Shown: piece by piece, positions 1-64,000 of the stretch | Numbering within the stretch: position 1 is the stretch's first letter | Layout: every line of letters starts with the position of its first letter | Assembly: GCA_033439255.1 (NCBI GenBank) | Contig: CM065882.1 | Location: 620,001-684,000 of the forward strand | DNA length: 64,000 nucleotides | From: Hericium rajendrae | Taxonomy: Eukaryota; Basidiomycota; Agaricomycetes; Russulales; Hericiaceae | Direction of reading: 5' to 3' | Translations under genes and position numbers: made by a program | The notes under the pieces: generated by a model | Told to the model about the DNA's origin: nothing | Database searches by the model: none | The model's input: the letters and a program-made list of their open reading frames with translations, nothing else

Positions 1-1996
1 CGCGCACCTTCTGCGACCGCGCCCAGCGCCAGAATCGCGCTCTCCCGCTGCAGCCAGTCGTTATTCCACAGCTTGCCCTTGAGTGGCTCAAGCAGCACGT
101 TCAGCAGCTCCGGCCCAAAGCGCACGGCGAGCACGTCGAGCGCCGCCGCGGCGCACTTGCGCAGATTCCACTCGGTCGACATCTCATCGGCGAAGTCGTC
201 GTCATCCTCGTCGTAGTCTTCTTCGTCCGAGTCGAGCTGCTCCTCGCCGTACACCCCCACCTTCTTCGAGGTCGACGGTTCTGCGCCGTTCATCTCTTCG
301 CGCGTGTAGCCATGCGACTTTCCACCATAATGCCGCGGCTTGATGTCGGTCTCCTTATCTGGCACGGACGTGTCTTCCTCGACGTCGGCTTCAAGCCAAA
401 GAAGATCATCCTCGCCATACACCATGCAATCCAGCAGCACAGGCGCTACTCGGTTCAACAATGGGTGGAGGTATGCAGCCAGATCTGGGTCTTCGGCAAA
501 CGTGAGCCAGAACTCGCATGCCTCCAGCGCAACGTTCTCGTTCCTGTCCTTCGTCGAGTACAGCATATACTCCGCGACATTTGGGAGCTCGGGCATGACC
601 TTGTCGGGGCGGGACGCCAGCAGTAGGACGAGGGCCTGGCAGACGTGACGTCGCACGGAGGGATCCTCGTCGGACGCGCGCTTGAAGAGACATGCGATGA
701 ATGTATCGATGTGTGCATACAGCGCCTGGCTGTTCACGGGCACGAAAGACGACAAACACGCGACGGCATGCGAGCGGATTTTCGAGTTCGGATGCTCCGT
801 GAGGACGAGGAACTTGGGTACCATGAAATTGAGAGGGAACGTTCCGTTGATCTCGACATCAAGCTTGCGCGGGTAGTCTTCGCAGGCTTTCTCGAGAACG
901 TTGAATGCGGCCTGCAAAATATCACGTTAGACGCTCGTTATCATAATCGAGATGAAACCAAAGTGAAACGACGGCAATGAAACATGTCGTGATGATGACA
1001 GAGAGAGCTAAATGAAAACATAGAGCTTGTCTTCTCTCGCCTCCTGATCGCGTCTTTCGAGCGCGAAGCAGGTCTGCAGGCATGATGTCCTGTTTGTAGG
1101 TACGATGTCCCATTATGCAGGTACGATGACCTTGTATCAGGTATGGTGGCCTGGTCGGTCTGGAGGGTAGTCCAAGTGTTTTCCGACATCATGTAATGAT
1201 CGTGATTTTCGTCAAAGATGCGAGAATCACATCGCCCCGTGTGGCGGGGTGCAGATCCGCGTATCAGAATTGAGACGCGATCTGACAGACAAGGATGTCT
1301 GATTCATGCAAGCTCGTCCAGCGCTGGCAGGTAGCACGACAGACAAGTTGGCATGAACCACGTTTAGGATGCGATACGGGAGGCAGCGGAACCACCAGCG
1401 CGCAACCCGCGCGCGAACTTGGCGCCGATAGACGCACGCCCCCGTAGCAAAGGAACTGCAGCAAACACAAAAGATGGGATCTCACCTCCTGCTGGCTCTC
1501 GTCTGGCGAATCCAACAAAGTGACGAGCTGCGTCAAACATTCGGCCCATCCCCGCGGCTCCAAGATTCCGAGAAACGAGACGATGTCCTGACTCGCGGCA
1601 TTGCGAATCATCGGACTCGTGTCCGCGAAGGCCTGCAGAATGGCGGCCTTCACGAAGGCGACGACCTCGGGCGGTGAACGGATGACGAGACGAGCATTAT
1701 TCTTGAGGAGGTAGCCGGCGATGGTCCTGATTCGATCCTCCTCCTGGGGCAGCGAAGCGAGGATGTAGGCCAGATACGCGATGTAGTCTGGTACGCGCGT
1801 GAAGTTGTTCAGTTTCTGGAGGAGTGCCGCGGGCGCAGGGTGAGCTGCTCGGTGTTCGACAAGCCGATCGCATAGGAAAGAGAGGGCTCACGTGTGTAAT
1901 GTTGCGTTGCACGGCCGCATTTTCGGTGTCTAGGGATTCGTGGATGGTCTGGAGGATTTCACGGAGGCCTGTTTCTTGCGGAGACCAAGCGTTCAT
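1..1996 (-). CDS. KAP104: Karyopherin beta-2 / transportin (Kap104-type nuclear import receptor), 3' part missing
   Basis: HEAT-repeat import receptor expected to carry PY-NLS cargoes such as RNA-binding proteins through nuclear pores. The start at 1996 gives MNAWSPQETGLREILQ, matching the transportin N terminus. Exon 1 is 1892-1996, exon 2 is 1486-1815, exon 3 runs from 911 off the left edge. Both joins keep phase 0 (ITH|KLNNF and QQE|AAFNV). Visible family landmarks include NVALEACEFWLTFAEDPD, the acidic loop rich in D and E between about 180 and 260 (the loop RanGTP uses to release cargo), and STEWNLRKCAAAALDVLA just after it. The C-terminal cargo-binding half lies outside the window. The second intron is unusually long for this genome (574 bp) and holds short tandem repeats. 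The family call is firm. Confidence 0.93.
1078..1158 (-). repeat. Four 20-21 bp degenerate tandem units inside KAP104 intron 2
   Basis: On the plus strand, units begin at 1078, 1098, 1119 and 1139. Each starts with AGG followed by a CATGATG, TACGATG or TATGGTG core. They lie in the 574-bp intron between 912 and 1485. No coding reading fits. Function unknown. Confidence 0.6.
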
Positions 1997-3287
1997 GGTG
2001 TCGGGCGTCGAGGAGAAGGAGAAAGACAAGTCGAACGCGTTCAGATGTGCTTCAATAAAGTGAAGCGTGATGTGACCGTCACTCGCCCTAACGCTTGCCT
2101 CACCGGTCACGCTGTGGCTCGGCTGCCGCACTGACCGAGATGACCAGTCTTCCCAATCTCTGACTGATGCCTTTGTTCTCCATTCCCCTCCTGCCCACCG
2201 TCTTCAGCCGTACCACCTTATGGTATAGTCCCTTTCCACCGCACTCACGAGAACCCTTCATTTCCCTCCATTTTTGCTCTTATCGTCCTGCCTTCTTCCC
2301 CAGAGACGCAATCAGCCATCTCTTTGTGGATCGAAGTATGCAGAAAGTTCTATCGCGGCCCTTATAGGAAACGCTCGTCCAGCGCTTTGGAGCACTTCTG
2401 TCACACAGGCGGCTGCCTTCGGGCAGCCAATGGCGTCAACACTGTCGACGCATTATGACTGTTAGACGTGGCCCCGGCGATCTAACCAGGGCTTGGAGGG
2501 CATGCACGATGGCCCGACCAGTGGCGATGATATATTGCACCACCACCTCAGACCATCGTGTCCTATCGACCGCTTAGACCACGACTTGCTATCCGGCATC
2601 GATTCCGCGATCTGTTCATCTGATGGAGGTCCTACGAAGCCGGCTTGGTGCAGCTCCGCCTTGTGCACCAGGACTTCCAGCTTCCAGATTAACCTTTTTT
2701 GCTAGCTTACACGCAATGACGGTTTGTGCGTCGTGAGGTTGAAAGCAGCTTCCCTGGTCCCCTGTCGCTGTGAACAGCAACTGCCGGCCACAATCGAATC
2801 TGTTGACAGCTGTACACAACGTTTGCTGGTGGCGTGCCCTGAGTCCACATCCCCGCACCGTGTTACGACACGTTCCTCGACTCATGGCTCATTAATCTCG
2901 GTTCCTGCCACCAGAGAAGAACATCTTGTACGCGAGCACACGAATTCTGTCACGCCGCTGTTCGGCGATTCCTTCCGGTTCCGTCTTTCGCAGACCCCTT
3001 GACTTACGGAGACTACGTCTGCAACAATTGCGTGTGTATATTGTACGACGTGGAAGATAGACAATAAGTATACGAACAATGTTGGTGCCATGCGCCTATG
3101 ACGTTGCAATTTCTATAGACAGCCAGCACAGAAGATTTACACTAAGCGTCAAATAAGCTAACGAGAAGAAATGAATGATGATAGCCCAACTAGAAGCCGG
3201 TAACCCAAGAATAAAAGTACATAAATACCGCTCCCGAATGAATGACGACACGAGGCACTAGTGTGAAAGGGTGTGTACGCCCGCGGG
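1997..3287. other. Intergenic region between KAP104 start and FSH1 end
   Basis: No convincing gene. The region should contain the KAP104 promoter just right of 1996 and the FSH1 3' UTR near 3287. Open frames here are short and lack plausible splicing or family similarity that I recognise. Confidence 0.5.
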
Positions 3288-4545
3288 CTATTGCGACAGC
3301 GCCTTGAAATACGAGTTCTTCAGCAGCAGCGCATACTCAACCTGCAGCACCGCGACCGCGTCGGCCTTCCCCCCGCGCGTCGGCGACGGCGCGCGCGAGG
3401 CGGGCGCGCGCCCGGGGCCCGGCACGTCGCCGAGCGGGTCGTCCATCCACGCCTTGAAGAACACGCGCCAGCTCGTCTTGGACGGGACGAAGTGCCCGCC
3501 GGTGTGCTCCTCGAGGCGCGGGGTGCCCGAGACGCGCAGCAGCGTCCACGACCACTCCTCGATGACCGTGATGTCGGTCTTCCCGACGACGTGCAGCGCG
3601 GGCGTCTCGAATGGCCGCGCGAAGAGCGCGTCGGAGAGCGGGCATGGCGGGCGGTAGCCCGCGACGGCGACGCAGAATTTTCTGGGGGCGGTCAGCTAGG
3701 TGGTGTGCGGGCGGGGAGGACGTACAGTGGGGGGTGGGGAGGAGGCCGTCGACGACGAACGATGGGTGGAGATGCGGCCGTTCAAGCTACATCTGGGTAA
3801 GCAGATGCAAGAATACAGAAGACCGCTTCACCCACCAGCGCAGTGATAATAGCAGCCATAGCGGCGCCCTGGCTACCCACCTCCATTCAATACAGCCTCG
3901 CACACAAAACACGCTCCACGAACCTAAACCCAAACACGCCCTACTCCCGCGTCAGCATCACCCCACTTAATAACCATCAAAACGGCACGCACGTCGAACC
4001 GCTCGCGCAGCAGGATGTCGCGCAGGTACGCGATGCTCTCGTCCATGCCCTCGAACTGCGGGTGCGCCGGCCCGCGGTTCTGCCCCAGTAGCCACCACGC
4101 GCGCGGCGCGCTCTCTGGCCGCGCGGGGTCGGGGTCCGCTGCGAGCTGGTTCGACGCGTCGCAGAAGCTGCCGCCGATGTCGGCGGGGCGCAGCACGATC
4201 GGCGCGTCGACGAAGACTGCGCGCAGTTCCAGGCGTGAGAGGTAGGTTAGAACCGGAGAGAGAGTGAGGCGCACTGAGTTCGACGTCCGAGCCGCAGGTT
4301 TGCGCGAGCGACGCGAGCTGGTGGACAGGCGTGTCAGTGTCGCGTAGTTGGCGAAGAAACGGCCAACTGACCCGCTTCTTGAACGTACTCGCGTTCTGTG
4401 TGTATCTGTACGCACATCAACATAGTTCCCAGATATATGCGTGGTAAAATATGTTAAAAGCATATCATCAGTTGAACTCCCCATGCGGATAGCGGAGCAC
4501 GTACCCGTGGAGGCAGAGAACCTTCAGCTTCGACGAGGAAAACAT
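3288..4545 (-). CDS. FSH1: FSH1-family serine hydrolase
   Basis: Alpha/beta hydrolase of the fungal FSH family (serine esterase fold; physiological substrate generally unknown). Start ATG at 4545 gives MFSSSKLKVLCLHG. Exons: 4505-4545, 4372-4405, 4275-4317, 3993-4216, 3924-3940, 3836-3872, about 3722-3786, and about 3288-3681. Family blocks in order: LCLHGYTQNASTFKKR, ELIFVDAPIVL, RAWW, FEGMDESIAYLRDIL, nucleophile elbow GVFGFSQGAA, LERPHLHPSFVVDGLLP, VGKTD (Asp), EEHTGGHFVP (His). The nucleophile serine codon is split across a 17-nt micro-exon and the next exon. The last intron (around 3682-3721) has an uncertain donor. Ser-Asp-His are all present, so the enzyme is probably active. A TATATA lies about 100 bp before the start. 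Confidence 0.9.
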
Positions 4546-5355
4546 GGCATGCGTCAGTGCCAGCACTGGCTACTCACGTACTGGGTCTATAGACAGATGA
4601 GGGAGAAAAAAGATGTTGCGCGGGCGCGAGGCCGTGCACCGTATATAACGCACAATGCGCCGAGAAAAGACGAGCATATGTGTTCAATCACTGATTACCT
4701 TCAGGAAGCTCCGCTGCCATTTTGTCTCTAAGGGACAGCGAGCTCATGGCGCCGTACGCAGGAGGAATTTAACATACGCCCTGGCCCGGGGCATTTGTAT
4801 GATGCAGGGTTATTTCCGGCATCTGTAGACAATGTCAATAGTAAGCGCGTTACGCGTGGATGGAGCCTGCAGAGTCCCTCTTGACCGATTAACATGGTTG
4901 CGTCATGAGACTGCGTCGTTTATCCTGCAGGAATATGGTGTGAGCGACATTGAAGCGACGTGCAAAGTAGCTGAAGGATGGAACCCATGTGCACGTCGCA
5001 CACCTACGAGGAAACTGTAACCCAAGAACATATCTTTCGATCACCGTTGCAGAATCCGCATCACTCGTCATTATTGATATATCAATGTGCGTCCTGACGT
5101 CGTAATTCGAAGTGATGGGCTTGCCCATCGATACCCATCGTCTCCAAAGAACGAACAAAACAGTCGGGGCAATGCTTGCTCCTAATGAAATGGTACGCTG
5201 TTATAATATACAGATATAGCGATGAGCACACACCGACACGAGACACAAATCGCAGGCAAAAGGGTATGACTACACCATCCGCTCAGTCCGTGTCCCCGCA
5301 TCACAAATCCCATCACGATGGCGCACAGCCGCCGAGCTCCCACAACGGGCCAAGT
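4546..5355. other. Intergenic region between FSH1 and SFC1
   Basis: Holds the FSH1 upstream region and the SFC1 3' UTR. I see no gene in it. Confidence 0.5.
4642..4647 (-). promoter_or_regulatory. TATA-like box upstream of FSH1
   Basis: TATATA about 97-102 bp upstream of the FSH1 ATG at 4545, in the correct orientation. Position fits a core promoter; no other support. Confidence 0.4.
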
Positions 5356-6568
5356 TCACTCGGCATACGTATCGTCCTCGACGACCGCGCTCATCTGCTC
5401 GATCCACAGCCGCACGCGCTCGTACACCGCGAACACGATGGCCTGGCCAGGCGCGACGCGCAGCACGCGCGGCGTGATGCCCTTGTAGAACGAGCGCGTG
5501 CCCTCCTGGCGCCACATGTCCCCCGCAATCGACGTGATGCGCTGCAACGCGGTCGATTCCGGCGGGAACGATGACTTTTGCAGTCCTGCAGAGCGAATAG
5601 GTCAGCCCGAGCAAGTGAGGGCGAAAAGCAGAGCGTACTCGTCTTGATGGTGTCGATGGGCGCGTTGGAGAACGGACCCATAGCGCCTGAGATGAGGCCG
5701 ATGAGCATGTGCTGGTAGGACGGCAGCTCCGTGACCGTAGGCTGCAGCTTGTGCGCCAGTTTTTTCAGTTCCTGGTACGCAGTGAAGTTTGCGCCTGCGC
5801 GCAGTCAATACCCGCACACACCCGGATAAGTGCCGAGCGCACCTTGGTTCGTCGCCTGCCGCAGCGCGGTGAGCGTCACGCCGCGGTAGAGGACGCTTGG
5901 GCCCTCCTCGCGGACAATGGTGTACACGGCGTGGCCCGCGTTGCGGTAGCGCGGCGCCTCCAGCGGGTCTGCGAGCGAGTGCATCTGCGCCTGCAGCCGG
6001 ATCTTGACGACCTCCATCGGGTTCACGACCAAGATCGCCTCCGTCGTCCCTGCGCCCAGTCCCGCTGCGCACGCGCGTCAGCAACGACGGGGAAGGCAAG
6101 GGGGGATACGCACCGATGAAGATGCTGCCGACGCTTGTGGTGCCTGTCTGCTTGTTGGCAAGCCAGCCCTTGTACTTCTCGAAACTTGCGAAGCGGATCG
6201 CCATCTTGGGCACGATGCCGGCGAGCACGGCGCCGAGGCCCTTGTACAGCGCGAGAAACGTCTCGCGCCGAACGATCATCGCGCCCGTCGAGATGAACCC
6301 GCGGGGCTTGGTCTATTTACCGCGTTAACATCGAGCAAATATGAGCTTATACGCGGCTTACTCCTGGCGCACGCCCCGTCCGGGAGAGCTGCATGCGGAC
6401 CTTAATGGTGTCGAGAGGCTGGCAGCATAACTACACCGTCCGCTGGACATGAGCAGAAAGCAGCGACAGCAGCATTAGAAAACTTACCGCCTCCATTGCC
6501 CCCGCCGCCCCGCCCGCTACGATGTGCGTCCCGAACCCAACAGGCTTCTTCTCTCCCGCGCGCGACAT
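5356..6568 (-). CDS. SFC1: Mitochondrial succinate/fumarate carrier (SFC1/ACR1 type)
   Basis: Inner-membrane carrier expected to exchange cytosolic succinate for mitochondrial fumarate, linking the glyoxylate cycle and the TCA cycle. Six exons: 6488-6568, 6362-6430, 6114-6312, 5843-6064, 5639-5794, 5356-5585; they sum to 957 nt (318 residues), the usual size for the family. The three carrier signatures are visible: PLDTIK, PMEVVK and PIDTIK, one per repeat. Diagnostic SFC1 stretches include GFISTGAMIVRRETFLALYK, LVVNPMEVVKIRLQAQ, YRGVTLTALRQATNQG, LISGAMGPFSNAPIDTIK and ITPRVLRVAPGQA. All introns are 48-57 bp GT-AG. The start at 6568 (MSRAGEKKPVGFG) directly precedes the first transmembrane segment. 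No defect seen. Confidence 0.95.
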
Positions 6569-7983
6569 ATTCGCATAAATCACTCACAAAGTCTACGGAG
6601 CGCAAGCCAGGGATTCTAGAGCGGTTAGAGACGTAGGTGTGGATGCAGATGCATTTCAATGGCTCAACAGAGGCCAGCCGAGTCGAAGAAATGCGGGGAA
6701 GCCGGCACGTGAAAATGCAAATGTCGGTCTTGCGCCCCGCCTTCATGGGGCCGAGGTCCATGCCCGCTCTGGCTCCGCAGTCGGTGCCCCGCTTCCGTTG
6801 CGATCGCCGGCCCCTGCACAACTTAGGTGCTTTGCGGCGGCGATGGTCCGTATTTTCGCGCGCATTTAGACGTATTCATGGAGTGCGGGGCGCGTGATTC
6901 CGGAGGTAGGACGGTCTTGTGGGTACAGACGGCAGATTTGCGGCAGACAGACGGCAGCCAGGAAGGCGCAGCGGGATAGCTTGTAACCTGGATGCCGAGC
7001 CCGCTTTATGGGACATCCGGGGCGGTTGGTGCGGGGCTCCGCGTCGAGGTGGGGGAGAGGAGGAAGAAGGCTGGAGCGAGAGCGCTCGTATAACGCTTCT
7101 ATGTATCATAGACGACATGTTTCCTTCATCACATCATCTTGCTGTTACCACATCAACGTGTGGTCCTTTACGCGTTACGTCTCTTTGACCATCTTGAACC
7201 CGCCGTCTCAAACGTGTCTGTTACAACGATCCTCGTGGCCTATATGATGAGGTACCGAGATAATCATATCTATGCTCAAGCCATTCGGCTCTTCCTGAAC
7301 CGTAAGCAACAGCATGGTAAAAACGAACCCCGCCTGAACACACAACACCCTTTATCCTTTTGACCTGATGTTCTAACTTACCAACACAAAGGTCTTACCT
7401 CCCGTACTCCCTAGGATGGATTGGATAGTACCTGTCCCATGTTTGATCGGGAGCTGTGGGTGGCATCGATGTCGCATAGATAACAGGTATGTACTCAACG
7501 ATGTGTCGTGGTCGGGACTTCGCTTTGCGCTTCGTGTTCTATCGAGCAGCATCTCCTGCGAACGGACGGTCGCGGACATACAAGTCCAGACCACATTGGC
7601 TGTATGCGGCACGAGTCGCGGTCTTCGACGGTCATTGGCCAGGGCGAACATCTTCCTATCTCGCTCTCGATTCTGCCGGGTCTCGCCAATTATCTTCTGC
7701 TTCGCGTCGGGAAATGTCGCGTCGCCAGCCGCGAATCTTCGTGAAGTTGTTGGCGATATCCATGATGTTGGCAGACCGGATTCGAAGCTAGCTAATTGAC
7801 CAAGAACTCCGTTCACAAAGGCGGAGAGAGTACCCGAGTGAACAACTAGAAATCAGATTGATTCTGTGATGAACTCAATGCTGATTGCTAGTTCGTGAGG
7901 TGGGGAGGGGAGTTTTGGGGAGCAGCTGAGGGGGCACGTGATGGAGGCACGTGACCCATATGATGAGCGCGTCGCGCATCAAC

Positions 7984-8006
7984 GGTCGCGCGCCGAAGGC
8001 GCGACC
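7984..8006. repeat. GC-rich hairpin in the 3' terminal region of the YR element
   Basis: Arms GGTCGCGC and GCGCGACC are perfect reverse complements around a 7-nt loop. It lies about 200 bp beyond the recombinase stop. Could be part of a terminal repeat or a recombination site. Confidence 0.55.
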
Positions 8007-8100
8007 TGCTGCTGTCCCGAAAACTCGAGCTGCCTGCAAGGCAGGGAGAGCCCGGCAAATGCCGTACACCTTCTCCAGGTCTTAGGCACCGAGGCCCCAC

Positions 8101-8176
8101 CTAGAGCGCAGCTCACTAACCCTCGGGGTCTAAAGACCCCTGACCCCCGAGCCACCCCACACTAGAGCAAGCTCAA
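8101..8176. repeat. Imperfect direct repeat flanking a GGGGTC/GACCCC hairpin
   Basis: CTAGAGCGCAGCTCA (8101) and CTAGAGCAAGCTCA (8163) repeat about 62 bp apart. Between them, 8125-8140 is a perfect hairpin with 6-bp arms GGGGTC and GACCCC around TAAA. The repeats sit 25-100 bp beyond the recombinase stop, where YR elements keep split direct repeats. Confidence 0.5.
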
Positions 8177-8201
8177 AACACTGAAAACATGATAACATTG
8201 A

Positions 8202-9506
8202 TTAAGAATCCACCCCATGAGCAAAATCATCCATGACAGAGTGTAAGTAACTAGGGTCTCTGCCCGAAAAGGACTTGGAAATGAAAAAGGGGAGAATGTC
8301 CTGAATCTTCCGCCAATACAATAGAAACGCATCTGAAAGCCATCTCCCTTGCTTTGCCACAACCTCTGGAGGAACGCCCATTAAGAGCAATTCTGTCGCG
8401 CCTCCAATGCGAAAGCTGTGACCTCCCGAAATGCCCTCAAAGCCTGCCTGTGTCCAAACATCATTGCACCGCCGCAGAAAAAGATCCTTCGTCAAAGGGA
8501 GCCAAGAGTCATCCTGAATGAATGCGAACAACGGTGCTGAAGAAGGAATGTCTTTGTTGACGCGTAAGTGAAATTCTAAGGCATATAGTGGCGAAAGACG
8601 ACCCGCTATGTCTGTGATGGAAATGTCCGCGCCCGCGGCGCCTGTGGTTTTCGAAAAGGGAATATGTAATGTAGCATACCGCGCGCGAGTGCGGCTCCGA
8701 CCGAAAGAAAGAGGTGAGCCACGAGTAACGTTTCGAGATGAATGAAAAACTGAAGAAGAGGCTGGAATAAGTTCGCCGAGTCGACAACAAGACCAGAAGG
8801 CAATAGTCGCCGTAGCCCAAACGGCCGAGTCTAAAGAATTAGAGAAATCAAGCCCCTTGAGCAGAGTCTCCATATGCGCATGAGTAACGGGTGGGCGGAG
8901 AGGTCGACGAGAAGAACTAGGGGCGAGTTTCTTGACCCCCGCCAAGGCAGCCTTGAGTTCAGGGCCACCTTGCCAAGGAGCGCCTTGCATTTTATGCCAT
9001 AGCTCGAGCCCGCTAATCCATTGCTGTGCTGATCCAACTTTGCCTGCACCCGCGGCGACAAAACCCGCGAGAAGCGTGTCTGATGCGGGGACACGAAGAG
9101 ACTCTGGAATCTTGAAAGCATCGCAGTATTGAGTGAAACGTAACAGTCCTGCACCGTAGACGGCGCGTGTAGCAGGTTCGACCGAAGATAATTTGACAAG
9201 CTGAAGGCGATCGAAGGCGGGTGATGAAAGGAGAGCACGAGCTTCTCCACCATACAAGAGTCCATGAGGCGAAGTCCAGAGAAGAATACGGTCGCGAGCG
9301 GGGACCTGAGGGCGAAATTCGGATGGGGCATATGAGTTACCAGCCTTGGGCTTCCTAGCCCGAATCACTCGGTCACCAGATGTGCGCGGAAGTGGTATGA
9401 GAATGCCGCCTGAACGACTTTCTGCGGATATCACTACATCTGCGACCGCGTCCGCTATCGCGGACGACATGGCGATGCGATTACCTAAACAGCTTATGTT
9501 TAGCAA
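8202..9506 (-). CDS. Tyrosine recombinase of the YR retrotransposon
   Basis: 434-residue integrase-like enzyme that should insert the circular cDNA without a DDE integrase. A SAM-like N-terminal half (about residues 90-190) precedes the catalytic domain. Catalytic landmarks: WSCCRLGELIP (first Arg), GGHSFRIGGATELLLMG (the HxxR box), GRWLSDAFLLYWR (WxS context and the Tyr nucleophile). The start MLNISCLGNRIAMSS overlaps the end of the RT-RNase H frame by 26 nt, as is common between frames of such elements. No stop or frameshift interrupts it, so it may be functional. It could be read by reinitiation or from a separate transcript; the sequence does not decide. Confidence 0.88.
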   Translation of the reverse strand: MLNISCLGNRIAMSSAIADAVADVVISAESRSGGILIPLPRTSGDRVIRARKPKAGNSYAPSEFRPQVPARDRILLWTSPHGLLYGGEARALLSSPAFDRLQLVKLSSVEPATRAVYGAGLLRFTQYCDAFKIPESLRVPASDTLLAGFVAAGAGKVGSAQQWISGLELWHKMQGAPWQGGPELKAALAGVKKLAPSSSRRPLRPPVTHAHMETLLKGLDFSNSLDSAVWATATIAFWSCCRLGELIPASSSVFHSSRNVTRGSPLSFGRSRTRARYATLHIPFSKTTGAAGADISITDIAGRLSPLYALEFHLRVNKDIPSSAPLFAFIQDDSWLPLTKDLFLRRCNDVWTQAGFEGISGGHSFRIGGATELLLMGVPPEVVAKQGRWLSDAFLLYWRKIQDILPFFISKSFSGRDPSYLHSVMDDFAHGVDS

Positions 9507-12164
9507 ACCAATGACGGACTACGTCAGAACCGTAAGCAACGCACTGGACATAGACAAGGAAAGACTGCAAAGCCTCCGGCAGAGGCACGACATCTTCGAG
9601 CGGCACGAAAGAGGAGACCTGTTCTCCGCGCGAGACAGGGTCCGCCAAATTCACTGCAGACTCGACGTACGAGAAAACGATAGAGAGATTACGCTCCGTG
9701 CAAAGCAGGACAGTGCGACGGATGCACTGGTTCACCAACCAGTTCCGACTGCGGCCACGCTGAAAGGCGCCTATTACACCTTGATTGTCGCTATGAACGA
9801 GAATGGAAGCGTCTCGAACACCCGCGCGTTCGACCTGTAGGACGGCGAGCTCGACTGCGATAGCCTCGCCCCACCCGATGTTGCCGCTGGGGGATGCATT
9901 CCATCCTGGAAGCCAGTGCCAGCCGGCAAAACGCGAGTCAATGACCACACCGACGCCCCAGTCGGTGGACGCGTCAACCCATATATTGAGAGCAGAGCGC
10001 GGACCAGAAGGTGCCAAAGAGCGAACACGCGGGCCCACACGCAGCTCGTTGAGCCACCAACGCAGGTCGGACCACATGGACGACTTGGCGTAGCGCTGAA
10101 GAGCGCGTGAGCTGGACATCGCGTCAAATTCGGTGATGAACGCGGCAAGAGAGGTAAGATAGGCGCGCCCGTGTGGGTACACGAAAGCCGCGTGGTTCAA
10201 AGAGCCGTTGATGCGTTGAACTTCCTTCAAGGGGACTGGGCGACGCTCGAAGGAGGTAATGAAGACGACGAGCTTCTGAATAAGACGAGCGAGTTTTTGG
10301 TCAGCGATCTGGACAGTCCTGGCTGGGATGTCCCAAGAGAAGCCAACATATAAAAACACGTTGCTAAACTCCTGGCCCTTGGAGGGATGCCACGGAATTT
10401 GCAGTGCCGCAATCAGAGATTTGGCACCTTCGCGATCATACGCGTACACGTGAATCCACTCGCCGGACGAGTCGAGATAAGACGAGGTGGGAAAACGTAA
10501 GATCGTGACATCATCGACCCATTTCTCTGATGGGCCGACACCGACCCCGGTCCAAATGTCCATGGTGGCATCAGCCACCTCCCCTTGAAGCCCGGAAGCA
10601 GTAGCAAGACCGAACGGCGCGACGTGATCTAGCCAGAAACTTTCACGATGCGCAACCACGAGGAACTTCTTGTCCTCTGGTTTGATCGGGATCGTGCGGT
10701 AAGCTTTTTCGATATCGAGAGTGGCCGCCTGAGCGCCGACAGGTGCGCTCGTAATCTGAGAACATGCGCGTCAGCGCACTGCCCTCGGAGAAAAAACCCG
10801 GTGGGTACGCGAGACGTAGATCCCGAAAAAACCAACTCGCGAGTAACACTAGCAAGCAAAGATGGTCCCCGGAACGACCGCGCGGGATGACACCGTCACC
10901 CAATCTCAGCGAGATCTCAAGTGCCGAGGGGCAACGGCGCTCAACGAGCCCGATCCTCAAGAGCTCCGTGCGCCATGCACATCCACGCTCGGAAACAGTC
11001 GAGCTCCGCGTATGAAACGCATTCGCACTCGAGATACACAGAGCTCCGTGCGCAACGCACACATCCGCGCTCGAAGGCATCAGGAACCGCCATGGTACCC
11101 TGATCCTTGTAGAAAAACACAGGGCTCCGTACGCATATGCGTACATCCACACCCGACACAAAGAAAAGAACGCGCAGAGGGTCCTCGAGACCATGCGAGC
11201 GAACGTCGAAGTAGAATAAATGAAAACGATCTAAAGAGCACATAAGCCAACGAAGCGCGGAATGAACACTCACAATTTGTGCCATTTTTGCTGCTGTACC
11301 CCATCGTGTGGGAAAGTCATCCGAGTCGACGAGGTCGTTGGCGGAGTAGCCGGCGTCGCCTTTGTGCGAAATGTTGCGCACAGTGCGGCTCTTCACCTTG
11401 CCGTTCTCGTCCACCGTGATGACCATGTGGACAGGACAGGCCGCAAAAACGCCTCCGCAAATAGTCTCCATCTCGTCGCGCGAGAATGGACCACTCATTC
11501 GCGACTCCTTCACTTCGTCAGCTAGGTATTCGTCGATAGCGGCATCATGTTCGGAAGGGTGGTAGGGAGGGATTATTGAGTCAGCGAGGATGGAGCCAGG
11601 GACACCAATAGAAAAACCATTGCGGAGACTATGCACAAGATGTGGATATTGATTTTGAAGACCGAAATACGATAGGAGAAATTCGAAGGCATCCGGATTG
11701 TATGGAGTGACGATGCGGTCTAGAATAGAATCTGATAGAGACGTGACGCGAGACGTGCGAAGTGGAACCGAGTCGATGCCCGCCGGAGGCGCGAGCGTGC
11801 AAAGTGGTTTGGCATGGGGAGTGTCAAGCAGAGACAGAGCAGATGCCGGCATGGTGACTGTGGTCGCCACAGATGGAACATGCATGTTTGACATTGGTGC
11901 CGTGGGTGCCGGGACGGCACTTGTCGGGACCTCCGACGTTGAAGCCGACGCAGAACTGGAGCTTGTCCTCTTTGGTGCTGACAAGGACGTGGGGAAGGTT
12001 CTTGTCGAATCGGGCGACGACGGGGCGATGACCAGCGGTAGTCTTCTGGTTGCAATCCCGGGCGTAGTGTCCCGGCCGACCGCAGATGAGGCAGGACCCC
12101 GCGGCCGAGGATCGGGGTTTGCCTGACGAAAAGGGCTGCGGGCGCTCGCGACCGTAGGGAGCAA
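9481..12164 (-). CDS. Reverse transcriptase-RNase H of the YR retrotransposon, with one 518-bp intron
   Basis: Exon 1 (about 12164-11274) ends AKMAQI; exon 2 (10755-9481) resumes ITSAPVGAQAATLDIEKAYR, in phase 0, across GTGAGT...CTCAG. RT motif A is LDIEKAYR and the catalytic DD of motif C is WVDDVTILRF. RNase H begins at IWVDASTDWGVG, with HSDNQGVIGAF and a C-terminal ADPVSRGE stretch typical of this group. The 5' end overlaps gag by about 340 nt in another frame; the true translation start within that overlap is unclear (MLPTVASARSPF is the first Met). The reading frame is intact after splicing. The intron holds a hairpin array described separately. Confidence 0.87.
10756..11273 (-). other. 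518-bp spliceosomal intron inside the RT gene
   Basis: Donor GTGAGTG at 11273 and acceptor CTCAG ending at 10756. Removing it joins RT exon 1 to exon 2 in frame and restores motif A. It is roughly ten times longer than typical introns here because it carries the 40-bp repeat array. Confidence 0.75.
10921..11163 (-). repeat. 40-bp-periodic hairpin array in the RT intron
   Basis: On the plus strand, units start at 10961, 11001 and 11041 with GAGCTCCG, and a further copy starts at 11122 with GGGCTCCG; more diverged units fit at 10921 and 11081. Each good unit contains a different self-complementary core (GTGC/GCAC, GCGT/ACGC, GTGCG/CGCAC, and the perfect palindrome GTACGCATATGCGTAC at 11129-11144), then a CATCCACGCTCG-like tail. 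Confidence 0.8.
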
Positions 12165-13143
12165 ATCGAGATGTCGAAGACGACGCAGAAGTTACTCGTT
12201 CACGAGGATGGTTGCCAGCCTCCCGCCTAGAGAATTCTTGCATGCGTCGATTGAACTCATAGTCGCGATATTTTGCCATCTCTGCTAGGAAACGTAGATT
12301 CCAGCGAGTGTCTTCGTGTGTAAATTGCTGCTCGTTATATGCGCGCCGTTCGGCCATGTCGAAGGCGAGGACGGCGGGAAAGGCCTGATCGCGCTCCTCC
12401 TTGGCGCATAGGGCTTCGTGGTGATGGCGCCAGCGTGCTCGAACCGCAGGTTCCGCGCGTGTTTCGAGGAACAGTAAGTAATTCGCCCAAGCCTCCATCC
12501 AAAGCACCAGATTCAAATCTGTTTCCTTGCCTAGGGACTGGTGTCCGAAGTCCAGCAGGGATGTGTTCCCGTTGCCGATCCGGTGCTTCTTCATCATAGT
12601 GCTTCGGTTCTCGATGATGAAGCGGAGATTAGCGCGTGTAAACAAATGGATCGGGAGATACATCCCCTCTTGGAAAAGCGTCCCAATCTCTTCCGGGATC
12701 GAGATCGGGCGCTCAATGGTGGTTAAGGCGGTTTCGTCAGATTCCTTAAAGATCCTGAGTGCCGGGGCTGCGGGTGCCGCCGTAGTCACGGGAGCCTGCA
12801 TCGCGGAGGGGGCAGATCCTAGAGCGCCAGACGCTGCAAGTGTAGCCACGCGCTCGGAAGCCATGTGAGAAGCCAAGATATTGACTAGTTGCTGTTGGTC
12901 GGCTGGGAGATTACTAAAAAGTTGCGTGAGTGGCGTCGAAGAAGAAGATCCGGCTCCACCGGGTAAAGAAGCTCCTGAGAGCGCGTTGATAAAAGTCTGA
13001 ATGGGGTTAGTCGGTGGAGTTGTTGAGTGGTTGCTCTGTTCCGGAGATGACTGTCGCGAAGGTTCTGGAGATCCCGAGGGAGATCTGGAAGATCTATCAG
13101 GCGGGGCAGTACCATTAGTCTCGATGGTGGTTCCTTCCGGCAT
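11824..13143 (-). CDS. Gag-like protein of the YR retrotransposon with two CCHC knuckles
   Basis: About 439 residues from MPEGTTIETNG at 13143 (the frame stays open to 13335, but that upstream part looks like leader). A Ser/Pro-rich N terminus is followed by a conserved-looking helical region (LRFIIENRSTMM, WMEAWANYLLFLE, EERDQAFPAVLAFDMAER) and an Arg/Ser-rich linker. Near the C terminus are two zinc knuckles: CLICGRPGHYARDC and CSICGDHSHHAGIC, both C-x2-C-x4-H-x4-C, plus nearby extra cysteines. Role: binding and packaging of element RNA. It ends inside the start of the RT frame. Confidence 0.82.
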   Translation of the reverse strand: MPEGTTIETNGTAPPDRSSRSPSGSPEPSRQSSPEQSNHSTTPPTNPIQTFINALSGASLPGGAGSSSSTPLTQLFSNLPADQQQLVNILASHMASERVATLAASGALGSAPSAMQAPVTTAAPAAPALRIFKESDETALTTIERPISIPEEIGTLFQEGMYLPIHLFTRANLRFIIENRSTMMKKHRIGNGNTSLLDFGHQSLGKETDLNLVLWMEAWANYLLFLETRAEPAVRARWRHHHEALCAKEERDQAFPAVLAFDMAERRAYNEQQFTHEDTRWNLRFLAEMAKYRDYEFNRRMQEFSRREAGNHPRERVTSASSSTSRFAPYGRERPQPFSSGKPRSSAAGSCLICGRPGHYARDCNQKTTAGHRPVVARFDKNLPHVLVSTKEDKLQFCVGFNVGGPDKCRPGTHGTNVKHACSICGDHSHHAGICSVSA

Positions 13144-14364
13144 GCTGAGTGTATTGAATGGTTGATCGATGAAATCGTATGCGTGAAAAAGACGAGAATG
13201 AAAAAAGTCGGGTGCAGCACCGCGACACGAGGCAGGAGGAGGAGTGAAGGAGCGTGGGAACTCTCTCCCTGCACGTCCCGCTCTTTCCTCCTCCTGCGGG
13301 CGTCGGCCTAAAGCGGGCCGCTCAGTTTGCCTCACTTCTTATTGGTCTTAGCTAGCCCTCGCAAAAATCTCCGTCTCGCAAGCTCGACTGGATTTTTGCA
13401 GCAGGAAACACGGCTGATCGTGATAGGATGCAGGTGGGCAAGTGGGCAATGGGCAATCATGCAACTTTTTAGGGGTTTTGTATTTCTGCCTCGAGTTTCT
13501 AGAATTCCGCGACCTCCTAAATGATGTCCCGTGGTAACTAACCTCATGGTCAGGCAGAAGATGGTGCAAATTTCAGCTTGCTAATCATCTACACCGCAAG
13601 TTTTTGGCCAGGTGCTGAGAGGCTGTGAGAGTTGTCTGATTCAGGCCGCGTCATCTTCTCGCGTGCCGGTGCTGTCCAGCTGGCTGCCAGGTCTTCCAGA
13701 AATGGCGTCACGCTGGAACCAGCGCGCGGGTCTTGTCTGTCCCTTTGTTCTCGTTGTTTCAGTGCCATTTGAACGTTGATTGTCGCTGCCTTCACGATTG
13801 GCCCAGCGCGATCTGAGCCTTATTGTCATATCTAAGACCACCTCCACCAGGGACAAGCTGAAAGGTCCGAAAGGGCTCAGCTGCCTTATCGTGCTGATGT
13901 GCTCAACAAGGCTGTAGCAATGCTTCGGTGGAGGTGGAATCCATGTGGAGAGATGTCTGTAAGCTGGCGACGACTGCATAAGGATGATAGCTGTGTCAAG
14001 ACGTGATCCATTCATTCTAAACACCTGGTGTGCCCGTGAAATTCCAGATATCAACGAGCAAGTCTTTATGTGATGGTTGGGAGCCGGGCAGGATAGCTTC
14101 AACCGGCGGACACCTGATTTAAGCACGGAGCACATATGCATAGAGCGTGAACAGTTGGTGGGAATACAGCGGCAGGGCTCGAGTGATCAGGTGTGTGCAT
14201 CAGGTTCGAGCATCGAGCAATATCCCCAGGTATTTCAATTACAGGATACTTTATACACATACAATTTCTGCGAGAATCAACAATCATGTATTATAGCAGT
14301 ACTCGAAACATTGTCGGAACAAAAAGCTAAGAGGGCTGATGCCGGATGTGCGGGGAATTTAGTT
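13144..14364. other. Leader/terminal region of the YR element and intergenic DNA
   Basis: 13144 to about 13400 is probably 5' leader and terminus of the YR element, including the inverted pair GCAAAAATC/GATTTTTGC at 13361-13399. From 13420 to 14364 I see no gene. Confidence 0.4.
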
Positions 14365-15701
14365 CTAAACAGCGCCCTCAATGATCTCGTCGACGCTTTG
14401 CTGGCGCTCGTCTACGTCGTTGTCATCGATTTCTGTCGCGTCGCTTCCGTGGACTTTTCGGTCGTCATTGAGATACTTCATGAAAGCTCTGCAAATCCAA
14501 GATGAGCCAGGCATGCACAGAGACCTTATGATTCACGTACCTCTTGACCTTCCTCGCGTCGCCATCGGACATCTTCCGTATCCAAGCCAAGCGCTTATCG
14601 ACACTATCCCAGAAGCCATCACTATCGTCCTTGAAAGATACAAAGAGCGCGCGCTGACGAGTGAATGGAGATAATGAGGATAAAACATTCCAGCGATAGA
14701 CGACCTTACCATCATTGCCACACGGCATGCAAGTGGTACCGTCACCTTACATGTTGTCTTGCGAACGAATAGAAGGGCGAGGGTGTAGATATCCATAGAG
14801 TTGTCCCTGTCGCCAAGGAGGCTTGCCTTGAGCTGCGAAAGCCCAGATCAGAGCGACGTTTGGAAAAGCCAATGAACACACTTACATTTTTCTTCCATTG
14901 CGAGCGAATTTGCGTGAGCGCATCCGAGACTGCGGAGACGACCTTGCTCCAATCGGATGGGATTTGCTCTATGTGGAGTGGCAAACCAGGTCGGAACTTC
15001 TTCAGCACGTTCTACAAGGGATGAGCGACAACGCTTTCATCAGCGACACTGTTCGATGCGACTAATGAGATCATTGTCTTACTAGAACGTGATCGCGAGG
15101 AACATCCCCCTTATAGGCGCGGATTTTTGACGAGAGCAGCACAGATATTGAAAACTCATGGATATTTTTCTGCGCCGAAATCAAACTTAGCAAGGAGAAA
15201 CGGGATCAGAAAGACAGCGGACCCTGAGATCATCCGTGACCTGGAAAGGCGCTGTATTGACAACAATCTTGTCGACCTTGTTCTGGAGTGCGAGCTGGTT
15301 CACGAAGAGCTTGAACAGCTGCTCGTTTGCACCACCCTGCACGGAAAGAAAGAGATAAGACAGTGGATGCGTAACAAAAGATAAGAGCCTACCTGTACAA
15401 AGTGCTGAACCTCGACAACCTGCTCGCTGCGAAGTCGCTTGCGCTCGGCGTAGCGTCTTGCTGCAACGACAAGATTCCCGGCACTGATCACTGGGGCTGA
15501 TATTGGTGGCGTCGACCCAGATTCGCTGCCGTCATTCTGAGGGCCTTGGCCATCGGCAGACGACTCCTGGTCTTCACCTGAAGCTGAAGCTGGATGGCTG
15601 GCAGAAGTCAACGGAGCTGGCAACGGAGAGGGAGAGCTTGGACGGGAGCTATTCGCTTCCATCGCTGCCATAAACGGGTCAACTTCCATAGAATCGGACA
15701 T
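14365..15701 (-). CDS. Hypothetical protein, basidiomycete-type family
   Basis: Start MSDSMEVDPFMAAME at 15701; stop at 14365. Exon 1 is 15393-15701, ending VVEVQHFVQ; exon 2 starts at 15336 with GGANEQLFKLFVNQL and includes VDKIVVNTAPFQVTDDLR. Later exons encode SSKIRAYKGDVPRDHVL (near 15120), NVLKKFRPGLPLHIEQIPSDWSKVVSA (near 15000), a stretch around SMDIYTLALLFVRK (near 14790), VTVPLACRVAMM (near 14730), DGFWDSVDKRLAWIRKMSDG (near 14600) and an acidic tail IDDNDVDERQQSVDEIIEGAV. The protein is probably about 330 residues. From memory this resembles a family repeated in agaric genomes with no assigned function; I cannot verify that. No catalytic motif or membrane segment is visible. Introns near 15190 and 14550 are approximate. 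Confidence 0.6.
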
Positions 15702-15821
15702 GGTGGACAGAAGGTGCGATGTGGAGACGGCTGATGGTGGGGGTGTTGGGGGCCGTTGGAGATATTAAGCACACACCTTTTATGCCATCTGGCAGTTGGC
15801 CCAAGCACCAGCCGCGCAATT

Positions 15822-16265
15822 GTGTCAATGTCTCAAAGCACTTTGTTGGAGAACAAGACGACAATGCACGAGTGCCAGGAAGTCGCCGGTGCAGCACGCG
15901 TCGCGATTGTGGCTGAGCGCTTGCGCGTAATCTTATCTTTCGATCTAAGTAAGTTCACCGCGCATCTCACTGCACTCGTTCCAAGCTCATTCTCACTTAT
16001 TCCTCTCATCGCAGTTTTGACACTTAAGTACGCCGCATGTATCCGACCTGGAACATGGAGTCCCACCATTGGCAACCCCACAGAGATGACGTGTCTGGCG
16101 TGCCGACCGTATTCACCCTCGTTAGCCCACCTCGCAATCGACGGTCTGGATGACAAGGTCATGGCGCCCGGCCTGTCCGAGGACGACGAGCTCGGCTTCG
16201 TCGTGCAGGACCTGAATTATTTGCTTGCAGAGCAGTGCATGGCACCCAGTGTGTATTGTTTATGA
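15822..16265 (+). CDS. Possible small two-exon hypothetical gene
   Basis: ATG at about 15822 (MSQSTLLENKTTMHECQE) runs to a GTAAGT donor near 15950; an acceptor ending CATCGCAG near 16013 continues in frame to a TGA at 16265, including GLDDKVMAPGLSEDDELG. No known domain. Could equally be a gene remnant or noncoding DNA. Confidence 0.25.
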   Translation: MSMSQSTLLENKTTMHECQEVAGAARVAIVAERLRVILSFDLSKFTAHLTALVPSSFSLIPLIAVLTLKYAACIRPGTWSPTIGNPTEMTCLACRPYSPSLAHLAIDGLDDKVMAPGLSEDDELGFVVQDLNYLLAEQCMAPSVYCL

Positions 16266-16299
16266 TGTGCGGCATTGGGCTGAAGGCTGACTTGAATGT

Positions 16300-17035
16300 T
16301 TGTTTGGAGATAGCGAGGCCAGCGAGTGGGCGTCCACCCCAGTGAGGATCATGAACAATATCTACTTCCACATCACCCAAGATAGCTACGTGGCCCGTAT
16401 TGGGCATCATTATCAAGCTCCTGGTGGCCAGACGCGCAGCTCTGTCGGGTTTTGCGTCGCACGCGGGCGCTGGGTACGCGACACCTGTCGCAGGAGCGCT
16501 GTCATCGTCGCCTGTGCAATTTCCATCTGGACTTCACTCGGACATGCGTCATGGTCTCCGGCTCTCATGTGCCCTCGCAGCGCTCATGAACGGGAGGTGT
16601 TCTGCATGTCGGTGAGTGTTCAAGATGTACAAAGTCGCGTGCGTACTCACCTAGCACACCCCGCATCACCAGTGTCTTCGCGTGCGACCCCTTTCTGCTG
16701 TCCGCTGGTGCACCAAAGGTGTCATCATCAAGTTACTCATGCGCAGTGGGGCAGAGCTCACGCTTTCATCGATGGACACTGCCCTGCTCTCGCCGTGTTT
16801 TAAGGACTCACCGGTAAGTGTTCGAGGAGTCTGACTACACGCAAACTCACCGTTCGTGGTTCACAGCATCACCAATATCCCCACCTTCAGGATCCCGCTG
16901 CCATTGCCGCAGACCCGTGCACCTGTCATTCACGCGGTCCGACTCAGATGCACGGCGGGAACAAGGGCATTTGTGTCCCGAGGGCGTCATCATCAAGTTT
17001 GATGTGCCACTGTCCTTATTTGCATACAAATAGTG
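16300..17035. repeat. Diverged repeated units of unknown nature
   Basis: The phrase GCATCATTATCAAGCTC / GTGTCATCATCAAGTTAC / GCGTCATCATCAAGTTTG recurs at about 16405, 16720 and 16984. Two GT(G/A)AGTGTTC(A/G)AG stretches, both followed by ACTCACC, lie near 16610 and 16815. No protein that I recognise results from any splicing I tried. Confidence 0.35.
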
Positions 17036-17072
17036 TGTACGTTAATTCGAATCGCTTCAATCTCCTTTCGAG

Positions 17073-20000
17073 TCAATGTCCATCTTCACCGCCATCGCGC
17101 GCCTTCTTCCGTGCTGCGCGTTCCTTCTTCTTCTTCTGCTGTGTCTCGCGCAGCTGGCAAGCTATCTCACTATGTCGTTGATCCCGCTCATTGTCCGGGA
17201 ATACAGGGATAGGGCTGGTAAGGTGCCGGGGTAATGCTCGACGGAGGAGATGTGCATTGTGGAGTGCATGTAGGTTGACAATATAGGCACCAAGTGGCTG
17301 ATGCTCGATAAATGCTTCATGTTGGTCTGAGTCCATGCGCTCCTGTTGTACTGGTCGTAAACCCGATGCTTCGCATTTAGCTGCCTGGCAGTCATGTTGT
17401 ACATTGACAATAAATTGAACATCCTGTGATCAGCTATAAGTATCTTCACATCAATGGAACGACAAATATAAAACATACTAAGGCTTTGACAATCATGAAG
17501 TGTTTCTCTTCGAAGCGACGATAAAGTTGTGGCATGTCATAGAGTGGGTGCCGCTGTGTCCCTACTTGGAAGACATCCAAGACTGCTATGGCATCAAGAC
17601 CACTCTCAGCTGACAAGATTTCTGTGATCTGGCCAATGATTGTCTCTTGCTGTCCATAAAAGAGAGTTAGATGAGAAAATCAGAATAGTGTCTAGGCTTA
17701 CCTGGTTGTTGAGAGTAGAAAATGCAAAAACCCAAGAGCCAATTATACATCTGTCTTGTGAAGCAGATGTGAGATATATGGCAGGGCTCCATATATCTCT
17801 GATCTGCTGAAAGGCAGCAGCATTGAGAGCTTGTGAGGCATAAGTGACATTCCATAGCTTCTGTGGTGGTTTTTTGGTCTGTTTGTCATTTGCCTCAACT
17901 CGAACACTACCTGTATTTATAAGCATAGTTTAATATGAGATCATCAAATTTATAAATGCTAATACACTTACCTGGTATAGCTACTTTTGTGCCTTTCCAG
18001 CCAAGATGATTCTGAATAAATGGATGATGGTGTATAAAATCTTGAATAGTAGCACTGGGATGCTCCCAGTCACCATCAGGTGTTGGCCACCATCCTCCCA
18101 TGATGCGATGCTTTAAGCCCTCCTGATCAGCTAACTGTAAAGCAATATCCCGACTTGGCGAGCGATGATTGGACAAAACTGAGCACATGCGAAAAATGGC
18201 ATTGTAGCACTCATAGATCTCTGTGGCCATGCCAACAAGAGGCCCAAAACGACGTGCATCATCAGGAATGTGAACAAGGAGATGAATCTTGATCTTTGAG
18301 AGTATCTTTGTAGGATCAATAAGTGCAAAGATATCCATGACATTGGCCACAGCAATCTTGACATCTGCCTGATGTATAATAAATAATTAGCTCTTAATCA
18401 AATATAAAGTAGCTTTTATAATCACCCACCATGTATTGCTCCATATTGTCAATTTCTGGCATCCAGAGTAATGCCATAAGAATCCCTACAGCCTTCCATA
18501 GGCAGAAGGTATTCTTATCAACCAAATCATAAATATGAAAGATACTTGTCTGTCCAACAGTCTTTAACTGCCGTCCAATCAAAGAGTTTGCATACTGCAT
18601 AATATAACCAGCACGAATGGGAGGAATTGTGAGACCATCTGTATTTGTGGCTTGGAGCCTTCGTGAATAAGTTGTCTTTGTGACTGAGGTCCAGTGTGAA
18701 TGTGAATGATACCAGACATATTTAATAATGCCTAAGAGAATGACATGGAGGATCTCAATTGGTGTGTCTTGATTTACATCAAATCCTAAAATTATATTCA
18801 ATAAGACATTATTTATTCAGTTAATAAATTAAAAAAAAACACAAAACCTTTGATGTCCAGATTACCATTCATTACCTTCTCTGGATTTTCAGAAATCCAT
18901 TCCTGCAATGCTTTGTAAACTTCTTCTTTTGATTGTCCTTCTGAGAATCTTGCACGAGCCTGTTGAATGAGATACTCTATGGTTGGCTGAATGTATGCAT
19001 CTTTTACTCCAGTCTGGGTTTGTTGTTCTTGTACAGGCTTGGCAATACCTCTACAGGCAAGGTCAACCTGTTTTGCAGTCTCTGCACGTGTGTCTGCTGC
19101 AGTTCGCAACTTGCCAGGCTGAGAAGATTTTCAAATCAGATATCTCAAATATGAAGACAAGACACAAACCTTGAATAGACTCTGAAATCCAACATCTGTG
19201 GCCTTTTCCTCCTCACTTCCACCAACACAGCATTTACGGCAGTTGCAATTAGCCTGAACTCCAATATGACCAGCTTCCTCACTCTGCATTGGATTGTCAG
19301 ATGGCTCAGCATTGAGGCAAAGGCAAAATCGGGCACTGTTGCCTGTTGCTGCATCATACACCTTGATTGGAGTCTCTTGAGTTGACCTTGAAAATTAAGA
19401 TTAATACTAAAATGTTGACAAATTGCAAGCACATACTCAACAAGTTCTTTGAATGCCTGAATTTGTTCACTAACTGTGGCATTTGGTGATGTTGAAAGAA
19501 AGTGAACATGAAATTCTTGCTGTAAGAGATGACGAGGAAGGTTACGATGAGTGAAATATGTGTTCCAGTGTTTGTTCCATGACTTTGAGCGATTGCCTGA
19601 GACATCATCTCCAAACAAGTCAACAAAGCTTGTGTATAAAGGATCACCCTCAGCCTTGGCACGTAGTGGATTTGGCATCTTCTCCATCCACATCTCAGCA
19701 CTAGATGCTAAATTAATGGCCAATAAATTTTTAATGAAGGTGAAGATAGAAGAAATTATGGGCATACCTGCTAGATTTGGAACAGCACCTTTATCTTGAA
19801 GATCAAGGTAATTTTGAACAAGATCACTTGCTTGAATAAGAACTTGAACATTGTCTTCAATTTTGTCTTCAAATAAGCCTTAGCCCACAACAAAACCAAC
19901 ATAGATTTGACCTCGCTCTCAATCAAGTTGTGTCCATTAGCATACATCTGGCCTTTCCAGAGGATCCATCGGATTGGAACAACAAAAGTACCAGTCCTAA

Positions 20001-21282
20001 GTCTTGCTATCTCATTGACATAGTAATGTTTTGGCCCATTTTCATACATAGGGGTCAACAGTGAAGAGTCCATCTCTTTCTGCCACTTTTCACCATGCCA
20101 GATTTCTGATATTGGGCCATTTGGAATCTCAGGATAAAAATGAAGGTGTGGCCGAACAAGAGGATTTGAATAATCCTGATATTTATCTGAGTGAAGAGTC
20201 ATCTAAAAGCAGAGAGAACATACCTTCGCAATGATGGATCGTATATCATTCATAAAGAAGATGTTCCCATGCATCGACCGGAATCTATGTGTTGGAATCC
20301 CACAACGTGCCCGAAGGTTACTTTGCACTTTTCGTAGATGGTCTAAGCTGGGTACATCACGCACACCAGTCTGGTGTAGAAGCCAGAGGATAACTGACAT
20401 CATCGAATCTGACATTCTGAGTCGCGGAAGATTGTCGATGGTGTCCAATAAGAATAGCTACAACAATATCCTATTTTAGCTTGGGCACGCACTCTTCGGA
20501 CTGGAAAGCATACCATTTTTGACTCGTACGGGAACCATTCCGATTCACGAGATGGGAGCTTCGTATTATTATCACCAAATTCCAGCTGGTGTATGTCCTC
20601 ACTCTCTGGTACTTGAATTCCTAATCATATCACAAAAGGTATCAATGCAATGTAACACTGTATCAAAAACATACACGTACTCATTTCTTGCAGAACATTT
20701 GTTAGTGTATCATCGACATCGGGGTCCATAAGATCGCCAACTTCGAAGTCCTCATCAGCTCCGCCCAGTCGTCGTCCAGCTGCTTCCGCGTCCCAAAGTC
20801 CAAAGCCCTCAGTGGCCTTGAGGAATTGGCTGCGCTCGTCAAGATGAGTCGGAGCATCAACGCCCATATCAAAATCAGTGTTCGATGGCTCGTAGGTATC
20901 CCACATCTGAGTCTCTTCGGCACTTGTGCCTGGCCTAACATTTGAGCGGGACTGTGCAAGACCGAGAGAAAATGCTGGCAAAGATGGGATCATGGCTGGC
21001 TGCACAAAGGTTGTCTGCACGTCCTGAAGTGCCGCCGCAATTTGCGTAGCATGGCTCTGCCGATCTTGCTGATCAGCAAGAGACTGTGCATGCTTAGCTG
21101 TCCTGAGATGTGCGGATACGTTCCTGGACACGATCCACTGCTCGTTCTCAGGAAGCCGAGCGCACACAGTGCACTTTGCCGTCTTTCGATCTGCCGAAAA
21201 GACAATGTCTATGACAGAATCAGCAACTGAATTTCGACAATAAAAAGTACTCACATTCTGGATATACATTCCTGGGAGGCAT
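17073..21282 (-). CDS. Large AT-rich multi-exon gene, probable mobile-element protein with zinc finger and DDE-like core
   Basis: Start MPPRNVYPE at 21282; stop at 17073 after a basic tail [20 protein letters not shown]. Exons in order encode: a finger KCTVCARL...H...H (C-x2-C-x17-H-x5-H) near 21200; [20 protein letters not shown] near 20400; [19 protein letters not shown] near 20000; [20 protein letters not shown] near 19600; a CNCRKC cluster near 19230; [19 protein letters not shown] near 18750; [20 protein letters not shown] near 18220; [14 protein letters not shown] near 17740; [15 protein letters not shown] near 17370. The Asp, the Asp/Glu-His block and the Glu-containing block sit in the order of DDE transposases such as the CACTA/Transposase_21 group; this is inference. 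I saw no internal stop inside exons. GC content is clearly lower than in the neighbours. Terminal inverted repeats were not found. Confidence 0.6.
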
Positions 21283-22130
21283 TACTGTTGCTGAATGTTG
21301 CTCGAGAGTTGATTTGAAGTCGAGCACTGGAGCAGTCGAGCAGGCGACAGTGGTTCCGGTCAGTTCCCAATTGGGTCGTTCTAACTTTTTGCGTGCGACT
21401 GCGAGTGAGAACACGCGGGACGTTCCTCTTTCTTTACCGCGCTGCTCTCACTGAGATCGACCTTTTCAGCAATATTCCTTGGGTCTCTTGGCCAGACGAG
21501 AGCTATGGCCGGTTCGTCGTGTACTTACTCACTCGTTTTCGCTGATCACAGACTTGGACTCGCTTTTCCCGCCCTTCTAGGGTCTCGCCCTGCTTTTCCT
21601 CGCTCTGAGCCATAAACTCGTGCACTGATTTACCCAGATGCACCATTCTGCCTCTGAACATGCCCCTTGTTGATGCCACGGTGCCAAAAATTGCACTCAA
21701 GACCATGCATCTCATCGTTGGGAGCAGCTCACTCGACTCGCAGCCCGTGGGCCTTGTAGTCCGCTTTCGCCAGCGCCGTCGAGTGCAACTCGGTCAGAGA
21801 TGAGCAGGGAAACGTTCACGGGCCAGCTGAGTGAGTATGCACCGACGGAGCTCAGATAGAGGATGTGCTGGCTGTGGAGCCTGTGCTGCTTCCTGCTATG
21901 CCAGCTGCAGCCGCGTGCCGCTCTCCTGACGTGTCGCTGGCGGCTGGGTGACGTGGAGGCCGCCGTCGAGGTCACGCAGGATCATAATGCAGCAGAGACG
22001 ATTTGTCACCATGCAGGTGGTCGAGCGGTCGCGCGTTGCCCAGCAACCTCATTGAGCAACTGAAAGTTGGCGACTTCTAGGTAATGCAGGCACACATCGA
22101 CACGCTGCGGGGCATGTTTGGCGCGAGGTG
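21283..22130. other. Intergenic region upstream of the 17-21 kb gene
   Basis: Should include that gene's promoter. Two GTCGAGCA words lie close together near 21315-21345. No gene that I can support. Confidence 0.4.
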
Positions 22131-22139
22131 GTGTGGGTT

Positions 22140-22823
22140 GGGATAGATGCGGGACAGGCGCGGGACAACGCAGTCGGTGCAGCATGGTGCGCGCGGGAAG
22201 GCTCTTGGCATGCCGAGCATGCAGCAGCTCGTGCGCGACGGCGCGATCGGGGACGTGCGCTTCTTCCGCCACAAGATGCCCCGGCACACGTACCCCAATG
22301 TGTGTGTTCCTCTCCCTTTCTTGGCCCTCACTGACTGTCGTGCAGACCTAAGGCCGCTTGTTCCTCGACGGCGGTGTGCACTTCGCCACGGTGCTCTGCA
22401 CGCTCCTTCCGAGCCCGCTCATGCACCTCACTGCCCCCTCCTCGCTCAAAAGTCTTTCCTTGCACCTGCTGGCACTCTCGAAATCACATTCACCATTCCG
22501 CGCTCGGCGCCGGCTATGGCTACGTCCTCACCAGCTCCAAGGGCTGGTTCGACATCACCAACACGCCCGCGCAGGACGGCCAGCCCGTGCGGCAGCGCGT
22601 CGTTGTATACGCGGTCGACGAGAAGGGCGAGGTGAGCGAGGATGTCTTAGAGGAACACGTGCGCGGCATCGAGGCGGAGCTGCCGAGCTTTTCCGAGGCA
22701 CTCAGTGGGGATGACGATGGCGCGCAGGGCCCGCGCGGCGCGCTTGCGGATGTCGTGGTCGTGCAGGCCGTGCTCGAGAGCGTGAGGCAGCTTGTGGACC
22801 TGCGGGCACTCGCGACCGTGTAA
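22140..22823 (+). pseudogene. Decayed Gfo/Idh/MocA-family oxidoreductase
   Basis: Pieces of an NAD(P)-dependent sugar dehydrogenase-type protein appear in order but in different frames: MQQLVRDGAIGDVRFFR (22220-22280), LFLDGGVHFATVLCTLLP (22355-22410), then YGYVLTSSKGWFDITNT to the end DLRALATV (22520-22823), which matches the C-terminal domain of the family. The N-terminal Rossmann fold with its GxGxxG motif is not visible, and the frame changes between the first blocks are not explained by clear GT-AG introns. Either a 5'-truncated relic or a heavily split gene; relic is more likely. Confidence 0.6.
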
Positions 22824-22956
22824 GATTGGTGCGCGAACAAATGGCTATCAAATAGTAAAATGTACGACCGAATATACAGTGAGAATATCCCGTGGAAGAT
22901 GGTGTCTGGCAAGCACACCGCGTGAGCCTTGTGTACACAACAAAGACATCCGTTCA

Positions 22957-23978
22957 TTACTCTGAATCCACCATCGGCATGCTGAAATCTAAAGCGCCCA
23001 GTTTCTCTGTAACATACGATGACTGCTTGCGGTCAGACAAGCGACTGCGTCGGGTCCGCTCGGTATATTCATAGGGCCACGCGGTTCGGCGAGAAGGCGT
23101 GCGAGGCGGCCTCGGTCCAGTATGCGTCGCAAGTCGTGAATACGACGCACGCGACTTGATAGCCAGGCGAGCATATTGGGCAACCTGCATAGATCAGCAT
23201 GTTAGTTGTCTGAGGCTACTCGTTCTGTACATGTGTCAAATTGCACCGTACCGAGACTGCCTCTGACCAACGGAGCATCGGCTCTGATAACCCCTGGGAA
23301 AAGAACATGGTTAAGTATCGTATCGTTTACCACAGTGAGATGCACTGACCTCGTTGATGTTGATTGGTTCCATAGCCAGCCAGGCAAAGAGATCCGAAAT
23401 TATACCTCTTGGCTGCTTGAAGGTAATCTCCTCATCATTCTCCATACTCTTGTACCAGTCCGGGGCAAAAATGTCATTATAGTAACCCTCATGGTGCTCG
23501 AGGATGGCAGCCGGGCTCTCCTGCCACCACACAAGTACACCTGATTCAGGAGGCAAGGAAATGGTGAGGAGGAGGATGGAGTTATCAATATCGACAGTGA
23601 AGAGCTCGTTCGCATCCGGTTCGTTCTACGGTTTGATGAGTAAATGTCATATATGGCAGTGAAGAATGAACGCACCGGACGACGGACCTTCTTCAGTCGA
23701 CAAAGCACCTCCTCGGGAAAAAGACTTGTAGTAGGGAGCCTAGGATCTGCTCGTGCCCAGCTACTTATGTTAGCTTGAATCCACTGATCGAGGGGGGTCG
23801 GATATCCTGGGTCGTCGCGCCATTGAATCATACGTCGGCCGGCAACCGTGTCAGGATTGTACGGATTAACGGGGAACGTAGGCGCCTGCGACGAGGAAGG
23901 TTGAATCGAAACAGGAAGGCGCCACGGGCGCCGATGTCGAACGGGAGGGGAAGGTGTCAAAGGCGGTGTCGGTGCCAT
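22957..23978 (-). CDS. Hypothetical protein
   Basis: Start MAPTPPLTPSPPVRH at 23978. A Pro-rich N terminus leads into NPYNPDTVAGRRMIQW and LDQWIQANISSWARADPRLP, then after a short intron near 23640-23690 NELFTVDIDNSILLLTISLP and SGVLVWWQESPAAILEHHEG...WLAMEPININEV, then near 23280-23200 GVIRADAPLVRGSLGTVQFD, and a basic C terminus ending MPMVDSE at 22957. The exons are joined by plausible GT-AG introns of about 50-60 bp. I do not recognise a domain and see no signal peptide or membrane segment. Confidence 0.55.
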
Positions 23979-25245
23979 GGCTGGTGATGTCGAATGCCTT
24001 CAGCCAGGTCAGTGCAGTGAATGCGGCAGGACTCAGCATACGGCAGTACTTACTCTCATGCTCGAGACCTGGTTGGACACCTGAATGTGAGCTGGGATCC
24101 AGCCTCTGCACGTCTGCCAGGGCACATTTGCGACGGATGAAAGATAATGTGAGTCTCACCTCACCCAATCATAGAAGCAGCGTGCTTCTGCTACCTGCGG
24201 GATAGAATACAATAACAAAGATACCATATATCCTCATCCGAAAGCGTCCCACATGCGATGTTCAGGCCTGCTCTCCGGCCATCAGAGACACAGCCCATTT
24301 GTCAGGAGTGAAACCAGGTTCCACAGAAAGCCGGTACTGAGCTCAGACACAGCCAGTCTCAGATGGATCACAGAAAAGAACAAGATAATTGCATGCAGAG
24401 GTCATAAGGACTTTAGTGCTGTAAGACATACAGGTACGGCGCTATTGTCGTGTATCTGGCTACCAGTACCTAAGCTGACGTTATCAGCCTCGGCCCACCC
24501 GACGCGACTCTTGCGGTGTAGAATCATCCTCAAGGCAGACACATGTCTCAGCTGACCTTCTAATCTCTCCCAATTTCAACTCCTCCATCAAAGCTGGACA
24601 ATAACAATTGTGAAGTGAGGGGCAAGAAGAATGCATAAGAACCCCGTCGAATATTGCGGGATCGTGCGTGTGAAGAAAATACAATCGATGGTCCGTGCAG
24701 AGACACCATATATAGCTAGAGTGCAATTAACCGACACCCCTAAACGGAAAATGGCCATTTGGGGTGATCGCCGCTGTCTTCGAAGTTGCCGCTATTCAAT
24801 TCACGTCGTAAGACACATTTAGTTTTGTGGATTCAACTTGGTCTTGGTCAAAGCCATGGACCCAAAGGGTCGGCGATTGCCTCTCGTTTACGGCGTGCTG
24901 TCGACCAACCAGAAGACGCGGTCAAAGAACAAAGAATTGCGCCCTATAAATCCAGCCTCTTCTCTCGCCTAGACATCCATTCCGTCCCCTTTTCCCCCTA
25001 CCGCACCCACTTGCCACTCGCCGCCCTTATCTTCCCAAAGCAACTTTTCCCTTTCGTGAACCGCATCGAACATCTCCCCGATCGACCAATACATCTTCCA
25101 TTGTCGCGTTTGTTGCTAAAAAGTGTTCTTTTACGCGCATACAGCTAGCATATAGTCGCGGTTGTACCGTCGTTACCTAACACTACGATCTCCTATCCAC
25201 ACATATCAAGTTATACATTGACCCCAAAGGCACGAGATCGACATC
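23979..25245. other. Intergenic region between a hypothetical gene and the homeodomain-like gene
   Basis: No gene that I can support. The right part contains a TATAAAT at 24945 and pyrimidine-rich stretches (24960-25090), as in fungal promoters, and probably drives the gene starting at 25246. Confidence 0.45.
24945..24951 (+). promoter_or_regulatory. TATA-like box upstream of the homeodomain-like gene
   Basis: TATAAAT about 295 bp before the ATG at 25246, followed by a CT-rich stretch where fungal transcription often starts. Positional evidence only. Confidence 0.4.
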
Positions 25246-26616
25246 ATGTCACATCCGTACGCACAGCTGCATTCACCGACAACACCGACGACGAACGAGG
25301 TTTTCCCATTCCTCAGTGATGGACAAACGTTCGGCGCGTCGTCGTCGACGACGCCGTCCGCATCGACATCAGCCGCCGCGGTGCGCGTTCCTCGCCCGCG
25401 CCTTACCGAGCCAGCAAAGCGCATATTGTTGGGTGCGTATTTATTTTCTTAGCAACATACAAATCAGACATTTACGGGACTACACCTTTGTTGTTATGTT
25501 GCACATGCAGACTTCTTCGAAAACGTATCTGAATACCCCACTGCGGATCAGAAGGGCGAGCTGCTACTCCAGGTCGCTGCCATCTGCCCGCACTATACGA
25601 TGAACTCTTTGAACGCGTGGTTCAACACGCACAGGCAGCAAAAGAAGGAACGCGCCAAAAGGGACCCAGCAGAGGCGTATGAACGAGAAATGCGCAAAAT
25701 GCGTACGTCGCCCGATTCCATGGACCGATGGCATCATACTTATAATGACTTAACATGATAATTAGTGTGGCCATCACTTACCGATGCAGACTGCACGAAG
25801 ATTCGCGGTTGGATGGTCGTGAACGCAGCGCCGAAAGACAGCATGCTTGAACAATGGTCCCGCGCACTTGGCAAGTCCGTCAAGCACATCAATGAGTATG
25901 TCCAGCATCGCCAGAACACACCCGCCACCGCCCCGCCGCCGCCACCACCGTCACATCACCACCGCGTCTCGCACCCGCCTGCACATCCCCAGCCACCATC
26001 ACTATCGCGCGCCTCCTCTTCACAGCGCGACGAACTTGAAGAGGACGAAGACGCGATGAACGTCGACGACCACGGGCCGCCGCGCCGCGTCTCAAAACAA
26101 TCTCACCTTCCCACACCGGGCTTTTCGACGTCGCCCGAGCCCATCCCTCACGGCGCCGGCACACGCGCAGCGGCTTCGCGCCCTGCGCCGCTGAACCTCC
26201 CGCCCATCGCCACGCTTTCGCCCGACAACAGCGACTCCTCCGTCAAGACCGAGTCGTTGTACTCACCTCCCGCGGCCCGCGCCTCGCATTCCCGCCCACC
26301 CGCCACACCGATGTCGCCGCCGCGGACTGCCATGCAACCCGCACGCCCGGCTCTCCCGTCTGGGCAGGCCGCGCCGCCCATATCACCGGTGCGCCTGGCG
26401 TCGTCGATACGCCATGTCGACCATGTTCCGCCGCCGAGGAGCCTGCGAGAATTCACCGAGCGATATGCGCGACATGCTGAGTCTGCGGACGCGTTCATGC
26501 GCAATGCGGAGAGCGGGCGATATGCGCGGCTTGGCTTGGATCCGGCCTTGGTGCAGCAGGCGCGCGAGCGCGAGTCGACGTTTCTTAAACATGCTTCGAA
26601 TAATCATCAACAATAA
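25246..26616 (+). CDS. Homeodomain-like transcription factor
   Basis: Exons 25246-25432, 25511-25702 and 25766-26616 sum to 1230 nt (409 residues). Residues about 52-115 resemble a homeodomain: RLTEPAKRILLDFFENVSEYPT, then a recognition helix NSLNAWFNTHRQQKKERAKR. A second block LWPSLTDADCTKIRGWMVVN...SVKHINEYVQHRQ (about 127-176) looks like a further, degenerate homeodomain-type helix-turn-helix. The rest is low-complexity Pro/Ser/His-rich sequence with an acidic patch, ending in a helix (SLREFTERYARHAESADAFM). Expected nuclear DNA-binding regulator; targets unknown. The helix-3 position normally held by the invariant Asn appears to be Thr. Both introns split codons cleanly (G|AC and C|TG). 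Confidence 0.78.
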
Positions 26617-27839
26617 ACACATTATATTCAGGTTACAGGTGGGTGTATGTTATGTTATGGGTTGATGCTTGATGTTGATGTCGTATTTTTGTTGCAGGTT
26701 GTCTTCCTCTTCGAAGCACCTGTCTAGTTTAGATCATGATCATACCCCTCTCCACCCGCGGTATCTTATTATAACTTCCATGTATGCGCTCGCGCAGGCA
26801 AAACGAAACGAAACGCACGTTATATCTGTTAGATTACTATTCTGATACTATGTTGCTCCCGTATCCTATATATGACTTGCGTGAAGTCCTTGTATGTCTT
26901 GCTCGGGCGAAATGCGGCCTCGGCAGTTTACGATGGCGCCATCAGATTCCGCTGGGTCAGGGTCGAATGCTTCGTCGTTCTGCCGCTGTATCAGGCATAT
27001 GTTATAGCAGCATGTGTCCAGCACGTCTTGCTACCACGTCTTGGCGACCGGAGATGGTAACAGGATGGCGACAGAGCGGCCTATAGGCGTTCATCACCCA
27101 TGTCAGCTGTGACTACCTTTTCCAAGCTGGAGCCCCGCGTAATGGACGTGTATGTTATGGAAGCCTGTCATTTCGCAGCTTCGGCATCTGCACTTGGTAA
27201 AGCGTCCATATAGCATCCGAGTGGTCTTCAGACTTCTGTTACGGTCCGAAGACCATCTTCATGTCCGAGGGCGAAGGTCGCAGGGTAGGACACGTTATGG
27301 CCATACGAGCTTGTGTAGGGGTTGACGGCATCAGCGCGAATAGCAGAGGAAATGGTACGCAGCTTGTCACTTGCGCGGTATTATATACCGTCCCCTCCAG
27401 CCCGGGTAATGTTGCCTCCACACAGGGGATGAGGCGCGTGTGGGCTTGGATCGGGATGGCATGGGACCCGTGTTACACCGGCGTGATCGGGCGGGGTTGA
27501 CCAGGAGCCGTTCCAGGAGCCTTTGAACTTCATGTGACGATCGGAGTCGGGCGGTGGGGATAAAGCGAGCCATGTCACTGCGACGACCATTTTGCAGTGA
27601 AGAGGGGTACCCGGTGCAGTATACAGCTAGAGCGGGTGGGCCACACGCCTACGTGGAATTTGCGAGCCGGCACTGCGCTGAGCTGCGTAAACGGCGTGAA
27701 ATTGCTCGCGACAGCGTCGAAAAGGCCTATTTCCGGTGGATGTTCGAAAGGAGGTCATGGTGCGCCGCTGGACGTGCGAGTCTCGAGATGGAGGGAGGAA
27801 GAGGAGGACGTGGCTGACGGGAAAGCAAGAGGCTGTTTT
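26617..27839. other. Intergenic region between the homeodomain-like gene and the ArsB-like transporter
   Basis: No gene that I can support; short overlapping open frames on both strands only. Confidence 0.45.
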
Positions 27840-30290
27840 ATGAGCCTCGGAATGATCGCGGTCTTGTGTGTGACGATCACGCTGTCACCGCCATTGTTCG
27901 GGCCTCATGACACTGTCTTCTTGTCATCTTGTCTGAGTGTCTCTGTTTCGGAAGTTGCATGGCGCGTGTTCATCGGACACGATGACGTCGACGTCGTCTT
28001 GCTGTCAATGATGGCGACGGTGAACACAGCGGCAGCACGGTCGTCCCAGGACGGCGACCTTGCATCAGGAAACATTGACCAATGGACGTCCATACTCACA
28101 TCGATTGTATTCTTCCTCGTTAGTGAGTACTCTAGAGTCTAGCTCGCGTTTTGTCGGTATTGGGCGCCCTAACTGGACTCTTGCAGATATAATTGTTATT
28201 TTCCCATTCCATGTCTACCTCCCTACTGTGCTGGTGTCTGGAGCTAACAAGCTTCTCGTTAAATGCCGCGTCATTCGCCCGCGCCTCGAACCGGTTCGCA
28301 GGCGATACATCCAGTTCAATTTCCTCACTGTCCCTCTCATCGCTGTGCTGTTCCTCCTCGCGGTTACAGCGATCGATGGTACAGACGTCAGGAGAGGAAT
28401 ATTAGGTGCAGACGGCGTTCAGCCGCTCAATATCATGGCACTCTTTATTTCCTTGGTACGCCCCATCTGCATGGCTTCAGCCGTTACGCACAATTGACAC
28501 GCGGCTGCAGGCATACATGTCCGTGTCCCTAGATGCGACTGGACTCTTTCGCTTCCTGGCATATTGGGTAGCGAGAAAAGGTGGCTCGTCAGGTCAACGT
28601 CTCTATCTATACCTCTACGTGTTCTTCCTCATCTCCGGAGTGCTCATCGGCAATGTATGCGGCGTCGTTACTCTCCTCTTGCATTAAAAATGACTTCTTG
28701 TTCAGGATCCAGTCATACTCTCCGGTACCACGTTCTTGGCTTACCTGACGCGGATGTCAGGGTAGGTGGACATTACATCTCCTCAATGTATGCGCCTGCT
28801 GAGCACAGATACTGAATACCTTAGCATCACCCCACCCACCGCCTGGATATTTTCGCAATTTACGGCTGCTAATATGGGTAAATTCTCCTTGCACTCCGCT
28901 TATACCTCTGAACGACCTCTTTCAACTCAGCATCTGCCGTTCTTGTATCGTCAAACGTCACGAACCTCGTCCTGACTGGCGCTTTCGGGATTTCATTCAT
29001 CACCTATACCTCTTCACTTATCCTTCCCTTCCTCGCTGCGGCGATCCTTACCTATCCATTCCTCGTTCTCGTTCTGTACCGTTCCTCTGAGCTAATTCCT
29101 AGCTCGATAGAGCTTCCTACAGACGACGACAATGCAGAGAGGACCGGCGTCAGCATAAATAACCCGCGAGCCGCGCTCATTGACACGCGCGGAGCCATAT
29201 TTGGGACCACACTCCTCCTCATCACGCTTAGTGTGCTCGTCGGAACCAGCACGATTGGCGTGCCGGTGTGGGAGGTGACAGTCCCACCCGCATTGATCAT
29301 GCTTTGCAGAGACGTATGGCATGATTGGATGCGGTACCGCACCTCAAGGAGGCAGCAGACAGATGAAGGTGGGAAGGAGAAATCTTCTAGAAACCAGGAA
29401 CAGAGGGTTATCGACGAGGAGATGTCTTCTGGTCCTCAGGGCGAAGATAATGTCAGGGACGGGTCGCGCCAAAATGACGTTGGTGACCGACAGCCCTGGC
29501 AGACAGGTCCTTCGAACAAATCGAAGCCTCAAAATGCCAACGATACTATTGAACTGCAGACCATTCCCCCCTCAAACTCTTCTTCAGCAGCCCTGCCTAT
29601 GCCGTCTTCTACGTCAACATCAAGCGAACCCCGAACGCCGCGGACACTCGCATCCCTGCTATTCTCGTCACCACTTGATTCAGCCAGGGAAATATTCCCA
29701 ACTGTATGCAGCATAGCTTCTCGGCTGCCCATCGCACTTCTACCATTCTCCTTTCTGATGTTTATCCTCGTCCAAGGGCTGGCGAGCAAAGGCTGGATAC
29801 AGGTATTCGCCGGCTGGTGGGAAGCTTGGGTGAAGAAGACCGGCGCCATAGGCGCTGTCTTCGGCATGACCATCGGCTCCGGGCTGTTGTGCAATGTGAG
29901 AGGAATTTCCGAGCCATCTTCTGACCGCAAATTTATGGCATTTGCACCTGGCAGATATGTGGCACAAACATTGGCACGACTATCCTGCTCGCACGTACGC
30001 TGCAGTACTGGGTGTCGGTGTCACAGCCATCGGCACTAGTCCGTTACGCGTCCATCTACGCGCTCGCGCTGGGCTCGAACTATGGTGCCTTCACGTTCAC
30101 ATTTTCGGCGTCGCTCGCCGGCCTCCTGTGGCGTGGTATCTTGCGACAGAAGGGCATCAGGGTGAGGAGAGTGCAGTTCGCCGTGCTGAATATGGGCCCC
30201 TTCATCGTTGCCTCGGTGGCGTCGGGTGCTGTGTTGGTCGGACAAGCGTATGTGGTCCACGGTCCAGGGAAGGACAAATCGCGCGTCTAA
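27840..30290 (+). CDS. ArsB/NhaD (citrate transporter-like) superfamily membrane transporter
   Basis: Seven exons: 27840-28122, 28187-28455, 28511-28654, 28706-28761, 28825-28877, 28931-29895, 29955-30290; 2106 nt, 701 residues, all joins in frame. Many hydrophobic segments flank a long hydrophilic loop (about residues 380-500, charged and Ser-rich). Family-like stretches: NIMALFISL, DATGLFRFLAYWVA, FFLISGVLIGNDPVILSGTTFLAYL, ITPPTAWIFSQFTAANMASAVLVSSNVTNLVL, and GSGLLCNICGTNIGTTILLARTLQYW. The two DPVIL/SNVTN and CGTNIGTT regions correspond to the paired re-entrant motifs of the ion transporter superfamily. Likely plasma-membrane efflux or anion transport; arsenite is only one possibility. 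The N-terminal Met is the best of two nearby choices. Confidence 0.82.
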
Positions 30291-30704
30291 TCTTGACAGG
30301 CTCGGCGACTTTTTGGGTGGTGCGTTTGTCTGCCTTTGTGCCTTGTGTCGTCCATGATAGGAAGGGGCCTGGATGAGTGATCATTCGAGGAGGGTGTCTC
30401 GCGGTGGGAAACGCTTCTCTCGATTGCTCTTCTCCTCGGACAAATGTTCATACACGATGCAATAATGCCATAGACTGCTAGGTTGCATTTGTCGACTAAT
30501 AAGAGTGAGACGCCTTTAACGGAGTCAAAACGGAGTAAGCCGAGATCAAAGCGCCGTGCGATAAGATTAGTCGCGTGTTGTTGTGCTTCATTAGAACAAT
30601 GAAGACCCACCTTCATTGACCTTGTCTTTCTCCCCCGATCCTTGTACTTTCACGCCCTTCGTCTTTGAGACCGTCGATACCCCTACACAATCGATAGCCA
30701 CGGT
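30291..30704. other. Intergenic region upstream of the PKA gene
   Basis: No gene. Contains the 3' end of the transporter transcript and the promoter/leader of the kinase gene. Confidence 0.5.
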
Positions 30705-32164
30705 ATGATCAGGCGAATGACCGGGAAGCTTGGCCACCTCGCGCCCGGGCACCAGAAACCCGCCCAGGCCCAGCAGCAGGTCCCTTTACCCGCCGGTCTG
30801 ACGCCCGAGTATCGCGGGTCGATATCCACGGAGCGCACGAGCGAGAGCGAAAGCAGCAAAAATGCCGAGGTCGTGGACGGTCGCCGCAAAGGGCTCGACA
30901 TGCCCGCCTTCCCCCATCAGCGCAGGCAGAAGGGGACGTACCGCCTCACCGATTTCTACTTTCAACGGACGTTGGGGACTGGCAGCTTTGGCCGTGTACA
31001 TCTAGGTGAGCGGGCTACGTGATGCTGTAGTGATAAGACCTCAACTCAACTGGGCGTGTCTCAGTGAGGAGCAAGCACAATCTCCGCTTTTACGCCGTAA
31101 AGGTCCTCAGCAAAGAAAAGATCGCAAAGACGAAGCAGATCGATCATACGAACAACGAACAGCACATGCTCCTCGCTGTTCAACATCCGTTCATTGTCAA
31201 CCTCTGGGGCAGTTTTCAGGATTGTTCGAACTTATACATGGTTATGGACTTCGTGCCTGGTGGCGAGCTCTTCACGCTCTTGCGACGGTCAAACGTGCGT
31301 TCATTTCGTTTATCATCGCGTCAGTTGGGGGCGATGGTGAAGTTGGCAGTTCGCGATGCTGATTTCATGCCCAGCGTTTCCCCGATCCTGTTGCCAAATT
31401 CTACGCAGCAGAAGTGGCGTGCGCGCTCAACCACCTACACAGCTTAGACATCGTCTACCGAGATCTCAAGCCAGAGAACATCCTCTTAAACTTAGACGGG
31501 CACATCAAAATCGCAGACTTTGGATTCGCAAAGTATTGCCCGAACACGACATGGACGCTGTGCGGTACCCCGGACTATCTTGCACCAGAGGTCCATCCTC
31601 ATCCATCGTGTCTCGAACGCCTGCTGATCCTTTGCACAGGTCATCAATCAAAATCGGTACAACAAGTCCGTCGACTGGTATGCCCTCGGCGTGCTCATCT
31701 TCGAAATGCTCACGGGTCTTCCGCCCTTCCACATAACGGGCGAAGAGCACCCGTTGAGCCTCTATCAGCGCATCCAACGCGGGCCCGCGTTCCTCCGCTT
31801 CCCGCCTGCGCTCAACCCGAACGCGCGTGATCTCGTCCTCAAGTTCCTCGAGGGTGACCCGTCCAAGCGATACGGAAATTTGCACCACGGCGCCGGCGAT
31901 GTCTTCGCGCATCCATGGTTCGCCGAGGTCGACTGGGAGCGGCTGAGGGCGCGCGAAATCACTGCACCATACCTCCCCAAGATCGCCGGCGATGGCGATG
32001 CCAGCGCGTGCGTGCTGCCCATGTTCCTTCCCGTGTGTCCGCAGACTGACCTGTTTGCCAGATTCGAACGATACCCTGAAGACGATGCCGTCTCGAGCTA
32101 TGGCTTACCGGCACCCGATACCTTTGGCAAGGATTTCCCTGATTTTGAGTATACCTCTACATAA
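30705..32164 (+). CDS. cAMP-dependent protein kinase (PKA) catalytic subunit
   Basis: AGC-group Ser/Thr kinase acting downstream of cAMP. Exons 30705-31005, 31065-31294, 31375-31590, 31640-32007, 32062-32164 total 1218 nt (405 residues). A 75-residue N-terminal extension precedes the kinase domain: Gly loop [11 protein letters not shown], Lys in [12 protein letters not shown], catalytic loop [11 protein letters not shown] in IADFGFAKY, activation loop [14 protein letters not shown] (Thr phosphosite), [19 protein letters not shown]. The C-terminal tail keeps the FERYPEDD block and ends with FPDFEYTST, the FxxF hydrophobic motif followed by a short overhang. Everything needed for activity is present. 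The N-terminal extension is variable in fungi. Confidence 0.94.
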
Positions 32165-32647
32165 AACGGGCAACGGGAGCATCTTTTGTATTGGTGTTTG
32201 CCCCGGGACTACGCAGCGTCACGACCTTACGAGACACTTGTACTATTTATTAGCACTTTCTATTCTTCCTTGTTGTTTTTCTTGTTGTCGTAGTGCAATA
32301 ATACTTGTGTTATATCCAGCTCGCACCTCTCGGAATCAAGATTGAACGTTTGGACTCGTCACTCTCACAAAGACTGATCGGTATTGACCACTTATTGACC
32401 GCCAGCCTTTGACTTTCCGCCCCTGTCAGTGTTTGTTCGGAACAAACAAACCGCTCTCAGCATCGCGCAACATGGCCCTTTCAGCCTTTCACCACCGACG
32501 ACGACGAACCACGCACGCATATCCCACACACCACCAACACACGCGCACTGCGCCCTCTGACGCGCCAACAGAGCCAAGGAGGAGCCCGAACCGTGCGCTA
32601 TTCGTCGAGATCGACCGATTTTGGCCCGGTGTGAACCGAGCGCGGGC
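32165..32647. other. Intergenic region between PKA and SWR1 genes
   Basis: No gene; 3' UTR of the kinase gene and promoter of SWR1. Confidence 0.5.
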
Positions 32648-35600
32648 ATGCCGCCGCGGAAAGGCTCGCTGCATAAGGCCGTCCGCATCACTGGCGTAGG
32701 GCATGCGGACAGTAGTATTCAGGCGAGGATAGAGGCGGAGAAGGCGAGCTGGCTGAGGGAACGGCAGGCGCAGCTTGACGGCATCTTGGACCACCATGAT
32801 GATTTGGTAAGTGGCAATTCCGTGGATATCCTTGGATGACCTTTGACCAGGGGACGCTAGATACGAGAGGTGTTTCATCTGGAAAAGTTCAGGACATTGG
32901 TTTCGTACGATCCAAAGGTGAGTCCAGGCAGTGTTCTTGACTACGGACAGCGTTGACTCTGCCTGCAGACGGCCAAGGAGGACAACTCGGACGTATATAA
33001 AGAGGTATGTGCCTTTTCTTCTCTGTACCATCGTTCACTAACGTGCCACTACAGTACAAATCCAACTACGACCTGATTAGCAATGCCTCTACCTCCGCCG
33101 GTCCTGCACGTCGCACGACGCGCCGCGCGCATAATGAGCGCATCGAGCTGCTCAAAGGTCCCGTCGCGGGTCCTTCCACACCCTCACCGCCTGCCGCATC
33201 TCGAAAACCTAAAAACACGCGCTCGCAGCAGGATTCACCGATCTGGGGCATCCTGTCCGACGCGAAAGGAAAGGGCAAAGAGAAGGAAAGACCTGACGGT
33301 GACTTCATGACACCCGACATGAAGGGAAAACGAGCTTCAAAATCCGGGCCGCGCATCCAGAGTGCCAACGTCCCAGAGCCCATGTCTGCGCCTCCGTCAA
33401 AGGCGCGCCGCACTTCCTCTGCCTACGTCGACATGCCGCGCGATACGCCCCGCAAGCGCCGCAAAACCGACATGCAGCCCCCACTGCCGACTCCTGCCGG
33501 TCCGGATACTTCACCCCTCCACCCTCCACCATCACCAGTGACCTCCCACCTCCCCCGCATTCGTCTTGTGTTCCGCCCACCTCCGCCGACATACACCAAT
33601 CCAATCCAGAAGCCCGTGCCTGCGCGCTTCGAGAAGTCGCTGACCGCCGCACTACTCGACGCGCAAGACGTCGATGTGGCCGCGCTCGAGGGTGCGGTGC
33701 GGAAGGAGGCGCGCTTTCGCGAGAAGGTGCATGCATTGCGCGCACAGGGCCGGCTGCAACTGCGCGCGGACCTCGCGCTCTCCGCGGATCGCGAGGTGCC
33801 AACGCGGGAACATACGCGCGGCACGGACGTGTGGGACCATCTCCTTCAGGACGTACGGAACTTCCGACGTGAGGTGCAGGGTGCGAAAGTCGCCGGGACG
33901 ATTGTACGCGGGGTGAAAGGCTATTGGGAGAATTTCGCTGTGAAGGAGGGCAAGGCACGGCGGGACGAGGAGAAGCGCCTGCGCGCTTTGGCGAAGGAGA
34001 CAGTGAAGATGGTTGTGAATGAGTGGAAGAAGGCGGTCTACGTGCGTTCTTCAACATTTTCCCTGATATTGATGCTGACATGATCGGATAGCATGTTCGG
34101 GAGCAAGAGAGGCAGCGGCGGGAGGCTGAGGAGAAGAAGAGAGGGCGTGAGCATCTTGATGCCATTCTTGACCAGTCAGGACAGATCCTCGAGACGCAGC
34201 ATTTGGATCTGAGCAGAGCCGGCCGATCATGCAGTCGCTCTAGCAGTGTCTCAGCAACGATTCGGGAGTGGGGTGAGATAGATGAGGTGGACGAAGAAGG
34301 GGACGAAGAGAAAGATGAGGACATCGTTCAGGAGGCTAGTGAAGAGCTAGAGCTGGAGGACACGGACGTGGATCTGGCAAGTACAGAAAACGCAGACCTC
34401 ACCGAAGACCTTTCAGAGGAGGAAGGTGAGGGAACCTCGGCACTTGCGCTGCTAGGGGATGCGACGACGGCCACCTGGGATCAGACACCACGCACGTCCC
34501 GAACCCCAACCTCCGATGTAGCAATGCTGGACGACTTCGCTGCCGAAGGCGTTTCCATCGACCACGAACCTTCCATGCAAGTGGACGATATGTTTTCTCC
34601 GACGTCGGAACTCGTTACGACGCCCTCCAGCGATCTCTTGCTTGCACAATCGACCACTGCAGCAGTCACGGAGACCGCGTCTCAGCATTCATTCTCTTCA
34701 AGCGTCACGCATGGCCCATCGCTGAATGGGGTCGACAGCCGGAATATTCATCGCTCCTACGATGAGGACGACCATACTCCAATCAACAAGGAGGATGGGA
34801 TCCACACGATCTCAGTCTCTACTTCCTTCAAGACCCATATCACGACCGAATCAGCTGCGGATATGGCGGATCATTCTGATTTTCTCCAGAAAACGCTGGT
34901 TACACCCAAATCGTCGCCTATATTTCATGAGCAGATATTTCACCAGGACGAGATTGCGGTGGACACTAGTACTGGGAAAGCGTATCAATCCTTTGTTCCG
35001 ATGTCCCCAACGCAGCCCCTCACTTCTGCCCTACCATCCATGGCCAATGGACTGTATACTCATGACATTCGTATTGTGGCCGGCGCAGCTTCGACAGACA
35101 ACGTACCGCCAACTTCTGCTACCAAGACCGAGGAAGCACCGATCGAACAGGAAGAGGAGATTGAGGAAGTTGAGGAAGCATCTACCATCCCTGCTTACCT
35201 CAGACCATATGCCGTAGCTCCTGTCGAGTGGGATCCCGGAAGGAGGGTGACGGCACCCGCCTTGCTTCGAGGTGTACTCCGACCATATCAGCAAGCCGGC
35301 CTAGAATGGCTCGCGAGTCTGCACGTGAGCAATTTGAACGGCATTCTCGCGGACGAGATGGGTCTCGGGTGAGCTCTGTCCTTCTGATTATATTCGCCTT
35401 CTTTTTACTGACTAGGTAACCTGATAGCAAAACTATCCAAACCATTGCTTTGCTTGCCCACCTTGCATGCGATAGAGGCATATGGGGCCCGCACTTGATC
35501 ATCGTGCCGACCAGTGTCCTGCTCAATTGGGAGATGGAGTTTAAGAAGTTTCTTCCCGGCTTCAAAGTGCTCGCATACCATGGGACAACCATACGCCGCA

Positions 35601-37935
35601 AGGAGTTACGCAAAGGCTGGAATGACAAGTTCCACTTCAACGTCTGCATCACTTCCTATACACTCGCGAGCCGGGATGCCCATATATTCAAGCGCAAGCC
35701 ATGGTACTATATGATCCTCGATGAAGCGCATATGATCAAGAACTTCAAGTCACAGAGGTGGAACATCTTGCTGATGTTCAGGTCTTTCAGACGGTTGCTC
35801 CTTACTGGGACGCCTCTGCAAAATAACTTGACGGAGTTGTGGGCGCTGCTGCAATTCCTTATGTCTGGCACGAACTTTGCCAATCTAAAGGAATTTGGCG
35901 AATGGTTTGCGAGTAAGTTAACCTTGGTTCCTTATGATTATGCGATCTGATGATTTTTTCGTTCAGATCCTTTGGAGAAGGCCGTCGAGATGGGCACTCA
36001 GCTCGATGAGGAAACACAGCAACGAGTCTCCAAGCTGCATCAAGTTCTCCGGCCTTACCTCCTTCGCCGGCTGAAGCGTGATGTAGAGAAGGAACTTCCC
36101 AGCAAGTTTGAGCACCTGGTCCTATGTCCACTCTCCAAGCGACAACGCTTTCTCTACGACGAGTTTATGTCTCGCGCGCAGACACGGAACGACCTGCAAT
36201 CTGGTGTATACCAGAAGATCGCGAACATCCTCATGCAGCTGCGGAAAGTATGCAACCACCCAAATCTCTTCGAGGTCCGACCAATCGTGACATCTTTTGC
36301 AATGCAACGATCTGCTGTTGCCGATTATGAGATCAAGGAGCTGCTTGTTCGTCGACAGCTATTGAAGGAAGAGGGCGAAGAAAGAGTGAATTTGGACGTG
36401 CTTGGACTGCAGTTCATCGGACAGCAAAATACCTCGCTCATTGCCGCTATGGAGACTCGACGTCTAGATGGGACTTCGCAGTTGCCGTTCATCTCGGAGC
36501 TGCCAGGTGAACCGCCTCCCTACGATTCTCGTACGATTGCCGGATATCGCAAGTTTCGAGCATACCAGCAGCGCGCAGCGGTCATCGCGCGCTGGACCCA
36601 CATTGGATACCTCAATCGCCTGCGCTGCAACCGGGAGCAGCCCCTGTACAGCAGCGAGCTTCTCACAACACTGCGTCAATTTTCTCGCCCTTTGCTTCCT
36701 ATAACTGCTGTCGATCGCTCGGTAGGCTACCTCGACACCGTGCATCGCGTTTCCGCCACTGTGAAGTCCTATGAGACCCGCACAGCAGAAATGGCACCTC
36801 TCGTCGATAAGTTCGCATGCATCACGCCCGCTGTCGTCGCGCGAGACATCCCACACCTAGCTCTTGCTGGCTTCGAGGACGCCCTTGCCGAGTCTTCACC
36901 AGAGGATTTGGATGCTGTCTTGCACCGAGCAAGTGTCAAACTGCAGATCGCCTTCCCTGATCCGTCGCTGCTGCAATACGACTGCGGCAAGCTACAAGAG
37001 CTTGCGCGCCTCCTACGCGAACGCAAGGCTGGTGGACACCGCGTGCTGATCTTCACGCAGATGACGCGCATCCTCGATATCCTTGAGATCTTCTTGAACT
37101 TCCATGGCTATCTGTATCTGCGTCTGGACGGAGCGACGAAGATTGAGGATAGGCAGTACATCACGGAGCGGTTCAATTCGGATCCACGAGTTTTCTGCTT
37201 TATCGCCTCGTCAAGATCGGGTGGTGTTGGTATCAAGTAAGCTCTGGTTTGTCGATCATCTAGAACATATTCTGACTTTCCATTACAGCTTGACTGGAGC
37301 AGATACAGTGATATTCTATGATAGCGACTTCAATCCCCAGATGGACAGGCAGTGTGAAGATCGGTGAGTTGCTATCACCCTGATCATTTGCTTCTGGCTT
37401 ATTCAATTCAATGAACACCAGTGCCCACCGCATCGGTCAGATCCGTGACGTCCATATCTACCGTTTCGTCTCGCAACACACCGTCGAAGAAGCCATGCTC
37501 CGCAAAGCAAACCAGAAACGCTCGCTCGACGACCTCGTCATCCAGAAGGGCGAGTTCGACTGGCGCTCGTTATTTGGCGATGACGTCGAGAAGGTGGGCG
37601 GCGATGGCCTCACGAAGGCGCTTGAGGAGTTTGAGGACACGGAGGACACGCTCGCTGCACGGATCGCTGCAAAGGAGGAGGGCGAGCTCGAGGGCGCCGA
37701 TCAGGCTGACTTCGAGGAGGACGGGCGGACAAGTGCGCAACAGAGAGACAGTGTGCAGGATCTGCTGGCGACCCCGGTTGAAGAGGCTGTTGAGCCAGAG
37801 GCCGAGGAGCAGGAAGCTGCAGAGGACGAAGGCGGGGCGGAGGCAGAGGCAGAGGAGGAAGGTGGGACGACGGTGGAGTACATGCTTTCTTTCGTGCGGT
37901 ACGATTATGAGTTCTTCCGCGATTGGCGTTTATGA
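32648..37935 (+). CDS. SWR1: SWR1, Snf2-family ATPase of the H2A.Z-exchanging SWR1 complex
   Basis: Nine exons: 32648-32806, 32861-32917, 32969-33004, 33055-34041, 34092-35368, 35428-35912, 35967-37236, 37289-37363, 37422-37935; 4860 nt, 1619 residues. The N terminus ([14 protein letters not shown]) leads to a low-complexity region, then an HSA domain (about 350-430: [18 protein letters not shown]...), which binds actin/Arp subunits, and a long acidic stretch that can bind H2A.Z-H2B. ATPase lobe 1: [40 protein letters not shown]. The two lobes are separated by the long insertion typical of SWR1/INO80 enzymes. Lobe 2: [68 protein letters not shown]-like motif [15 protein letters not shown] follows. 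It replaces H2A by H2A.Z in nucleosomes. No defect seen. Confidence 0.95.
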
Positions 37936-38244
37936 TCATATGACTGTATTCATATTCTCCACTCTATATTTTTCATTTCGCTCTTCACTTTTACGTTGCA
38001 TGTTCTCCGATCTTGTTACGCTATATATCCGATTTATTCGACCACGTCTGTATGCCGTAGGCCCGTCTGTAATTCTCGCCCTGTTCGTCTCGCTCGATCC
38101 TGTTCTTGACCTTTGATTCCAACAGGTTAAAAAAACATGAAACGCCATGTCACTCTGAAACAAACCATATCTTCCAAGGGCAAATCTATGTGATAATCGA
38201 GGGTCGGCTCTGTTGGCAAAATTTCTCAGTTTTCATAGGTATAG
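37936..38244. other. Intergenic region between SWR1 and tRNA-Tyr
   Basis: 3' UTR of SWR1 and downstream flank of the tRNA gene (the tRNA is transcribed leftwards). A four-T run for Pol III lies at 38218-38221 on the minus strand, about 24 nt past the tRNA end. Confidence 0.45.
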
Positions 38245-38331
38245 TCCTTCGAGCCGGGATCGAACCAGCGACCTTGAGATGTCGAGTTAGCCAATTACAG
38301 TCTCACGCTCTTCCAACTGAGCTATCGAAGG
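38245..38331 (-). tRNA. tRNA-Tyr (anticodon GUA) with a 14-nt intron
   Basis: Acceptor arms CCTTCGA and TCGAAGG pair perfectly; D arm GCTC/GAGC; anticodon stem TGAGA/TCTCA; T arm GCTGG-TTCGATC-CCGGC; discriminator A. The loop reads CTGTAA, then a 14-nt insert beginning TTGGCTAAC, then A, so the anticodon is GTA with an intron one base 3' of it, the standard position. Internal A and B boxes are intact. 87 nt in total. Confidence 0.95.
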
Positions 38332-38438
38332 TATGATGAAAAGAACCTTATTATGTATAAAGTAGAATGATATCTTCTGTATCAGCGATTCTCCTGTGCC
38401 TTGGGATCGGTACTCAACACAGACCACAGCAGGGTTCA

Positions 38439-40247
38439 ATGGACGGAGAGTCGCCGATAACTTGGCAACCTCCCAAATACGACACATCACGACAGCCTGA
38501 ACTGTTACATATTTCACAGCTTTCCCCAGATGCCAAGTTTCCACAGAACTTCGCACGTACTGTAAAATGGTACGTCTCCGAGACGTTGTCCTGTCGGTGG
38601 AAACCCATTCAAGAAGGTGAAGGTGTCCGGATGGTTCTCTCGCCCTAGCGCACTGCGAGAATAGGAGCTTCCAATATCTCGACTTGTGAGTTCCCCTTCA
38701 CTTCAAGGTATGTAGAGCGTGCTTGACGACTCCCGATCAAGGCCGCCCGAGCTTCTTGACCTGATGTTGCTCAGACGCGTATGTTCCCTGTGTTTTACCT
38801 ACTATACGCGTCTCAACCATCGTGCAGCATTTGAAGGCCCTAAAAAACGCGTTATTCCGCAAGCCGATCCCATCTTGGATTTCATCTGGTACCCACATGC
38901 GACACCCCGCGATCCGGCTTCGTTTTGCTTTGTTGCATCTGTCCGAGAGCGTCCTGTTAGGCTTCTGGACGCATCTGATGGCCGGGTACGTGTGTTCTGC
39001 TACCAGCTAATCAAACTCGATCTGATTATATGCTCGAGAACAGCTGAGAGCGTCTTACAAAATTGTCGATCACCGCGAACGACAGATCGCCCCGCATAGT
39101 CTCGCATTCAATCCTACTGCCCAGAAGTATGTCGTAACCTCGGTATATGCTCTCTTTCCAACGTGCTTTGTCAGGTTGTATTGCGGCTTCGAGGATGCCA
39201 TTGAAGTATTTGATCTAAGCCAACCCGGCGAGGGCACACGTCTCGCGACGACGCCGTCCCGGAAGAGTCGTGATGGCCTCAAAGGTCAGTCCAAAAGCGC
39301 CAGCTTTCCTCGACCGTGCGCAATGCTCATCACCATGCTTCAGGTATAATATCCGCCCTCGCCTTCTGCCCCTCCTACGATCCGTCGTACAGCCTTTTCG
39401 CGGCAGGCTCGCTCTCCCCATCTTCGACCGCCTCGTCAAATATCGCGCTCTTGAGCGAAGACACCGGAGGGAAGCCTGTTGGCTGGGTAGGTGATGTGCG
39501 GGCAAGCGTGATGCAGGTGAGCATTGCTTCTGCTATTTCCGTTTTACGAGGAGTGACGGGTCTTTTCTGTAGATTACATTCAACCCGATGAAACCGCATC
39601 TTCTGTATGCTTCATTTCGCAGGCACGATGAGATCTATGCCTGGGACATCCGGGGCGACACTATTGTCCCAATACAAGTGTTTCGGAGGAAGGATGCGGC
39701 GCATTCGAGGATGCATACAAACCAGAAAATTAGGTTTGATGTTGATATAGCGGGGAAGTGGATGGGCGTTGGCGACGAGGTATGCGTCATCTTCCTGTAA
39801 AACACACATTGAATCTACGGCTAAGCTTGGCATCGTCTAGGATGGGAATATTTCTATCTTCGACCTCGAGGACGGAAGCGTTGCCGAAGAGCCTCCAGAA
39901 TCCCACGAGGTCTCTGAGAGAGCCTCGGTACTAAAATACCATGCTCATGATGGTTCGCTGCCTGTTCTGCACTCTGGTTGTGCACATGCTGATTCAAGTG
40001 GCTCACAGATGCGATTGGCTCTGTAGCCTTTCACCCACTTAATTCGTTGCTCTTGTCAGCGTCTGGGTCACGTCATTTTGTACTGGGCGACGATGAATCA
40101 CGGGTCAGCGAGCAACATGCATCTGATTCAGCCTCGTCTGGCGCGTCGTCTGAGGATGAAGAAGACGGTGCTGAGGTCATCAGAAGGAGGCTGGAGCGGC
40201 TGCAGCCTTCCGTTCAAGATCGCAGTGTTAAGCTCTGGAAGTTCTAG
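38439..40247 (+). CDS. WRAP53/TCAB1-like WD40 protein
   Basis: WD40 beta-propeller of the TCAB1/WRAP53 group, which in animals binds CAB-box RNAs and telomerase RNA; fungal relatives (Swt21 type) act in nuclear RNA metabolism. Start MDGESPITWQPPKYD at 38439. Blocks in family order: FARTVKWCPDGSLALAHCEN, LPPELLDLMLLRR, DPILDFIWYPHATPRDP, FVASVRERPVRLLDASDGR, LRASYKIVDHRERQIAPHSL, LYCGFEDAIEVFDLSQPGEG, GIISALAFCPSYDPS, FNPMKPHLLYASFRRHDEI, MHTNQKIRFDVDIAGKWMGV, DGNISIFDLEDG, DAIGSVAFHPLNSLLLSASG, and RSVKLWKF near the end at 40247. About nine exons. The junction at 38779-38827 is unclear: the obvious GT-AG intron there is 49 bp and would shift the frame. Confidence 0.82.
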
Positions 40248-40894
40248 GATGGTTCAGAGACATAGATGGGATGCGTGAGTCAGTATCTAAGTTGATAGCC
40301 GCTGATACTGGTAGGTGCTTATATGCGCGTGGCTCCTGTCCAATTGGCTGCTTGACGTACTGTATATATGCCTAAACCCTGATGATGATGCAGTGCTGCA
40401 TGTAGTGGTTCAGCGTTGTTCCGTAGAACTGGGCCTCGACAACTCACCGAACGGCGGAGATGACCAAATCTTGCCTTGATCGTGCCGTGCACGGAAAAAG
40501 TCCGTATTCCGAAGGCCGACGTCCCCCAGCGAAAATTGAGCGGCAAGAGACCGTGACGGTCCCCTAAACGTGTAGCCTCGATCAGCCCTGCACTTACATA
40601 CGCGTCCGGAAGACCTTCCCAATCGGTGCGAGTTGGATGCACTTGCAGGATATCTGTCGTGTGATATGGCACCAGTGCTGTTATCGTGTGTTCTGATACA
40701 TCGAATGTCCCAGTTGGGGGTGATTGGCGTGGTGTGCTCCGCAGGATATCGCACGCTATGGTACGGCGGTGACAGCGACCGAGCAGAGTCATATCAGACG
40801 GTTAGCCACGGCTTGCAAATAGGGCCAAATACAGCCTCCGTTATCAAGTCAGACTGGGCAGACGATGCGCGGTCGTCCCGAACCATCAACCACC
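40248..40894. other. Intergenic region between WRAP53-like and subtilase genes
   Basis: No gene that I can support; promoter of the subtilase lies at its right end. Confidence 0.5.
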
Positions 40895-42460
40895 ATGGCG
40901 CCAATACTCTCAATAACCTTCATTGCTCTGTCCGTGGCGGCGTCGGCGGCTGCTAATCCGCTCTCTACCACCCCTAACTATGTCCCCCGCCAGCATTCGC
41001 CTTTAGTTCTCGCACCTGTCCTCGTCGCCGACCACGAAGCCCCCCATGGCATCGTCAACAACTCTTATATCGTTATGTTGAAGAAGGGTCTGCCGCAGGC
41101 GGCTATCGACAACCACTATAATTTCTTGCAGGTTGCGCATTCCGAACACCCGCTTTTGGACGGTCACGACGATGGCGGGCTCCGTCATGTATACGACGGT
41201 CACGTGAAGGGTTACGCAGGCCGCTTTAGCGAAGGTGTCCTGCAGAGGATTAGGGAAATGCCCGAGGTCGACTACATTGAGCGCGACCAGATCGTGAAGA
41301 CCCAGGAAATCCAGAAGTCTGCGCCTTGGGTACGTGTACAGCGCTTATAAGGGCTAACGCCATATCGGGCTGACGCGGCTCGTATCCAGGGTCTTGCGCG
41401 CGTTAGCCACCGCCCCCGGCTGACGTTCGGGACCTTCACCAAGTACGAGTACGAGCCGTCCGGCGGCGAGGGTGTCGACGTCTACATCATCGATACTGGT
41501 ATCAACGTCCACCATGCCGAGTTCCAGGGCCGCGCGTCGTGGGGGAAGACCATCCCGTTAAACGATGTTGATGAAGACAACAACGGTCACGGAACCCACT
41601 GCGCAGGTACCATTGCATCTCGCAAGTACGGTGTTGCCAAGGCGGCCAACGTCATTGCTGTCAAGGTCCTTGGCTCCAACGGCAGTGGCACCATGTCCGA
41701 CGTCGTTTCAGGTGTGGTCTTCGCTGCGGACTCTGCCACCAAGAAGGCCGCAGCTGCCGAGGCTGAGTTCAAGGCCACCGGCAAGACCAAGCACAAGGGC
41801 TCCGTCGCCAACATGTCCCTCGGCGGTGGCAAGTCTCGTGCCCTCGATGATGCCGTGAACGGCGCCGTCGACACCGGTCTTCACTTTGCCGTTGCCGCTG
41901 GCAACGATAACCGTGATGCCTGCCAGTACTCTCCCGCTGCTGCTGAGAAGGCTGTCACCGTCGGTGCCAGCAGCCTGGGCGATGTCCGTGCATACTTCTC
42001 CAACTTCGGTCCCTGCGTGGACGTGTTCGCCCCTGGCGTCAGCATCTTGTCCACTTGGATCGGCTCCGAGCACGCTTCGAACACCATCTCCGGTACCTCC
42101 ATGGCGTCGCCCCACACCGCCGGTATGCTCGCGTATCTCCTCTCCATCTATCCTTCCACGACCTTCGACCCCTCGCTCGACTCCCTTGTCCCTCCTGCCT
42201 TGAACGGCGACGCCCCCTTCTACGGCTCTTTCGCGGGCGTTTATGAGATGGTGTACAACGTCGCACCGGGCTGGGTCGCCGGTTTCCTTCCCCCTCCCCG
42301 TTTCCTCGAGCAGGTTGTTGGCAGCAGTGAGGTGTACAAGCCGCTCAGCCCGCTGCAGCTGAAGGCGGCGCTGATCAGGCTCTCCACGAAGGGCCTGCTC
42401 ACCGAGGTCCCCGAGGACACCGTTAACTTGTTGATCTTCAACAACTACACCACGGTCTGA
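40895..42460 (+). CDS. Cerevisin-like subtilisin protease (S8A), secreted or vacuolar
   Basis: Exons 40895-41329 and 41390-42460 (501 residues). A hydrophobic signal peptide (MAPILSITFIALSVAASAAA) is followed by an I9 inhibitor propeptide (NNSYIVMLKKGLPQAAIDNH to VDYIERDQIV). The mature domain has the full triad: Asp in VYIIDTGIN (about 180), His in NGHGTHCAG (about 212), Ser in SGTSMASPH (about 382), plus the oxyanion Asn in AAGNDNRDA. Proteinase K/cerevisin-type, expected to be self-processed; it may work in the vacuole or outside the cell. The C terminus extends about 90 residues past the catalytic core. An upstream ATG at 40865 is in frame, but the one at 40895 gives the cleaner signal peptide. 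Confidence 0.92.
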
Positions 42461-43261
42461 GGTGCTGGTTTAGAGGTCATAGAGTTACTTATTGGCGCGT
42501 AAAGATACTTAATGGTGGTGGCGATCTTTATGCTAAGTTACGACGATCGACGCCGTACAATGCGTCCATGCTCTCACTCTGTACTATAGTTTGTCGACTC
42601 CTTGCAACGCACGAATACATTTGGGACATCCCCGTCATTCACATGATATGGTCTTGACTTTTGACGGATGTGGAAGATCTCAGCGCTTTCAACGTGATGG
42701 ACCTCGTTGCAGCCGCGTGTTTGAGTTGCCGATGCGACTTTTAAATAATGGCTTCTTTACTGCGCAAGAGCGGCCACGATTATAACATGCGACACGAGCA
42801 ATTGGGAGGAACTTTCCTATAGACAACTGCCCGCCAAGAATCGACGCTGCAGCACCCATCATCGAAGCATGCAGATTCTACTGGCCAGATATGCCGTGCC
42901 CTGAGCCTGATACCCTGCCTCAGGCTCTCATTGACTCTGGCACCATAGGCTGAGGTCGGCCTCGCGGTCGAGCGAATTCTCATGCACCTCTGATAGGATC
43001 GTCCCTCATCGGTCGTATCTGGCGACATGAGGACGAACCGCAGCAAGCGAAGACGAAGACGCCGCTGAAATGGGCGCTTCGTCAGACTTCGACGCAGCAC
43101 CTACAAAACCTCGATGCCCTGCAAACCGAAAGTGGACAACGACACCTCACTAGTGTCAAGCTTTCGAAAACCTGAAGGTTGGATTTCATTTTCCTTGAAG
43201 TGCACTGAAGGCTGGCTGACTTGGATTTATTCCGTGTTTTCGTACTTTCAGAAAATTTCAA
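42461..43261. other. Intergenic region between subtilase and DDX60-like genes
   Basis: No gene that I can support. Confidence 0.5.
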
Positions 43262-46200
43262 ATGGATTTGGACGACATAGACGACGCCGCAGCCGCAGCG
43301 CAGGGGTCATCGCTTCCCGAGACTAGGAAAGCTGTGACACCCCAGGAAGCATTGAAGCTATTCGATTCCGGATGGTACGCAACGATCGCGAAAAGGGCTC
43401 GGTGGATGGACCTCATCGGCGACTATGCTGGAAATGAAAGATTTATTGTTGACGGTTAGTCTGATTTCGTAGCGACCAGTAAGATGCTTCGCTGACACTC
43501 CTTGTAGGCGAATCCTTGATTCAACATGTCTTGAATGACCCACTACTTGCTCTTGCGCGACCGGAGAGTGAGTATATGCGTCGAAATGTATTCGTTTGTC
43601 CCGTCGGTATTGATGATCACTCTCACTATTGTCGATCAGAGCCCAGCTTTCAAATACTGCATGCCTTACACACCATCGAATTGTTCCTCGATAATCTACT
43701 GCAAAGGGCGGCCGTATTTGATATTGTGTTCTGGAAAGGTCAGGTATCGCATATATGCGCGTCATGGGTGTGCTCATCGCCGGGTCATTCACAGATGTAC
43801 GCCATCTCACGATCAAGACTGGGTGTGACAATGCCTTCGTCTCCGCCTCTCGGGCTCTGGCTCGGTCGCTGCTGTTCAATCACCTAACGAGACACGCCAA
43901 CCAATTTGGCATCGCCGTCCACGTATTTGATAACCTTGGCGATTTAGAGTGGCGACGATATCAGCGCCATGTGCAGGTATGTGTTTAGTTCGTCCCATAG
44001 GGTATGCAATAGTACCCTGAGTTCGATTCTCTAGCCTATGTTCGCGATGATGAACGACGGGGGAGCATTCGGCGGCGGCAATACCACAGCTTTCGCGCAA
44101 GCTGTCATGCTACAGCGTAGCTTCATTTTTGATCTCTTGTCCCAGGGAGTAGCAGTCGCCCAGCTGACCGCTTTGGAGTTCCGTGATTCGAAGGTCAGCA
44201 TCTATGCGTTAACTCTCTAGAATTCATATATCTGATACAGGTTGGGTACAGATCTTCTCTTTCGTTTACGAGCAACGATTCGATCCAGACGCAAGGAACA
44301 AACTCCCGAAATCGGTGTGGACCGCGACCGCCTCAGGCCTGACTACTCTGGAGGACATTGCTCGTCCGCGCAATCACACTATTGTCGCAACCGATCCCGG
44401 TGACGTTCTGGTCTCCTTGGCATCGGACCTGCTATCATTCAGATCCAATGGGGACTCCTCATATATCGAACTGGTATACTTTTTCCTGCTTCACCTCATC
44501 TTGCTTCAAACCCTGTCTGTCGCCGATCGTGCCCGGCCTTTGGAGCCCTTGGATAGCACTCTGACTTCGATTATCCTCAATTCGTTCTTCCCGACCGCTT
44601 TCCTCGCGACAGAGGCCTTGACCTCCATGAACAATATAGTCCTTCACGTCGATGGCCATGTCTTCACCAGTATGGTCCGTTTCTTCATTCAAAATCCTAC
44701 ACTCTCTCCGTCAAAGTCGGCCGGTGCCAAAACTCAATCTCGGCTTGAATCAATATGGTCCAAAGTCGGATCACCCAAACTCAATCTCTTTGATTTTTAT
44801 GCTCGTTTTCCAGTTCCCGAGCAGAATGCTAGACCCGGCTCAGCGTCGCCTGCTCCTCTCCCGCTCCTTCCGTTTCACAATGATATCTTCGACTCAGAGC
44901 TTGCCTCCATCCATGTTGCTGTCACAGAAGACCAGGACGATCTGCCTCCCGCGAAGGTTGAGTTCAGCCAGGGGACCGCATTTGTAGACGATAAACATTG
45001 GCATGCACACAAGCGGGCAATCCTTCCGAAACATCTAGGCGGCGAGGACGACAAGCAGCTTACTGCGTGGCAGCTCAAGAAGAAGCTCAAACGCGATCAG
45101 GTGTTTATGTCGGGCCTCCAGAGGCTCGCTGCGACGTTGACAGGTGCTTCGGGCGCGCGTCTCGAGCCGATGGTCATAGTGCCAGTTGGACGGCAATCAG
45201 GGTCTTCCAAATCGAAAGCTAGGAAGGACACTGTAAGTCACTTTTATGGTCCTTGTTGTACTTATTTCCTGAATGCATGGTCATATCGCAGAAGCCTGTG
45301 CAGCAGCAGAAACCTTCACAGGAGCAGCGGGGTCAGAAATCTAAAGCTGTTCCTCTCAGCAAGGCGGACAAGATTCGACAGGACAATATGAAAGTCAAGC
45401 TCGACAAAGAGGATGTCGAACATCTGTCGTGGTGGCAAGGCCATCTTGCTCAATTAGAGAAGATGACTCATGACGAGAAAGCACGGCATCTTGAAAGTCT
45501 GTCCCGCAACAAGAGAAGCCAGCGCGGTTGGCTGGCTATCGAGATACGTCTGTATGCTGTGGATTTAGAGATGCGTGAATGGGTGGCCGACCCAGCACGC
45601 GAGGATCCAGCCGTTAGGGACAGGCATACCGTATCTATCATGCGCACGGTCAAGGACCTTTACGAGTCGGCTGGGCTTTCGCTGGCTGCGCTGTCCATAC
45701 TCGACACTATTCTCACTTGCCTCGGATTCTCGGATTACGTTGAGTCAATGCATTCTCATCTTTCCGAAGCAAGCAACGTCGATCGGCCGTTGAGCTTCGA
45801 AGTTTTCAAAACTTATCAAATCCAAGAGCAAAAAGCCTGTGCACAAGTTCATGCACATCACTGAGCATCCTGTACTTTGGCAATTGCGACTATTCGGGGA
45901 ATATATGGACCGCAGCATGGATAGCCAGCCTGATCCTCGTGTCAATTTCAGACCAGACGCTTGGCAGAGAGAAGTCCTGGATTGTCTGGACGAGCAAAAA
46001 TCTGTGTTAGTTGTGGGTAAGCATGCAAGGTCCTGTCACGATTGAATATTCTAAGCATCCCATTCTGTAGCACCTACTAGTGCCGGGAAGACATTCATAA
46101 GCTTTTATGCAATGGAGCAAGTCCTCCGCGCTTCCGACGATGGTATCATTGTCTACGTCGCGCCAACGAAGGCACTTGTAAATCAAGTTGCTGCGGAAGT

Positions 46201-49200
46201 ATATGCACGCTTCCGCAAGGAAGTGAACGGGAGTAAGTAAATCATTTACTGAATGGGAGCTTTTCTCATTCGGGGCACAAATCTCTTGCGCTTTTGATCT
46301 AGGTACATGCTGGGCTGTTCACACCCGGGACTATCGTGTGCATAACCCTCAGAAATGTCAGATCTTGGTCACAGTACCGGAAATGCTTGCGATAATGCTT
46401 CTCTCCCCTGCCCTTGCCCGAAACTGGACGGGGCGTATTAAGCGGTGTGTCAGTGTGTGTAGTCAGTATACCGACAGTACTAACACAACTCCAGAATTAT
46501 ATTGGACGAAATTCACACCATCGGTCAGCAAGAAGAAGGCGCAGTGTGGGAACAGATTATTTTGTTATCACCGTGCCCGATCATGTTCGTCTCTTAACTC
46601 GCTTTCGTGGAATCATGTCAGCACCTGCTTATGCACATAATCAGAGGTCTGTCAGCCACGATTGGTGAACCGGAGACGTTCAGCAATTGGCTCCATGGTG
46701 TTCAACAAGCCAAAGGGATTCCATATCAATTCATACAGCACCCACACCGGTATTCGCATCTCAGAAAGTTCGTGTACCTTCCGCAGATCTCGAGCGTTGA
46801 TGCGCCAGATGAGTTCAAGGGTTTGAACAAGTCTCAGCTGAGCGGAAGAATGCGGTTTATCCACCCGGTATCGACACTAGCATTCGGTGCCGTTGAAATC
46901 CCTCCAGACTTCAGCATGGAATCTGCTGACTTGCTTCAACTGTATGAAGCCCTTCAACTATGCTCTACAAACCTCGGCGGGGATCTAATACGTCTGGATC
47001 CCATCACGTTCTTCTCTGCCAAGGCAATGCTGATGCAGAAGGACATACTGCGATACGAAGCGGAGATGAAAGCCATACTCTCGAAGCTTCTGTCGTCAGA
47101 TACGATTGAGCTATCGCCACCAATCCGGAAAGTTATCCAGAAGGTTCAGAACCCTATCATCGCGAAGCAGGACGAGAATGTTTTGAATATGACCCCAAGC
47201 CGCGGTCAATTCCTCAGCGGCCTCCTCCCGCTCCTCGCCGATTTGAACTCAAGTGGTGACCCTCGTACGTAAACCTATGTTCGCAGTAGTGATCGCTTTC
47301 TCATTGCGTTTTCAGCCTGCTCTTCTATTTAACTTCGATCGGCATAATATTGAGGTAATGGCCCATGCAATCTGCGATGCTTTGCATTCTGGGGAGAATG
47401 CATGGCGCGAGAAAAGTGCCGAATGGGCGCGCAAAATCAAGCAGTGGAAGACATGGCAGTCCCAGGAAAAACAACGCACGAGACTCGCGGAGCAGGCAGC
47501 CAATCGGCAAGGCGGTGACGATGACAGAATAGCCATGCAAACTGAGCAACGGTCCTGGGAAAGCTATTTCGATCCCAATGACCCATCACCGCAGTTCTCA
47601 TTTGCGAACTTTGCTGTTTACTCGAAAGAGGACTTAGCAGATGAAATCAGCGACCTTTCTTGGACATCCACTCCAATTTGGCTCTTCAACGCTCTATGGA
47701 GGGGCGTTGGTGTACATCATTCCGGGTTGAACAAGAAGTACAGGGCGCTGGTCGAACGGTAAGTATCAGCTTCACTATCAAGTCAAATGGCTTGTGCTAG
47801 ACACATAGTTGCAGTCTGTTCCGTGTTGGTTTCCTTCGAGTGGTCATAGCGACAGGTAATGCATCCCCTTTAATTTGTGTCATGGTCTTATATGCATGAT
47901 GTAATGATAGGTACTCTTGCATTGGGTATCAATGCTCCCACTAAAACGTCTATTTTCTGTGGAGACTCGCCGTTCCTGACAGCACTTACAGTATGGTAAC
48001 CATTTTTAAATGCGTATTCAATAGCTCATACCTTCTTTCTAGTATCGACAATGCGCAGGGAGAGCCGGACGCCGTGGATATGACCTTCTTGGAAAAGTCG
48101 TATTCTATGGGCTCCCCATAGACCGCGTGCAGCGGCTCATTCTGTCGCGGCTCCCTCGATTGACTGGGACTTTCCCTCTATCCTCGACTTTGTGCCTTCG
48201 TCTTTTCAACCTTCTGCATGCCTCGGATCGTGCAGAATACGCAAAGAAAGCCATCACAAGTGTCCTCCAACTTCCCCGGATTAGCTTCGGCTCTGAAGTT
48301 GGCCACGAGCAGCTATTGCATCATTTGCGCTTCAGCATTGAATACCTGCGCCGCGCTCATCTTATAGACATTGACGGAGGACCGATCAACTTGTCTGGTG
48401 TGGCGTCCCATCTTTATTACACTGAACCAAGCAATCTGGCTCTTGTGGTTCTCCTTCAAAACGGCGTACTGCACGAAATATGCGAGCAGCCCAGTTTGAT
48501 CCAGGCGAAAACTGATTTCATCCTCCTCATGTGTCATTTATTCGGTCGACGGCACTTACCCGATGTCTACGCCCACGCATCCAATATCCGCAGCATCATT
48601 CGGAAGAGCCCCTCCATTGTCATCCTGCCTGAAATGCTGCCGACTGCCCGCGACGTTCTACAGAGACACCATCACGAAATTCTGCGTATCTTCACATCAT
48701 ATGCACTCACATTTGCCTCGCAACACTCAGATCGATATGGCCCAGACGACCAGTTACCTTTGAGCAAGGCTCTGCCCATCGAAGCTGACAGCCCTTCTCG
48801 GTTGAAAGACCACCTCTCTAGCACTGCTATTCGGCCCATAGCACGCTCGCTATTTGTTGCTAATTCTGGGCATGATGACAATTTCGGCAGTGTTGGAGAG
48901 CTAGCACGCTCCGCAAGGCGCGGAATTTATCTCAACGCGCATGCAATCCCTGCCGTTGAGCGCCTCATAGGTGTTGGAGCCCCACTTGCGCTCAACGCCT
49001 ACATCTACGACTTCTATATGCATGGCCAGATCCAAGCGCTCTCGTCCGCGAATGGCATTCGACGTGGAGACGTCTGGTATTGTCTCAAGGACTTTCATAT
49101 GATCCTCATGTCGCTGCGGGGAGATCTCGAACAGCTGCTGATAAGGACCTCTCAGGCAAAGCGCATGCAGACGAGCGAGACGAACGATGGCAGTCCAGAG

Positions 49201-49407
49201 GCTGGAGAATTCGGGGCCGAATCGGATAGTGGGTATATGTCATTCAACGCTATGAAAGACGATGGCGAGGTAGACGAAGAGGATAAAAATGCGGGCGTAT
49301 CGATTCCGCGCCCGGATGGCATAGACGATCGTGATTGGAGGGTCTATGAGGTCGTCAGTGGCTCCTTAAACGAGTTCGAGGAGAAATTCAAGGCAATGTG
49401 GGCGTAA
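43262..49407 (+). CDS. DDX60-like Ski2-family RNA helicase with an apparent one-base frameshift
   Basis: Very large superfamily-2 helicase. Start [15 protein letters not shown] at 43262; stop at 49407; more than ten introns. The N-terminal half (to about 45800) has the DDX60-type region including FDIVFWK and [20 protein letters not shown]. The helicase core follows: [16 protein letters not shown] (Q region), [13 protein letters not shown] (motif I), [25 protein letters not shown] (DEIH, motif II), [10 protein letters not shown] (motif III), [42 protein letters not shown] (motif VI), then the Ski2-type C-terminal helical region. Human DDX60 aids antiviral RNA sensing; the fungal role is unknown. 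At 45808-45811 a run of four A where three would keep the frame separates LSFEVFK from [14 protein letters not shown]; no intron signals explain it. Sequencing error, a null allele, or recent decay are all possible; elsewhere exons look intact. Confidence 0.85.
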
Positions 49408-49852
49408 AGTCGTCGAGCGATATGGATAGACCATGCATGTCTCGATCTTCCATTTGATCCTGAATATTGTACCTTCCTTACATATGAGCACTGTATAAAT
49501 CAGACGGCCTTCTTAGATCACCAGAATCCATACTGTCGAGGCTTGAAGGCCCAGTGAAATAATGAAACATTTTGCTCGAGACATTGAGAGTAAAATCCTG
49601 TGATATCGATATCCCAAGTGATGCAATGAATATCGACTAACGACAGAGGTTCCCTGTCCAATTATTCTACAACATTCCGACTCGTAAACCTGTAATTACA
49701 ATTAATACGGTACCTGCCGAAAGCGTCTGGACTACGGTACTATGAGTGCACGTGAACTGGCGTGGCATAGCGATGTCATCGAAACTCGTCAAGGTCGTAA
49801 ACCTCCCCAGAACACAATTTCATCTCGCCTCAATCATATCTATGTGCATCGG
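49408..49852. other. Intergenic region between convergent DDX60-like and SulP genes
   Basis: Shared 3' flank of two genes that end towards each other. AT-rich; no gene. Confidence 0.5.
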
Positions 49853-52750
49853 TCAATATCGAGGAGTGTTACTCTCGCTCGCGATGTGGCCGATGGCCGT
49901 CGCGACGTCTGAGAAGAATGAGTCCTCGCCGAGCAGGCGGACGACCCCGCCGCGGTCGAAGGACGAGCGCACGGATGGGCGGAGGTGCGTGATGAGTACG
50001 CGCACGTCGCGGCTCTGCGTGTGTTCCATCAGCTCCTAGTCAACCGCGTGATGAGGGAGAACGCACCAAGTATTCCTGCAGCAGCTCGTGAAAGATCTGC
50101 ACCGCTCTGAACAGCAAGAGGTCATTTTCAGTAGCCACCTTCATTCTGAAAGACAGCGGGGCACGCACGAAGCATCGCACGCCTCCACGTCCGCCATGTG
50201 GAATACGATCACGCGTGCCTGCGGCCTGCGCGGCTCCTCCGACGGGTGGCTCGGGTCTACGCCATACAGCTCTAATCGCCGCAGGCGCTCCTTGAGCTGT
50301 GCTGTGTTCGCTGTTAAATGCATCGTAAGGAACATTAAACAAGTGAAAGCAGGCAAGCGAGGTGACAAACCAAAGTCGAGGCTATCCCGGATGCGCACGA
50401 TCAGCACGCCCGGCAGATCTTCTTGTGCCTCCGGAGTCTCGTTGACGGGTTTCCAGCGGTCCGTGCCAGGTATGCGACCCTGCGACGATCCGACAATCAG
50501 CCAGTGCGGAATCAAGGACAGGAGGAGTACACACGAGGATGGTCATGCGCGTTCGCGAAGAGCGCCGCACGACGAGCAGCAGCGAGATCACAAGGCTGAC
50601 GATGACGCCGACCTGCACGCTCCAGAGTATAGTAAGGATAAATGTGAGGCTCATGAGCATCAGGTCAATCCATGCGCTCATCCTACACGGTTCACATTGT
50701 CAGAGATTCAAAGCTAACAGAGTAGAGGAGCACACACGTCCAATAGAATCCTACATCCTCCGGCGTCTCGGCGAGCAGGGTGAACACTACAAGACAGACG
50801 CTGTTTTTCTATCAGTGACTGCACATGAAGCGACGTACGAAAAGCGCATACATGGACCCTAAGACACACTTCGGCAGGAAATACAGCCATGGTAGAAGGA
50901 AGAACGTCGCGAGGAGAATGATGCCCGCGCACACGAGCGATGCCATCTGCGTACGCCCGCCGACGTCGCCGTTAATGCGAGACCTGCAAACCGGTCAGCC
51001 AAAAAAATCCAAATTGTGTAAAAGCGAACAGATAAGCACCGCGTGATGCTTCCAAAGGCAGGCAGAGTCCCCGGCACAAGGCTCCCCGCAAGATTAGCTG
51101 CCCCAAGAGCGACTAGCTCACGGTTCGGCGACACGGGGTAGCCGAACTTCGCGGCATTCTGCTTTGCAGCGACGATCGAGTCCAGAAAGCCGATGATGGA
51201 AATTAGTCTACAGCGCATATAAGTACACGACGACAGGAATGAGGGACAAGGGAAGGGATACGCACACAGCGGTTCCTGTCGTCCCGCTCAGGTGCCGCCA
51301 ATGGCCATGATGCAGCTGCAGCGGGAAGCGGAGGAAGTGACTGTTAGGGTGGACGGGCACGGATCCAAGGACGGAAATGCCGTGATGCGGGAAGTGCATG
51401 TTCGCGGACATAACTTAGATAGGTTAAGATCTTAGACACATACAGTGCAGATAGGAACGTACTGGTAGCACCGATCACGACGACGAGGACTTCGGGGATA
51501 CGTTTGACCCAGCCAAGGCCGATGTTTTTGCCTGCGCTGCTCAACGCGTTCTTCGAATACCTGCGGAAGACGTGCATATGAGAAATTGCATGCAAAGGAC
51601 CGAGCGCCAGACGTACCGAAGCACAATGAGGATGCCCACCGCGCTGAAGCTGACGATCGCAGTCGGGTCGTGCACCTTGCCCTGCGACACGGCACGGACG
51701 AGGAACAGCACCTTGTCTAATGTCGACTCGGGGGGCGGATGGAGCGTTGCTTCAAGCGCGCTGAGGCCGAGCATGGGTATCAGCTGTTCACTGTAGTCAT
51801 GGTTAGCATTGATATAAGGATAAGAAAGATAGACGTACATGAGGATGACGCAGGCAACAGCAGTGATGAAGCCCCGAAGCAGTGCGCGCGAGAGCACGAC
51901 GTCGATGAAGCCAAGACGGAAAAAACCCAGTGCAAACGAGATGAGGCCAACCTGGACCGTGATCGCGCTCGCAACGGCCATGCCGATCTGCTCGGCGTCC
52001 CGCTCAGAACTGCTAGCTGAAGGAACGTCCGAATTGTGGATGGCAGCGGTGACGGCTTGTCCGATAAGCAAAGAAAGGGCTGCTTCTGGAGCGACGTTGA
52101 GTTGACGGGAGGTGCCGAGGAGGGCATAAAATATGGCTGGTATGGATGCAGAGAACTACGGCCGTGAGCATTCAGACGAAGATAGGAGAAATAAGAAATC
52201 AGAAATCAGACGTACAAGACCAGTGACGGGGCTGAGATGTGCAAGAGACGAGGCATAGGAAACACTCTGTGGTATGAGCATTGCGGCAATTGTGACGCCT
52301 GCCAGGACATCTCCGCCCAAGCTATCACGACGATAAGTAAAGTCAAACGCCAAATCGCGCAAGTCAACTCACAGATGGAAAGAGTAATTGGGTATCCATT
52401 GGAGCGAGGGTATGTAGTACTTGACTTTGGCCCACCGCGACTGTGTGCGACTGGGGCCTATTGACAGGTTGATGGATGCTGCACGCGAGCGCACCAGTGT
52501 CGACGGAGGGCCAGCGGGCGATTTGCCTTTGCTTAAATCTGAACAGTGTGTTATATCAGCATCTCAACCTACATCAAATATATTTGATTCAAGACTTACC
52601 CGCTATAGCGGTCGCACCATAGCCTCTCTCCAAATCGCGCTCACTCTGGGTCCTCGATTCGGGCCCAATCAGCCTCTCACCTTCGGACTCTCCACCCTGC
52701 CACGGTCTGCGTGGTGGAGCGAAGGTCGCACTTGTGGGTGTGCTTGACAT
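49853..52750 (-). CDS. SulP-family sulfate permease with C-terminal STAS domain
   Basis: Plasma-membrane anion transporter, sulfate being the expected substrate. Start MSSTPTSATFAPPRRPW at 52750; stop at 49853; about a dozen exons. Family stretches in order: GDVLAGVTIAAMLIPQSVSY (first helix signature), SPAIFYALLGTS-like SASIPAIFYALLGTS, LNVAPEAALSLLIGQAV, VGLISFALGFFRLGFIDVVL, LLRGFITAVACVILM, LISIIGFLDSIVAAKQNAAK, PNRELVALGAANLAGSLV, and LPAFGSITRSRINGDVGGRT. The STAS domain begins near DLPGVLIVRIRDSLDF and continues through ARVIVFHMADVEACDAS to the C terminus ATAIGHIASESNTPRY. The 110-residue N-terminal cytosolic part is variable. No break seen, though I did not resolve every intron to the base. 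Confidence 0.9.
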
Positions 52751-55342
52751 TTGCTGCGACGGCAAGAACGGCGGCTTGTTCGTCGTCGTCGTCGGTTATC
52801 AAGTGCTGCAGGCGGCGAGACACGAACAGGCTGAAGGACAAATGTTAACATGTTGGGCCGTCGGCAACTTCGGCGACTGCTAACTTTTCAATCTTATCTT
52901 ATCTCGAAAATAGACACTTGACCAATCAGAGCGCGAGCTTTATTACCTTGCTTGTCAAGGTATCTCGCACCCCCGTAATTATTAGCGCCCCGACTCACAT
53001 CGTCAACAAGAACAAACAAAGGCTCGGCACACCTACTATTCTGTCTAGTGCTCCAGTCATGTATCGGAACCCTTTCTCTCGTCGTTCTTGATCTTTCTAT
53101 GCTTAAAATGATATATACCGCCTTTGTTGTCTTAAAATTGGACGGGCAAGAAGTTTTTTACAACTCGAAGAGCCGACATTGTGACCAGTCACACAATCGG
53201 TGACTTTAGTCACAGCTCCCATTTCGACAATGATCCTACAATTCACCAGCATCCAGAGCAGTCGGTGCTGCCTAGTGCATATCTTCGACATCCCATGAAC
53301 CAACAAGTGAATTTGAGGTGAGTAATCTAACAGCTCCTGCAGCAAATATGAACATGCCTATGCCGGTGGCAATCTCACCTAGCAGACTGCAGACCCGACG
53401 TGCACCTGCGCACGGTCCAATCCCTCAGCAAACTGCTTGATCCCAGCTTCATTGTCCCCCCGACACTCACTCGCAAGCTCCCCAGATGAAACGTTGCATA
53501 AGCTGAACACGCACGGGACGATCTCCGACAGGGTCTCAAGGTGTGTCCTCCAGACTTACGCATGTCTGCAGCATGCAGCATTTCTTCTCAGCCTCCAAAA
53601 TCAGCAAAGGCCTAGATCACGCCCTCTGCGGGACCAGGTGTGAGAAGTGATTGGTCACTCCTCAGAGTCCGTATGCAAGCGCGACCGGCGGCGAAGGAGA
53701 ACACGGGCAAAATGAGGGCGTCCGACGGGGTCCACGAGTCAGCATGCTGGGGCTTGCTGGCAAGGGTGCGATGGCAATGCTGAGGTCCATGGGCAGCCTT
53801 GCTGCTCCTGTTATTCACCCGGGATCCTGTGGTCTGCAGATTCATGGCTTGCACAAATGAGGCATCCACCGGCACCACATGGCCTATCGTAAATTCACGA
53901 TTCTGAAGCCCACCCTTGCTTTTCAGCCTATGATTGACTTAGATGAAGACAGAGGACAGTCATTGGGGAATATGTGCTAGCGCACAATGTCTGAGCTCAT
54001 TATACATAAGAGGGATGAAATATTTTTCGAGTTACTTGTAATAAGACCACAGACACGTCGCAACCAAACTTTTCAATGCTCTTAAGCTTTATGTGACACC
54101 CATAAGACCCTCTCATACGACGAAGCTGATTTCTTCATAAAGACGAGCAAGGTTTATGCCGACACAGTCGGCGCTTCCCTAGTTCTCCGAGTCTGCCTGG
54201 TATGTGCCATGATGATGCAGGCGGTTTCTCAACATGTCTAAGGTAAGTATGCCATTCAACATTTTTTCTGTCAGACTGATGTTGACAGAAAAATAACAGA
54301 AGCCTCCCTGTCATCCTGAAGGTATGTCATATCACTAACAGTGCCCGGGTACTCCATCTGATGCTATTCGAGCCTAGCCTGCTCCATTCAGACATGTGTC
54401 ATAAGGAACATGTTCAATCCAGATAAGTGCGAAGGACACTTGCACAATCTATACGAGTGTTGCGCTGTGATGTATGCGTCCGGCGAGGCGAAGGAGTTGA
54501 GCTCGTGTCCCATGGAGAGTGTTGTGAAGCGGTGGTTGCAGGCTCATCCTCCGGCGGGAAGAAGAGCTGAGCGATACGACTAGTCTTGTATTATGTGGAA
54601 CGGTAATATCATGGACTCTTTTGACACTGAGTACGTGTTCCTCCGATGCCAGAGTGAGATTGCTGATTTCTTTGTAGTCCCTGTGTAGTGCTATGTACAT
54701 CACCCTTTTTGTACCGATCGAGCGAACAAAGTAGTTGCACTGCCATCGACTCTTATGTAGGTGCGTGTTGAAGGACTGAAGTTATCTAGAAGTACTTATC
54801 TGCCTTGTTGCGGAGCTGGACGCCTATGTGACGAAGCGACAGTACTACTATTAATTGCGTCACACCAGGATCGATGTTGATGAATTCTGATACCGTTATG
54901 AGCTTGTCATCCGTGTTTTGATATCCTGGACACGTTGGTGGGAAGTTGAATCACGATGGACAACCTCGTGGCGACCCGGCGGTTGCTGCGGCTAGTCCTT
55001 ATATCTTTCGAACTGCACTCAAATGTCTTTACGTTCAACGTTCATCCTTCTGCACTGGACCGCCAACTACTCTGGTGGCATTTTGCGCGGTCGTTTCTCG
55101 ATTTCCTTCGCGAGTCCTGTCAAGTATTCTCATAGGTCGGCAAGGTCAGATACATTCTTCTAGTCGCGTCGCCGTATTGACGCGTCTCATCAGCAACCTT
55201 TGACGTTAGCCACAGCTCTTGATCGGGTCTGTATCTGAGGATCGCACAGCCAGTTGACTTGGGCCATAGGTCTGTCTATCAACTGAATGGCCAGATCAAC
55301 GATGACCATGCTCATATATTCATCAGTCGTTATTGAACAGTT
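52751..55342. other. Long intergenic region (2.6 kb)
   Basis: Includes the SulP promoter at its left and the F-box-like gene's promoter at its right. Only short open frames on both strands; no protein domain, tRNA or repeat that I recognise. Could hold a noncoding RNA or decayed sequence. Confidence 0.45.
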
Positions 55343-56323
55343 ATGGCCCCTTTTATCCCATCCGAACTCGTCGTCAAAATCATAGAGCATGCCTATTACC
55401 TGCACAGGTACGGCCGCGAGGCAGACGTAAAGACGCTAGCCACTTGTGCCATGGTGTGTAAACAATGGTCCAGCTGCGCACGCAAACTTTTGTTCTTCGA
55501 GGTCGATGCAACCTCTCGTGGCGTCCCAGCGGACTCTCTCTTGACCGATTTAGAAGGGCCAAGTACCTGCACTCGATCACTCAAGATTACGGCCAGTCGC
55601 CAGCCGACTATACCGGACTTCATCGCCGTACTCTCACATTTTCCCGCCATCTATCATCTCGATATCTTCGTCGACTGCATTGTTGAATTAACAGAATTCG
55701 AGGTGGCGCAGCTGGTCGCTCTTCCGATCAAGCTCCGAGCACTGACATATTTTGGAATCGGCATGGATGCATCGCGTGTCTTATACCAGCTTATGGCCGT
55801 CTGGCCGAGCATCGAATTCCTCCATCTTACATCACTGGGTAGACTGGCGCCTCCCCCAGCAGAACGCCCGCCCTTCTCGCTCTACGAACTGGCGATGGGT
55901 GACGGCGGCATGTCATACCCGGAGCCCGTTTTACGCTGGTTCCTACCTCCCATCCCAGCAGGCCAGCACGGCAGCACCAACATCATGGCCATCACATTTG
56001 CAACGGGGCACGCTTATGACACACTCATGGAATATGCGCCCTACGTGCGTTCCCTTAGCCTGTTCTGCCCGCGCTTTCCTCCTCAAGATTTCTTCGAACG
56101 CTTTGGCGCACTGGAGGAGCTTACTCTCGCCGGCTTCCTCACTGCCGAGACAGAGCAGATTGAACCCGGAGTCCCGGTGCTGCCGCGGACAGTTCAGCAT
56201 CTGCGGCTCAATGGAATAGAGGGAACAGCCAGGTGGAGGTTCATGAGCTATGCGGTGGGATTCGTGGAATCTGATCTTCCGCGGCTCAGGCGTGTGTCAC
56301 TCGATGGTGTATTTGTGTATTAG
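55343..56323 (+). CDS. F-box / leucine-rich-repeat-like protein, single exon
   Basis: 326 residues without introns. The N terminus (IPSELVVKIIEHAYYL...LATCAMVCKQWSSCARKLLF) fits an F-box: two helices with the L/I-P-x-E-L-x-x-I pattern and a VCKxW motif. The rest has irregular Leu-rich units (LKITASRQPTIPDFIAVLSH, YHLDIFVDCIVELTEFEV, IEFLHLTSLGRL, VRSLSLFCPRF, LEELTLAGFL, VQHLRLNGI, LRRVSLDGVFVY) of the kind seen in the expanded F-box families of agaricomycetes. Probably a substrate receptor of an SCF ubiquitin ligase; substrate unknown. The start ATG at 55343 directly precedes the F-box. Confidence 0.72.
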   Translation: MAPFIPSELVVKIIEHAYYLHRYGREADVKTLATCAMVCKQWSSCARKLLFFEVDATSRGVPADSLLTDLEGPSTCTRSLKITASRQPTIPDFIAVLSHFPAIYHLDIFVDCIVELTEFEVAQLVALPIKLRALTYFGIGMDASRVLYQLMAVWPSIEFLHLTSLGRLAPPPAERPPFSLYELAMGDGGMSYPEPVLRWFLPPIPAGQHGSTNIMAITFATGHAYDTLMEYAPYVRSLSLFCPRFPPQDFFERFGALEELTLAGFLTAETEQIEPGVPVLPRTVQHLRLNGIEGTARWRFMSYAVGFVESDLPRLRRVSLDGVFVY

Positions 56324-56555
56324 GCGAGTTCGCTGATAGGCGCGTGTTCTTCGACCTTGGGGAGGTATGCGGCAAAAAAAGGGATTGAGTTATCGTTTTG
56401 TGAACCTAGGCGTTGGGTAAGTGGCCCTTGTATATCGATGAGTTCAGGATTGATCAGCCGAGAAATAGTGGATAGGATATCCTGTCCGGGTGGACCATTT
56501 CCCTCGTGAATGGAGGATTGAGACTTTATACCGTATGAATACAGGAAACTAATGT
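56324..56555. other. Intergenic DNA between the F-box-like gene and the putative LTR
   Basis: No gene. The left limit of the gypsy element must lie near its right end. Confidence 0.4.
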
Positions 56556-56561
56556 TAGAAT

Positions 56562-56724
56562 CTAGACAACCCGATTAGACTCAGTCGTAGAGAAGGATAA
56601 GAACGACTTTATTATGTACCTAGACAACCCGATTAGACTATCGAGAAGAGTACATAAGTTTCTAGCATAGCGGGAAAGAAATAAGAAAAGCTCACCTCAG
56701 TCGTAGAGAAGGATAAGAACGACT
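56562..56724 (-). repeat. 47-bp duplication in the LTR, one copy with and one without a 58-bp intron-like insert
   Basis: Copy B, 56562-56608, equals copy A, 56620-56637 plus 56696-56724, at all 47 positions. The segment missing from B, 56638-56695, begins GTGAGC and ends CGATAG on the minus strand. Both copies begin AGTCGTTC on the minus strand. Confidence 0.95.
56638..56695 (-). other. 58-bp GT-AG intron-like segment in the LTR leader
   Basis: GTGAGC donor after CTGAG, a pyrimidine-rich body, a possible branch-point region near GCTAGAAAC, and acceptor CGATAG. Its exact absence from the adjacent copy supports real splicing. Confidence 0.7.
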
Positions 56725-56749
56725 GAGGGAGGGGAATCCGAACGGAAAG

Positions 56750-56755
56750 TATATA
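56750..56755 (-). promoter_or_regulatory. TATA box of the LTR
   Basis: TATATA lies 26-31 bp upstream of AGTCGTTC at 56724 on the minus strand, the standard TATA-to-start distance, so RNA probably starts there. Confidence 0.6.
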
Positions 56756-56953
56756 AGAGAAAGAGGCTGGCGGGCAGACATGAACATGACATCATAAGCA
56801 GGCAGAGTCCGTCTGAGAAAGGCGAGAGCATAACCGAATCGAGAGAAGGAGAGACAGTTCGCGTCGTCCGGCGGACAACGCATTTCCATGTGATACTTCC
56901 AACACTCCTCCTCGCAGGGGGACGCGAAGTCTCCTCCTGAACTCGAGGACTAA

Positions 56954-56990
56954 ACTCCTCCTGAAACTCCTCCTGAAACTCCTCCTGAAT
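56954..56990 (-). repeat. Three 12-bp tandem units in the putative U3
   Basis: ACTCCTCCTGAA is repeated three times with diverged copies on both sides (56930-56995). It produces EEFQ repeats in an open frame that is otherwise unconvincing as a gene. Confidence 0.7.
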
Positions 56991-58051
56991 CCCAAGGCCG
57001 CAAGCGGCAATCTCCTCCTCAACGTGCGGTGATGTGTGGACCCTGGGAATGGAGGCGGCAGCCAAAACCAAAACCAACAGAGTACCGGGGGGTGCGAGGG
57101 GACCAAGTATCTCAAGAGGGGAGCGCCGAGACGTGTAGCTGACGGGTGATCGTACTACGGGTAGGGGAGCAAGGCCGCGGAGGGCGAGCTTGCTGCGCGC
57201 GGGCGACTTCCGACACGGCTCTGCTAGGGACGATGACGGTACGACAAGACTCACGGGTCTTAGGTGATACGGCTTGTAGATAACGGCGCGGCGACGAGTA
57301 CGACGAATATGATGAGCGACACGAGAAAGTGAGAAGAGCTACGTCTGAGACGTGCTTAGAGACTGGGGTGAGAACGTCAAACGGCGGGCTTTGTGAGATC
57401 TGAGCTCTGAGGGGAAAAAGGCAGATTCCGTTCTGATTCTCTAAGTCAGTAGCTACGGTACAAATGGGCAAGGCCGCCTCTGGCGGCCCGGCGTGACTCC
57501 CTACGACAACCTCCTGCTGACCGACCCAATCTCCAATTCCTTCCTGATCCTGCCTGCTCCGGGTCCCTTGGCGAGTGGAGTCATTGCGACTCGGCCCGTG
57601 CAGGGCAGAGGGCGTGCGCGTGGTACGAACGAATCAAAGGTGCCGCCTTACAACGTCGCCCGGGGCGTGCGTCGGGAACGGCGGGCTCGTCGAGCTGGAA
57701 TGGCTGGGATGACGTCAGTAGCGCACTGTCGCGGGCGCCGCTCGTGATCCGGGGGCGTGTGGGCGTTCGAGGGCGCGTTGATTGAGCCGGCTGGTTCTCT
57801 GGGCGCGCTTCTGTTCCTGTGCCGCTGACTCGTCCGGCCGGTTGATCTCCTGCCCGTTCGGTGCATCGGACCACGGGACGCCGGCTTTAGTCCGACCCGG
57901 TCGGTCCCGAACCCGTGGGGGCGCTTGTCCTGTGCGGGGAGCAACGTCGCGGTGGGCGGACTTGGTGCGGCTGAGGTGAAGTGAAGCGGGACGGGCAAGG
58001 AGGCGGGGAGTGGGCAATGCCGTTGCAAGGCGCGCTAAAGGGCGCATCATT

Positions 58052-58087
58052 CTCCCCCTAACTGAAAATTTAGACTCTCCGTAGTCT
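58052..58087 (-). other. Polypurine tract with upstream hairpin, copy 2 (next to the LTR)
   Basis: Minus strand: hairpin AGACT-ACGGAG-AGTCT, then AAATTTTCAGTTAGGGGGAG. The purine tract lies directly before the presumed LTR start, where plus-strand DNA synthesis is primed. Confidence 0.6.
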
Positions 58088-58175
58088 AATCTGGAGCCCC
58101 ACGAGGGATTCGGGCGCGGACATGCGTGAAGCCGATTGTGCGACGGCGCCCTGGGCGGGTGTGCTGCAGCGAGCC

Positions 58176-58183
58176 TATAAAAG
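58176..58183 (+). promoter_or_regulatory. TATA box of the antisense accessory genes
   Basis: TATAAAAG 71 bp before the ATG at 58247, with a pyrimidine-rich stretch between. A clear Pol II core promoter on the strand opposite to pol. Confidence 0.65.
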
Positions 58184-58246
58184 GCATCTACGCCCCGGGA
58201 GGGCACTCAACTCCGAGCCATCTTCGCGCCCAGCAGTCTTGTCCCG

Positions 58247-58999
58247 ATGAACACCTTCCTTGATCAAGTCTTCCGCCAGAAAGTGACCTGGCTCCTTTCG
58301 GAGCGCTCATGGACCCCGCTCGATGCGTCCACGCTGTCCAAGCGCGACGCGGTCATCCGGGAACGCGAGATCTGGGGTCGAGACCTCATGGTCGCCGTAG
58401 TACGTCCAAGCTCGTTTGCGGCGTTGTTGCGTACCTGCTAATTCTCGGGACTCCAGAAGGACTACCAGCGCTACGCTGGCGCCATCGACGTGGGTCTGCA
58501 GGATGACATCACGCAGATGTTGGACCACTTCCTGTCCGAGGCCGCCCGCGCGTCCGGGAAAGTCCGCCGTTGGCTCGACTGGGGTTGGTACCTCATGCCG
58601 TCGCTGAAGCGCGAGTGGCTCGATTCCCTGGAGCACCATCAGGTAGATGCCGCGGACCGCCTGTCCGTGGCCGAGTCCGAGCTGTGGGAGACGTGCCGCA
58701 CGGTGGCCCTGGAGGAAATCGATATCACCTGCCGCAAGTACCAGTATGACGTCATAGACGCGGAGGCCTGCAAGCGGGCTCTGGAGCCGTTGTTCGCCAG
58801 GCTGCATCAAGCGGTCTCCGCGCCGGAGTTGCCATGGGAAGACACCGGGGGAGAGGTGAGCGAGGATCCGCATGAGCTAGAGACAATGCACCGCCTAGTG
58901 GCGGAGGCACTCGACTTGGCCGAGCTGCTGCGGCTTCCGCCCTACCGAGCAGACGAGGAGGGCGCCTGTGACAGGGTCGCGGGAGGGGCCGCGGATTAG
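58247..58999 (+). CDS. Accessory protein A of the gypsy-type element, opposite strand to pol
   Basis: Exons 58247-58399 and 58457-58999; 696 nt, 231 residues; the intron is 57 bp with GTACGT and CTCCAG ends. It starts MNTFLDQVFRQKVTWLL and is predicted largely alpha-helical and acidic, with many Trp in the middle (RRWLDWGWYLMPSLKREWL). No signal peptide, zinc motif or known domain that I recognise. It lies between pol and the presumed 3' LTR, reads against pol, and has its own TATA box. It could be element cargo or a host gene trapped inside the element; the shared flanking purine tracts favour cargo. Confidence 0.6.
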
Positions 59000-59304
59000 T
59001 ATAGTACGATGTACGCCGGTGGCGAGCATGCCTCGCCGCTCAATTGAACTATTCTGGTGCCAAGGCGCACTATGCTGTCTGTGGGACTTGCCCGTCGTTG
59101 AATAGGCTTCCTGTTCGCGAGACACGGCTGAAATGACAAATGGGCGCCAATCGGGGCCTGAGATCCTGATTGAGTCCGAAGCGACAACTGTTTTGGCCGG
59201 GTGCCCGCGTCGCGGGCTTCTGCGCGAAGCTGCGAAGCTACCTGTACGCGGGGGCTTCTCCGGAGGCAATTCGCCAGGCGCTTCCGTCTTGTCGTGGAGT
59301 CCTT
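59000..59304. other. Spacer between the two accessory genes
   Basis: About 300 bp with no clear TATA box. The frame of the second gene stays open upstream of its ATG to about 59170, so the true start may be earlier. Confidence 0.4.
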
Positions 59305-61092
59305 ATGAACACTGAGTTGCGAGGCGACTCGCTCCTCAGCACCTCGTCTCCCATGGCTCGCGCGTACGTCGACAACCGCCCCAAGGGTATTCAGGCTCTC
59401 GAACGCCTCTTCGGGTCAGGCCACCCGCGCGAAGGCGACCCCGGCAATGTCTGGGCAGAGTGGATCACCCAGGTTGCCAGTTGCTTGGTGAGTCCACCGG
59501 CGCATGTTTTGCTTCCGTCCCCGCTGACCACCACTCCTGACAGGGCCCTCTCTTGAGGTCGAATTCGACCCACCTCGACAACGATTTCTTCCGTCGCGGG
59601 ATCGCCAACGCCCGTGTAGTCTTCAGCCGCCTCGAGCTGAAGTCCGACCGCAAGTGGGGTGCCAAGGTGCTCGACGTCTTCGAGCCCCCCGAAGACCCGA
59701 CCGAGACAGAGGACCGGGAGACCGACGAGCTCGAGGAGAGCGACGACGACACCCCGCTCGCGGCCGCGACTCCCAAGGGCAAGGGGCCCGCGCAGGTCGC
59801 GCCTGTTTCAACGTGCAAGACAGGGCCCCCTAAGGGCAAAAGGGCGGCCGCGCCAACCAACGAGACCCCGCAGGCCTCGTCTTCCACGCGCACCAGGGCT
59901 CCGTCGCTGCCCCGCTCGCAGACCGGTGAGCAAGACCGCCTCGAAGTCGCCGCCCTGTTGACCGCCACCGGTGTCGTAGACGCGTCCGCCGAGCAGGACG
60001 TAGACCCGGCTCTGGACGCTCCAGTGTCCGCCGCGACTCACGCGGCCAAGCGCAAGGCCGTAGCACCTGTCGAGGAGGAGGAGGCGGGGGACGAGATTGT
60101 CGAAGTGCCCCTGCCAGCGAAGAGGGCGCGTACGGGGCCGGCTGGCGCCGTCGCTGCGAACGAGGGGAAAGGGAAGGCCAAGGCCAAGGAGCCCGATGAG
60201 AAGTGGGGTCCGGTAAGTACCCATCTCCTCCACCTGTGCTCGACGCTAATTTTCTGTTTGCGTAGTGCCTGCCCGAGCAGTGGTGCACCGCGTGCATCAA
60301 CGAGGGCAAGGAGTGCCTCCGCCGGCTCCTCCCTGCGAAGAACGTCGGGCGCGCGAAGCACGAGCGATGCTGCGAGTGCAGCGAGAAGCGCACTTCCTGC
60401 CTCGCCTGTGTCGACCTCAACGCGCATCTGACGCGGATGGGTGCGCCCGTCGTGGATCCCGTTGCCACGCGCGCCGCCGCGGCTTCTTCTGGTCACGACC
60501 AGGTGGCCGACTCCCCCGTGGTCTTGCCGGGGATACCAGACTCCGCGGGCGCGCTCCGTAAGTCGCTACCCCACTGTTGCTACGCGTTTGCTGACCGGGT
60601 GACCGTCCTACAGCCCCGTTTGAGGCGCTCGCATCTCGCCTTCCATTCCCGGTCTCCGACGGCTTCCGTCCAGGGGCCTGGGACTACGTCGACCCCTACG
60701 CGTGCATTCCGCGCGATTCGTCGCTCCGCCGCACCCTGCTCGCGGAGACCGAGCGGCAGCTCGTCGGTTTGTACCTCCAACGCATGTCGAACCACGGCCA
60801 GATCCTCGCCGTCGAGAGGCTCGTCACGGCCCTCTATACGGGCACGCGCGGCGAGTATATCACGGCGGAGGCGGATGAAGAGGGCAAGGTCGCCAAGGAC
60901 GAGCCTGCGGACGCCGCTAGCAACGCAGAGGAGGAGGCCGCGGCGAGTCCCACCGCAGGTCCGTCTTCGCGCCCGCTCGCGAGGGAGTCCCCCGTTCCTT
61001 CGGTCGAGGGTCCTGGTGAGCCGTTGGAGCTGACGGCGGCTCCTGTCGCTGAGGTGGCCGCGTCAGAGGAAGTCGTGCCGGCTGACTCCTGA
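59305..61092 (+). CDS. Accessory protein B of the gypsy-type element: Cys-rich, nuclear-type protein
   Basis: Exons 59305-59487, 59544-60212, 60266-60557, 60614-61092; 1623 nt, 540 residues, all joins in frame. The N-terminal part (MNTELRGDSLLST...WAEWITQVASCLGPLL, then NDFFRRGIANARVVFSRLEL) looks folded. A long acidic/Pro/Ala-rich linker follows, with basic clusters (AAKRKAV, PAKRARTG) that could be nuclear localisation signals. Exon 3 carries a Cys cluster: CLPEQWCTACINEGKEC, then CCECSEKRTSCLAC, nine cysteines in pairs as in zinc-binding modules. A short helical block (DSSLRRTLLAETERQLVGLY) and an acidic tail end the protein. Possibly a DNA- or chromatin-binding factor; function unknown. 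Hairpins follow the stop at about 61115-61220. Confidence 0.6.
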
Positions 61093-61526
61093 CGAGCGGG
61101 GCTGTCGCTTTGCGCGGGGAGGGAAAGACCCTCCCCTTTTAAATTTGCTATCTTGTTTTGTCGTCGTGGAAGTTGTCGCATACGTTTTGTGTTGCCCGGG
61201 CCTTAGGCCCGGCTTTTTACTATACGTCGCTCGTAATCGGGACGCCGAGTCCTACTGTATCGTTGCTCCTGCCGAATGGGAGCCCATCTTGAAGTCTGAA
61301 CCTGTGTGAATCTAAAGGGGAAAACCAGAAAGAAACAAAGTCGCCCCAGGCGATCTTGTCAGGGCCTATACGATTGGTGAAGGTAACATCTGAGTGGTGG
61401 ATGGTATGAAGATCGCCCAAGGCGAGTTTGTCGAAATGCAAGTAACAATAGATTTATTTCGTGCGTGTGGGTATTGGTGGGGCGTCCAAGGTCGTCGACA
61501 TGCTTGACTGACGGCCTCTACTCCCC
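61093..61526. other. Spacer between accessory gene B and pol 3' end
   Basis: Two strong inverted repeats follow the accessory gene: GGGAGGG...CCCTCCC near 61118-61137 and GCCCGGGCC...GGCCCGGC near 61194-61213, each followed by a T-run on the plus strand. No coding sequence seen. Confidence 0.5.
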
Positions 61527-61555
61527 CTAACTGAAAAATGGACTGCCCTCAGTCC
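61521..61555 (-). other. Polypurine tract with upstream hairpin, copy 1 (at the pol stop)
   Basis: Minus strand: hairpin GGACT-GAGGGC-AGTCC, then ATTTTTCAGTTAGGGGGAG. The hairpin overlaps the last codons of pol and the TAG stop is part of the shared AGTTAGGGGGAG. Confidence 0.65.
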
Positions 61556-64000
61556 TCCTCGCTAGTCGAGTGGTCAGAGGACGCCGCGGGCGAACTTGGT
61601 CGGGACCTGTCGGGTCGCCGAGGTCGCTGCCGGCGGTTTCGTCATCCGGGTCTGTGACGGTGGAGGTGAGTAAACGTTCAAACTGCTCGATGCCGACATC
61701 GAGGAAATCTTCCAATGGCGGGTGATCGAGGATGGTACGGGCGAAATACGGGACAACGCGGTAGGCTGCGGTGGGCCGGTCGAATAACGTACCGTCGAGC
61801 TCACACAAGAGGTAAGCACGCCCCTTGTTGCGGCCGAGGACGAGGTACGGGCCTAGGTAGCGCGGTTTGGTCTTCCGGGAATGGCTGGTGCTGTACGCGG
61901 AATTGCGGACAAGTACCAGTTCGCCGCGGTGAAAGTCAAAGTCGCGGATCGTGCGTTCATGTTCCAGTTCGAATTTTCGTGCTGCCTGGAGGCAGGCCTC
62001 GTAGACGCGGCTGTGAAGTCGCTGAAGGTCCTTTTGACGCTTCTGCAGGGCAAGAGCGTGGGAGGCGATCAGGTCGGTAGAGGACAAGATCGCCTCGGGC
62101 GGCGGTAGCAGGTAGGTGGCTTCCGCGATATCGAGCGGCATCAGGGGGTGCATACCGGTTACCGCGAAGTATGGGGAACAGCCCATGCGCCGGCGGATGG
62201 TGATACGTTCCGACCAGAACACGGAGTGGGCTGAGTAGCTCCAATTCTTCTCCACGCCGTCGGCGGCCTTGATCAGGGCTTGGCGTACGTCAAAGTGTGC
62301 ACGCTCAGCGATGCCGTTGGCTCTCGAGTTATAGCCCGAGATGCGGATATGCCGGACGTGGTACTTCTTTTCCAGCTGCGTCAAGGCTTTAACGAACGGG
62401 CCGCCGTTGTCGGACACGATTTCAGTGAGCATACCCCAGCGGCACAAGATGTCTTGGTAAATCCAATCAGCAATGTGCTCGCTGCGTTCTTTGCGCAGCA
62501 TGCGCCATTCGGGAAAGTGGGACACCGAGCAGCGCCCTTGGACCAGGTATTGCATATTGTTGGATTTCGGCAGGTGCATGGTATCCATGTACATTTTCGC
62601 AAATAAAGGTGCGGGCACCGCAACCGTTGGCGGGATAAGAACTTTGCGGATCTGGAACGCTTGGCAAATATGGCACGAACGGACGAACCAAGCGACATCC
62701 GAGCCCATAAAAGGCCACCAGAAACGGACCGCGAGCAGGAGGGCGGTTGCGGCGACGCCACGGTGTCCCGCGGACTCGTGAGTCTCAACGAGAGCAGCCC
62801 AGCGGCCGGTCGGCGGGAGCACTAGTTTGTGCGCATTTGTCTTGTCGCGCTTCCAGAGGCGGCCACCTTTCATGAAGAAGTCGCGGCAATAACGCAGGAA
62901 GCGAGCGTATTCCCGGTCCGTCAGTCCGTCAGGGCGGATCGGATGGAGCAGGAAGTCGGTGACGGCGCGCAGTCGGGCATCCGTGAGGAGGGATTTTTCG
63001 GACCTTGGAACGTCTGCATAGGACGCCAAGTGGTCTTGCGGAGGAGGCGCGACAAAATCGCCGGCGGCGACATTGGTCGAGATGAGCTGTTGGGCCAGCT
63101 GAGGGCGGTCGTGGCCGATCCGAGGCACATTTATTATGTGTACAAAGCCATAAGCACGGTCGACCCAGTTGTCGAAGTCGTCGTCGGGTTCGGGCGCATC
63201 ATCGTCCTGGGGGCGGCGCCGGGAGAGGCCATCCGGCCCATGCTTCTCGCCAGGGACGTGGACCAGGGTAAATTGAAACATGAGGATGCCGACGATCCAC
63301 CGGTTCATGGACGCACTAGGGGCGAGATCGGGATTATTCAGCATGCCGGATATATAACGGGCGTCGACTTCGATAATCAGGTTGCGAACGCCAATGAGCC
63401 AGAGTTTGAGTGCGCGAAGGCTCCGGTATAGGCCATATAATTCCAGCTTTGGTTGGGAGAAGCGCGCCTCACGGTCGTTCAGGGCGATAGAGCCGAAGCG
63501 AGCATACCGGCGAACTTTGGGGTCGTCCACATCCTGTTGACAGAGTAGGTAACCGATGGCAATATAGGAGGTGTCGACGCCCAGGATCACTGAGGCGGGA
63601 GACTCGTAATCTATCGCGCGCAGGGCGGGTGATGCGAGTAGCGCTTGCTTAAGGTCTTCCTGCGCAGCCAACTGGTCTGGGCCGAACTCGAATGGGGTGT
63701 CCTTGCGCGTAAGCCGTACCAGATGGTGAGCACGTTTTGCAAAGTTCTTGATGAAGATGCGGGCCACGCCAATGGTCCCGAGGAAAGCGCGAACGTCCGA
63801 GAGGTCGGTACAAGGTTGCCAGTTGCTGACCTTGGCGAGGTTGCTGAGTTCTGGCAAACGGCCCGCCGGCGTGCATCTATGGCCGACGACGATGATTTCC
63901 GGCGCGCAAAGGACAGTCTTTTTCCCTGAGAAGGTACCACCGCAATATTTCATGCATTGGACGACACGGTTCGCGCCCTGGAAGTGTTCCCAGACAAAGC
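61527..64000 (-). CDS. Ty3/gypsy-type Pol: end of RT, RNase H, integrase (5' part outside the window)
   Basis: The frame is open from the right edge to the TAG at 61527 (over 820 residues). Order: RT thumb/connection (VVQCMKYCGGTFSGKKT..., DLSDVRAFLGTIGVARIFI), RNase H (VILGVDTSYIAIGYLLCQQ, ARFSQPKLELYGLYRSLRAL, LIIEVDARYISGML, HVPGEKHGPDGLSRR), zinc-binding integrase N terminus (HESAGHRG...CHIC), and the integrase core with the DDE set: Asp in MYMDTMHLP, Asp in EIVSDNGGPFV, Glu in NGIAERAHFDVR. A C-terminal GPY-like segment KPRYLGPYLVLGRN follows. RT before integrase defines the Ty3/gypsy class. No stop or frameshift, so the element may be young. Gag, protease and the 5' LTR should lie to the right of the window. 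Confidence 0.92.
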   Translation of the reverse strand, partial: FVWEHFQGANRVVQCMKYCGGTFSGKKTVLCAPEIIVVGHRCTPAGRLPELSNLAKVSNWQPCTDLSDVRAFLGTIGVARIFIKNFAKRAHHLVRLTRKDTPFEFGPDQLAAQEDLKQALLASPALRAIDYESPASVILGVDTSYIAIGYLLCQQDVDDPKVRRYARFGSIALNDREARFSQPKLELYGLYRSLRALKLWLIGVRNLIIEVDARYISGMLNNPDLAPSASMNRWIVGILMFQFTLVHVPGEKHGPDGLSRRRPQDDDAPEPDDDFDNWVDRAYGFVHIINVPRIGHDRPQLAQQLISTNVAAGDFVAPPPQDHLASYADVPRSEKSLLTDARLRAVTDFLLHPIRPDGLTDREYARFLRYCRDFFMKGGRLWKRDKTNAHKLVLPPTGRWAALVETHESAGHRGVAATALLLAVRFWWPFMGSDVAWFVRSCHICQAFQIRKVLIPPTVAVPAPLFAKMYMDTMHLPKSNNMQYLVQGRCSVSHFPEWRMLRKERSEHIADWIYQDILCRWGMLTEIVSDNGGPFVKALTQLEKKYHVRHIRISGYNSRANGIAERAHFDVRQALIKAADGVEKNWSYSAHSVFWSERITIRRRMGCSPYFAVTGMHPLMPLDIAEATYLLPPPEAILSSTDLIASHALALQKRQKDLQRLHSRVYEACLQAARKFELEHERTIRDFDFHRGELVLVRNSAYSTSHSRKTKPRYLGPYLVLGRNKGRAYLLCELDGTLFDRPTAAYRVVPYFARTILDHPPLEDFLDVGIEQFERLLTSTVTDPDDETAGSDLGDPTGPDQVRPRRPLTTRLARRTEGSPFFS

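Follow-up and report, generated by a model that had tools for sequence, protein, structure and literature searches.

A split leader and its intron-less copy recur in LTRs of Ty1/copia elements from Hericium rajendrae

Introduction

How does an LTR (long terminal repeat) retrotransposon come to carry its leader twice in a row, once split by an intron-like segment and once without it? The question is raised by a locus in the window, the whole stretch of 64,000 nucleotides of Hericium rajendrae DNA that was analysed here. It touches two constraints on such elements: reverse transcription normally erases introns, and the RNA of an LTR element must not terminate in the 5′ LTR. A first-pass annotation had read the locus as a rare direct trace, either of spliced element RNA that was reverse-transcribed and joined next to its unspliced template, for example by strand transfer, or of a 58-bp intron that one of two tandem repeats had recently gained. 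We compare here the window LTR with its partner and with other LTRs of the same genome.

Organisation of the window LTR

On the minus strand, the repeat starts at 56724 (copy 1) and again at 56608 (copy 2), and the two copies are identical at 47 of 47 positions. Their alignment consists of 29 shared nucleotides, 58 nucleotides that are present only in copy 1 and a further 18 shared nucleotides. This confirms the 47-bp repeat, the 58-bp interruption of its upstream copy and the extent from 56724 to 56562 that the first-pass annotation had described. The repeat lies in an LTR of 352 bp (56553..56904, minus strand). A 100% identical partner is found on the same contig outside the window, with its end at window coordinate 74556, and the target site duplication (TSD) TTAGT is present at both outer ends, at 56552-56548 next to the window LTR. 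The window LTR is therefore the 3′ LTR of one Ty1/copia insertion. The length of this insertion, about 18 kb, is due to a nested element with 1,020-bp LTRs.

All features of the window LTR are on the minus strand and are described in the direction of the presumed RNA. A TATATA (56750..56755), which may serve the RNA start, begins 31 nt ahead of the presumed start site. E1 of copy 1 (29 nt, 56696..56724) begins at the repeat boundary, with the presumed RNA 5′ end at 56724, and could form a hairpin AGUCGU..ACGACU. It is followed by the 58-nt segment that copy 2 lacks, the putative intron 1 (56638..56695), which has splice signals at its ends (GTGAGC..CGATAG) and a CTNAY motif whose A is located 18 nt from the intron end, at about 56655. 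E2 of copy 1 (18 nt, 56620..56637) has a GT directly after it, the beginning of an 11-nt spacer s that starts with GTACAT (56609..56619). An AATAAA (56613-56608) with a possible role in polyadenylation spans the end of the spacer and the first base of copy 2. In copy 2, E1′ (56580..56608, 29 of 29 positions identical to E1) is joined without intron 1 to E2′ (56562..56579, 18 of 18 identical to E2). Spacer and copy 2 together form a candidate intron 2 of 58 nt (56562..56619, GTACAT..GTCTAG, CTAAT motif near the end), a weaker candidate than intron 1, whose removal would join E2 to U5. U5 comprises 9 nt (ATTCTAACA, 56553..56561), and in the 5′ LTR the primer binding site (PBS) GGTTATGGGCCC follows directly after it.

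The split-repeat score of this LTR is 47, while ten such LTRs put through 200 dinucleotide shuffles give at most 18, which rules out a chance origin of the split repeat. When both strands of the 64-kb window were scanned, no such layout was found elsewhere; the two overlapping matches obtained are both inside the window LTR. The nested element is of Ty3/gypsy type and stands outside the system described here. It spans window positions 57030-64000 and beyond, near the 3′ end of the copia element; its LTR in the window (57030..58049, minus strand) has a 99.4% identical partner beyond the window. This LTR is the sole gypsy control, and no split-leader layout was detected in it (best score 9, in seven sub-windows that stop short of the last ~90 bases). 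In another part of the window (33007-37240, plus strand), frames matching SNF2-related and Helicase_C domains probably belong to a chromatin-remodelling ATPase gene with introns.

Element class and primer binding site

The reverse transcriptase (RT) of the window element (C5:689935-690675) matches PF07727 (RVT_2) with 221.7 bits at a cut-off of 31.6. Two matching LTRs and a short TSD are present, and further LTR pairs are found in other loci. The copia frames are single and long with the RT in their later part, and an integrase motif was recognised by eye only. The PBS adjoins the LTR end and matches the anticodon arm of tRNA-Met(CAT); its complement lies in genes called tRNA-Met(CAT) at all four sites scanned, of six in total. 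In its RVT_2 RT, LTR pairs, short TSD and PBS, the element resembles Ty1/copia elements such as Drosophila copia and yeast Ty5, which are primed by half of the initiator tRNA-Met. It differs from them in the region that we would assign to R. Instead of a simple unbroken U3-R-U5 order, this region is split by GT..AG segments, so that R would contain one intron or two, and it is followed by its own copy without introns. Penelope-like elements are a different class, as the RT found here is of the RVT_2 type and the ends are true LTRs with a PBS.

Recurrence of the layout in the genome

A DNA search with the window LTR region against its own genome gave 26 matches. Among 20 aligned LTR copies, the intron-like segment is located in copy 1, and subfamily-specific letters are mirrored in copy 2. 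A search with the RT yielded 65 matches, from which 20 regions were taken, with a preference for long frames and spread. In 18 of these 20 copia loci we find the layout U3-[E1/GT intron AG/E2/GT spacer][E1′E2′]-U5-PBS; it was not detected in the remaining two scanned, L044 and L062. In L061 it is present only in a truncated LTR, and the scan also picked low-complexity repeats in L049, L055 and L061. The layout is spread over eight LTR families (F1 to F8, with the window LTR in F1), one of which, F6, has a simpler single-intron form. Split-repeat scores are 24-52 in layout-bearing LTRs against the shuffle maximum of 18. Among 16 further LTR entries, L012 and L013 fall below the cut-off and L053b is truncated. 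The follow-up that the first-pass annotation had suggested, a comparison with the 5′ LTR and with other copies in the genome, yielded an identical 5′ LTR and a recurrent layout.

RT identity between families is 38-50%, except for F3/F4 (80%) and F7/F8 (62%). The leader sequences are largely unrelated across families, with some letters common to F3/F4 and to F7/F8, and seven of the eight share the position of intron 1. Occurrence in eight LTR families rules out an assembly artefact or a local duplication. A rare accident in one lineage, namely a recent intron gain or a single reverse-transcription event, would fit the window alone, but confronted with 18 of 20 loci and with families whose RTs are mostly so divergent, its probability is close to nil. 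The recent gain of the 58-bp segment in one tandem repeat, as considered in the first-pass annotation, is ruled out by the RT divergence among layout-bearing families and by the common place of the intron. No relatives were found in the viral and genome contigs searched outside this genome, a set without kin of the host.

The PBS pattern GGTTATGGGCCCTG has 84 matches in the genome, six of which are tRNA sites. The sample drawn from it comprises 61 upstream ends: 60 of the 78 non-tRNA sites together with L019, whose PBS differs at its end. Of these PBS-anchored 5′ LTR ends, 48 carry the layout (14 of them related passenger copies, discussed below), and it is absent in nine, eight from one short-LTR family and L101. 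L049, L089 and L106 gave simple-repeat matches only and L109 is partial; the other LTR of L049 carries the layout. The 5′ LTRs of L049 (near 1,300) and L109 are cut by a CTATGG/GCTATAG-rich stretch ending ..TTTTCCAGATG, inserted in the leader region. The short-LTR family (L064, L066, L068, L069, L073, L079, L080 and L096; TGTTAGATTCGG..TTTTCAACA) has the same tRNA-Met PBS and is without leader duplication. None of the 65 copia RT matches lies within 6 kb downstream of its members, and it is perhaps a non-autonomous (TRIM-like) element.

Splice signals and RNA start

Intron 1 is 51-64 nt long and shows the hallmarks of a spliceosomal intron: GT..AG ends, a fungal length and a branch motif. In 26 of the 27 LTRs parsed with the gap fixed to begin at GT, the A of a CTNAY motif lies at −12 to −19 (in the unconstrained parse, the gap falls within a 2-nt slide, from a shared AG, that includes GT..AG). 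The exception is L016, where the motif occurs only at −9. The candidate intron 2, which the first-pass annotation had missed, starts with the GT directly after copy-1 E2, is 53-71 nt long and has CTNAY at −13 to −20 in 19 of 30 LTRs, with no motif at the usual distance in the other 11. It is needed for the reading, since the removal of both introns leaves exactly copy 2 plus U5. A second intron (E2/GTACAT..GTCTAG) is probable, and we infer that both segments are spliced introns, for which the intron-less copy 2 speaks indirectly.

F6 offers a simpler case. It has no E2, CAG forms the end of its E1, and a single 53-nt intron would extend from there to the CAG of E1′ (E1/GTGYGY..E1′CAG/TCTC). 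In the remaining families, the last three letters of E1′ are GAG, a poor splice acceptor. This may be the reason why these families carry an E2, which ends in CAG, TAG or AAG.

The first base of copy 2, the A of (C)AGT, also opens a short hairpin. The two arms of this hairpin change together among eight family representatives (36 of 40 pairs; 4 of 40,320 arm re-pairings are as good), with F6 as the exception (2 of 5 pairs). The position at the first base of the hairpin, together with the TATATA 31 nt upstream, supports without proving the RNA start at about 56724 that the first-pass annotation had placed there. The AATAAA is not kept in most of the other families.

Correspondence between the two copies of one LTR

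Within each family, we measured the mean edit distance from copy 1 to its own copy 2 and to copy 2 of the other LTRs. In F1, it is 1.8 for the own copy (0, 0, 5, 2, 1, 0, 0, 0, 7 and 3 in ten LTRs) versus 10.2 for the others, and 1 of 200,000 random permutations reaches the observed sum. The values are 0.75 versus 13.2 in F3 (n = 4; 1 of 24 permutations), 0.67 versus 10.2 in F4 (n = 3; 1 of 6 permutations), 1.5 versus 6.0 in F2, 0 versus 6 in F7 and 2.5 versus 3.5 in F8 (n = 2 each). F5, with 0.5 versus 0.83 (n = 4; 12 of 24 permutations), has no power in this comparison. The larger differences in L015, L018, L028 and L016 (5, 7, 3 and 2, respectively) are read as decay of older LTRs after insertion.

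Could selection keep the copies equal? The segments might be unspliced spacers that bind protein or RNA, with selection acting on a paired or bound element, and the conserved E1 hairpin does imply selection on E1. Such selection would not, however, match unconserved loop bases and E2 bases within each LTR, nor would it set GT..AG and a branch motif at the segment ends, and we regard this reading as very improbable indeed.

A few LTRs have copies that differ. In L054 (F8), E2 and E2′ differ at five sites in both LTRs, while E1 equals E1′ in the 5′ LTR. As the mismatch is present in both LTRs, E2′ was not renewed from E2 in the last cycle or cycles of that insertion, and renewal of E2 is not obligatory. 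E2/E2′ differences in F5 (L050, L100 and L107) are recurrent changes at one CpG (CG to TG or CA), and in L050 and L100 the change in the 5′ LTR is absent from the 3′ LTR. Because of this site and this discord between LTRs, mutation after insertion is the simpler reading, and we dropped these differences as evidence against renewal. The changes in the three LTRs also hint at methylation-driven decay.

Gene conversion at the DNA level between tandem copies, with the intron segment as an old insertion, would also keep two nearby copies alike. In each family, it would have to work on tracts of 15-29 nt to either side of the intron without ever displacing the intron itself. Genome-wide in F5, all 35 copy-2 junctions are exactly 126 nt from a copy-1 E1/GT match; three E1/GT matches (at most one mismatch) are without a copy-2 match, and nine more with three mismatches form part of a more diverged set. 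Gene conversion also has to face copies outside their own cycle. The 14 passenger ends are PBS-anchored F4 ends; DNA beyond the LTR start is common to 10 of them (L065, L071, L077, L082, L084, L090, L091, L094, L095 and L099) and the others are truncated within the LTR. This shared outside DNA indicates that a larger repeat carried the group along in its amplification. The same two E2/E2′ differences occur in all 14, and E1 differs from E1′ in at least 9, which argues that the two copies diverge when the element's own cycle is not at work. With the constant F5 spacing and these drifting copies, we rejected gene conversion, which seems very unlikely to us.

Proposed mechanism

In our view, the observations are quite probably best explained by an R that is spliced at the RNA 5′ end and unspliced at the 3′ end, so that the first strand transfer overwrites copy 2. 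This explanation starts from what can be read in the DNA, namely the layout, its recurrence, the GT..AG boundaries and copy 2 tracking its own copy 1, and it would add splicing, the RNA start and end, the unspliced 3′ end and the strand transfer. Transcription would begin at E1. At the RNA 5′ end, two small introns would be removed (E1/i1/E2/i2/U5) to give E1-E2-U5-PBS, whereas the 3′ end would stay unspliced as E1-i1-E2-spacer and terminate in or after copy 2. Retention of intron 1 near the 3′ end could result from its distance from the cap or from competition with 3′-end formation. The tRNA-primed minus-strand strong-stop cDNA would be antisense to the spliced leader E1-E2-U5, and its 3′ end, complementary to E1, would pair with E1′ near the RNA 3′ end. 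Synthesis would then continue via spacer, E2, i1, E1 and U3. Landing of the strong-stop cDNA on E1′ would restore exactly U3-E1-i1-E2-s-[E1E2]-U5. The new LTR would obtain its intron-bearing copy 1 from the old 3′ LTR, and its copy 2 would be synthesised anew from the spliced form of copy 1; in every cycle, the introns would be kept and copy 2 would become the spliced image of copy 1.

Other states of the RNA would leave other traces. RNA spliced at intron 1 only would yield either an additional, third copy or a copy 1 without the intron. In F5 we found no example of these, and no two of its 35 junctions genome-wide are close together. Unspliced RNA would keep the layout without renewing copy 2. 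Given how many copia loci and families share the layout, and given the match of copy 2 to its own copy 1, the process seems to recur as an inherent part of the element's cycle. The strand transfer proposed in the first-pass annotation is therefore retained as a probable mechanism, while its view of the locus as the rare trace of a single event is not.

A single long intron, with its donor after E1 and its acceptor at the end of E1′, would yield an identical spliced leader. Only E1′ would be renewed in each cycle, and copy-1 E2 would be a relic. This form would be obligatory for F6, which has no E2, and it accounts for L054, where E1 equals E1′ and E2 is unlike E2′. For the other families we consider it unlikely: it leaves unexplained the tracking of E2′ and E2 in F1, F3, F4, F7, L053 and L060 as well as the AG and GT that bound copy-1 E2, and E1′ outside F6 ends in GAG.

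Splicing within R could also bring a benefit. As the AATAAA (56613-56608) would lie inside intron 2 of the 5′ LTR, splicing could shield the 5′ LTR from early RNA ending, but most other families have not kept this signal. Speculatively, the advantage of the system is that the 3′-end signals of the 5′ LTR are intronic and hence removed.

Comparison with known systems and implications

In HTLV-1 and foamy viruses, a splice donor is located in R; the spliced RNA serves as mRNA and the unspliced RNA as genome. The elements described here would share with them a splice site within R, but differ in that the RNA spliced in its 5′ R is the proposed template. As in the standard first strand transfer of retroviruses and LTR elements, strong-stop cDNA would jump from the 5′ R to the 3′ R; unlike there, only the 5′ R would be spliced, and the intron-less copy 2 would act as the acceptor. 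A lariat was once proposed for Ty1 RNA, a proposal that was reportedly doubted later. It likewise connects a reaction of the splicing type with the first strand transfer at R, through a 2′-5′ branch joining the RNA ends, where we propose a spliced R (PMC1266399). Penelope-like elements also transpose with their introns kept, for which the authors favour antisense or unspliced templates. They have another RT class and pseudo-LTRs, and the accessible portion of that report describes no spliced copy beside an unspliced one (PMC3846280). Among the literature consulted, these two systems, the intron-keeping Penelope-like elements (PMC3846280) and the Ty1 lariat proposal (PMC1266399), are the nearest. 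In the open-access library searched, we found no precedent for an LTR that combines a spliced R with an intron-less copy of it.

The chances are about even, in our estimate, that these elements represent a class of LTR retrotransposons that needs the spliceosome. In such a class, splicing of R at the 5′ end but not at the 3′ end would tell the two LTRs of the RNA apart, strip the end-forming signals from the 5′ side and supply the end for strand transfer, with introns inherited through reverse transcription. If true, intron loss and RNA ending in the 5′ LTR would be solved together by the splicing of R along with an intron-less copy that renews itself. Copy 2 would be a genomic record of spliced RNA, so that RNA starts, exon joins and the strand-transfer point could be read from DNA, and the first strand transfer of such elements would thereby become testable by sequence alone. 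It would also represent concerted evolution within one LTR, driven by reverse transcription.
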